Positions 1-36,175 of a stretch of 36,175 nucleotides of DNA are shown here, one piece after another (position 1 is the first letter of the stretch; the number at the start of each line of letters is the position of its first letter). The translations under genes and the position numbers were made by a program. The stretch spans positions 1-36,175 of the forward strand of contig DYOS01000023.1 of NCBI GenBank assembly GCA_020720405.1, given 5' to 3'. The notes beneath the pieces were generated by a model. That model did not search any database, was not told the DNA's origin, and saw nothing but the letters and a program-made list of their open reading frames with translations. The DNA is from Caldithrix sp. GTDB taxonomy: Bacteria; Calditrichota; Calditrichia; Calditrichales; Calditrichaceae.

Positions 1-2318
1 AACCTTCCAAATTGAAAGTGAATCTTCCACTTTCCACTGCGCCGGCCATAGACATCATAATAATCGAAACCGTAACCAAAATCGAGCCCGATAATGCCAA
101 TCATCGGCATAAACAGGCGGACACCGGTACCAACCGAGCGCCGCAGATCAAAGGGGCTGATCTGACCCAGCTCTTCCCAGGCATTGCCGCCCTCGGCAAA
201 GAACAAACCGTAAATGGTTGGATTCGGAGCAATCGGGAAGCGCAGTTCAAGAGTATTTTTAACCATGGCTTTTCCGCCAATCGGGCTGCCTGAACTGGTT
301 ACCGGACCTACCTGTCCGTCTTCGTAACCGCGCAATCCTTCGGCAAAGCCGAGCCCGCTGCCGCCGATGTAAAAATAATCACCAAACAGAATAACCGAAT
401 TGGCAGTCAATGGTTCGATTACTCCATATTTATTATTAGAGTATAAAACAAGACCATAAGGCAGAGGCAGGTACCATTCGCTGGAGAAAACGGATTTGAT
501 ATACTCCTGATCCCCGCCCAATGGTCCACCGGATAATTCGGTCATCAGAGAATTAACCGAGCCGTGGGTTGGAAACTCAGCACTGTTCCGGCTGTCCCGG
601 CTGATAATCTGGCTAAGGCTGACCTGACTGGTTTTACCTTTTTGGTAATAGGAATAGCGGCTGAGCAGATCCTCATCCGTAATATCGGTTATCCGGGTTT
701 GGGCATAACGGAAAATCCAGTCGCCGCGGAAGTAGTTATCCGGCCAGTGGAAACGGCGTCCCAGGCGCAGCGTACCGCCGGTGTCTTCCCTGTTCCAGGG
801 ATAGTAACCGCCGCCGCTCAGGGTCCGGAATATGGAGAATCCGCCCAGGGTAGGTGTATTAAACAGCCAGGGTTCGGTAAAACTGAGCGAATAGGAACGG
901 TAAATTTTCCCATACTGGGCATCAATCGAAAGGCGCTGACCGTCACCGCCGCTAAGCGGATGCTGTAGTGAAAAATTATTAAAAGCCAGGCCGAGACTGA
1001 ATATGACACCGTCACGTTGCGAATAACCGGCTGACATATTGGCCATGTCGGTGCTTTTTTCCTCCACATCAACCAGCAGGTTGACATTCTGATCGTCATT
1101 TTCAATCAGCCGCACATCCGGAACCACATTGGCAAAATAATTCAGAATCATCACATCGCGCACAGAGCGTTCCAGCTTGGCCGAATTGAATTTGTCGCCC
1201 GGGTGTAAACGGAATTCACGGCGGATAACTTTTTCATGGGTTTTGGTGTTTCCGGTAATCTGCATTTCCTTGACATGAACCACATGGCCTTCGAGTATGC
1301 GGAAATTGATATCGAGTGTATCGCTGCTTACTGGTAGTTCTACCGGCTGTATCTGGGCAAAAAGATAACCCTCGTTGTAATAGAGTTTCTGCAGCCGGTC
1401 GCGAACGCCCTCATCATATTTCTTCTGATTATACAAATCACCTTTAGCCAGATCGAGAGTTGCTTTCAATTCTTCGGCCGAAAATAAGGTCTGGCCTTCA
1501 AAAGAAATATCTCCGAAATAATATTTATTACCTTCGGCAATCCAGATATCGAGAAAAAGGTCCGATTTGTCTTCATTGTAGGATACTGAATCACGCTCAA
1601 TTTCTGCATCACGGAAGCCGTTTCCCTTCATGTACTGGACAATCTTGCCTTTATCATCCTCATATTTTTTGGGATTAAAATCGGCACTCCGCCACCAGCG
1701 ATCCTCTTTAATATCATCCATTGCGCCGCGCAGATCGTCTTCATCAAAGTCAACCTGTCCGTGAAAGCGGATGCTTTCTACCTGGACTTCCTTGCCTTCG
1801 TCAATATTGATGGTCAGATCAACCATTCCTTCGCCGGCGCTGGTCGTATCAAAACTTACCGAGGCCAGAAGATAACCTTCTTCATGGTATTTTTTGAGGA
1901 CAGATTTTTCCATTTTCGCATAACGGAAAGGTGAAACAATCATGCTGCGATAGGCACCTAAAACTTCTTCAATATCTTTTTCACTGATTTTTTTGGCACC
2001 TTTAATGGTTTTTTCCCGCAGTTTTGGATATTCTTTAACCCGGATCAGCAGATCGATACCGTCAACGGTCTGGTTGGTGGCATAAATCTGAACATCTGAG
2101 AAGAGCTCGAGCTGCCAAAGATTATGAATACCCTGCTGAACATCATCCATATTGATTTCATCACCGACTTTCAGACCGGCATTGAGACGAATTGAACTGG
2201 CCGAGCTTTTATTATTTCCTTCCACGACGATTGAAGAGATTTTTATTTTATTAGTCTGGCTGAGAAGGATGGATGAAGTAAATAACAATAAGAACATGAC
2301 ATAGACCAATTTCTGCAC
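1..2318 (-). CDS. bamA: BamA outer-membrane protein assembly factor (Omp85 family), cut by the window edge
   Basis: The translation starts with a signal peptide (hydrophobic stretch to about residue 20, ending LLSQ). Five POTRA-type repeats follow over about residues 24-425, then a 16-strand-type barrel. The conserved loop motif LRGYEDG lies about 110 residues before the end. Five POTRAs favour BamA over TamA, which has three. BamA inserts beta-barrel proteins into the outer membrane. The GTG start at 2318 is chosen because GGAGG lies five bases upstream. The frame runs open for 772 codons to the window edge, and the last visible residues, KIHFQFGR plus a codon beginning TT, match the usual C-terminal beta-signal ending in Phe, so probably only one residue and the stop are missing. 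It follows tamB after 13 bases and is very likely co-transcribed with it. Confidence 0.93.
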   Translation of the reverse strand, partial: MQKLVYVMFLLLFTSSILLSQTNKIKISSIVVEGNNKSSASSIRLNAGLKVGDEINMDDVQQGIHNLWQLELFSDVQIYATNQTVDGIDLLIRVKEYPKLREKTIKGAKKISEKDIEEVLGAYRSMIVSPFRYAKMEKSVLKKYHEEGYLLASVSFDTTSAGEGMVDLTINIDEGKEVQVESIRFHGQVDFDEDDLRGAMDDIKEDRWWRSADFNPKKYEDDKGKIVQYMKGNGFRDAEIERDSVSYNEDKSDLFLDIWIAEGNKYYFGDISFEGQTLFSAEELKATLDLAKGDLYNQKKYDEGVRDRLQKLYYNEGYLFAQIQPVELPVSSDTLDINFRILEGHVVHVKEMQITGNTKTHEKVIRREFRLHPGDKFNSAKLERSVRDVMILNYFANVVPDVRLIENDDQNVNLLVDVEEKSTDMANMSAGYSQRDGVIFSLGLAFNNFSLQHPLSGGDGQRLSIDAQYGKIYRSYSLSFTEPWLFNTPTLGGFSIFRTLSGGGYYPWNREDTGGTLRLGRRFHWPDNYFRGDWIFRYAQTRITDITDEDLLSRYSYYQKGKTSQVSLSQIISRDSRNSAEFPTHGSVNSLMTELSGGPLGGDQEYIKSVFSSEWYLPLPYGLVLYSNNKYGVIEPLTANSVILFGDYFYIGGSGLGFAEGLRGYEDGQVGPVTSSGSPIGGKAMVKNTLELRFPIAPNPTIYGLFFAEGGNAWEELGQISPFDLRRSVGTGVRLFMPMIGIIGLDFGYGFDYYDVYGRRSGKWKIHFQFGR

Positions 2319-2323
2319 AAATT

Positions 2324-2328
2324 CCTCC
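2324..2328 (-). promoter_or_regulatory. Shine-Dalgarno site deciding the bamA GTG start
   Basis: On the minus strand GGAGG lies five bases before the GTG at 2318. The next in-frame ATG is seven codons further in and has no such site. The motif is in the 13-base gap between the tamB stop and bamA. Confidence 0.7.
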
Positions 2329-2331
2329 GGA

Positions 2332-5300
2332 TTAGAATGTAAACGAATGCCGTAATCGGATTTTAAAATCTTCCAAATACTGCTTTTGGTTATCCTGGTT
2401 GTAAAAACCGAGCAATTCCCGGTCATACTCTAACTCAATCAAAACGTTCCTGAAGAAACGATATTCAAGCCCGACCGAATGGTTAAAATCAAAATTATTG
2501 GTATTTTCATCATACACGGATACCAGTTGTCCGGTGTAAGTCAGATAAACGTTGGGCGAAAGGTATTTGCCAAGCGTCAGTTCCGAACTTTGCATCAACA
2601 GCAGGTAAGGCGCCGTGGATGAGAACGGCTGAATGTAATTAAGACTATGGGATTTACCATAATTTTTATTCACCAGACTGCTGTAAAACAGATTTCGGGC
2701 AATGGAAGAATTAAAGCGAACCAAATCCAGATTCAAATTTCGTTCGATGGCCCTTTCGATAGGACGCAGCAGAGGCCGGATCAGGTATTTTTCGGTAACC
2801 GCACCGCCAACGCTGGTCGCCTTTTCACTCAGGTTCTGAACCGAGTAACCCATATAGGCCAGAACCAGCTCCTGTGATTCACCAATTTGTGGATCGGAAG
2901 AGACCAGTTTGAATTTAAAATTGGTCCAGTCGCCCTGACTTAATTCCTGCCCCGTTGTTTCATCAAAGACGAATAGCTTCAGATATATGGTTTTGGAGAT
3001 GGAGCCGACGCTGTCGCGGATGGTGGTCCAGGCCTGCCCGGAAACATCCGGATAAAGGCTGGATTTATCAAATTCCACGCTGAAATAGTCCAGTCGAAAG
3101 CTCTGATCCAGATATTCCAGCCGGCCGCGGCTGGAAGAGAGCTGCCCGAACGGACGGAATTTATCCTGGCTGATAATCCCGGTCAAAGCCAGCCCGGGAC
3201 TGAGTTCATCAACAAAAAGTTCGGTTTCCACCTTATCAAAATAGGCCGGTATATCGCGCATATAGCGTACATTTTCACCGGACCGGACCATTAAATCCCA
3301 GTTGATATCACGCAGAAATTTAATAACCGGGTCATTGGGGGAAATTTTCCGGTCTTCAATCATCGGATAGGTTATCCGGGTATCATAGAGGGTAACTGTG
3401 CCGCGCAGGCGGGGATGATCTGTTGGCCCGGCAAAATAAAAGGATTCCCCTTCTTCCCGGCCGGTCAGATAGAGTTTACCGGTCTCATTACCCGGCATTA
3501 GTCCGGGAATATGTACTTTGACTCCGCCAGCGGAGGTTTGCAGGCGCAGAACGCCAAAATCCAGATCAAGACCTTTAAAATACCAGGGCTGCAGTTTTTC
3601 CCGGCCGGCGGTAACTATATTGCGGACCGTTGAAATATGCAGTGTGTTTTCTTCAACCATAGCTGAAAAATTTTCAAAATCGACTTTATTGCTATTGGTC
3701 TGAAGGCGCAGGGTACCGGAAATATCGGTAATATGCGGGGCCACATCTTTGAGCCAGAGTTCGCCCCGGCTAATGTTGAATTCCCCGTTTAAAAAACGCA
3801 CATCATCCTGATTGCCGCTGACCCTGATCTGAAATTCCGAAAAACAGGTGCCATCAATAAAAAACGGGGCCACATCGGGTAGGAAATAAAACAGATCGCC
3901 ATCGCCACGCAAAGTTATATCGAAGGGTCGGTTCAGATCCAAAGGAATTGTGCCGTGGCTGTTCAGATGATACAAACCCTGTTGGGAAGCACGAAAATAA
4001 TCCACCACTATTTCGTGGTTTTTGGGGTTTAGTAAATTCTCATCAGAAATGATCCGGTCGGTCAGTGAAAAGGACAATTCATTAAACGGGTATTTACCAA
4101 TCAGACCGTGACTAATTTTAGCGGATGTGCGCAAGACCGGTTTATCCGTCGTACCGCTCAGGTGAACATTGATCTGTCCTGTTCCGGCCATCCGGTACTG
4201 ACGGGGGAAGAAAGTGGCTGAAAGTTTTTCCACATCGATCGAGCGTCCGCTCAATTCTCCACTTAAAATATTTCGCTGGTAATCGAGACGCACCGCGCCT
4301 TCCAGAAGCGGGTTATTATTCAGACTAAAATGCAGGCTGTCGAGCTGCACTATCTGATCCTTGAACTGCCCGGATACCCCGGCCTGGTAGTAACCGTTCT
4401 CATTGAAAACATTTTTATCGGAGACCAGCCTGAAATACATTTCAGGTTTTGGCAATGTTCCGCTGACAGACAGGTTGCCGGTGATTGTGCCGGTAAATTG
4501 GTCAAGGGCAGAAAATCCAGGCAGATTATGAAACTGATTGATGGCCAGATTCTGAATTGCCAGATTGCCTTCCAATTTCTGCATCTGACCAAAATCAACT
4601 GCGGCAGTTCCGCTCAACCCGGTATCACTTTCAACTGAAAGCATCAGTTTATCCTGCTGGTAGCTAATATCAAAGATGCCCGGCAGTTTACCCACATTAA
4701 ATGTTCCTCTGACCTGTGGGAAGCTCCCGGCCCGAAGATTTATTCTTGTGCTGAATTTCAGCGGCGAACCGGTCGCTTTTTCCGGCACAAACCAGAGCTG
4801 GGTTAAAACAAAATTACGGTCGGCTTCAATGGTAAGATGATTTTTCATCCTCTTAAAAACATCGGGCGCACCCGGCAGAATCTGATCAAACGGAAAATTC
4901 CGGATCAGACCATTGCTCAGTTTAAATTCACCATCCCTTATTTCGACAAGGCCACGCAGGGTAAAATCCGGCACATTGCCCTGGCCCGAAATAATCTCGA
5001 AACCACGTTCCGACTCAATGATGGTACCGGGAATTTGCAGGTTAGTCCTGGTTTTATCTTTTAACAGAAAGACCCAGTCGCCATTTATGTGTTGCTCCGG
5101 ACGATTGAAATTGATGGTTATTTCTGCCTGTCCGGCTTCGGGCAGAAAGGGGCGCAGCTCTTCCACATCCCGGGTGGATAGGCGTACAAAACCTTTAGTT
5201 GCTTCGGTTTGAAGCTGATAGGAAATTCCGGCCTGAGTCTGTATGAAGCGGTTCTGTGCCATAAAATTGTCAATGGTCAGGCTGCCGTCACCAAAGCGCA

Positions 5301-6462
5301 GATCAAAACGAGCCGACTCCATTCCAAAAAAAGCAGAAGAAGAATCTATTTTGGCCACAACAGCGGCGTTGACCGAGCGGGCAGACCAATTAACCAGACC
5401 CTGGCCGTGCAGTTCGAGTTGCGGCAGGTTTGTCGGAAGCGCCGCGTGAACAAAATCTGCCGGCCTTAAATTATAAAGACGGAGATCAAAAGCTTGAATG
5501 CTGTCCGGGAAACCATCCATCTTCGAAGTCAGTTCAAACCGGGCTTGCTGCAGCTTACCGCTGGCATTCAGGTTAGTCCGTAAACCACCTTCAAAATTCA
5601 ACCGGACTTCAGCGGAATCCAGCCGGAAATTTTCATTGCTTAAAGAAAAATCACTTAGCCCGACTCTGCCGGTCAGTGATGAGGAGTCTGGTTGAAGATG
5701 ATTGAGTTGTATTTCAAGATTTGCGGTAACCCGGCCGCGTTCCGATTGCCATCCGGGTGTCAACAGGCGGATCACCTCTTGTGGGATTTCACCCATTTCT
5801 GATTTTAGCAGAAGTGTGGAAAATTGCCTTTTCAGATCTATCTGACCCTGTACGGAAAATACAGCATGATCATTTTCGAAAAGAGATCCGGAAAGGTCAG
5901 CTACATACTGATCGTCCGTTCCGAAGCGGACCATCCCGTTTATATTCCGGGCAAAGTGGACATATTCTCCATCCGGCATCTGCAGGATAACCACACCTTT
6001 TTCTATCTGTGAGCGATGTACAATATTGAGTGCCTTTAATTTGTCCAGTATTTGTCCAATCCCGGGACTTGGCAGATCTTCATGGCCCGGGTGAAGACCG
6101 ATCTCATAATGGTAAATAAGCTTGGGTTCAATCAGGCTAACCTGTGTGAACATTAGTTTTTGTTTACTTGTTACCGAACGCAGGATGGATAAGGCATCGG
6201 TTTTGAACAGGATGCGTTTGACTGAAATATTCAATCGCTGATTCTGGCTGTAGAAGGTTAGATCAGAAAACGAGAAACCATCCCAGTTAAAATCGAAACG
6301 GTCCAGGTCAAGCAGGCCATCCTGACCATTCAGGGCACGCTGCAGGATAAAGTTTTTTACATTTTTATCAAATTTCATAAAACGGAGCAAGGCTGGAGAG
6401 CTGTACAGAAGAATTGATAAAATGGTGATAATAACAGAAAAGTTAAGAACAATTTTTTTCAT
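2332..6462 (-). CDS. tamB: TamB/AsmA-like translocation and assembly module protein
   Basis: This 1376-residue protein has one N-terminal membrane anchor (about residues 5-25). A very long beta-rich body follows, typical of the AsmA/TamB/YhdP bridge-like proteins. The last 300 or so residues fit the TamB (DUF490) domain, including the motifs LVLAYMGYS and GLEYRFFRNVLIELEYD, and the protein ends in an aromatic residue (HSFTF). Family knowledge: TamB spans the periplasm, works with an Omp85 protein, and such proteins are implicated in moving phospholipid to the outer membrane. The gene lies 13 bases upstream of bamA, so here the partner may be BamA itself. The ATG start at 6462 has no good Shine-Dalgarno site. 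Assignment to TamB rather than a general AsmA-like protein rests on the C-terminus and the neighbour. Confidence 0.85.
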   Translation of the reverse strand: MKKIVLNFSVIITILSILLYSSPALLRFMKFDKNVKNFILQRALNGQDGLLDLDRFDFNWDGFSFSDLTFYSQNQRLNISVKRILFKTDALSILRSVTSKQKLMFTQVSLIEPKLIYHYEIGLHPGHEDLPSPGIGQILDKLKALNIVHRSQIEKGVVILQMPDGEYVHFARNINGMVRFGTDDQYVADLSGSLFENDHAVFSVQGQIDLKRQFSTLLLKSEMGEIPQEVIRLLTPGWQSERGRVTANLEIQLNHLQPDSSSLTGRVGLSDFSLSNENFRLDSAEVRLNFEGGLRTNLNASGKLQQARFELTSKMDGFPDSIQAFDLRLYNLRPADFVHAALPTNLPQLELHGQGLVNWSARSVNAAVVAKIDSSSAFFGMESARFDLRFGDGSLTIDNFMAQNRFIQTQAGISYQLQTEATKGFVRLSTRDVEELRPFLPEAGQAEITINFNRPEQHINGDWVFLLKDKTRTNLQIPGTIIESERGFEIISGQGNVPDFTLRGLVEIRDGEFKLSNGLIRNFPFDQILPGAPDVFKRMKNHLTIEADRNFVLTQLWFVPEKATGSPLKFSTRINLRAGSFPQVRGTFNVGKLPGIFDISYQQDKLMLSVESDTGLSGTAAVDFGQMQKLEGNLAIQNLAINQFHNLPGFSALDQFTGTITGNLSVSGTLPKPEMYFRLVSDKNVFNENGYYQAGVSGQFKDQIVQLDSLHFSLNNNPLLEGAVRLDYQRNILSGELSGRSIDVEKLSATFFPRQYRMAGTGQINVHLSGTTDKPVLRTSAKISHGLIGKYPFNELSFSLTDRIISDENLLNPKNHEIVVDYFRASQQGLYHLNSHGTIPLDLNRPFDITLRGDGDLFYFLPDVAPFFIDGTCFSEFQIRVSGNQDDVRFLNGEFNISRGELWLKDVAPHITDISGTLRLQTNSNKVDFENFSAMVEENTLHISTVRNIVTAGREKLQPWYFKGLDLDFGVLRLQTSAGGVKVHIPGLMPGNETGKLYLTGREEGESFYFAGPTDHPRLRGTVTLYDTRITYPMIEDRKISPNDPVIKFLRDINWDLMVRSGENVRYMRDIPAYFDKVETELFVDELSPGLALTGIISQDKFRPFGQLSSSRGRLEYLDQSFRLDYFSVEFDKSSLYPDVSGQAWTTIRDSVGSISKTIYLKLFVFDETTGQELSQGDWTNFKFKLVSSDPQIGESQELVLAYMGYSVQNLSEKATSVGGAVTEKYLIRPLLRPIERAIERNLNLDLVRFNSSIARNLFYSSLVNKNYGKSHSLNYIQPFSSTAPYLLLMQSSELTLGKYLSPNVYLTYTGQLVSVYDENTNNFDFNHSVGLEYRFFRNVLIELEYDRELLGFYNQDNQKQYLEDFKIRLRHSFTF

Positions 6463-6749
6463 TTAGTGACTGGCTGGTTTTCCCTGCTTATTCAAAATTT
6501 AAGGGCGCTGATTCAGCGCCGGAATTTAGTAAAAACCGCTTTCGAATCAAAACCGGACAGGCTTAGGAGATATTATCGCCCTGAACTTTGAAGCCAGCCC
6601 ACACAAAAGGCAGAATTTCTATGTGTTACCTGTCTTTTTTGATGAAAACCATTCCCGACGCAAACCGGGCCAGGTACAACCGGAAAAGATGAAAGGCCGG
6701 CACCAGGGTGTGATGGAAGATAGGTTCCGATCAGGGGCTATACTTTGTT
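6463..6749. other. Gap between miaA and tamB with a short palindrome
   Basis: This 287-base stretch holds no convincing gene. On the minus strand a possible promoter for tamB is TTGATT (6545-6550), 16 bases, TAAATT (6523-6528). Just downstream is a perfect 7-base-pair hairpin, GGCGCTG-AAT-CAGCGCC, at 6504-6520. It is not followed by a clean U-run, so its role as terminator or leader structure is open. Confidence 0.4.
6523..6550 (-). promoter_or_regulatory. Possible tamB-bamA promoter
   Basis: Minus strand TTGATT, 16-base spacer, TAAATT, about 60 bases before the tamB ATG. Both hexamers are near sigma-70 consensus but not exact, and the spacer is one base short, so this is a weak call. Confidence 0.3.
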
Positions 6750-7688
6750 TTATTGACATTGATCCGAATGAAAAATCCGGTTGCGTATATAATTTAGTAT
6801 TTTTATTTCATCCCCGGACCCGGAGAGATCAAACCAGGTGATTTTCTGGTTTTTCCTGAACCAGGTCATTTGCCGTTTGGCGTATTGCCGGGTATGAATA
6901 CGGATCAATTCCAGCGCCTCTTTTAACGATATTCTCCCCTGTAGGTGATCAATTATTTCTGTATAACTAACCGTATTCAGAGCATTCAAATCCGGGCTGA
7001 ATCCTCTGTTCAGAATGTCCCTGACTTCATCTACCAAACCCGATTCTATCATCTGCTCTGCCCTTTGTTCAATTTTGCGGATTAAAATTTCTCTGGGCAG
7101 AGTCAGCCCGATATACAATGGCTGGAAACCGGCCGGCTTAGGCTGCTCGCTGTGCCAGGCACTGAATGGCCGGCCACTTACCCGGTAAACCTCCAGCGCC
7201 CGCAGAATCCTTTTCTGATCATTGGGGCTTATTTTTAATTGATAAGTCAGATCAATCCTGCCAAGCTCGGCATAAAGTTCGGGTAAACCCTTTAGGACAA
7301 CTTCCAGTTCAAGCTGCCGGCGCACCGCATCATCTTTTAATTCCTGACCAAAAAATCCTTCGCTCAGAGCCTGTATATATAATCCGGAGCCGCCAACCAC
7401 CAGCGGTTGAATGCCGGTTTCAAAGAGGGTCCTTATTTTTTCTCTGGCCGATTCGGAATAAATCCCGGCGCTGTATGTTCTGTCGGGATCGAGGATATCA
7501 ATAAAATGATGGGTGATGAGCTTTAATTCAGCCGGGGCAGGTTTTGCTGTACCGATATTCATATAGCGATAGATTTGGCGGGAATCAGCCGAGATAATCT
7601 GTGCCTGCAATTGACCGGCCAGCATCAGGCTCAAACTGGTCTTTCCAACCGCGGTTGGGCCGAGAATAATGGGTAGCACTCTGTTCAT
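6750..7688 (-). CDS. miaA: tRNA dimethylallyltransferase MiaA
   Basis: This 312-residue cytoplasmic enzyme adds a dimethylallyl group to N6 of adenosine 37 in tRNAs that read codons starting with U. The P-loop GPTAVGKT is at residues 10-17. The conserved SADSRQIYR with its catalytic Asp is at about 33-41, followed by NIGTAKP. Length is normal for the family. The ATG start overlaps the mutL stop by one base (TGATG), so the two genes are translationally coupled. A mutL-miaA pairing is common in bacteria. No terminator with a clear U-run is seen after the stop. Confidence 0.96.
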   Translation of the reverse strand: MNRVLPIILGPTAVGKTSLSLMLAGQLQAQIISADSRQIYRYMNIGTAKPAPAELKLITHHFIDILDPDRTYSAGIYSESAREKIRTLFETGIQPLVVGGSGLYIQALSEGFFGQELKDDAVRRQLELEVVLKGLPELYAELGRIDLTYQLKISPNDQKRILRALEVYRVSGRPFSAWHSEQPKPAGFQPLYIGLTLPREILIRKIEQRAEQMIESGLVDEVRDILNRGFSPDLNALNTVSYTEIIDHLQGRISLKEALELIRIHTRQYAKRQMTWFRKNQKITWFDLSGSGDEIKILNYIRNRIFHSDQCQ

Positions 7689-9490
7689 CAGGAAGGTATT
7701 CGCTTGAACTTTTTATCGAGTTCTTCCAGTTCGATGGTCACGATAACCGGCCGGCCATGCGGGCAGAAAAATGGTGATTCGCAGGCGAAAAGCTGATCAA
7801 CCAGGCTTTGCATTTCCTCTATGGTCAGCACTTCTCCGGATTTAACCGCATTCTTGCAGGCATAAGCTGCCGATACCTTTTCCAGGTGGTTAAAACCCTG
7901 CAACGGACGGTTCCGGTAATAATCAATAATATCAAGTAAAATTTGTGATTCCCGGCCGATTTTAACATCTACCGGCATAGCTTCGATGACTATGGTTGTA
8001 CCGCTGAAAACGGAGATGGAAAATCCAAACCGGGTCAGCGTTTCACTGATTTCATTAAAAACAACAAAGTCATCGGGTGAGAGGGTCATTTTGTGCGGGA
8101 AAAGCAATTTCTGGCTGTAACTGCGGTCGCCATCGGCCAGGATGCGGGATATTTTTTCGTACAATATTCTTTCGTGCGCCACATGCTGATCAATAAAAAC
8201 CAGTCCGCTGCGAATTTCAGTAACAATATAGCGCTGATGAAGCTGCCAGAACCTGATCTCGGCCGTGGATTTTTGAACCGGTTTTTCCATGGCAGGAGAA
8301 ACAGAGCGTAGCGTTTCCTGATTGTTGACTTCCGGCCCGGGTTGAAAATAGGTCAGGCTGAGCTGCGAACCTGAGAAACGGGCCATATCCTTTTTCCGCG
8401 AAACCAGTTCCTGCATTATTTCCCGGGGTTTGTCCATCTCCGAAATTGTACTTCGGATGATGCTACCCTCAGTCGAACCCGAACCGAAGGTCGGGATAAC
8501 CGATTCTTTATTTAAAGCCATTTGCACAGCATGCATAAAAAAATGATAAATGCTCTGTTCATTGGCAAAGCGTACTTCCATCTTTGTCGGGTGAACATTT
8601 ACATCAATCAGACCCGGATCATATTCCAGGAAAAGAACATAATAGGGATATTCCCCGGCCATAATACTATTGCCATATGCCTGGAAGACGGCATGATTCA
8701 GTGCTTTGTTTTGTACCGGACGACCATTGATAAATAAATACTGGTTACCGCGGGCTTTGCGCACGGTATCGGGCCGGCTGATAAATCCTTTCAGAGCTGC
8801 ACCACCCAGAGAAGCATCTACTTTTATCAGCGCCTTAAAAACCTCGGGACCAAATATTTCACTGGCCCGCACACCGACATCCTGAGCCGGGTAAGACAAT
8901 ACTTCCCGGCCGTCGAGCACAATCTTGAAGGCAATGTGCGGATAAGCCAGAGTGAATTGCTTCATAACCAGAATGATGCGCTGTGCCTCGGCCGAATCAG
9001 AGCGCAGGAATTGACGCCGGGCCGGTGTGTTGAAAAAAAGATTTATTACCGAAATACTGGTACCAGGATTGGCGGCAATCCGTTTTAAAGGCTGCTTCTG
9101 ACCACCCGAAATACGCAGCAGGTAAGCCGCATCGGAGTCAATATGACGCGATTTTATCTCGATCTGGGCAACAGAGGCAATTGAAGGTAAAGCTTCGCCA
9201 CGGAAACCGAGTGTTTCTATCCGTTCCAGATCAGATTCGTTGCGGATTTTGCTTGTGGCATGCCGCTCAAAAGCTAACTGCAGGTCTTCCTCGGACATCC
9301 CGGAGCCATTATCAACAACCTGGATAAGCTGCTTTCCACCCTGCTCAATATGCAACTCAATTGAATCGGCATCTGCATCGAGGGCATTTTCGACTAATTC
9401 CTTGACCACCGAAGCAGGACGTTCAACAACCTCGCCGGCAGCTATTTTATTGGCCAGATGTTCCGGAAGAATATTTATAATGGAGTTCAA
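7688..9490 (-). CDS. mutL: DNA mismatch repair protein MutL, endonuclease type
   Basis: This 600-residue protein has the GHKL ATPase motifs ELVENALDA (about 31-39), DNGSGM (60-65) and TLGFRGEALPSI at the N-terminus. The C-terminal domain carries the metal-binding endonuclease motif DQHVAHERILYE (434-445), ACKNAVKSGE (about 544-553) and CPHGRP (about 576-581). This is the nicking type of MutL found in bacteria without MutH. The start is a TTG at 9490 with AAGGG eight bases upstream; it gives the standard N-terminus beginning near INILPEHLANKIAAGEV. It is the first gene of a mutL-miaA unit, just downstream of the antiporter terminator. Confidence 0.96.
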   Translation of the reverse strand: MNSIINILPEHLANKIAAGEVVERPASVVKELVENALDADADSIELHIEQGGKQLIQVVDNGSGMSEEDLQLAFERHATSKIRNESDLERIETLGFRGEALPSIASVAQIEIKSRHIDSDAAYLLRISGGQKQPLKRIAANPGTSISVINLFFNTPARRQFLRSDSAEAQRIILVMKQFTLAYPHIAFKIVLDGREVLSYPAQDVGVRASEIFGPEVFKALIKVDASLGGAALKGFISRPDTVRKARGNQYLFINGRPVQNKALNHAVFQAYGNSIMAGEYPYYVLFLEYDPGLIDVNVHPTKMEVRFANEQSIYHFFMHAVQMALNKESVIPTFGSGSTEGSIIRSTISEMDKPREIMQELVSRKKDMARFSGSQLSLTYFQPGPEVNNQETLRSVSPAMEKPVQKSTAEIRFWQLHQRYIVTEIRSGLVFIDQHVAHERILYEKISRILADGDRSYSQKLLFPHKMTLSPDDFVVFNEISETLTRFGFSISVFSGTTIVIEAMPVDVKIGRESQILLDIIDYYRNRPLQGFNHLEKVSAAYACKNAVKSGEVLTIEEMQSLVDQLFACESPFFCPHGRPVIVTIELEELDKKFKRIPS

Positions 9491-9552
9491 ATCTTTTTCC
9501 CTTATTGGCAGGGGCTGAATATAAAGAGCAGAGCAGAAATATTAAAACAGAT

Positions 9553-9581
9553 AAAAAAAGCGGCTGGCAAGCCGCTTTTTT
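9553..9581 (-). terminator. Rho-independent terminator after the antiporter gene
   Basis: The stem GCGGCT / AGCCGC with a four-base loop (9560-9575) is flanked by A7 and T6, giving a nearly symmetric structure that could work on either strand. It lies immediately after the antiporter stop at 9583 and before mutL, so it separates the two transcription units. Confidence 0.88.
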
Positions 9582-9582
9582 A

Positions 9583-11034
9583 TTAGAAAAAGATAAAGGC
9601 CAGAATTATAAAAACAGGAATGAGGATCGGTACTGAGAATTTGAACATATACCCAAAAAAGCTGGGCATAGTAATACCGGATTCTTCAGCAATAGATTTT
9701 ACCATAAAGTTTGGCGCATTGCCGATATAGGTATTGGCACCCATAAAAACTGCACCGACTGAGATTGCCGTCAGGTAACTGATAAATTCGGGAAATTGGC
9801 GGGTAATTTCACCAGAAGCAAAAGCCAGGCGAACCTGTTCTTCACTCAAACCAAGTTTGCCCAAAGCCGTGTTAAAAAAGGTCAGATAGGTTGGTGCATT
9901 ATCCAGAAAGCTGGACAAAGCCCCTGAAATCCAAAAATAGTGGAAAGGTTTTTCAACCGCATTTACAAGTCCGGCCATGGCACCATCCGTACCGGCTTTA
10001 AGAATGGCCAGGGCCGGAATAATAGTCATAAAAATACCGGCAAAAAGATAAGCCACCTCTTTGATCGGGAACCAGTTAAATCCGTTACCCTCCCTGGTTT
10101 CTTTCCGGGTGAAAGTCATGGAAAGTATGCCCATTAATATAATCCAGGCATCGCGGATTAAATTCTGGAATGCCAGAGGGATGCCGCCCAGATTGAATTC
10201 CGGCAAATGAACCAGCCCGCTGAACAATACTCCGCCAATGATACCGAGGAGAAACAGAAAATTAATCTTGCCGTCGATAGCCAGTGCTTCACCGGTTTGA
10301 AATTGTGTAAAGACACTTTTTTCCAGCCGGTAATAATAGGAATCCATCAGGAAATAAATGACAAGCAGAATCAGGGCGGCAGTTACCATCTGCGGGAGAA
10401 GATTGAGGGTCCAGAAAAAACTCACCCCGTGAAGAAAACCTAAAAACAACGGCGGGTCACCCAACGGTGTAAGCGAGCCGCCAATATTGGCCACCAGAAA
10501 GATAAAAAATACCATGGTGTGAACTTTGTATTTGCGCAGGTCATTGGCCCGGATCAGCGGTCGGATCATTACCATAGCTGCACCAGTCGTCCCGATCCAC
10601 GAAGCGATCAGCGTTCCGATTAGAATCATCAACAGATTCATCTGTGGCGTACCTTTAAGGGAACCGCGCACCAGAATGCCACCGGAAACGGTGAATAACC
10701 CCCAAAGTAAAATGATGAACGGGATATAGTCCAACAGGTAAATATGGAAAATTTCATGCACGGCATGAGTCTTATAAACAGCCAGGAATGGCAGGGCGAA
10801 CAATAGTGCCCAGCCAGCCGATACTTTTGGAAAATGTTTATGCCAGAAATGTGGCGCCATCAGCGGGAACAAAGCTATTGACAGCAGAATGCCCACAAAT
10901 GGAATGACACTCCATAAGGGTAATTCTTTACCTAAACCAGGCACCGGATTTGAACCCGTTTCATTGGCCAGTCCTGTGGAAACAGCCAAAAAAATAAAAA
11001 ATAATCCTGACAGATAATTGTATTTAATCTTCAT
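9583..11034 (-). CDS. Sodium:proton antiporter-like membrane protein (ArsB/NhaD/CitMHS superfamily)
   Basis: This 483-residue, very hydrophobic protein has a signal-like first segment and roughly a dozen membrane helices. Family-type motifs include SWIGTTGAAMVMIRP and NIGGSLTPLGDPPLFLGFL in the first half. In the second half are ALSSFLDNAPTYLTFF and MGANTYIGNAPNFM, the paired Asn-Ala-Pro signature of the ion-transporter superfamily. Such proteins are usually annotated as sodium:proton antiporters in the inner membrane, although the related domain (CitMHS_2) is also described as putative citrate transport, so the substrate is not settled. The ATG at 11034 has a strong GGAGG six bases upstream. 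It follows the phosphatase-fold gene after 22 bases, suggesting one transcript that ends at the terminator at 9553-9581. Confidence 0.82.
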   Translation of the reverse strand: MKIKYNYLSGLFFIFLAVSTGLANETGSNPVPGLGKELPLWSVIPFVGILLSIALFPLMAPHFWHKHFPKVSAGWALLFALPFLAVYKTHAVHEIFHIYLLDYIPFIILLWGLFTVSGGILVRGSLKGTPQMNLLMILIGTLIASWIGTTGAAMVMIRPLIRANDLRKYKVHTMVFFIFLVANIGGSLTPLGDPPLFLGFLHGVSFFWTLNLLPQMVTAALILLVIYFLMDSYYYRLEKSVFTQFQTGEALAIDGKINFLFLLGIIGGVLFSGLVHLPEFNLGGIPLAFQNLIRDAWIILMGILSMTFTRKETREGNGFNWFPIKEVAYLFAGIFMTIIPALAILKAGTDGAMAGLVNAVEKPFHYFWISGALSSFLDNAPTYLTFFNTALGKLGLSEEQVRLAFASGEITRQFPEFISYLTAISVGAVFMGANTYIGNAPNFMVKSIAEESGITMPSFFGYMFKFSVPILIPVFIILAFIFF

Positions 11035-11056
11035 TTATCCTCCGCCATACACTTGG

Positions 11057-11476
11057 TTATGTCAGCCGGTGCCGGTTTACAAGTTCTGTTAACCAGTCAT
11101 TCATCTGGTCACGGAGTTCCCGGTAGGCGTTCTCCAATTCAAACTCATTGGTGGCATTCTTTCTCGGATCGTCAAATTCTTTATGAATCTTAGTAAAATT
11201 ACCATAAAAATTATCCAGTGCAGCACGGGCTTCCGGGGTGGTGGTTATGATTATATCAAATTTGGTGTGAATAAATTCTTTGAACGACTTCGGCCTGTAT
11301 GAGGTGATATCAATACCGATCTCCCGAAGTACTTTAATTACAGATTTATTCATTTCGGCTGGAGTAATACCGGCACTATGCACTTCGATCCGGTTAAAGG
11401 TGTTATTGGTAAGCAAAGCTGACATCATCTGGCTCAGCCCACCATTGGTTCGACCTAAAACAAGAACTTTCTTCAT
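11057..11476 (-). CDS. Low-molecular-weight phosphatase/ArsC-fold protein lacking the catalytic P-loop
   Basis: This 139-residue protein resembles low-molecular-weight tyrosine phosphatases and thioredoxin-linked arsenate reductases. It opens with a beta strand and loop (MKKVLVLGRTNGGLSQMMS), then HSAGITP, and later an FDDPRKNA segment with the general-acid-type Asp. The family needs a Cys-x5-Arg loop at the first turn; here Gly sits where the Cys should be and Leu where the Arg should be, so catalysis of the usual kind is not expected. The ATG at 11476 is preferred over an in-frame GTG at 11488 because GGAG lies six bases before it. The gene precedes the antiporter by 22 bases. It might sense or regulate rather than catalyse; that is inference. 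Confidence 0.7.
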   Translation of the reverse strand: MKKVLVLGRTNGGLSQMMSALLTNNTFNRIEVHSAGITPAEMNKSVIKVLREIGIDITSYRPKSFKEFIHTKFDIIITTTPEARAALDNFYGNFTKIHKEFDDPRKNATNEFELENAYRELRDQMNDWLTELVNRHRLT

Positions 11477-11494
11477 AACTGTCTCCACACTTGA

Positions 11495-11522
11495 TCCATA
11501 AAACGATATAAAACCGCGTCAA
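11495..11522 (-). promoter_or_regulatory. Possible promoter of the phosphatase-fold/antiporter unit
   Basis: Minus strand TTGACG (11517-11522), 16-base spacer, TATGGA (11495-11500), ending about 18 bases before the chosen ATG. The -35 is good; the -10 is poor, and the spacing to the start codon leaves a very short leader. Confidence 0.3.
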
Positions 11523-11848
11523 TAAAATTAAGTATTTATACATTAATTTCCAATAATTCTTTCAGCATGATAAGAACCGATTAGTTTATGAAAACACGAC
11601 TGGTAAACGGTATGGGAAGAAATCCGTCAATGTCAGGTCCGGAAAGCTTGGTCCGCACTTTTGAGTGACGCAGACCCGTCCTGAGATTATTTTTAAAGCT
11701 ATAATCAAGGTATTTTTTAGTCCGTTCTCATGGATTAATAAAATCATAATCAAATTCTTATTATTGAAAGACTAATTGAACAGACCTGCGGGATAAAAAA
11801 AGATTTAAATTGAAACATAACATTAACTTATTATTAATATGGCACTTA

Positions 11849-11878
11849 TTGACATTTGTCAACAGGCTGTCTTATATT
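11849..11878 (+). promoter_or_regulatory. Promoter of the HicB-HicA-like gene, overlapped by a palindrome
   Basis: A consensus -35 TTGACA (11849-11854) is followed by an 18-base spacer and TATATT (11873-11878); reading the -10 as TTATAT gives 17. The -35 is the left half of the inverted repeat TTGACA-TT-TGTCAA (11849-11862), which is where an autoregulator could bind and block RNA polymerase. Operator function is inference from position and symmetry. Confidence 0.6.
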
Positions 11879-11910
11879 GCAAGCCTTAATCAACAAACTT
11901 TAGTGTAAAT

Positions 11911-12354
11911 ATGAAAATACAGATAACAAAAAAATACGACGGTAAATACTATGTCGCGCTGTGCGACAATATTCCCGGATGCTATGTTCAAACCAATGAT
12001 GTAAATGAACTGGATGATTATCTTCGCCTGGCTATTGATCTGTACAGAAAGAGCTGCCTCAGCCGTAACCAGGAAATGCCCCTGGAAAATGATCATCCCG
12101 TTCTGCCAAAGAAAGTAATGTTTAATCACTATTCATCTTCTCAACTGGCCCAAATATTATCCCATGCCGGATTTCATGTTGAGTATGAGGACACACATTT
12201 TATTCTGATGCAAAATAATAATTACCCATTCGGCCGGGTTGTTTTTTCCCAGGCTGACTTTTTATCCCATTTGATTATCGAACGGATATTTGGTAAAAAA
12301 AACATCATCTATGATAATGAAGAAAAAATGCGTTACAATGTTTCCGCAGTCTGA
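11911..12354 (+). CDS. Probable HicB-HicA fusion protein (toxin-antitoxin-like)
   Basis: This 147-residue protein reads as two small domains in one chain. Residues 1-50 resemble the partial RNase H fold of HicB antitoxins, with the usual pattern of a two-strand opening, then the core CDNIPGCYVQTNDVNEL and a helix. Residues about 74-130 resemble HicA, a dsRBD-like mRNA interferase: SSQLAQILSHAGF, then EDTHFILM with His96 where HicA has its catalytic His, and a closing helix. In standard loci these are two genes. Here no stop or frameshift separates them. The gene is alone on the plus strand, with its own promoter and a palindrome over the -35. Its stop abuts the lptB stop directly. No clear Shine-Dalgarno site is seen. 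Toxicity is unproven, and the C-terminal match is weaker than the N-terminal one. Confidence 0.6.
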   Translation: MKIQITKKYDGKYYVALCDNIPGCYVQTNDVNELDDYLRLAIDLYRKSCLSRNQEMPLENDHPVLPKKVMFNHYSSSQLAQILSHAGFHVEYEDTHFILMQNNNYPFGRVVFSQADFLSHLIIERIFGKKNIIYDNEEKMRYNVSAV

Positions 12355-13080
12355 TCAGCGTTCGAGTTTAAATTTTTCCCCTAAATATAACCTTCTGGCC
12401 TCTTCATCTTCTGCTAAGTATTCTGCAGAGCCGGATTTTAAAATCTTGCCGTCGAATAACAAATAAGCCCGGTCGGTGATCGACAAGGTTTCATGGACAT
12501 TGTGATCTGTAATCAGCACACCAATACCGCGAGCTTTTAAGCCATGAACAATATTCTGAATATCCTCAACTGCAATCGGATCAACCCCGGCAAAAGGTTC
12601 ATCAAGAAGAATAAATTTTGGATTCATAACCAAAGTTCTGGCGATTTCAGTTCGTCTTCTTTCGCCGCCGGACAATTGATAACCTTTACTTTTTGCTATA
12701 TGGGTGATGTTTAGTTCACTCAGCAGCTGTTCGGTTTTCTCTTTCTGCAGCTTTTTGTGAAAACCGCGCATCTGCATAATAGCCAGTAAATTCTCCTCAA
12801 CACTGAGTTTTTGAAAAATTGAAGCTTCCTGCGGCAAGTAGGCAACGCCAAGCCTGGCCCTTTTATACATTGGCAATGAAGTCAAATCCTGTTCATCGAT
12901 GAGAATCCGACCCGAATTGGGACGGATCATACCGGTGATCATATAAAAGGAAGTTGTTTTCCCGGCCCCATTCGGACCCAACAGACCCACAATCTCCCCT
13001 TTGGAGACTTCCACAGAAACCCCTTTGACCACCATTCTTTTTCCATAAATTTTAATCAGATCTTTGCTTTGCAGTTTCAT
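12355..13080 (-). CDS. lptB: LPS export ABC transporter ATP-binding protein LptB
   Basis: This 241-residue ATPase powers extraction of LPS from the inner membrane with LptF, LptG and LptC. Walker A GPNGAGKTT is at 35-43, the Q-loop Gln at 84, the signature LSGGE at 136-140, Walker B ILLDEP at 157-162 and the switch His at 193. The sequence FAGVDPIAVEDIQ after Walker B is typical of LptB rather than other ABC ATPases. The ATG start is three bases after the lptA stop. It is the last gene of the Kdo/Lpt cluster. Its stop touches that of the convergent HicB-HicA-like gene and no hairpin terminator lies between them. Confidence 0.96.
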   Translation of the reverse strand: MKLQSKDLIKIYGKRMVVKGVSVEVSKGEIVGLLGPNGAGKTTSFYMITGMIRPNSGRILIDEQDLTSLPMYKRARLGVAYLPQEASIFQKLSVEENLLAIMQMRGFHKKLQKEKTEQLLSELNITHIAKSKGYQLSGGERRRTEIARTLVMNPKFILLDEPFAGVDPIAVEDIQNIVHGLKARGIGVLITDHNVHETLSITDRAYLLFDGKILKSGSAEYLAEDEEARRLYLGEKFKLER

Positions 13081-13083
13081 AAT

Positions 13084-14169
13084 TTACTCATTATAAATTC
13101 GCTTACCTTTATATGAATCCGGGTAATAAATACCCTGTGCTCCGCCTCTGATGGCAATACTGTCCAGTTCTCCGCCGGTAAAATAAACCCGGATTGAATC
13201 AGCCGTGGCATAATTATCACCTTGTGCTTGACTGGTCTCTTCATCTAATAAATAATAAATACTGGTAGCATTATTAAGAGACCGTAATAATTCCGGTTTT
13301 TTATTCTTAATATGCATTATAATCCGCCGCCCGGTCAGTAAATTATAATTTTGGCGCAGACTATCAGCCAGTGTTGTCGCTCTGGCTTTCTCGCGGATAT
13401 CAATTTTATGGATGGCTGAGGAATCCATAAAGACCAATATTTTTTCTCCGGACATTTTGCTGTTATCAAACTTTGCTGCCGGTTGACCAATTAATTCGGC
13501 TATCTCTTCTTTAATAAAATAGACGGCGGAATCACTGGTCGCTTCGAGACTGCCCTGCTCAATCCGCACCTGGCCCCTGGCCGTGGCGAAGGCTTTATCC
13601 GATTCTGTATGTGTAAGTATGTCGGCGGTGATAATCAGTGTATCGGAGCTGTCTTCTTTGAAGTGTTTGAGACAGGCCTGCCCACTGACCACGGAAAACT
13701 GACTGGTTTTAATATATTTTGATTTGTTTCCTGTAATTTCAACCTGCCCGGGCTTATCGAGAATAAATACTTTACCTGCCGCTTCGGCGTCTTCTGTTCG
13801 AAAACTGTATCTAAAAAAATCTGCGGCTAAGGAATCGTTTTCGCTGCGCATCCGGACTTGATCGTAGCATTCGGCTATTTTATCCTCCGGCCAGTATTTT
13901 ACCCGGTCCGCCCATATTTTTGATTGCCCATCGATCAATACAACGTCACCACTCAGTGAAATAAGCTCGGATATCTCAGTATATTCGGCCAGGTTACAGT
14001 GGATCTCGGTGCTGTCCTGCAGAAACATAACCTTGCCTTCAAGAATCCGGAACTGCTGACCATGTTCGTAGCGGCCGATATTTTTATCAGCATGAACCAG
14101 TTTTACGCCCTGCGCGGGGACGCTTAAAACCAGGCTGAATAATAAGATGCACGCAATTTTTAAAATCAT
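13084..14169 (-). CDS. lptA: LptA/OstA-like periplasmic LPS transport protein
   Basis: This 361-residue protein has a cleavable signal peptide (about residues 1-19, ending PAQG). A beta-rich body follows, with repeated elements of the OstA/LptA jellyroll kind: an EGKVMFLQDSTEIHCNLAEY segment, a GDVVLIDGQSKIWADRV segment and later ARGQVRIEQGSLEATSDSA. LptA forms the periplasmic bridge that carries LPS to the outer membrane. It is about twice as long as the E. coli protein, so it may contain two jellyroll units in one chain. It overlaps lptC by four bases (ATGA) and precedes lptB by three. Confidence 0.85.
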   Translation of the reverse strand: MILKIACILLFSLVLSVPAQGVKLVHADKNIGRYEHGQQFRILEGKVMFLQDSTEIHCNLAEYTEISELISLSGDVVLIDGQSKIWADRVKYWPEDKIAECYDQVRMRSENDSLAADFFRYSFRTEDAEAAGKVFILDKPGQVEITGNKSKYIKTSQFSVVSGQACLKHFKEDSSDTLIITADILTHTESDKAFATARGQVRIEQGSLEATSDSAVYFIKEEIAELIGQPAAKFDNSKMSGEKILVFMDSSAIHKIDIREKARATTLADSLRQNYNLLTGRRIIMHIKNKKPELLRSLNNATSIYYLLDEETSQAQGDNYATADSIRVYFTGGELDSIAIRGGAQGIYYPDSYKGKRIYNE

Positions 14170-14708
14170 TGAGTAACTTTGACTGATTTTGCAGAAGAAC
14201 CATGGGAATTGGAAATTTCATAGTTTCGGAGGTGGGGATCGGAAACCAGGCTATCACCAAATAACGTATCGTCTTTTGTCGTGATTTTTACCGGGACCCG
14301 CGAAATTATTTTCTGATCTTTATTATACCAGTGAAGCGTGTCGGTGTATAGGGTAACCCCGCTATCAGAAAGAACAATTACATTTCCAAAGGCCAGCATA
14401 TCCTCCCGGTCATCAAAAACAAGCCCGCCGCGGGCGGTCAGCACCGAAGTATGAGTTCCCTCCTGATTGAAAAAGTCAACCGAAATGTTTTCCGATAATT
14501 CGGTCCGTTTCAAATTTGTAAATGAGCGGATATGGCCAGCCTTTACCAACCCGCTCAGTTTGCCATTTCTGGTAATTTTTATTTCAGTATTCCAGCTTTC
14601 CTGATCGGGAAATTGCCCGGCAGTCACGCTGACTTGTTCAGTTTGCCTTTCATTAAAACAGGCGATTACCAAAATTGAAATTAAAAGTAATAAAAGCACC
14701 CGATTCAT
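14166..14708 (-). CDS. lptC: LPS export protein LptC, lipoprotein form
   Basis: This 180-residue protein has a hydrophobic leader ending in a lipobox (LVIAC, Cys17), so it should be lipid-anchored rather than held by an uncleaved helix as in E. coli. The body matches the LptC/YrbK pattern: a strand-rich domain with LTARGGLVFDDREDMLAFG and VVLSDSGVTLYTDTLHW. LptC hands LPS from LptB2FG to LptA. It overlaps kdsD upstream and lptA downstream by four bases each. Confidence 0.85.
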   Translation of the reverse strand: MNRVLLLLLISILVIACFNERQTEQVSVTAGQFPDQESWNTEIKITRNGKLSGLVKAGHIRSFTNLKRTELSENISVDFFNQEGTHTSVLTARGGLVFDDREDMLAFGNVIVLSDSGVTLYTDTLHWYNKDQKIISRVPVKITTKDDTLFGDSLVSDPHLRNYEISNSHGSSAKSVKVTQ

Positions 14709-15688
14709 CCGGAAATACCTTTCTGCATCAGATCATGAAGATGAATTACACCGACCAGTTTATTATCCGGATCAATCACCGGCATAGCTACAATTCTGTG
14801 CTGCTGCATCTCCTGAAAGGCAATTACAGCAAGCTCACTGTCCTGAATAATTTTTGGATTCCGGTTCATCACCTCTTCAACCGGGATGTCCCTGAATTGG
14901 ACTGCTTTTTCGAGGAGCCGGTTCAAATCGCCCGTGGTAATCACACCGCTCAGCCGGTTATCTTCTTCCGTTACCGAGCAGATGCCGCGTTTATGGGCCA
15001 TTTCAAGTACGGCCTTGTGCATGGTGTCACCCGGCCGGCAAACCGCTATTTTATCGCCGCTTTCCATGATATCCGAAACGCGCATTAAAAGGCGCCGGCC
15101 AAGACTTCCACCGGGATGAAGCAATGCAAAATCCTGTGCAGAAAAACCGCGCATTTCGAGCAAGGCGATAGCCAGGGCATCACCCATAACCAAAGTCGCC
15201 GTCGAACTGGAGGTTGGTGCAAGATTGTGCGGGCAGGCTTCTTCCGGCACGGAGATATCCAGAATGACCTGGGCATAGCGGCCCAGGGTAGATTGAGCGC
15301 TGCCGGTCAGAGCGATGATCGGAACGCCCAAGCGGTGCAAAGCCGGAAGAATTTCGTTCAACTCGGCGGTTTCACCGCTTTTTGAGATGGCAATAACAAT
15401 ATCATCTTTATGCACCATACCCAAATCACCATGAATGCCCTCGGCCGGATGGAGAAAATAAGAGGTCGTGCCGGTGCTGGCCAAAGTGGATGCTATTTTT
15501 TTACCAATCGCTCCGGACTTACCCATTCCGGTGACGATGACCCGGCCCCGGATCTGTAGGATCAGTTCAATGGCCTGTGCAAAATTCTCATCAATTTTGG
15601 AGAGAAGCCCGGTGATGGCTTCGATTTCGATCTGAATGACCCTGCGCCCGGTCTCTTTAATGCGCGCGCTGCTGTTTTCCAAATACAA
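14705..15688 (-). CDS. kdsD: Arabinose-5-phosphate isomerase KdsD (SIS plus two CBS domains)
   Basis: The enzyme converts ribulose 5-phosphate to arabinose 5-phosphate, the first step toward Kdo. The SIS domain (about 35-170) shows GMGKSGAIGKKIASTLASTG, the conserved HPAEGIHGDLGMV and ISKSGETAEL. Two CBS repeats fill the last 130 residues. Length (about 327) is normal. No ATG is available near the N-terminus. TTG codons lie at 15688 and 15682, and the second has the better spacing from AGGG, so the true start may be two codons in. The first 30 or so bases overlap the end of the Ig-like lipoprotein gene; the 3' end overlaps lptC by four bases. Confidence 0.94.
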   Translation of the reverse strand: MYLENSSARIKETGRRVIQIEIEAITGLLSKIDENFAQAIELILQIRGRVIVTGMGKSGAIGKKIASTLASTGTTSYFLHPAEGIHGDLGMVHKDDIVIAISKSGETAELNEILPALHRLGVPIIALTGSAQSTLGRYAQVILDISVPEEACPHNLAPTSSSTATLVMGDALAIALLEMRGFSAQDFALLHPGGSLGRRLLMRVSDIMESGDKIAVCRPGDTMHKAVLEMAHKRGICSVTEEDNRLSGVITTGDLNRLLEKAVQFRDIPVEEVMNRNPKIIQDSELAVIAFQEMQQHRIVAMPVIDPDNKLVGVIHLHDLMQKGISG

Positions 15689-16337
15689 TTCCCTGAACTT
15701 TTATTTTAACTTTATCTGATCCTTCAACCTGTAACGGACTTTGTGCAACAACTTTAAGTTCGGTCACGCCGAGATAATCCTGGGTTGCAGTGAAAGTAAA
15801 AACATATTCATCGCTGCTGTTATAATCCAGTGGATTTCCATAAGCCAGTCCGTTAACATCCAGACGGACCTGTTTTAAGCCATTGTCATGATAAGCCCTG
15901 GCAGTTACCGTTATCTGTCCACCCTGTACAACGGACTCATTTTCTGCCGGTGTCAGAATCTGGACAAAAGGCTCGGACGGGCTTAAAACCTGGGCATCCC
16001 GTGAGGTGCTGCTTTTTTTATCATTATAAACATCAACTTTTATGGTGTAATTACCGCCTTTGAGCGGAGCAATCCAGGTGGCTTCGTTCTGATCTGTTGC
16101 TACGTAGAAGCTGCCGCCATCGGGCGCTGTCCAGGAATAGGTCAGCGGACCACTTTCAGGGTTATCGGCGCTGACACTGACCAGCAAAGTCTCAGCCGGG
16201 GAAACCGGCATGGTCCGGTTGAAGACAATGCCCTCATCCGAGATGACCGGTGCCTTATAGGGATTGATAATCTCATTTACCCCTTCACAGGACGTAAGCA
16301 GGAGCATCCCGCTGATCATCAATGGAAAATATTTCAT
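15657..16337 (-). CDS. Lipoprotein with tandem Ig-like (PKD-like) domains, function unknown
   Basis: This 226-residue protein has a lipoprotein signal with lipobox LLTSC (Cys17). Two Ig-like beta-sandwich domains follow. The first (about 35-120) has SGPLTYSWTAPDGGSF and GGNYTIKVDVYND, the PKD/Ig-like pattern. The second (about 125-215) has ITVTARAYHDNGLKQVRLDVNG, as in bacterial Ig-like adhesive modules. It is probably held at the outer membrane facing the periplasm or surface. It overlaps the preceding lipoprotein gene by four bases and kdsD by 32, so it is part of the Kdo/Lpt transcript. I cannot assign a function; Ig-like domains suggest protein or glycan binding. Confidence 0.75.
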   Translation of the reverse strand: MKYFPLMISGMLLLTSCEGVNEIINPYKAPVISDEGIVFNRTMPVSPAETLLVSVSADNPESGPLTYSWTAPDGGSFYVATDQNEATWIAPLKGGNYTIKVDVYNDKKSSTSRDAQVLSPSEPFVQILTPAENESVVQGGQITVTARAYHDNGLKQVRLDVNGLAYGNPLDYNSSDEYVFTFTATQDYLGVTELKVVAQSPLQVEGSDKVKIKVQGIVFGKQQRAH

Positions 16338-17116
16338 AACCGGACCTCCAGCGATTGGTAAACATATTTCCCGTCAGCCGAGGTCAGAGCAATAATTAGC
16401 CGATCCGGCGCTGCAGAAAATTCAATTTGCTCTTCGCTATGTTCAAAATAATCCCCGGCAGCGAGATCCTGAATAACTATCGGTGAAATCCAGTCCACCG
16501 GTCCGACCACCACGTTGCGGAGAAGATTCTGATCCGCAGCGCGTAAGAAAATGAAACGTAACCGGGCATCACCGAGGGCCTTATTGCCCAGCCGGGCAGC
16601 CCTGACCAATACTTCGAGACCCGATGAGGTCTGGTTAACTTCGGCTTCAATGTAATATTCATTTACGGTTTCGAGAATCGGATATACAAATGCGGCAACG
16701 CGGTCGCGGGCATCATCCGTAGCATAGGCGCCCTGAACCCGGCCATTTATACCCTGTATAAAAACATCCGGCACACCTTTTACACTGCCGCTGAAGGCGG
16801 ATAGATAGGTGTTATACAATTCCTCATAGCGAACATCAGAATATGGATCGTCAGATCCAGGATCGGAGACATTCCGGTGGTATTCAGCAATCAGAATACT
16901 GTCGTTATAACGCTGATCTATTTCATTTAAAGCAGATAACATCCATTGATTGTACAGAGTATCATTAAATGTGTTGACAAAAGCTTCAATCAGTACTACA
17001 GACTCGGTCATGCTCTTTTCATTCTTCGGGTCAACCGGATTGGTTCGTTCAAGATCCGTACAGGCGGCTATAAACAGGATGAATGGAAAAATTTTAGAAA
17101 CTGATTTTAAATCCAA
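16334..17116 (-). CDS. Lipoprotein with a thioredoxin-like domain lacking the CxxC site
   Basis: This protein of about 260 residues has a lipobox (FIAAC, Cys19). The region after it, SVVLIEAFVNTFND, then ILIAEYHRN and GVPDVFINGING-like spacing (here GVPDVFIQGING), follows the layout of Omp28/DUF1223-type thioredoxin folds. Where those have a Cys-rich active site this protein has none; the lipobox Cys appears to be its only cysteine. The second half is beta-rich and unrecognised. The TTG at 17116 is chosen because a strong AAAGGAGG lies six bases before it; longer in-frame starts would overlap the upstream gene by over 100 bases. It overlaps the CsgG-like gene by 23 bases. The fold call is by pattern and moderately sure; the function is unknown. 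Confidence 0.6.
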   Translation of the reverse strand: MDLKSVSKIFPFILFIAACTDLERTNPVDPKNEKSMTESVVLIEAFVNTFNDTLYNQWMLSALNEIDQRYNDSILIAEYHRNVSDPGSDDPYSDVRYEELYNTYLSAFSGSVKGVPDVFIQGINGRVQGAYATDDARDRVAAFVYPILETVNEYYIEAEVNQTSSGLEVLVRAARLGNKALGDARLRFIFLRAADQNLLRNVVVGPVDWISPIVIQDLAAGDYFEHSEEQIEFSAAPDRLIIALTSADGKYVYQSLEVRL

Positions 17117-17918
17117 GGCGGACCTCCTTTCCCGCATTAAAAATAAATTGGGTTGAAACTTTCCTGTCGTCCATGGTTTTGGCCCGTATTGGTTCATTTT
17201 TCATTTCAGCCAGCCAGAGTATGATGGTTGTGGCTAAACCGGCTGCGGTCGCGGTACCCAGGGCAATGACCGCTTTATTCGAATTATTGGCCCTGGAATA
17301 ATATTCATCCACTTTATTGAGCTGAGTCGTGTCCTCATATTTTTTCAGGTTATCCTGTGAAAATGTAAACAGAGCGGCGGTCGCCCCGGCCAGGATCAAA
17401 GAACTCACACCGACCGCCAGAACCGGATATTTCCTGATACTGATTTTATCCTGATAATCACGGTCGGCCAGCAGATGGAAACGCAGGTTATTGGCCAGAA
17501 GTGAGACCATCTGGTCCAGATAATCAGGATCGTTACTCCGCACCTGTTCGTTGATGGTTTGTCCGGTTTCGACCCGGATCAGATTGGCTGTGATCAGATA
17601 AGTGCTGCCATTTTTAAAAATTGTCCCATCGATAAAATAATCAACACCTAAAAGCAGACCGGCTTCAGCACCGCTGCTGTCGGTAAATCCGCCCAGGGCC
17701 AGAACCTGTTCACGGATAATTGCTTCCATATTTTCCCGTTCAACAAGGACAATCTCCGGTACACCGGAGAATTCTGACTTCAGTGAGGCAGGAATATTTT
17801 TCTCCCAGCGGTCCAGGGAAAAAACATTGCTCTCATTCCTGAATTTGCCGATGGCAATGTTGGTCTGCGACCAAACGACAGCCGGGAGAATGAAAAGAGT
17901 TAACAGAATGGTTTTCAT
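17094..17918 (-). CDS. CsgG/FlgO-like envelope protein with C-terminal membrane segments
   Basis: This 274-residue protein has a cleavable signal peptide (to about residue 18, VWSQ) and no lipobox Cys, unlike CsgG itself. Residues about 19-135 match the CsgG/LpoB-like fold: IAIGKFRN, VLVERENMEAIIREQ, GVDYFIDGTI and a strand-rich end. Two hydrophobic segments follow (about 160-180 and 215-240) with a charged linker between. Family members form secretion pores or act as outer-membrane lipoproteins; this one lacks the lipid anchor and has helices instead, so a pore role is not implied. It overlaps kdsC by four bases and the next lipoprotein gene by 23. Confidence 0.7.
   Translation of the reverse strand: MKTILLTLFILPAVVWSQTNIAIGKFRNESNVFSLDRWEKNIPASLKSEFSGVPEIVLVERENMEAIIREQVLALGGFTDSSGAEAGLLLGVDYFIDGTIFKNGSTYLITANLIRVETGQTINEQVRSNDPDYLDQMVSLLANNLRFHLLADRDYQDKISIRKYPVLAVGVSSLILAGATAALFTFSQDNLKKYEDTTQLNKVDEYYSRANNSNKAVIALGTATAAGLATTIILWLAEMKNEPIRAKTMDDRKVSTQFIFNAGKEVRLGFKISF
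17123..17127 (-). promoter_or_regulatory. Shine-Dalgarno site deciding a TTG start
   Basis: GGAGG, within AAAGGAGG on the minus strand, is six bases before the TTG at 17116 and gives a protein that starts just before its lipoprotein signal. It lies inside the last codons of the CsgG-like gene. Confidence 0.7.
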
Positions 17919-18448
17919 GGTTTCTCAAATTTTCCTGATATGATTTTTGACAGTATGGTTTCCAGTTTACCCTGGCGCCGCAGTATTTTGTCTATTACTT
18001 CACGCACAGCGCCCTGCCCGCCTTTGGCCATGGTGATATAATCACAAACGGCTTTCACCTCATCCCGGCCATCAGCCACGGTCACACTGTATCCCACCCG
18101 GAGCAGCAGAGGCAGATCGAGCAAATCATCCCCGATATAACAAATTTCCGAATCGTCGAGACCCATATTCGCTTTCATGGCTTCGTACTCGGGAAGCTTA
18201 TTAAAACTGCCCTGGGACAAGAAATCAATTTTCAGTTCTTCGGCTCGTTTTCTGACCAGGTGCGAATCACGCCCGGTAATGATGCCGGTTTTCAGACCGG
18301 CCATCCGGCACAGGGTAATGCCCATACCATCCTGCACATTAAAATACTTTATTTCCCCATCGCTGGCGGAGTAAATAATGGAGCCATCGGTCATAACGCC
18401 ATCAACATCTGTGATGATAGCTTTAATATTCAGGAGTTTAGACTTCAT
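17915..18448 (-). CDS. kdsC: 3-deoxy-manno-octulosonate-8-phosphatase KdsC
   Basis: This 177-residue HAD-family phosphatase releases Kdo from Kdo-8-phosphate. The nucleophile motif DVDGVMTDG has Asp14 and Asp16. GIITGRDS follows, then the Lys-containing segment near KLPEYEAM and IGDDLLDLPLL, the standard KdsC set with a short (C0) cap. The small size fits the tetrameric KdsC type. The ATG starts three bases after the transporter stop, and the end overlaps the CsgG-like gene by four bases. Confidence 0.95.
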   Translation of the reverse strand: MKSKLLNIKAIITDVDGVMTDGSIIYSASDGEIKYFNVQDGMGITLCRMAGLKTGIITGRDSHLVRKRAEELKIDFLSQGSFNKLPEYEAMKANMGLDDSEICYIGDDLLDLPLLLRVGYSVTVADGRDEVKAVCDYITMAKGGQGAVREVIDKILRRQGKLETILSKIISGKFEKP

Positions 18449-18451
18449 GGT

Positions 18452-19789
18452 TTAAACCGCAGCATTTATTTGCCGGTCTTTTTTCCCGGTTATAATAATA
18501 AAAATCCACAGTGCCAGCGCAGACAGCACTCCTATCCCGGCGAAGAAGTACCAGATAATATGAGCCTGGGCGTACCGCGGATCGGTTGCCGTGCTGACCA
18601 GATCGGGCAGGGTTTTCGGATCCGGACAATATTTTGTCAGCAGGTAGCCGGACAGGATGCCGCTGAATATGTATGAAATGAAGGAGTGCAGATGACTGAA
18701 TCCAAGATAAATTCCCTCTTCTCCTTTTGGGGCAAACAATGAAAAATATTCCAGATAGCGCGGCGATATAAAGCACTCAGCCAGGGCCTGGAAAATAATA
18801 CCGACAATCATCATCACCGTAAACGGATGCAAAATAACCAGACCGAGAATTGAAATATCCACCCCGGCTTTCCCCTGCAGCCAGGGCCCGAGTGACATGG
18901 CGAAGGCTGAGACCGGCATAAGCAGCATGCCAATAAAAATTGATGTTTCCGGTTTGAACCGGCGCATAAGATGGGTGATCATGACCACGAAAATGACCAC
19001 GATCAGCGGGTTCACATTAGCCAGCCATTCCGGTTTGGCGGCATCACCAACCATACGGATAACAAATTTCGGCATGGTGGCATACAACTGGCTCTGGATG
19101 AGCCAGAAGCCACTGGTAATTACCGTCAATGCCATAAGCCGGGGGTGACTCAAAATCTTTAATAAGGCAGAAAACACTTCAGCCAGAGTTTTTCCGTCCT
19201 GCTTCTTTTCATCAATATCCCGGAATAGGAATAAAGCTGCCAGTAAAGCCAGGAGGGACATTGCCGAAGAAAAAAAACTGACATACTCCAGGCCGATTTC
19301 CTGGCGGATGTAGGGCACAAAAGTTTTCCCACTGAAAGCACCGATATTTACAACCCAGTAAAACAAAGCAAAGCCACGGGCGCGGTTGGCCTGGCTGGTT
19401 GTTTTGGCCACTGTGCCGGTAATCAGCGGTTTAATAAATGAAGCACCAACCAGAACGACAATCAGAAACAGGATAACGGAGGCTTTACTCAGAAATACAC
19501 CAAGAAAAAAATATCCGATGGTGAGCAGACCGAATGCCAGAATCAGCCCGTTTTTGAATCCGATACGGTCGGCTACTGCCCCCGAAAACGGCGGTAAAAA
19601 ATAAAGGACTGCGGCGAAAGTCATGGCTACTATCTGGCTCCACCAGTCGTTAAAGCCTACCACATCATTGAGGTAAAGCGTAATAATGATAAAAAATCCG
19701 TAATAAGCTGCTCGTTCGAATAGCTCCATCAGGTTGGCCATCCAGAATTCGCGGGAAAATTTCCAGGTCAGGCTGCTCTGTTCAGTCAT
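18452..19789 (-). CDS. POT/MFS-family transporter inside the Kdo cluster
   Basis: This 445-residue membrane protein has about twelve hydrophobic helices. The first helix carries the ExxER motif (MELFERAAYYG, Glu22, Glu25, Arg26) of proton-coupled oligopeptide transporters, followed by the MFS loop motif GAVADRIGFKNGL. These features place it in the POT branch of the major facilitator superfamily, in the inner membrane. The substrate is unknown. The start at 19789 has AGGAT five bases before it, overlapping the kdsA stop, and kdsC begins three bases after its own stop. The position hints at a link to envelope precursors or peptides, which is inference. Confidence 0.8.
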   Translation of the reverse strand: MTEQSSLTWKFSREFWMANLMELFERAAYYGFFIIITLYLNDVVGFNDWWSQIVAMTFAAVLYFLPPFSGAVADRIGFKNGLILAFGLLTIGYFFLGVFLSKASVILFLIVVLVGASFIKPLITGTVAKTTSQANRARGFALFYWVVNIGAFSGKTFVPYIRQEIGLEYVSFFSSAMSLLALLAALFLFRDIDEKKQDGKTLAEVFSALLKILSHPRLMALTVITSGFWLIQSQLYATMPKFVIRMVGDAAKPEWLANVNPLIVVIFVVMITHLMRRFKPETSIFIGMLLMPVSAFAMSLGPWLQGKAGVDISILGLVILHPFTVMMIVGIIFQALAECFISPRYLEYFSLFAPKGEEGIYLGFSHLHSFISYIFSGILSGYLLTKYCPDPKTLPDLVSTATDPRYAQAHIIWYFFAGIGVLSALALWIFIIITGKKDRQINAAV

Positions 19790-19797
19790 TAATTATC

Positions 19798-20673
19798 CTA
19801 TGCTTTTTTATAATCCTGGTAATCGTAAATACCGGTCTGATCATCACTAATCACCGTTTTGACATATTGATCGATGGTTTTTAACTGGATGAGCAATTCT
19901 TCCAGCTTCTGAATTGGCAACATACTGGCTGCATCACACAGGGCCGAATCACAATCCGGATGCGTTTCAATAAAAACAGCATCGACACCGGCAGCCACCC
20001 CAGCCCGGGAAAGAGGGAAAATAAATTCCTTTGCCCCGCCGCTGCGGTCGCTGCTGCTCACTCCATATTTCCGCACGGCATGAGTAGGATCAAGTACAAC
20101 CGGGAATCCGAGATCACGCATAATTTTCAGGTTTCTCATATCCATAATCAGGTTATGATAGCCAAAAAAAGTACCCCGGTCGGTCAACAAAATCTTATCA
20201 TTTCCGGTACTGGTAATTTTATGAATGGCCGTTTGCATATCCGACGCAGCGAGGAACTGGCCCTTTTTTACATTGATGACTTTCCCGGTCTGCGCTACCG
20301 CTAAAAGCAATGAAGTCTGCATGGAGAGGAAAGCCGGAATCTGGATAACATCGAGCACTTCAGCGCAGGCTTCGGCATCATGCATATCATGGATATCCGA
20401 AAGAACGGGTAAACCGAATGTCGTTTTTACTTTCTGCAGAATTCGCAGACCTTCTTCCAGCCCGGCGCCCTGATAGCTGGATTCAGAGGAGCGGTTATCT
20501 TTGCTAAAAGATGATTTGAATATCAAAGGCATTTGCAGCTTGTCGGCAATGGTTTTGATTTTTTCAGCCGTCTGCATGACGATGCTTTCACTTTCGATGA
20601 CGCAGGGGCCGGCAATCAGGGCCAGAGGCTGACCCGCACCTATTTTAATATGATTAATTTCTACAATTTTCAT
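19798..20673 (-). CDS. kdsA: 3-deoxy-8-phosphooctulonate synthase KdsA
   Basis: This 291-residue cytosolic enzyme condenses phosphoenolpyruvate with arabinose 5-phosphate to make Kdo-8-phosphate. Conserved stretches include LIAGPCVIES near the start, FKSSFSKDNRSS, LPVLSDIHD, QIPAFLSMQT, NVKKGQF, DRGTFFGYHNL and DPTHAV. The residue at the metal position needs an alignment to tell the metal from the non-metal class. The ATG has GGAG six bases upstream. It is the first gene of the cluster running to lptB and has a good promoter in front. Confidence 0.96.
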   Translation of the reverse strand: MKIVEINHIKIGAGQPLALIAGPCVIESESIVMQTAEKIKTIADKLQMPLIFKSSFSKDNRSSESSYQGAGLEEGLRILQKVKTTFGLPVLSDIHDMHDAEACAEVLDVIQIPAFLSMQTSLLLAVAQTGKVINVKKGQFLAASDMQTAIHKITSTGNDKILLTDRGTFFGYHNLIMDMRNLKIMRDLGFPVVLDPTHAVRKYGVSSSDRSGGAKEFIFPLSRAGVAAGVDAVFIETHPDCDSALCDAASMLPIQKLEELLIQLKTIDQYVKTVISDDQTGIYDYQDYKKA

Positions 20674-20693
20674 CTATTCTCCGTTTTTTGGGA

Positions 20694-20722
20694 AATATAA
20701 ACTTTTTAGGATAACCATTCAA
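20694..20722 (-). promoter_or_regulatory. Promoter of the Kdo/Lpt cluster
   Basis: On the minus strand TTGAAT (20717-20722), 17-base spacer, TATATT (20694-20699), about 20 bases before the kdsA ATG. Both hexamers and the spacing are close to sigma-70 consensus. It would drive kdsA and, given the tiny gaps, all genes to lptB. Confidence 0.6.
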
Positions 20723-20787
20723 AGCCATGCCATCAGGCTTGAAATATACTTTGCATTTATTCCATTACTTTGCAAAATTTGACCCCT

Positions 20788-21513
20788 ATGGAATTATTTT
20801 ACCTGGAACAGGCCGACTTAAATCTGCCGGAATGCACTTTGGATCTGGTTGAAAGCCAACATATTATTCAATCCCTTCGCAAGAAAACAGGTGATGTTTT
20901 ACAGATAACCAATGGCCGGGGCTGTCTTTTTTCAGCGGAAATTGTTTCTTTAAAAAAAGCGGTAACGGTAAAGTTAACCAGCCTGATCCGTGAGCTCCAG
21001 CCTCAAAGTGAGCTGACCATAGCGGTTGCTTTTATTAAGCCCAGCCGGTTTGAATTTATACTGGAGAAAGGGACTGAACTTGGTGTCAGGCGTTTTATTT
21101 TTTTCCGCAGTCGTTATGCAAATTACGCCAGTTCAAATACCGACCGCTTTGAAAAAATTCTGCGTTCGGCTATGAAGCAATCCTTACAGCTCTTCATGCC
21201 TGAAATACAGGTCTTTTCAAAGTTTGATGATTTTATAGAACATTGTACCGATCGGTACGCCGAAAAATTTTATGCAGCAGATGCAAAAAGTAATTCTTTA
21301 TTAGGAATTTTATTAAAAAATGGTTTAAATTCCCGTTCACACATCATTGCTATCGGACCAGAGGGTGGCTTTACCGGGGAAGAATCTGATATTTTTCAGC
21401 ACCATCATTTTCTCCCTGTCGGGCTTGGGCCAAACCGTCTGCGGACGGAGACAGCCGCAATCTGTGCCAGCGCGATACTGGCACAATTCGTTGCGACTAA
21501 TACAAAACTATAA
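20788..21513 (+). CDS. rsmE: 16S rRNA m3U1498 methyltransferase RsmE
   Basis: This protein of about 241 residues methylates N3 of uridine 1498 in 16S rRNA using S-adenosylmethionine. The SPOUT/alpha-beta-knot signature is clear: FILEKGTELGVRRFI in the middle, IAIGPEGGFTGEE, then LGPNRLRTETAAICASAILA at the C-terminus, where the cofactor binds. The ATG at 20788 matches the usual MELFYL-type N-terminus; an in-frame TTG at 20770 would add six residues. No clear Shine-Dalgarno site is seen. The HIT gene follows after 14 bases. Confidence 0.95.
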   Translation: MELFYLEQADLNLPECTLDLVESQHIIQSLRKKTGDVLQITNGRGCLFSAEIVSLKKAVTVKLTSLIRELQPQSELTIAVAFIKPSRFEFILEKGTELGVRRFIFFRSRYANYASSNTDRFEKILRSAMKQSLQLFMPEIQVFSKFDDFIEHCTDRYAEKFYAADAKSNSLLGILLKNGLNSRSHIIAIGPEGGFTGEESDIFQHHHFLPVGLGPNRLRTETAAICASAILAQFVATNTKL

Positions 21514-21515
21514 GA

Positions 21516-21521
21516 GGGAGG
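21516..21521 (+). promoter_or_regulatory. Shine-Dalgarno site deciding the HIT-protein TTG start
   Basis: GGGAGG lies six bases before the TTG at 21528 and directly after the rsmE stop, which supports a non-ATG start that gives the normal N-terminus. Confidence 0.65.
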
Positions 21522-21527
21522 CTTTCT

Positions 21528-21878
21528 TTGGAAAATGAGTCTTGCGTTTTTTGTGAAATAATGGTGAACCGGAAGCCTGAAGACATTGTTTTCGAAGATG
21601 AGCAGGTCACTGTGTTCCATGACATCAATCCACAGGCACCGGTACACCTGTTGATTGTACCGAAAAAACACATTGCTAAATTATCTGATGTCACGGAACA
21701 GGATAGTAAAATTCTGTGCCGGATGATGGAAATTGCCCGGGAAATGGCAGTGAAAATGAATCTTAATCAACAGGGATTCAGGTTAGTCATGAATGAGGGT
21801 AAAGATAGCGGGCAGAGCATATTCCACATGCATCTGCACATGCTGAGCGGCCGGCGCCTGATGTGGCCTCCGGGCTGA
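21528..21878 (+). CDS. HIT-family nucleotide-binding hydrolase (Hint-like)
   Basis: This 116-residue protein carries the histidine triad HMHLHM (His100, 102, 104), the CVFCEIMVNR start and VFHDINPQAPVHLLIVPKKHI typical of Hint-type purine nucleoside phosphoramidases. Length is normal. The start is TTG with a good ribosome site. It is the second gene of a plus-strand pair with rsmE and is followed by a strong terminator. The physiological substrate cannot be told from the sequence. Confidence 0.92.
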   Translation: MENESCVFCEIMVNRKPEDIVFEDEQVTVFHDINPQAPVHLLIVPKKHIAKLSDVTEQDSKILCRMMEIAREMAVKMNLNQQGFRLVMNEGKDSGQSIFHMHLHMLSGRRLMWPPG

Positions 21879-21899
21879 GGGTTTACTGTAATTTTAAAC

Positions 21900-21940
21900 A
21901 GGCATTCTGATATTCAGACAATCAGGATGCCTTTTTTTTT
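21900..21940 (+). terminator. Strong terminator after the HIT gene, overlapping the end of the convergent response regulator
   Basis: A 12-base-pair stem with one wobble (arms 21900-21911 and 21921-21932), a nine-base loop and eight or more T residues. The right arm contains the stop and last codons of the response-regulator gene read on the other strand, so the same DNA codes for the Lys-rich tail and terminates the HIT transcript. Confidence 0.9.
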
Positions 21941-22278
21941 GCGGTAATTGCATCAAAGAGATTTTTAAATTCAAACGGTTTCGGAAAAATACCATCAACT
22001 TCGCGCGGAATTTCGGATTGGTTGGAAGAAAGTTCATATCCGGTCATAAAATAAAACTGACCGCTATAACCATATTTCCTGGCATTCCTGTAAAATTCGA
22101 TTCCATTCATCTCCGGCATCATAATATCTGTCAGAATAATATCCGGGTTAAATATTTTCATCTTGTCCATGGCCTCATTACCATTTGAGGCCAGGGAGCA
22201 ATCATAACCGATGAACTCAAACAAATCTTTGAGAGAATCAGCGATATAGGAATCATCATCGACAAGAAGAACTCTCAT
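21922..22278 (-). CDS. Stand-alone response regulator receiver domain
   Basis: This 118-residue CheY-like protein consists of one receiver domain with no output domain. The acidic pocket is Asp7-Asp9, the phosphoacceptor is Asp51 in ILTDIMMPEMNG, and the switch Thr79 and Lys100 are present, so it should be phosphorylatable. No kinase gene is adjacent; the nearest sensor-like gene is the kinase-less propeller protein at 26044. No ribosome site is obvious at the ATG. It lies 49 bases after the S9 peptidase gene on the same strand. Its target is unknown. Confidence 0.9.
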   Translation of the reverse strand: MRVLLVDDDSYIADSLKDLFEFIGYDCSLASNGNEAMDKMKIFNPDIILTDIMMPEMNGIEFYRNARKYGYSGQFYFMTGYELSSNQSEIPREVDGIFPKPFEFKNLFDAITAKKKAS

Positions 22279-22327
22279 GGTCGTGTTTCTTTTGTTAATT
22301 TTTATACCGGGGATTTAGCAACAAAGA

Positions 22328-24238
22328 CTATTTTCGGCTCTTGTGGTGGGAACTTAGAAATTTTTCTATTTCTGTATAGATTTTATAATTATTTTCTTCT
22401 TTGATGAACTGATGCCCTTCATCCTCCAGGATCAGGAGATTTGTTTCAATCCCCTTCTGGCGCAGGATTTCAGCAAATTGTTCAGTATCGGCACAGGGTG
22501 TTTTAACATCCTGCCGGCCATGAATAAGCAAAACCGGTTTTATTATTTTATCGGCATTGAAGACCGGTGAATAGGAAGTTAATAAATCTTTATCCCGAAT
22601 TGGATCGCCCATCTGCTCATAAAGCATCTGACGCATGGGTTCCCAGTAAGCCGGAATGGATTCAAGGAAGGAAAAGATATTGACAACCGGGGCCTGGGCA
22701 ATGGCACAGCAGAATTTATCCGGTTCCCGGATAAGCAACTGCAGGGCAAGATAACCGCCGAAGGAATTACCGTAGATCGAAATTCCGGATGAATCCGCTA
22801 TCTTTTCAGAAACCAGCCAGTCAACGCCGTCAATTATATCATCAACAATTAATCCGCCCCACTGTTTGAAGCCGGCTTCAAAAAAATCTCTGCCATAGCC
22901 GATGGAACCCCGGTAATTAACCTGGAGAACCGCATACCCGCGGTTGGCTAAAAACTGGGCGGCGCTGTTGAAAGACCAGACATCCCGGGTGGACGGACCG
23001 CCGTGAGGCAAAACTATTGTCGGCAAATGGATTGCTTTTTTTCCAGGTGGTAAGGTCAGATAACCGCGCAGTAACACACTATCCCGGCTGAAAAATTTAA
23101 TTGGTGTCATCACAGCCATTTTCTGCTCATCGAGCCAGGGGCTGATATCGCTCAGTTTGGTCAGGGAGCCGGAAATTTTGTCAAAATAATAATAGGCACC
23201 GCGGCTTCTGTCGCTATAAGTACGGACTAATACCTTTCGTTCATCCCGGCTCATTTCCTGGATGATGACTTCCAGACCAGGCAGTTCCCGCTCCAGTTTC
23301 TTTTGCAGTTCCCTTTGTTCCTCGTCAAAGAAACGGTGCTCTTTTTTATCCTTGATATAAACCACCCCGGTAATCTTGTTTCTCTTTGCAGATTTAAGCA
23401 GGTCATATACGTCCAGGTCCGGATGCTCATAAATGGTTTTTATCTCGCTGCCATTTTCGGGATCAACAAGCACAATCGCCCTTTTGTCCCGGCCAAGATT
23501 GGAACTGGCATAAACGTACCGGTTGTCTTCCGTAAACTGGAGGGGAAAAAAATTTTCTTTAAAATTGGTACTGAGAATTTTGGTAAAAGGTGCTTCCGGT
23601 TCGACCCGGTACAACATATCCATATTTACACCGTCCGTTGCCAACATAATCCGCAGAATATCATTATTATCAAAACTCCAGTCGACTACATTTCCCGGGT
23701 TAGGTGCAACCAGTTCAGCATCACCGGTGTAAACCTGCAATTTATAGATATCGAAGGCCTTTTTATCCATTTTATTCAGTCCGGCCAGGATATGGGTGGA
23801 GTCGGTTCGCATTTCATGAACCAGGATCGATTTAACGTTTGCATCGGGTGTCAGGGCAATTTGATTTTGGCCATCAATATCAAGACTAAACATCTGGTAA
23901 TTTTCATTGCCCACCGGGTCATACACATAAAGCAGCCTGGAATTGTTTACCCAGATCACCTTCAGCACATCCCGTTCGCGCAGGGATGTAAGGCGACGGG
24001 CGCTGCCATCGGGCAGTTTCTGAACAAAAATGTTGATTCTGTTTTCCCAGGGTTGAAGAAAAGCGACGGAATGCCCGTCCGGCGAAAGGTGATAATCTGA
24101 TTTTTCAGGTTTTTTAAAAAAGTATTCCAGTGGAAATTTCTGAATCTGCGAAACTGGTTTTTCATCGCAGGAAAAGAGCATTATAAGGAATGCGAAGAGA
24201 CTAAAGATAACAAACTTATTAAAATTCATTATGACCAT
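22328..24238 (-). CDS. S9 prolyl-oligopeptidase-family peptidase, probable lipoprotein
   Basis: This 636-residue protein begins with a lipoprotein signal (MLFSC, Cys24), so it is likely anchored in the envelope. A beta-propeller fills the first 370 residues or so (YHLSPDGHSVAFL and later DIDGQNQIALTPDA are typical blades). An alpha/beta-hydrolase domain follows. The nucleophile is Ser492 in GNSFGG, with Asp577 in HGRQD and His609 in EDEGHQF, so the triad is complete. Such enzymes cleave small peptides, often with acyl-aminoacyl or dipeptidyl specificity. The ATG at 24238 is followed by another at 24229 that would also keep the signal. A minor oddity is the absence of a clear Shine-Dalgarno site. 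Confidence 0.92.
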   Translation of the reverse strand: MVIMNFNKFVIFSLFAFLIMLFSCDEKPVSQIQKFPLEYFFKKPEKSDYHLSPDGHSVAFLQPWENRINIFVQKLPDGSARRLTSLRERDVLKVIWVNNSRLLYVYDPVGNENYQMFSLDIDGQNQIALTPDANVKSILVHEMRTDSTHILAGLNKMDKKAFDIYKLQVYTGDAELVAPNPGNVVDWSFDNNDILRIMLATDGVNMDMLYRVEPEAPFTKILSTNFKENFFPLQFTEDNRYVYASSNLGRDKRAIVLVDPENGSEIKTIYEHPDLDVYDLLKSAKRNKITGVVYIKDKKEHRFFDEEQRELQKKLERELPGLEVIIQEMSRDERKVLVRTYSDRSRGAYYYFDKISGSLTKLSDISPWLDEQKMAVMTPIKFFSRDSVLLRGYLTLPPGKKAIHLPTIVLPHGGPSTRDVWSFNSAAQFLANRGYAVLQVNYRGSIGYGRDFFEAGFKQWGGLIVDDIIDGVDWLVSEKIADSSGISIYGNSFGGYLALQLLIREPDKFCCAIAQAPVVNIFSFLESIPAYWEPMRQMLYEQMGDPIRDKDLLTSYSPVFNADKIIKPVLLIHGRQDVKTPCADTEQFAEILRQKGIETNLLILEDEGHQFIKEENNYKIYTEIEKFLSSHHKSRK

Positions 24239-24290
24239 TTTCTTTTGGAATGCCCGTCAAGCTACGGAAGTCACCGGTTATTGTTCCTGC

Positions 24291-24704
24291 TCAGGGCAGA
24301 AATTTTAGATTTTTCAATAATGTGCGGGTTGATTTGGTTAAGTTAAGGTTTTCTGCTTCCTCAGGGCTGACCCAGTCCGCTGAAAGCGCATCATCCCTGC
24401 TGATGGGCTCACCGGAAAGATATTCGCCGTGAAAATCAATGATAATAAAATGCTGCGGAAATTCACCCGTCGGTAAAAATTCAAAAACTTCCGGATATCT
24501 TTCATTAACCATGATGACAACCCCGGTCTCTTCAAGCACTTCTCTGGCAGCAGCCGTTTTCAGCGATTCACCATAATTTTGTTTGCCTCCCGGAATCGCC
24601 CAGTGACCTGCAAAAGGATCGTTCTTTCTTCTCACCAATAATATTTTACCCTGCCGGATGACAATTGCCCCGACACCGACCACCGGAAACTGTTCGGTGA
24701 TCAA
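24291..24704 (-). CDS. Nudix hydrolase
   Basis: This 137-residue protein has a full Nudix box from Gly40 to Val62: Gly, five residues, Glu, seven residues, REVLEETGV. The LLVRRKNDPFAGHWAIPGG before it resembles ADP-ribose pyrophosphatases and MutT-like enzymes. The substrate is not decided by the sequence. The start is a TTG whose last two bases are part of the upstream TGA stop (TTGA overlap), so it is translationally coupled to the acetyltransferase gene. Confidence 0.92.
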   Translation of the reverse strand: MITEQFPVVGVGAIVIRQGKILLVRRKNDPFAGHWAIPGGKQNYGESLKTAAAREVLEETGVVIMVNERYPEVFEFLPTGEFPQHFIIIDFHGEYLSGEPISRDDALSADWVSPEEAENLNLTKSTRTLLKNLKFLP

Positions 24705-25456
24705 GAGAAAATTTCCAGCCAGTTTTGTTTGAGCAGACCCATTCTCAAAACATCCCTGAATTCATCCCGGACAAAGACATCCCGGTACAGAATGCCTTCA
24801 AGGTCAAAACCGAATTTACTGTTAATATTTATATTGGCAATATTTGTATCCAGAGAATAAATATAAACTTTGTTAAAACCACCGATCATGAATACATAAT
24901 AAAGGAATAAAAACGTAGAAACCTTGCCCAATCCCCTGTTCCGGTAAGCCGGATTGCCGATCAGCTTTTTCATTTCAAGTTTAAAGGATAAATGGTCAAC
25001 GTTATCGGCTCCGATAAAGCCAATCAGTTCACCCGGTTCCAGAAAGACACCGAAATAAGACCGGTTCTCATTATAACACATATAGTTAACCAGCTCTTCG
25101 GAATTTTTCGGAAAAAAGCCGATAAAGGTTTGGGAAAGTTCATCATTTTTAAGCCATTCTGAAACTTGTCTGACCTGCTCCGGCCGTATAGGTTGAAGGC
25201 TGATGTCCTGGAATTTGAGCGTTTGGCTTTCTGCCCAATGGTTTTCAACCGTCTGGCAGGAAAAGATGTTGCTGTAATAAACATCTTCCTTGCTGTTTTT
25301 ATTATGGCCGGTTACATAGTCCAGCAGATTTACGGAGACGGTCACAATATCACCGCTGTTTACGCCGTAATTGACCAGCTCTTTGTAAAAACTATTGGTA
25401 ACCAATTTGAGGAGCTGGTTTTTTTTCTGCCGGTCAATTTTTTGAAAATCATCCAT
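24701..25456 (-). CDS. GNAT-type N-acetyltransferase with an N-terminal extension
   Basis: The protein has about 251 residues. The C-terminal 160 form a GNAT fold of the ribosomal-protein-acetyltransferase-like type: ISLQPIRPEQVRQVSEWL, GELIGFIGADNV, the acetyl-CoA loop NPAYRNRGLGK and a final KVYIYSLDTNIANININSKF-like helix. The first 80 or so residues (FYKELVNYGVNSGDIVTVSVN) are not part of GNAT and I do not recognise them. The ATG at 25456 has GAGGGG seven bases upstream; a GTG one codon earlier is possible. It overlaps the Nudix gene by four bases. The acetyl acceptor is unknown. Confidence 0.85.
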   Translation of the reverse strand: MDDFQKIDRQKKNQLLKLVTNSFYKELVNYGVNSGDIVTVSVNLLDYVTGHNKNSKEDVYYSNIFSCQTVENHWAESQTLKFQDISLQPIRPEQVRQVSEWLKNDELSQTFIGFFPKNSEELVNYMCYNENRSYFGVFLEPGELIGFIGADNVDHLSFKLEMKKLIGNPAYRNRGLGKVSTFLFLYYVFMIGGFNKVYIYSLDTNIANININSKFGFDLEGILYRDVFVRDEFRDVLRMGLLKQNWLEIFS

Positions 25457-25502
25457 CACAGTACCCCTCTTTTTTATTGAAAACGCGCTAATCCGGTTGA
25501 GC

Positions 25503-25946
25503 TTATTTATTTACAGCTCTTTCTATAATAGCAATGGTCATCCGGCTTATTGAAACAAGCTCAAGACGGTCGTTTCTCATTTCAACCTGCCAGACCTGGG
25601 TTGTTTTGCCCAGGTGGAGAGGGCGGCCGGTAGCGTAAACCATCCCCTGCCGGACTGATTTGATATGGTTGGCATTGATCTCAATTCCGACACTGCTAAA
25701 TTTTTCAGGATCTCTGGTCAGGAAGGCGCCCACACTTCCGACGGATTCGGCCAAAGCAACAAAAGCCCCGCCGTGAACCAATCCGTCTGGTTGATGCAGG
25801 TCAGGTGAAACACTCATTTGTGCTTCAATATAATCATCACCAATTCCGGTAAAACGAATGCTCAGCAAATCAAGCAAAGTGCCCTGCATCCGTTGGTTCA
25901 GTTCGGCTAAGCCGGGTTTAAAAAACCAGATCGTTTCTGTGTGCAT
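25503..25946 (-). CDS. PaaI-family hotdog thioesterase
   Basis: This 147-residue single-hotdog protein has the motif GLVHGGAFVALAESVGSVGAF, as in PaaI/MenI-type acyl-CoA thioesterases, and later EINANHIKSVRQGMVYA with a conserved strand. The ATG at 25946 is chosen because AGGGG sits a few bases upstream; a TTG one codon earlier is weaker. It lies 46 bases before the acetyltransferase gene on the same strand. The acyl-CoA substrate is not predictable here. Confidence 0.9.
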   Translation of the reverse strand: MHTETIWFFKPGLAELNQRMQGTLLDLLSIRFTGIGDDYIEAQMSVSPDLHQPDGLVHGGAFVALAESVGSVGAFLTRDPEKFSSVGIEINANHIKSVRQGMVYATGRPLHLGKTTQVWQVEMRNDRLELVSISRMTIAIIERAVNK

Positions 25947-26043
25947 CAAATCCCCTGAAAATCATAAAACCGGTGATAAATGAGCCATAAAGTAAAAAAC
26001 AATATAATAAAAGCAATCAATAATTAAATCGGGTGGCGCTGGC

Positions 26044-28809
26044 TTAGCGTGGTTTGGAATCCTTCTTCGCCGACCTCATATCCGGGTACAGTTCATTAAA
26101 GCATTCCGGGCACAGGCTATGACTGAAATCTGCTTCGGAGTGCTCCCGGATATAAAGTTCAATCTCGTTCCAGTAGCCCTTGTCATCCCTTATTTTTTTA
26201 CAGCTGGCACAGATGGGCAGCAATCCTTTTAACTGCTGGACATTTTTAAGCGCAAGCTCAAGATCATCACGCTGGCTGCGCAGAATCCGGGTTTTCTTTT
26301 CTACTTCTTTTCGGAGCACCGCTTGCTGTTGTTTAAGGCTCAAAAATCGATGGCGGGTCAGGATGACTGTACCGGCAATAAAGATAAAAGCAACCAGAAA
26401 CTGAAACCAGCGGGACATCCAAAAAGGCGGAATAATATGAATGGTGAGCGTAGTCGGATAATTATCCCAAAGGCCATCCGTATTGGCTGCCTTCACTTTA
26501 AACAAGTATTCACCCGGATCAAGATTGGTATAGCTGACATATCTGCGCTCCTTATCACTGTAGACCCAGTCCTCATCAACACCTTCAAGCTTATATGCAT
26601 ACTGTGTTCTGCCGGTCATTGAATAATTAAGAGCAGTAAATTCGAAGGAAAAAACCTTCTGCTCATATTGAATATCTATTTCATTCAGATATTCAAGCGT
26701 GGATTTTGAGCCGGCTCCATCGAGAACAGGAACATCAATATTCATGATTTGCAACGAATGGAGAACAACTTCCGGCGGATTAGGGTTAGAGGGCAGCGTT
26801 TCGGGATTGAAGTAGGTTAATCCGTTTATTCCGCCGAAGAAGAGCATCCCATTGCGGTCTTTGAAATAAGATTGGTTGTTAAACTCATCATCCTGCAGGC
26901 CGTCGCTTTTGTAATAGGTTTTTATTTTAAGCTGACCGCGCAGATAATCCCCGGGGTGGAAGGTGAATAACCCATTATTCGAACTAATCCACAAATTGCC
27001 CCGGGCATCTTCGAGAATTCCATAAATAACCTCGTTTGGCAAACCATCTTTTGTTCTGATACTGGAAAATTTACCTGTTTTTTTATCAAAATGGTTCAGA
27101 CCACCGGCATGCGTACCAACCCATAATTCACCCTGACTATCCTGAAAAACTATACTGACCGAGTTGGAGCTGATGCTGCCCTCTTTTCCATTACTGGTAA
27201 AGGATGTAAATAAGCCGCTCTCCCGGTTCATCCGGCAAAGTCCGCCGCCCCAGGTGCCAATCCAAAAATCACCGTCCCGGTCTTCAAACATGGTTAGGAT
27301 TGAATTGTCGGTAATCGTGCCGGGCTCCTGCGGGTCGGACACAAATCGGGTGAAACGCCCGCTTTCCGGATCGAAACGGTTCAGACCGCCGGCCCGTGTA
27401 GCCAGCCAGATCATATTATCGCGGGTCTGATAAACCATCCTGATATGATTGTCGCTTAGTGTATTGGGATTGTTTGGATCGTTGGTATAGTGAAAGAAGC
27501 GCTTATTCAGCGGATCAAACAGGTTGAGACCACCGCGCCATGTGCCGATCCATATCCGGCCCTGCCTGTCCTGCAGAATAGACATGACCTCATCCGATGA
27601 AAGAGAAAAAGGGTCGGTAGGATCAAAGAAATATTTCCTGACCACACCGTCTGAAGGTTCGACAACGTTTAATCCTTTATCTGTGCCAATCCACCACTTT
27701 TTCTGATCATCAACTATTACCGACCAAACCATTTTATTGGAGAGACTGTTCGGATAACCTGTTTTCTGTGTTAAATGACCAAAAAACGGGCGGTATGGAT
27801 CAAACAGATTTACGCTGCCGCCATCGGTGCCAACCCAAATCAGATGATTCGGATCTGCAAAAACTTTCATCACGATATTGTGCGAAAGACTGGTTTCATC
27901 AAAATCATTAAAGGCAAAATACCGGACTTCACCAGTTCCGGTGTGATAGAGCTGTAGCCCGCCACCATCCGTCGCAATCCATAACCTGCCGGCGGTGTCC
28001 TGCATCAGATCGAAAACTGCCACGTCCTGTTTCTGGTTATCGCGGACCCGGAGATGTCCGGTGATCCGGTTTTCAACCCAGTTATAATGAAAAACCCCGT
28101 TGCGGTCGGTACCAAGCCAAACCGATCCGTTACCATCAGATTCCAGGGCGGTAATTTTCTCATCCGGTAAATGAAGACCGGAATGGAACCACTCCATGCG
28201 CAGCGGATTGAGCAGAATTAGTCCCTGTCCTGTTGTGGCAATCATGATCAGGCCATCGGGTCTTTCTAAAAGTGCATTGACAGCAATCGGGGTACCGAGA
28301 GAATCGCGCAGCGGGATATGGGTAAAATTCTCCTTTGCCTGATCAAAAATTTCTATTCCGCCTGGAGAAAGAGCGATAATAATTTTATTCAATCCTGTTT
28401 CGATGATATCCGTAATGCCATCGCCATGAATGTCTGTAATTTTCCGCCAGGTTTTAAACAAATTCAGTCTGGGATCAAAACGCTGCAAACCTCCGCCATC
28501 CGTTCCGATCCACAGAAACCCGGATCGGTCAACGTGCAAAACTCTAAGATCATTAAAAGACAGAGAATTCGGATCTTCCGGATTATGCTTATAAACCTGC
28601 ATGTTGTAACCATCAAACCGGTTGAGGCCGTCCTGTGTGGCAAACCACATAAAACCCTTTGCATCCCGGGCTATATCATAAACCGTACTTTGCGAAAGAC
28701 CCTGCGCCCGGGTAATATGCTGAAAACGAATGGGCTGCACCGGTTGAGCGCCAATCTGTTCTGCAAGAGGCAGCAGAAAAAAAACAGGTAAAATTAAATA
28801 TATGTACAT
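26044..28809 (-). CDS. Two-component-type propeller sensor without a kinase domain
   Basis: The protein has about 921 residues. A signal peptide (1-22, ending GAQP) leads to some thirteen propeller repeats of the Reg_prop kind (LWIGTDGGGLQRFDP and variants), enough for two seven-bladed propellers. A Y_Y_Y-type Ig-like domain follows (about 700-790), then one membrane helix (about 800-822), a coiled coil (about 825-865) and a 55-residue tail with CASC and CPEC (Cys867, 870, 900, 903). Hybrid two-component sensors of this build normally continue into a histidine kinase; here there is none. The four-Cys tail could bind zinc. The ATG at 28809 starts the signal peptide; an in-frame GTG upstream would add a non-signal leader. 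It lies 54 bases downstream of pyrK. Confidence 0.88.
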   Translation of the reverse strand: MYIYLILPVFFLLPLAEQIGAQPVQPIRFQHITRAQGLSQSTVYDIARDAKGFMWFATQDGLNRFDGYNMQVYKHNPEDPNSLSFNDLRVLHVDRSGFLWIGTDGGGLQRFDPRLNLFKTWRKITDIHGDGITDIIETGLNKIIIALSPGGIEIFDQAKENFTHIPLRDSLGTPIAVNALLERPDGLIMIATTGQGLILLNPLRMEWFHSGLHLPDEKITALESDGNGSVWLGTDRNGVFHYNWVENRITGHLRVRDNQKQDVAVFDLMQDTAGRLWIATDGGGLQLYHTGTGEVRYFAFNDFDETSLSHNIVMKVFADPNHLIWVGTDGGSVNLFDPYRPFFGHLTQKTGYPNSLSNKMVWSVIVDDQKKWWIGTDKGLNVVEPSDGVVRKYFFDPTDPFSLSSDEVMSILQDRQGRIWIGTWRGGLNLFDPLNKRFFHYTNDPNNPNTLSDNHIRMVYQTRDNMIWLATRAGGLNRFDPESGRFTRFVSDPQEPGTITDNSILTMFEDRDGDFWIGTWGGGLCRMNRESGLFTSFTSNGKEGSISSNSVSIVFQDSQGELWVGTHAGGLNHFDKKTGKFSSIRTKDGLPNEVIYGILEDARGNLWISSNNGLFTFHPGDYLRGQLKIKTYYKSDGLQDDEFNNQSYFKDRNGMLFFGGINGLTYFNPETLPSNPNPPEVVLHSLQIMNIDVPVLDGAGSKSTLEYLNEIDIQYEQKVFSFEFTALNYSMTGRTQYAYKLEGVDEDWVYSDKERRYVSYTNLDPGEYLFKVKAANTDGLWDNYPTTLTIHIIPPFWMSRWFQFLVAFIFIAGTVILTRHRFLSLKQQQAVLRKEVEKKTRILRSQRDDLELALKNVQQLKGLLPICASCKKIRDDKGYWNEIELYIREHSEADFSHSLCPECFNELYPDMRSAKKDSKPR

Positions 28810-28863
28810 ATAATAAAATTCTTTTGTCTGGAATGCTCGGCAGATTAAAGGGGGCACTTGAAA

Positions 28864-29646
28864 TTATCTTACCCGCCGGCCGGAGGCATCGCGGTGAACA
28901 GAACCAAGCTCGGTCACCTGTTTCAGATCATCCTGGTTCAGAACCGGACCTTCGACGCAAAGCCGAATCCCGGAATCGTCAAGCACGCATTGGCCGCAGA
29001 TACCAATGCCGCATTTCATATAGCGTTCCATACAGAATTCATAGGGTAAGCGGCGTTGGTCGAGAATGGGTTTTAAAACCACAAACATGATTTCCGGTCC
29101 GGCGGCATAGACAAATTCGATTTTTTCGCTATCCAGAATTTGTTCAATATCTGCGGTGACCCGGCCTTTTTTACCAAGTGAACCGTCGTCGGTGTAAATC
29201 CGGGTGGCTGCCTGACGTTTCATTTCCTCCGGGAAAAGCAGTTCATGCGCGGTCACCGCGCCAATCAGGTAAGAAAAATTAAAACCTTTCTGACTCAATG
29301 TATCACCTAAAATACGCAGCGGTGCTATACCAATGCCTCCGCCGATGAGCAGAGCATTATTATGCCAGGAAAATGGCCGGCCAAAGGGTCCGCGCAAACC
29401 CAATCTTTGTCCCGGTTGACACTGCATGATAGCCTGGGAAAAAGGTCCGTAGGCTTTTATGGAAACTTCAATAAAATCGGCGGTGATCCGTGAGACGGAA
29501 AATGGCTTTTCATCGACTCCGGGCAGCCAGAGATTGATAAACTGACCGGGCTGAACCTCGAAGGTTTTTTCAAAATACAAACTGCGCAGACCGGGACCGT
29601 GATCTATAATTTTAAGGATCGGATAGGTTTTCATCAGGTCACTCAT
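28864..29646 (-). CDS. pyrK: Dihydroorotate dehydrogenase electron-transfer subunit PyrK
   Basis: This protein of about 260 residues passes electrons from PyrD to NAD. A ferredoxin-reductase-like FAD domain (FINLWLPGVDEKPFSVSR) precedes an NAD part (IGGGIGIAPLRIL). The C-terminal 2Fe-2S motif has Cys212, 217, 220 and 230 (CGIGICGQC, then a later Cys). With PyrD it makes the class 1B enzyme. The ATG at 29646 overlaps the pyrD stop by eight bases and is preferred over a longer upstream frame. It is the last gene of the pyrimidine operon. Confidence 0.93.
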   Translation of the reverse strand: MSDLMKTYPILKIIDHGPGLRSLYFEKTFEVQPGQFINLWLPGVDEKPFSVSRITADFIEVSIKAYGPFSQAIMQCQPGQRLGLRGPFGRPFSWHNNALLIGGGIGIAPLRILGDTLSQKGFNFSYLIGAVTAHELLFPEEMKRQAATRIYTDDGSLGKKGRVTADIEQILDSEKIEFVYAAGPEIMFVVLKPILDQRRLPYEFCMERYMKCGIGICGQCVLDDSGIRLCVEGPVLNQDDLKQVTELGSVHRDASGRRVR

Positions 29647-30556
29647 GGGCCAGCCCCCGGAAATCCTCAATCGTTTTGAATCCATAGGTCGTCATATAAT
29701 TTTCAATACCAGCTGCCAGTTCGTGAAAGACTTCAATCCCCCGTTCATAAACTGCGGTTCCGACCCCAACCAGACTGGCTCCGGCCAGAATCATCTGGAT
29801 GGCATCTGCGGCTGTGGTTACACCGCCGGTACCGATGATGGGAATTTTTACCGCCTGGTAAACTTCATAAACGGATTTTACTGCAATCGGCAGAATGGCC
29901 GGTCCGGAAACACCACCGGTTTTATTGGCTAAAATCGGTTTACGCACATCAATATCGATCAGCATGCCTGGCCCGACGGTATTGATGGCGGTGATGGCAT
30001 CGGCACCGTTATCTTCACAGGCCTTGGCCATCAATCCGATGCCCGGTCCATGCGGACCCAGTTTCATTGAAACCGGAATATGACTGCCGGCAATATTTTT
30101 TACCAGACGGGTAATGGCAGCGGTGTCCTGCGGACTGTCACCAAAGGGCCGACCGAACTCGGAACGGACATTGGGACAGGATACATTGACCTCAATCAGA
30201 TCGGGTTGAAGACCGACAATCTTTTCAGCAACCTGACCAAACTCATCGATCGTCCGCCCAAAAATGGAAGCGAAAAGCGGCCGGTTAGTCCTGCTTTTAA
30301 ACTGGCTGATTTCCCTGACCATTTCATCCGCACCGGGATTGGAAAGTCCGACGGCGTTCAACAGGCCGTTTTCGAAAGGCAGGATGCTTGGGGCTTTATG
30401 CCCCTTGCGCCACTCCATATTAAATGATTTTGTGGTCACTGCACCGCAGCCAAAGTCCAGAACGCGGATCATCGAAGAAGCAGTCAGACCGAGAATACCC
30501 GAGGCCAGGACAAAGGGTGTTTCAAGTTCTGCTTTAAAAAATCTTGTTTTAAGCAT
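29639..30556 (-). CDS. pyrD: Dihydroorotate dehydrogenase catalytic subunit, class 1B
   Basis: This 305-residue FMN enzyme oxidises dihydroorotate to orotate. The active-site base Cys127 sits in NVSCPNV, the class 1B signature (class 2 uses Ser). FMN and substrate contacts are seen in LASGILGLTA, KSFNMEWRKG, NAVGLSNPG, KLGPHG, INTVGPGM and IGTGGVTTAADAIQMI. The adjacent pyrK supports the NAD-linked type. The ATG overlaps the pyrI stop by one base (TAATG). Confidence 0.95.
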   Translation of the reverse strand: MLKTRFFKAELETPFVLASGILGLTASSMIRVLDFGCGAVTTKSFNMEWRKGHKAPSILPFENGLLNAVGLSNPGADEMVREISQFKSRTNRPLFASIFGRTIDEFGQVAEKIVGLQPDLIEVNVSCPNVRSEFGRPFGDSPQDTAAITRLVKNIAGSHIPVSMKLGPHGPGIGLMAKACEDNGADAITAINTVGPGMLIDIDVRKPILANKTGGVSGPAILPIAVKSVYEVYQAVKIPIIGTGGVTTAADAIQMILAGASLVGVGTAVYERGIEVFHELAAGIENYMTTYGFKTIEDFRGLAHE

Positions 30557-31035
30557 TAGAAAACTTGCTTTAGTTTTAGTTCATGCAGATCAAATATCCG
30601 CTCACAGTAGACACATTTCACCTTTTTACTGGCCGGATCGACCATTTTGAAATGTGTTTCAATGGCTTGCTCGGTGGTTGAAATACATTTGGGATTTTTG
30701 CAGTGGAGCAGGTTGCGTATTTCATGGGGCGGCTGAACAACCACCTTATTTTGTACGGCAAAATTCTTGATAGCTTTAACCGTAACCCCCGGCACCACTA
30801 TTGAAATATGCTGAATGATTTCCGGGTCAAGATATTCAACCTGCAATTTAATCAGATCCTTCCGTCCCAGCCGCTGGCTTTGGTAATTCAAACCCAGTGA
30901 GATAATTGTATCAGTCACCTGTGTATAGTGGGAAATAATTTCGAGAATGCGTACCCCAAAACCGGCCGGAATATGATCAATAACAATACCGGATTCGATT
31001 TTCGGAATCAGCATTACATTTTTATCTGTGCTCAT
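30556..31035 (-). CDS. pyrI: Aspartate carbamoyltransferase regulatory subunit PyrI
   Basis: This 159-residue protein binds allosteric nucleotides in its N-terminal half (GFGVRILEIISHY). Its C-terminal zinc site uses Cys112, 117, 141 and 144 (HCKNPKC, then KCVYC) to bind the PyrB trimer. Zinc-site spacing is as in the E. coli protein. It overlaps pyrB by four bases (ATGA), as expected for a complex made in fixed ratio. Confidence 0.95.
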   Translation of the reverse strand: MSTDKNVMLIPKIESGIVIDHIPAGFGVRILEIISHYTQVTDTIISLGLNYQSQRLGRKDLIKLQVEYLDPEIIQHISIVVPGVTVKAIKNFAVQNKVVVQPPHEIRNLLHCKNPKCISTTEQAIETHFKMVDPASKKVKCVYCERIFDLHELKLKQVF

Positions 31036-31952
31036 ATCCGGCCTCCGAGATGCATGGAAAGTATCGCCTGACGCATGATGACACCGTTCCGCGTTTGCGG
31101 AAAATAACCGGCGAACCGGGTATGATCCACATCCGTTGAGATTTCATTTACCCGCGGCAGTGGATGCAGGACGCGCAGGTCAGCTTTGGCCGAAGCCAGC
31201 ATACTGTGGGAAAGGACATAGGAATCCTTGACCTTTTCATATTCCAGTAAATCCGGAAAACGCTCCCGCTGAATGCGGGTCATATACAGAATATCGCATT
31301 TGGCTATGGCCTCTTCCAACGATTCTGTTTCTATAAATCTGTACCGGCCGGGCTGATCATTCATCATAAAATAACCCGGCAGTCGCAAAGCTTCGGGTGC
31401 GACCAGATAAAACTCGGTGACATTAAATTTCATCAAAGCCCGGACCAGAGAGTGTACGGTGCGTGAATATTTCAGATCACCGACAAAGGCCATGGTAATA
31501 CCTTCGATGCGGCCCAGATCTTTTTCAATGGTGTACAGATCGAGCAGGGTTTGGGTCGGATGCTGATTTGATCCGTCACCGGCGTTGATCACCGGCAGAT
31601 CGGTTAGTTCAGCAGCACGCCGCGCCGTGCCCTCGCCGGGATGACGCATAACAATAATATCTACATAATTTTCAATGGTTTGAATGGTGTCGCTCAGTGT
31701 TTCCCCTTTGGAAACAGAGGTGGCGCCCTGATCGGCGAAGCCGATGACACTACCGCCCAGACGGTGCATGGCGGATTCGAAACTAAGCCGGGTGCGGGTG
31801 CTTGGCTCAAAAAACAGAGAAGCCATGATCTTTCCCGGAAGAACCCTCAGCCTTTCGGGAAGAGGCATTGCTTCAATTCTCCGGGCGACTTCAAGATAAA
31901 TCTTTATTTCATCCAGAGTCAGATCATCCATCGAAATCAGGTCTTTTTTCAT
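31032..31952 (-). CDS. pyrB: Aspartate carbamoyltransferase catalytic subunit PyrB
   Basis: This 306-residue enzyme joins carbamoyl phosphate and aspartate. The carbamoyl-phosphate loop FFEPSTRTR has Ser51-Thr52-Arg53-Thr54-Arg55. HPTQTLLDLYTI and LHPLPRVNEI are also conserved. The ATG at 31952 has AGGA five bases upstream. It follows pyrF after an unusually long 111-base gap, which contains a degenerate inverted repeat. Confidence 0.96.
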   Translation of the reverse strand: MKKDLISMDDLTLDEIKIYLEVARRIEAMPLPERLRVLPGKIMASLFFEPSTRTRLSFESAMHRLGGSVIGFADQGATSVSKGETLSDTIQTIENYVDIIVMRHPGEGTARRAAELTDLPVINAGDGSNQHPTQTLLDLYTIEKDLGRIEGITMAFVGDLKYSRTVHSLVRALMKFNVTEFYLVAPEALRLPGYFMMNDQPGRYRFIETESLEEAIAKCDILYMTRIQRERFPDLLEYEKVKDSYVLSHSMLASAKADLRVLHPLPRVNEISTDVDHTRFAGYFPQTRNGVIMRQAILSMHLGGRI

Positions 31953-31982
31953 ACCATTCCTGTCTTATTTTTATGATTTTTG

Positions 31983-32059
31983 TTCACACCAGGGACACGA
32001 AGAACACAAGGAAAATCAATGCCTTCTCTACTTCGTGAGCGTTGTGGCTTTGTGAGAAG
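31983..32059. repeat. Degenerate inverted repeat of the widespread TTCACCACAGAGACAC type
   Basis: The left arm (TTCACACCAGGGACACGAAG and on, 31983-32014) and the right arm (CTTCGTGAGCGTTGTGG and on, 32021-32059) are imperfect reverse complements. They resemble the palindromic element with TTCACCACAGAGACAC ends that I recall from many bacterial genomes. The copy is worn, with changes in both arms. It lies in the only large gap of the pyrimidine operon, between pyrF and pyrB, and could fold into a hairpin in the mRNA. Confidence 0.6.
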
Positions 32060-32063
32060 TACC

Positions 32064-32783
32064 TTATTCACTTTTAAATGGCGAAATTTTTGTAATTTCA
32101 GCCAGATACTGCCCGACGGTCTCCAGGTACTGCAACGGATGTTCAGCCTGCAGCAAGGCCCGGCCGATGATGACATGATGCTCTCTTAAAAATGGAAAAG
32201 CATGGGCATCCCCGCCCTGACTGCCATAACCCGGTGAGTAAAAAACCGCATCATCCCCAAAATCAACCTCTTCAGTCAGCGTTTTGACCTTATCCGGTTT
32301 GGTCAGCGGCACAACAAATTGGCGTACACCGAGGGCCATACTCAACCGGTAAATTTCGGTCACTGCCCGATCGGTGATGAACCCGCCTTCCGATTCGACA
32401 AACCGGGCATGGGTCATAATGCCGCCAACCATCACCCCGATATTCTTTGCCTGCAGCGCTTCGACCCAGGCGGTCAGAGTTTTGGGCCCGGCCTGCGGAA
32501 AAAGAATCGCCGTATCAATCCCGGCTGAATGCATAACCTGAGCAAACAATTTTCCGGTATCAGGGATATCCGTGGCGGCCTTCTGATGATCATAAATAAT
32601 CGGTTTCACCGTGTATTTGCGGATACATTCTACAACCTGAGGCAGGCCGAAAGTCAAACCCAGCGAGAAGCCAATTTTAAAACCAGAGATCAGTTCATGT
32701 CCCTGAACTGCCGAGACGATGCGTTCAATTTCGGCCAGTGTGGTTACATCCAGTGAGGGCACAACATATCGTTTCAGGGTCAT
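32064..32783 (-). CDS. pyrF: Orotidine-5'-phosphate decarboxylase, divergent type
   Basis: This 239-residue TIM-barrel protein makes UMP from OMP. The first strand VVPSLDV and the catalytic region YDHQKAATDIPDTG are recognisable, with Asp65, Lys68 and Asp72. The usual pattern is Asp-x-Lys-x-x-Asp-Ile; here the spacing is Asp-x-x-Lys-x-x-x-Asp-Ile, one residue longer on each side. The phosphate-binding SPGYGSQGGDA near the C-terminus replaces the common TPGIR motif. Its place between pyrE and pyrB supports the function strongly. The ATG overlaps the pyrE stop by one base. Confidence 0.88.
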   Translation of the reverse strand: MTLKRYVVPSLDVTTLAEIERIVSAVQGHELISGFKIGFSLGLTFGLPQVVECIRKYTVKPIIYDHQKAATDIPDTGKLFAQVMHSAGIDTAILFPQAGPKTLTAWVEALQAKNIGVMVGGIMTHARFVESEGGFITDRAVTEIYRLSMALGVRQFVVPLTKPDKVKTLTEEVDFGDDAVFYSPGYGSQGGDAHAFPFLREHHVIIGRALLQAEHPLQYLETVGQYLAEITKISPFKSE

Positions 32784-33394
32784 TACTCATTTCCTTCATA
32801 AAAACGGCGCATAGCTTCGGCCCGCGGCTCATGCTTTTTCTCCAGGTACTCTATTAAATCGGTTATGGCAATAACCGAGTACAGTTCAAGGCTGCCCAGA
32901 CCACTGGCCATATCTTTCTGCCGCCGGTCAACCGTCACACAAACCGCCCGGAAACTCAGGCTAAAGGCATTCCGGAACAAATCGACCGCTTCCAGTTTTG
33001 TGCCGCCGGTGCTGAACACATCATCAATCAGCACCACGCTCTGCCCGGGCTGCGGTAGATGACCCATAAACAGGCCGCTTTCACCATGGGTTTTTGCTTC
33101 TTTGCGGCTGAAAACGGTTTCAATATTTAGACCGGTAATGTTACGATAAGCCAGGGCAGTGGCTGTGGTTAAAGTAAAACCCTTGTACGGCGGTCCATAT
33201 AAAACATCAGCCCGGCCCAGTTTGTCGATGATCAGCCGGGCCATAAAATCACCGGTCTGCTGCAATCCTTTGGCGGAAGAAACATCGCCGAGATTGATAA
33301 AAAAGGGACTGCTTTGTCCCGATTTGAGGGTGAAATTTCCAAAACGCAGGGCATTTTCTTCGAGTAATACTTCAATAAATCTGTCTTTATCCAT
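32783..33394 (-). CDS. pyrE: Orotate phosphoribosyltransferase PyrE
   Basis: This protein of about 203 residues transfers phosphoribose from PRPP to orotate. It shows FTLKSGQSSPFFINLG near the start, YGPPYKGFTL, and the PRPP loop VVLIDDVFSTGGTKLEA. The ATG at 33394 is chosen because it overlaps the pyrC stop by eight bases and matches the usual N-terminus; a longer frame to 33445 lies inside pyrC. Confidence 0.94.
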   Translation of the reverse strand: MDKDRFIEVLLEENALRFGNFTLKSGQSSPFFINLGDVSSAKGLQQTGDFMARLIIDKLGRADVLYGPPYKGFTLTTATALAYRNITGLNIETVFSRKEAKTHGESGLFMGHLPQPGQSVVLIDDVFSTGGTKLEAVDLFRNAFSLSFRAVCVTVDRRQKDMASGLGSLELYSVIAITDLIEYLEKKHEPRAEAMRRFYEGNE

Positions 33395-34679
33395 GAGCTG
33401 GTCCAATCTCCATTCCCCTGGCTTGTTCAAAAAATTCCGAACCATTGTATTTGATAATTCCGTTGACCAGGGTTAGTGTAACTTTATAATGCAGGGTGAT
33501 TTTTGTAAATGGGTTAGTGGCGGCGTGGGTTACAATTTCATCAGCCGGCTGCCAGGCTTCTGATTTCTGTACCAGAACAAGATCACCAAAATTTCCCTGA
33601 CGGATGCCATCCCGACCAGCAATACGATAGGCTTTGGCTGCATTTTCGGTCATCAGTTGCTGGTAGCGCAGCCAACTGATCTGTCCGCTGTCCACAAAAT
33701 TCAGCATCAGCGGGGTCAGCCATTCGATGCCGGCTATGCCGGAAGGCGGCGCGGTTCCGTTTTTTTCTGCTGGCGGATGCGGGGCATGATCGGTACCGAT
33801 AAAATCAACCCGGCCCGAAGCAAGCCCGGCCCGCAAAGCGGATTGATCCTGTGCGCTGCGGATGGCTGGATTAACCTTAAAGACCGCACCGTCACGAAGG
33901 TAATCTTCCTGGGTAAAATAAAGGTAATGCGGCGCCGTCTCGCCAAATACTTTAAATCCTTCCCGGCGCATGCGCTCCAGCCAGAATAATTCATCAGCGG
34001 TATTCATGTGGCAGATGACCACGTTCGGTTTAATATCCGCCGGAAGGCGGCGTAACGCTTCTTCAATTTTGACCAGCGCCCCGGTCACCGCCTGTCTCGG
34101 CCGTTTTTCATGGTGTTGAACCACAGCAGGATCAGAAATAAAAAAACTTTCATCCTCGGCGTGAAAAGCGACAACCGGGAATTGGCGGAGAATATTTTCG
34201 ATGTAACCTGTTTTATTGACGGCGGGCAGAGCGGAGGATTTGGCCATATAAACTTTGGCTGCCATAACCCCGCTCACCGGGTAATGGTAGTTCCCGTTCC
34301 GGCTATGCAGCATCAGTCCCCAGTTGACCAGAGCTTTTTTCCTGAACAGTGCTTTCTTTTCTTCCAGTCTTTTGGCTGTGGTACAGGGCGGTATATTATT
34401 GGGCATATCGATCACCGTGGTTACCCCGCCCTTCAATGCCGCCCGACCGCCCTGAACAATGCCCTCTTTGTAAAGCTGACCCGGTTCACGGAAATGAACA
34501 TGGGGATCAATTGCACCGGGCAGGATTAACTGACCGGCGGCATCGATGATCTGGTCGGTGCGGGTTTGCAGAGCAGCATCAAGATCAACGATGTGCCCAT
34601 CCTGCAGCAGCAGATTACTGCTGATCAGTTTGCCGGCCGGATGCAGCCATTGTCCGTTTTTGATCAGGATACTGTTCAA
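33387..34679 (-). CDS. pyrC: Dihydroorotase PyrC, class I type
   Basis: This 430-residue amidohydrolase closes carbamoyl aspartate to dihydroorotate. Metal ligands are visible: His60 and His62 in DPHVHFREPG, a probable carboxylated Lys142 in AAKVYMAKS, His173 in AFHAED, His224 in VICHMNT and Asp297 in GTDHAPH. The start is a TTG overlapping the purF TGA by four bases (TTGA), so the two genes are coupled. Length fits the class I (longer) family. Confidence 0.94.
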   Translation of the reverse strand: MNSILIKNGQWLHPAGKLISSNLLLQDGHIVDLDAALQTRTDQIIDAAGQLILPGAIDPHVHFREPGQLYKEGIVQGGRAALKGGVTTVIDMPNNIPPCTTAKRLEEKKALFRKKALVNWGLMLHSRNGNYHYPVSGVMAAKVYMAKSSALPAVNKTGYIENILRQFPVVAFHAEDESFFISDPAVVQHHEKRPRQAVTGALVKIEEALRRLPADIKPNVVICHMNTADELFWLERMRREGFKVFGETAPHYLYFTQEDYLRDGAVFKVNPAIRSAQDQSALRAGLASGRVDFIGTDHAPHPPAEKNGTAPPSGIAGIEWLTPLMLNFVDSGQISWLRYQQLMTENAAKAYRIAGRDGIRQGNFGDLVLVQKSEAWQPADEIVTHAATNPFTKITLHYKVTLTLVNGIIKYNGSEFFEQARGMEIGPAHG

Positions 34680-36109
34680 TTGCGGTTCGATTCCAGTTTT
34701 TCTTTCTCAATCTCGTGCAGCGTTTCGGCGGAGACACCGGTTGGGTAATGACCGGAGAAACAGGCATCACAGATAGGCAGGTCCTTGTACATTTCGCGCA
34801 GATCCTCCAGTTCCTGGTAAACCACGGCATCGGCACCGATAAATTTGGCGATCTCATCGATATTGTAATGGGAAGCCAGAATTTCCTTTTTGACCGACAT
34901 ATCAATGCCGTAAATGCAGGTATGCCTGATGGGCGGTGAAGCAGAAACAAAATAAACTTCTTTAGCCCCGTATTCCCGCAACAATTGCACGATACGCCGG
35001 GAAGTGGTACCACGGACGATAGAATCGTCGACAACGGCGATTTTATGGCCTTTAACAATATCCCGGATTGGGTTTAGTTTCTGTTTGACCATTTTCTCGC
35101 GCTGGGCCTGATTGGGTGTAATAAAACTGCGTCCCATATGGTGATTCTTGGCCAGCCCGCGGCGATAGGGTACATTCAGTTCTTCGGCCAGGCCGGAGGC
35201 GAAGAAATAAGCCGAGTTCGGCACATCGATAACGATATCCGGCTGCAGACCGGTTTTGCGAAAAGTCTGGGCCAGACGTTTGCCCATCCTTACCCGTTCG
35301 GTTGCCACCACCCGGTTATGAATTTCACTGTCTTCGCGGGCGAAATAGATATATTCAAAAACACAGAAAGCTTTATGCTCTTTCCGGCCTGCCCTGCGGT
35401 GCACTTTTTTATTATTATCAATAAAAACCATTTCTCCGGCGTCAAGATCGCGCATCTTTGTATAACCTAAATAATCAAAAGTGGTGCTCTCTGAGGCGAA
35501 GGCGTAAACCACCCCCTGATCGCTCAGCTTTTTTCCCATAACAATCGGGCGGATACCGTAGGGATCGGTGAAGGCCAGAAAGCCGTGATTGGCGATGATG
35601 GTGATGGCCGAATAAGCACCCTGCACTTTATCCTGTACGATTTCAACCACATCAAAAATATCATCAACGGATAAATTCTTGAGATCACGCTGCTCCAGTT
35701 CCGATGCTAAAGTGTACAGTATCAGCGCCACATCATTGGAGGTATCGAGCAGACGATGGTGCTCTTCGTACAGGTTTTGGCGGAGTTCCCTGAAATTAAC
35801 CACATTGCCGTTGTGGACCATGGCCAGCCCGAAGGGATAATTGACGGCAATCGGCTGGGCATCGACCTCATCGGTGGAGCCGATGGTTGAATACCGGACA
35901 TGCCCCAGACCGCAGTAGCCTTTGATCGTTTTCAGATCGAGGTTTTTAAAAACCTCAGCGACGCTGCCGCTGCCCTTTTTAAGGTGAAAATTGCCGTCAA
36001 AAGTGACCATTCCGGCATTGTCCTGACCACGGTGCTGCAGGGTGGTCAGACCATTGAGAATTTCCGGGGATACGTCATCGTATCCCGTAACACCTATTAT
36101 TCCGCACAT
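34676..36109 (-). CDS. purF: Amidophosphoribosyltransferase PurF, iron-sulfur type
   Basis: This 477-residue enzyme makes phosphoribosylamine from PRPP and glutamine, the first step of purine synthesis. The N-terminal glutaminase begins MCGIIGV, with nucleophile Cys2 exposed after Met removal; LQHRGQDNAGM and HNGNVVN are conserved. The phosphoribosyltransferase loop VVDDSIVRGTT is at about 359-369. Four cysteines (249, 398, 447, 450) match the 4Fe-4S ligands of the B. subtilis enzyme, yet the propeptide that enzyme has is absent. AGAGG lies six bases before the ATG. It heads the pyrimidine operon. Confidence 0.95.
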   Translation of the reverse strand: MCGIIGVTGYDDVSPEILNGLTTLQHRGQDNAGMVTFDGNFHLKKGSGSVAEVFKNLDLKTIKGYCGLGHVRYSTIGSTDEVDAQPIAVNYPFGLAMVHNGNVVNFRELRQNLYEEHHRLLDTSNDVALILYTLASELEQRDLKNLSVDDIFDVVEIVQDKVQGAYSAITIIANHGFLAFTDPYGIRPIVMGKKLSDQGVVYAFASESTTFDYLGYTKMRDLDAGEMVFIDNNKKVHRRAGRKEHKAFCVFEYIYFAREDSEIHNRVVATERVRMGKRLAQTFRKTGLQPDIVIDVPNSAYFFASGLAEELNVPYRRGLAKNHHMGRSFITPNQAQREKMVKQKLNPIRDIVKGHKIAVVDDSIVRGTTSRRIVQLLREYGAKEVYFVSASPPIRHTCIYGIDMSVKKEILASHYNIDEIAKFIGADAVVYQELEDLREMYKDLPICDACFSGHYPTGVSAETLHEIEKEKLESNRN

Positions 36110-36175
36110 ATTTTTCCTCTATTCATATTTAACCCCGCCCATGCGGGGTTTGGTTTTCCTCTACAAATATGTAAC
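36110..36175. other. purF leader with an 8-base-pair hairpin
   Basis: A perfect hairpin, AACCCCGC / GCGGGGTT with a four-base loop (36131-36150), lies 21 bases before the purF ATG. On the plus strand it is followed by TTGGTTTT, so it could end a plus-strand transcript; on the minus strand it is part of the purF leader or ends an upstream gene beyond the edge. The near-repeat TAGAGGAAAA occurs on both sides of it. An in-frame 7-codon frame starting in the loop (ATG at 36142) ends in TAG just before purF. Confidence 0.5.

Follow-up and report, generated by a model that had tools for sequence, protein, structure and literature searches.

Fused HicBA proteins, in which a small HicB without a DNA-binding domain precedes HicA on a single chain, have been described as Class 12 (Gerdes 2024, mBio, PMC10865869). 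In the Class 12 example MBI3260764.1, HicB and HicA occupy residues 12–60 and 74–127, respectively, and the class is presented as HicA-domain proteins from HicA database searches, with a proposed role in defence (PMC10865869). Among bicistronic loci, hicBA with a HicB lacking the DNA-binding domain is the commonest arrangement (PMC10865869), and the view that hicA usually comes first, taken in a preliminary description of the DNA analysed here, is outdated. Toxin-like and antitoxin-like domains also share one chain in CapRel-SJ46 and EzeT, as in the protein considered below, but these belong to unrelated families and their toxin domains are active (as described in PMC10865869). Residues required for HicA activity or toxicity include His28 in HicA3 of Y. 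pestis, His24 and Gly22 in the B. pseudomallei protein and His36 in that of S. pneumoniae (PMC11594946).

The window, by which is meant the whole 36,175-nucleotide stretch of Caldithrix sp. DNA that was analysed, encodes a single-chain protein of this layout. The following features of the locus could be distinguished.

11849–11878, + strand: promoter, TTGACA (11849–11854), 18-nt spacer and TATATT (11873–11878), from the pattern in homologues
11911–12354, + strand: fused HicB-HicA-like gene, 147 amino acids, ATG start, stop codon included, from the list of open reading frames
11911–12075, + strand: HicB-like domain, residues 1–55, from predicted structure, a weak Pfam match and Foldseek
12076–12108, + strand: linker between both domains, residues 56–66, a loop in the model with pLDDT of about 91
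12109–12315, + strand: predicted HicA-like (dsRBD-type) domain, residues 67–135, from structure, hhalign and Foldseek
12196–12198 and 12199–12201, + strand: codons of His96 and Phe97, placed by a gapless hhalign alignment and a MAFFT column tally
11057–11488, - strand: LMW-PTP/ArsC-like gene, divergent, a conserved neighbour (LMWPc E 3.4e-8; synteny)
12355–13080, - strand: LptB-type ABC ATPase gene, convergent, the neighbour in most fused loci (ABC_tran; synteny)

In common with Class 12, a single gene encodes a small HicB followed by HicA, with near-identical domain boundaries. The fusion noted in the preliminary description is real, but its reversed order is not new in itself, being already known from Class 12 (PMC10865869). 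Unlike Class 12 as described, the Calditrichia family is without a Pfam HicA match and without the catalytic motifs, and belongs to the core genes of one class; the whole words His, histidine, catalytic and inactive were not found in the text of PMC10865869. Class 2 hicBA operons have the same gene order and sizes, are detected by the profile of the fused proteins and share their layout with the split homologues described below, but their HicA has the canonical GSH, PxH and KGTL motifs and their HicB is strongly acidic, features that are all lost in the Calditrichia family. Similarly, a predicted dsRBD-like fold and profile–profile homology link the family to HicA (PF07927/COG1724), while the PF07927 match and the catalytic Gly and His are missing. 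New are the dead active site and the missing match to the HicA model, together with vertical inheritance throughout the class and the survival of a split counterpart.

The sample comprised 40 genomes of the class Calditrichia, in which f1 to f6 are our labels for families and g6 and g12 for genera. Both flanking genes in the window lie on the - strand and the fused gene alone on the + strand, and its isolation among oppositely oriented neighbours could be confirmed. The fused gene and lptB end in directly adjoining stop codons, with no spacer (window 12352–12357), and in several relatives the 3' ends of the two genes apparently overlap by a few bases. Beyond the lptB-like gene lie LptA/LptD-N-like, LptC-like and SIS/CBS (KdsD-type) genes. 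The phosphate-binding loop of the LMW-PTP/ArsC-like neighbour (VLGRTNGGLS) is without the first catalytic Cys. When this loop was compared among relatives (L054–L057, L060, L061, L065, L066, L068, L071 and L072), the Cys was also gone in most, with L071 of family f4 keeping CNGNSARS. Judged by its loop, the neighbour appears to be a second pseudo-enzyme beside the dead HicBA. A scan of the fused locus against Rfam gave no match.

The AlphaFold2 model of the full protein (mean pLDDT 89.6; pTM 0.82) has the topology b-b-b-a followed by b-a-b-b-b-a-b. Its HicB-like domain, with strands at residues 5–9, 14–18 and 24–28 and a helix at 31–51, is predicted to form a truncated RNase-H-like b-b-b-a fold without a DNA-binding domain. 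HicB-type chains (6g26_A/B, 6u0i, 2dsy; prob up to 0.99) ranked top in a Foldseek search with the whole model, those of 6g26 and 6u0i at 0.96–0.99, with weak E-values of 0.05 or more overall. The Pfam model HicB_lk_antitox (PF15919) matches the window protein weakly (E 0.082; 13.5 bits against a cut-off of 27) and is matched by 7/18 homologues (best E 2.3e-4), while the cut-off is surpassed by one split HicB, from G031 (27.9 bits). The N-terminal HicB-like domain first proposed from the reading frame alone is thus upheld by the modelled fold and the Foldseek matches, the Pfam signal being weak.

The C-terminal half escapes the family models. PF07927 (HicA) matches neither the window protein, nor its C-terminal half, nor any of 18 homologues; scans with Pfam, NCBIfam, PADLOC and PHROGs never found HicA and found HicB weakly, and the family profile, run against PDB sequences, returned just spurious TPR and ABC matches. 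By contrast, hhalign aligned this half with the canonical HicA profile over 56 gapless columns (E 1.3e-8); profile searches thus recovered HicB weakly, and HicA by profile–profile comparison but not by Pfam. In such comparisons the split homologues bridge the fused C-terminal half and canonical HicA. Furthermore, the full-length 18-sequence profile picks up neighbouring canonical genes for HicB and HicA, its halves matching them in the right order. For example, at G006:C75, where hicA matches PF07927 at E 4.9e-17, the fused profile matches hicB at 8.2e-8 and hicA at 2.2e-4. Pairs of hicBA genes from other phyla are also found with it, and GSH (or GGH), PxH and KGT(L/F) are present in most of them.

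In the model the HicA half keeps an a-b-b-b-a core, for which a dsRBD/HicA-like fold is predicted. The C-domain was modelled less confidently alone (76.6), which would be in keeping with packing between the halves. Searched alone with Foldseek, it retrieved the HicA chains 5yrz_B (prob 0.99, target TM 0.68), 6g26_F (0.75) and 1whz (0.66) at weak E-values (0.1–1.1), and the HicA chains are those of its matches that cover the target well. Target TM-scores for 5yrz_B, 6g26_E/F and 1whz ranged from 0.61 to 0.75, and VOC-type (bleomycin-resistance) folds were also among the Foldseek matches. The profile–profile match, the recovery of hicBA pairs by the two-domain profile and the predicted fold support HicA ancestry of this half, and the C-terminal HicA-like domain of the preliminary description stands, despite the silence of PF07927.

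The active site has been lost. In both the hhalign and MAFFT alignments, Thr95-His96-Phe97 of the window protein lie opposite the Gly-Ser-His of HicA, with His96 facing Ser and Phe97 facing the catalytic His. His96, earlier taken for a retained catalytic-type histidine, is thus one residue out of register, and it is found in just one other of the 20 fused homologues. A shifted catalytic His was considered and rejected, the alignments being gapless through the motif and the residue unconserved. The catalytic column is occupied by Ser (12), Phe (3), His (3), Val (1) and Leu (1) among the 20 fused homologues, and by Val (7) and Ile (3) among ten split homologues, with His in 0/10 of the latter as against 5/5 canonical HicA proteins. 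The three His residues occur in genomes of a single genus, g12 (L002, L003 and L005). The Gly of the GSH motif is kept in 1/20 fused homologues and the PxH His in 0/20, while KGTL is replaced, such that the Gly and His of GSH, the PxH His and KGTL are absent from the window protein and nearly all of its homologues.

The fused protein occurs in 20/40 class genomes, that of the window included, as one copy each in uninterrupted full-length frames, and the homologues share 27–45 % identity across the class. The fusion is conserved, as had been a point for checking. A profile match was obtained in 33/40 class genomes and 22/23 of those of good quality, counts that include a few canonical pairs. 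The fused gene is missing from some good-quality genomes, such as G006 (98 % complete, with a canonical pair only), and is therefore not strictly essential. Alignment-based scanning of genome contigs recovered 12 named relatives, a single-sequence scan of the same kind none. All but one of the named relatives are Calditrichia/Calditrichota MAGs; the remaining one, L064, is labelled as a Caldisericaceae bacterium, has a g6-type fused protein and neighbourhood and is probably a mislabelled Calditrichia bin. A search of 345 other genomes, from outside the phylum, gave no fused frame free of interruption, and viral contigs and plasmids yielded no relatives. Canonical hicA genes are sporadic, 17/39 relatives including G000 having them; in that same genome they lie elsewhere, at C49:18817-18966 and C117:151-252, the second being a partial match.

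Families f3, f5 and f6 instead encode two adjacent genes, hicB-like and then hicA-like, without the catalytic His, although several f6 genomes have neither form. The position of the linker (residues 56–66) coincides with the gene boundary in the split homologues. The split genes usually adjoin a trmJ-like gene and often a hybrid histidine kinase gene. In L021, L022, L023, L100, L102, L103 and L107 they form part of a conserved block, in which the pair lies on the opposite strand beside the trmJ-like methyltransferase gene, with a hybrid histidine kinase/receiver gene and often an HDOD gene.

The RpoB tree comprises two deep clades, one with the fused gene (f1, f2 and f4) and one in which the genes are split or absent (f3, f5 and f6). 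In the tree of HicA domains, fused proteins group together (100/98), as do split proteins (91/95), and both clades are set apart from canonical HicA at 94/89, a value that carries a long-branch warning. The fused gene lies beside lptB in f1, f2 and f4 genomes. It has been relocated in genus g6 (L062–L064 and L067), where genes for a histidine kinase and for an NtrC-type regulator precede it, all on one strand, and in G001 (L069). An lptB-linked function, which was also considered, is weakened by these relocated copies. Because of its conserved lptB locus, single copy and agreement with the RpoB tree, the fused gene is a vertically inherited core gene and not a mobile toxin-antitoxin locus. The mobile, patchy occurrence that is a type II toxin-antitoxin trait was not observed, as the gene is single-copy, sits at the lptB locus, has an RpoB-like history and is without viral or plasmid relatives. 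Since the sister clade has separate adjacent genes, the event of fusion (or fission) can be placed inside a single class. Most simply, the common ancestor would have had a dead hicB-hicA pair, whose genes were later fused in one of the clades; the alternative, a fission in the second clade, is possible.

That the gene has its own promoter, as the preliminary description held, could be confirmed. A sigma70-like pattern, TTGA[CT]-N13-21-TATATT, occurs 57–80 nt 5' of the start in 16/18 homologues, as against a mean of 0.17 and a maximum of 2 in 300 shuffles of Markov-shuffled upstream sequence. In the window the -35 box is covered by a perfect inverted repeat, TTGACA-TT-TGTCAA (11849–11862). A role for this palindrome as an operator was rejected, since upstream regions of homologues have the promoter without it.

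Both halves of the protein are strongly constrained by purifying selection. In the close pair L002/L005, dN and dS are 0.009 and 0.24, respectively (NG86); the pair L010/L013 was left out on account of an unaligned start artefact. Given the class-wide full-length homologues, with 27–45 % identity, and the low dN relative to dS, 11911–12354 is not a chance open reading frame. The charge of the halves has shifted. The mean net charge of the HicB half is +0.7 in fused and +3.7 in split proteins, as compared to -6.5 in canonical HicB (n=20, same group), and that of the HicA half is +5.0 and +2, respectively, as compared to +8.6 in canonical HicA (n=21). The HicA half remains basic, and the disappearance of the HicB acidity fits a HicB half that no longer has to mask a basic RNase. 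With a pI of 6.3 the window protein is an exception, most homologues lying at 8–10.

The fused protein is best explained not as a toxin-antitoxin module but as a HicBA descendant that has been domesticated and is no longer toxic. It would probably bind RNA or have a regulatory role, and we consider this account a probable one. In an ancestor of the Calditrichia the HicA partner would have lost its catalytic residues, with the pair turning into an ordinary core gene pair, whose two genes would then have fused in the f1/f2/f4 clade and stayed separate in the f3/f5/f6 clade. The HicA half may have kept its dsRBD-like fold and bind instead of cleaving, with RNA as the most likely, though not the only conceivable, ligand. 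The HicB half, with no RNase left to mask, would be packed against its HicA partner in a structural or binding role, and the sigma70-type promoter would express the whole as a small RNA-binding or regulatory protein. The pI of the window protein, the g12 histidines, the absences from good-quality genomes, the weak Foldseek E-values with VOC folds among the matches, and the 94/89 support all count against this explanation. More tentatively, an RNA-binding regulator without catalytic activity, now widely kept, may have arisen from a toxin-antitoxin pair across the whole class, with the split-dead and fused stages both extant.

The main rival is a protein-protein role without RNA binding, for example as an accessory to two-component signalling. 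The split pairs between trmJ-like and hybrid kinase/receiver genes in f3 and several f5 genomes speak for such a role, as does the g6 gene, which shares its strand with the kinase gene and NtrC-type regulator gene that precede it. However, the split pairs and the kinase gene lie on different strands, and in most fused genomes, including that of the window, the flanking genes are those for lpt and LMW-PTP functions with no adjoining kinase, which renders this role unlikely.

A functional single-chain toxin-antitoxin of the Class 12 kind, in which the HicB half restrains an RNase-active HicA half until a trigger such as phage infection, must be regarded as decidedly improbable. The domain order, sizes and boundaries are those of Class 12 HicBA and His stands in the catalytic column of three homologues, but the window protein, like nearly all of its homologues, lacks the Gly and His required according to the literature, the acidity of the HicB half is gone, and a core gene in a housekeeping locus, without relatives in viral contigs or plasmids, is not an accessory one. 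The self-inhibited toxin suggested in the preliminary description is likewise unsupported, with the GSH Gly and His, the PxH His and KGTL gone from a vertically inherited core gene, while the other suggestion made there, a new RNA-binding regulator, may hold.

Still less probable is an immunity decoy, in which the dead chain would bind HicA or HicB of its own or invading canonical loci and neutralise or titrate them. Canonical hicA occurs sporadically in 17/39 relatives, G000 among them, and the fold appears from the model to be retained, but the fused gene is also kept in many genomes where canonical HicA went undetected (such as G002, G003, G007, G009, G015 and G017), and the acidity of canonical HicBs has been lost. 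A decaying relic without function, to which the loss of the catalytic motifs might point, is already contradicted and scarcely credible. Decay was rejected on the dN/dS comparison, dN being low against dS in each half; in addition, the frames are full-length and uninterrupted in 20 genomes and the promoter is conserved.

Discussion of toxin-antitoxin pairs usually centres on mobile, active toxins. The Calditrichia family represents the opposite end of their evolution, in which the toxic chemistry is lost, inheritance is vertical, and the two genes are merged in one clade and unmerged in its sister clade. It warns against inferring a toxin from a HicA-like fold or from an apparent His, and allows a direct test of what remains of a harmless, retained toxin-antitoxin pair. 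If the reading of the fused protein as an RNA-binding regulator is true, the family would constitute a traceable domestication of a toxin-antitoxin pair into a post-transcriptional regulator.
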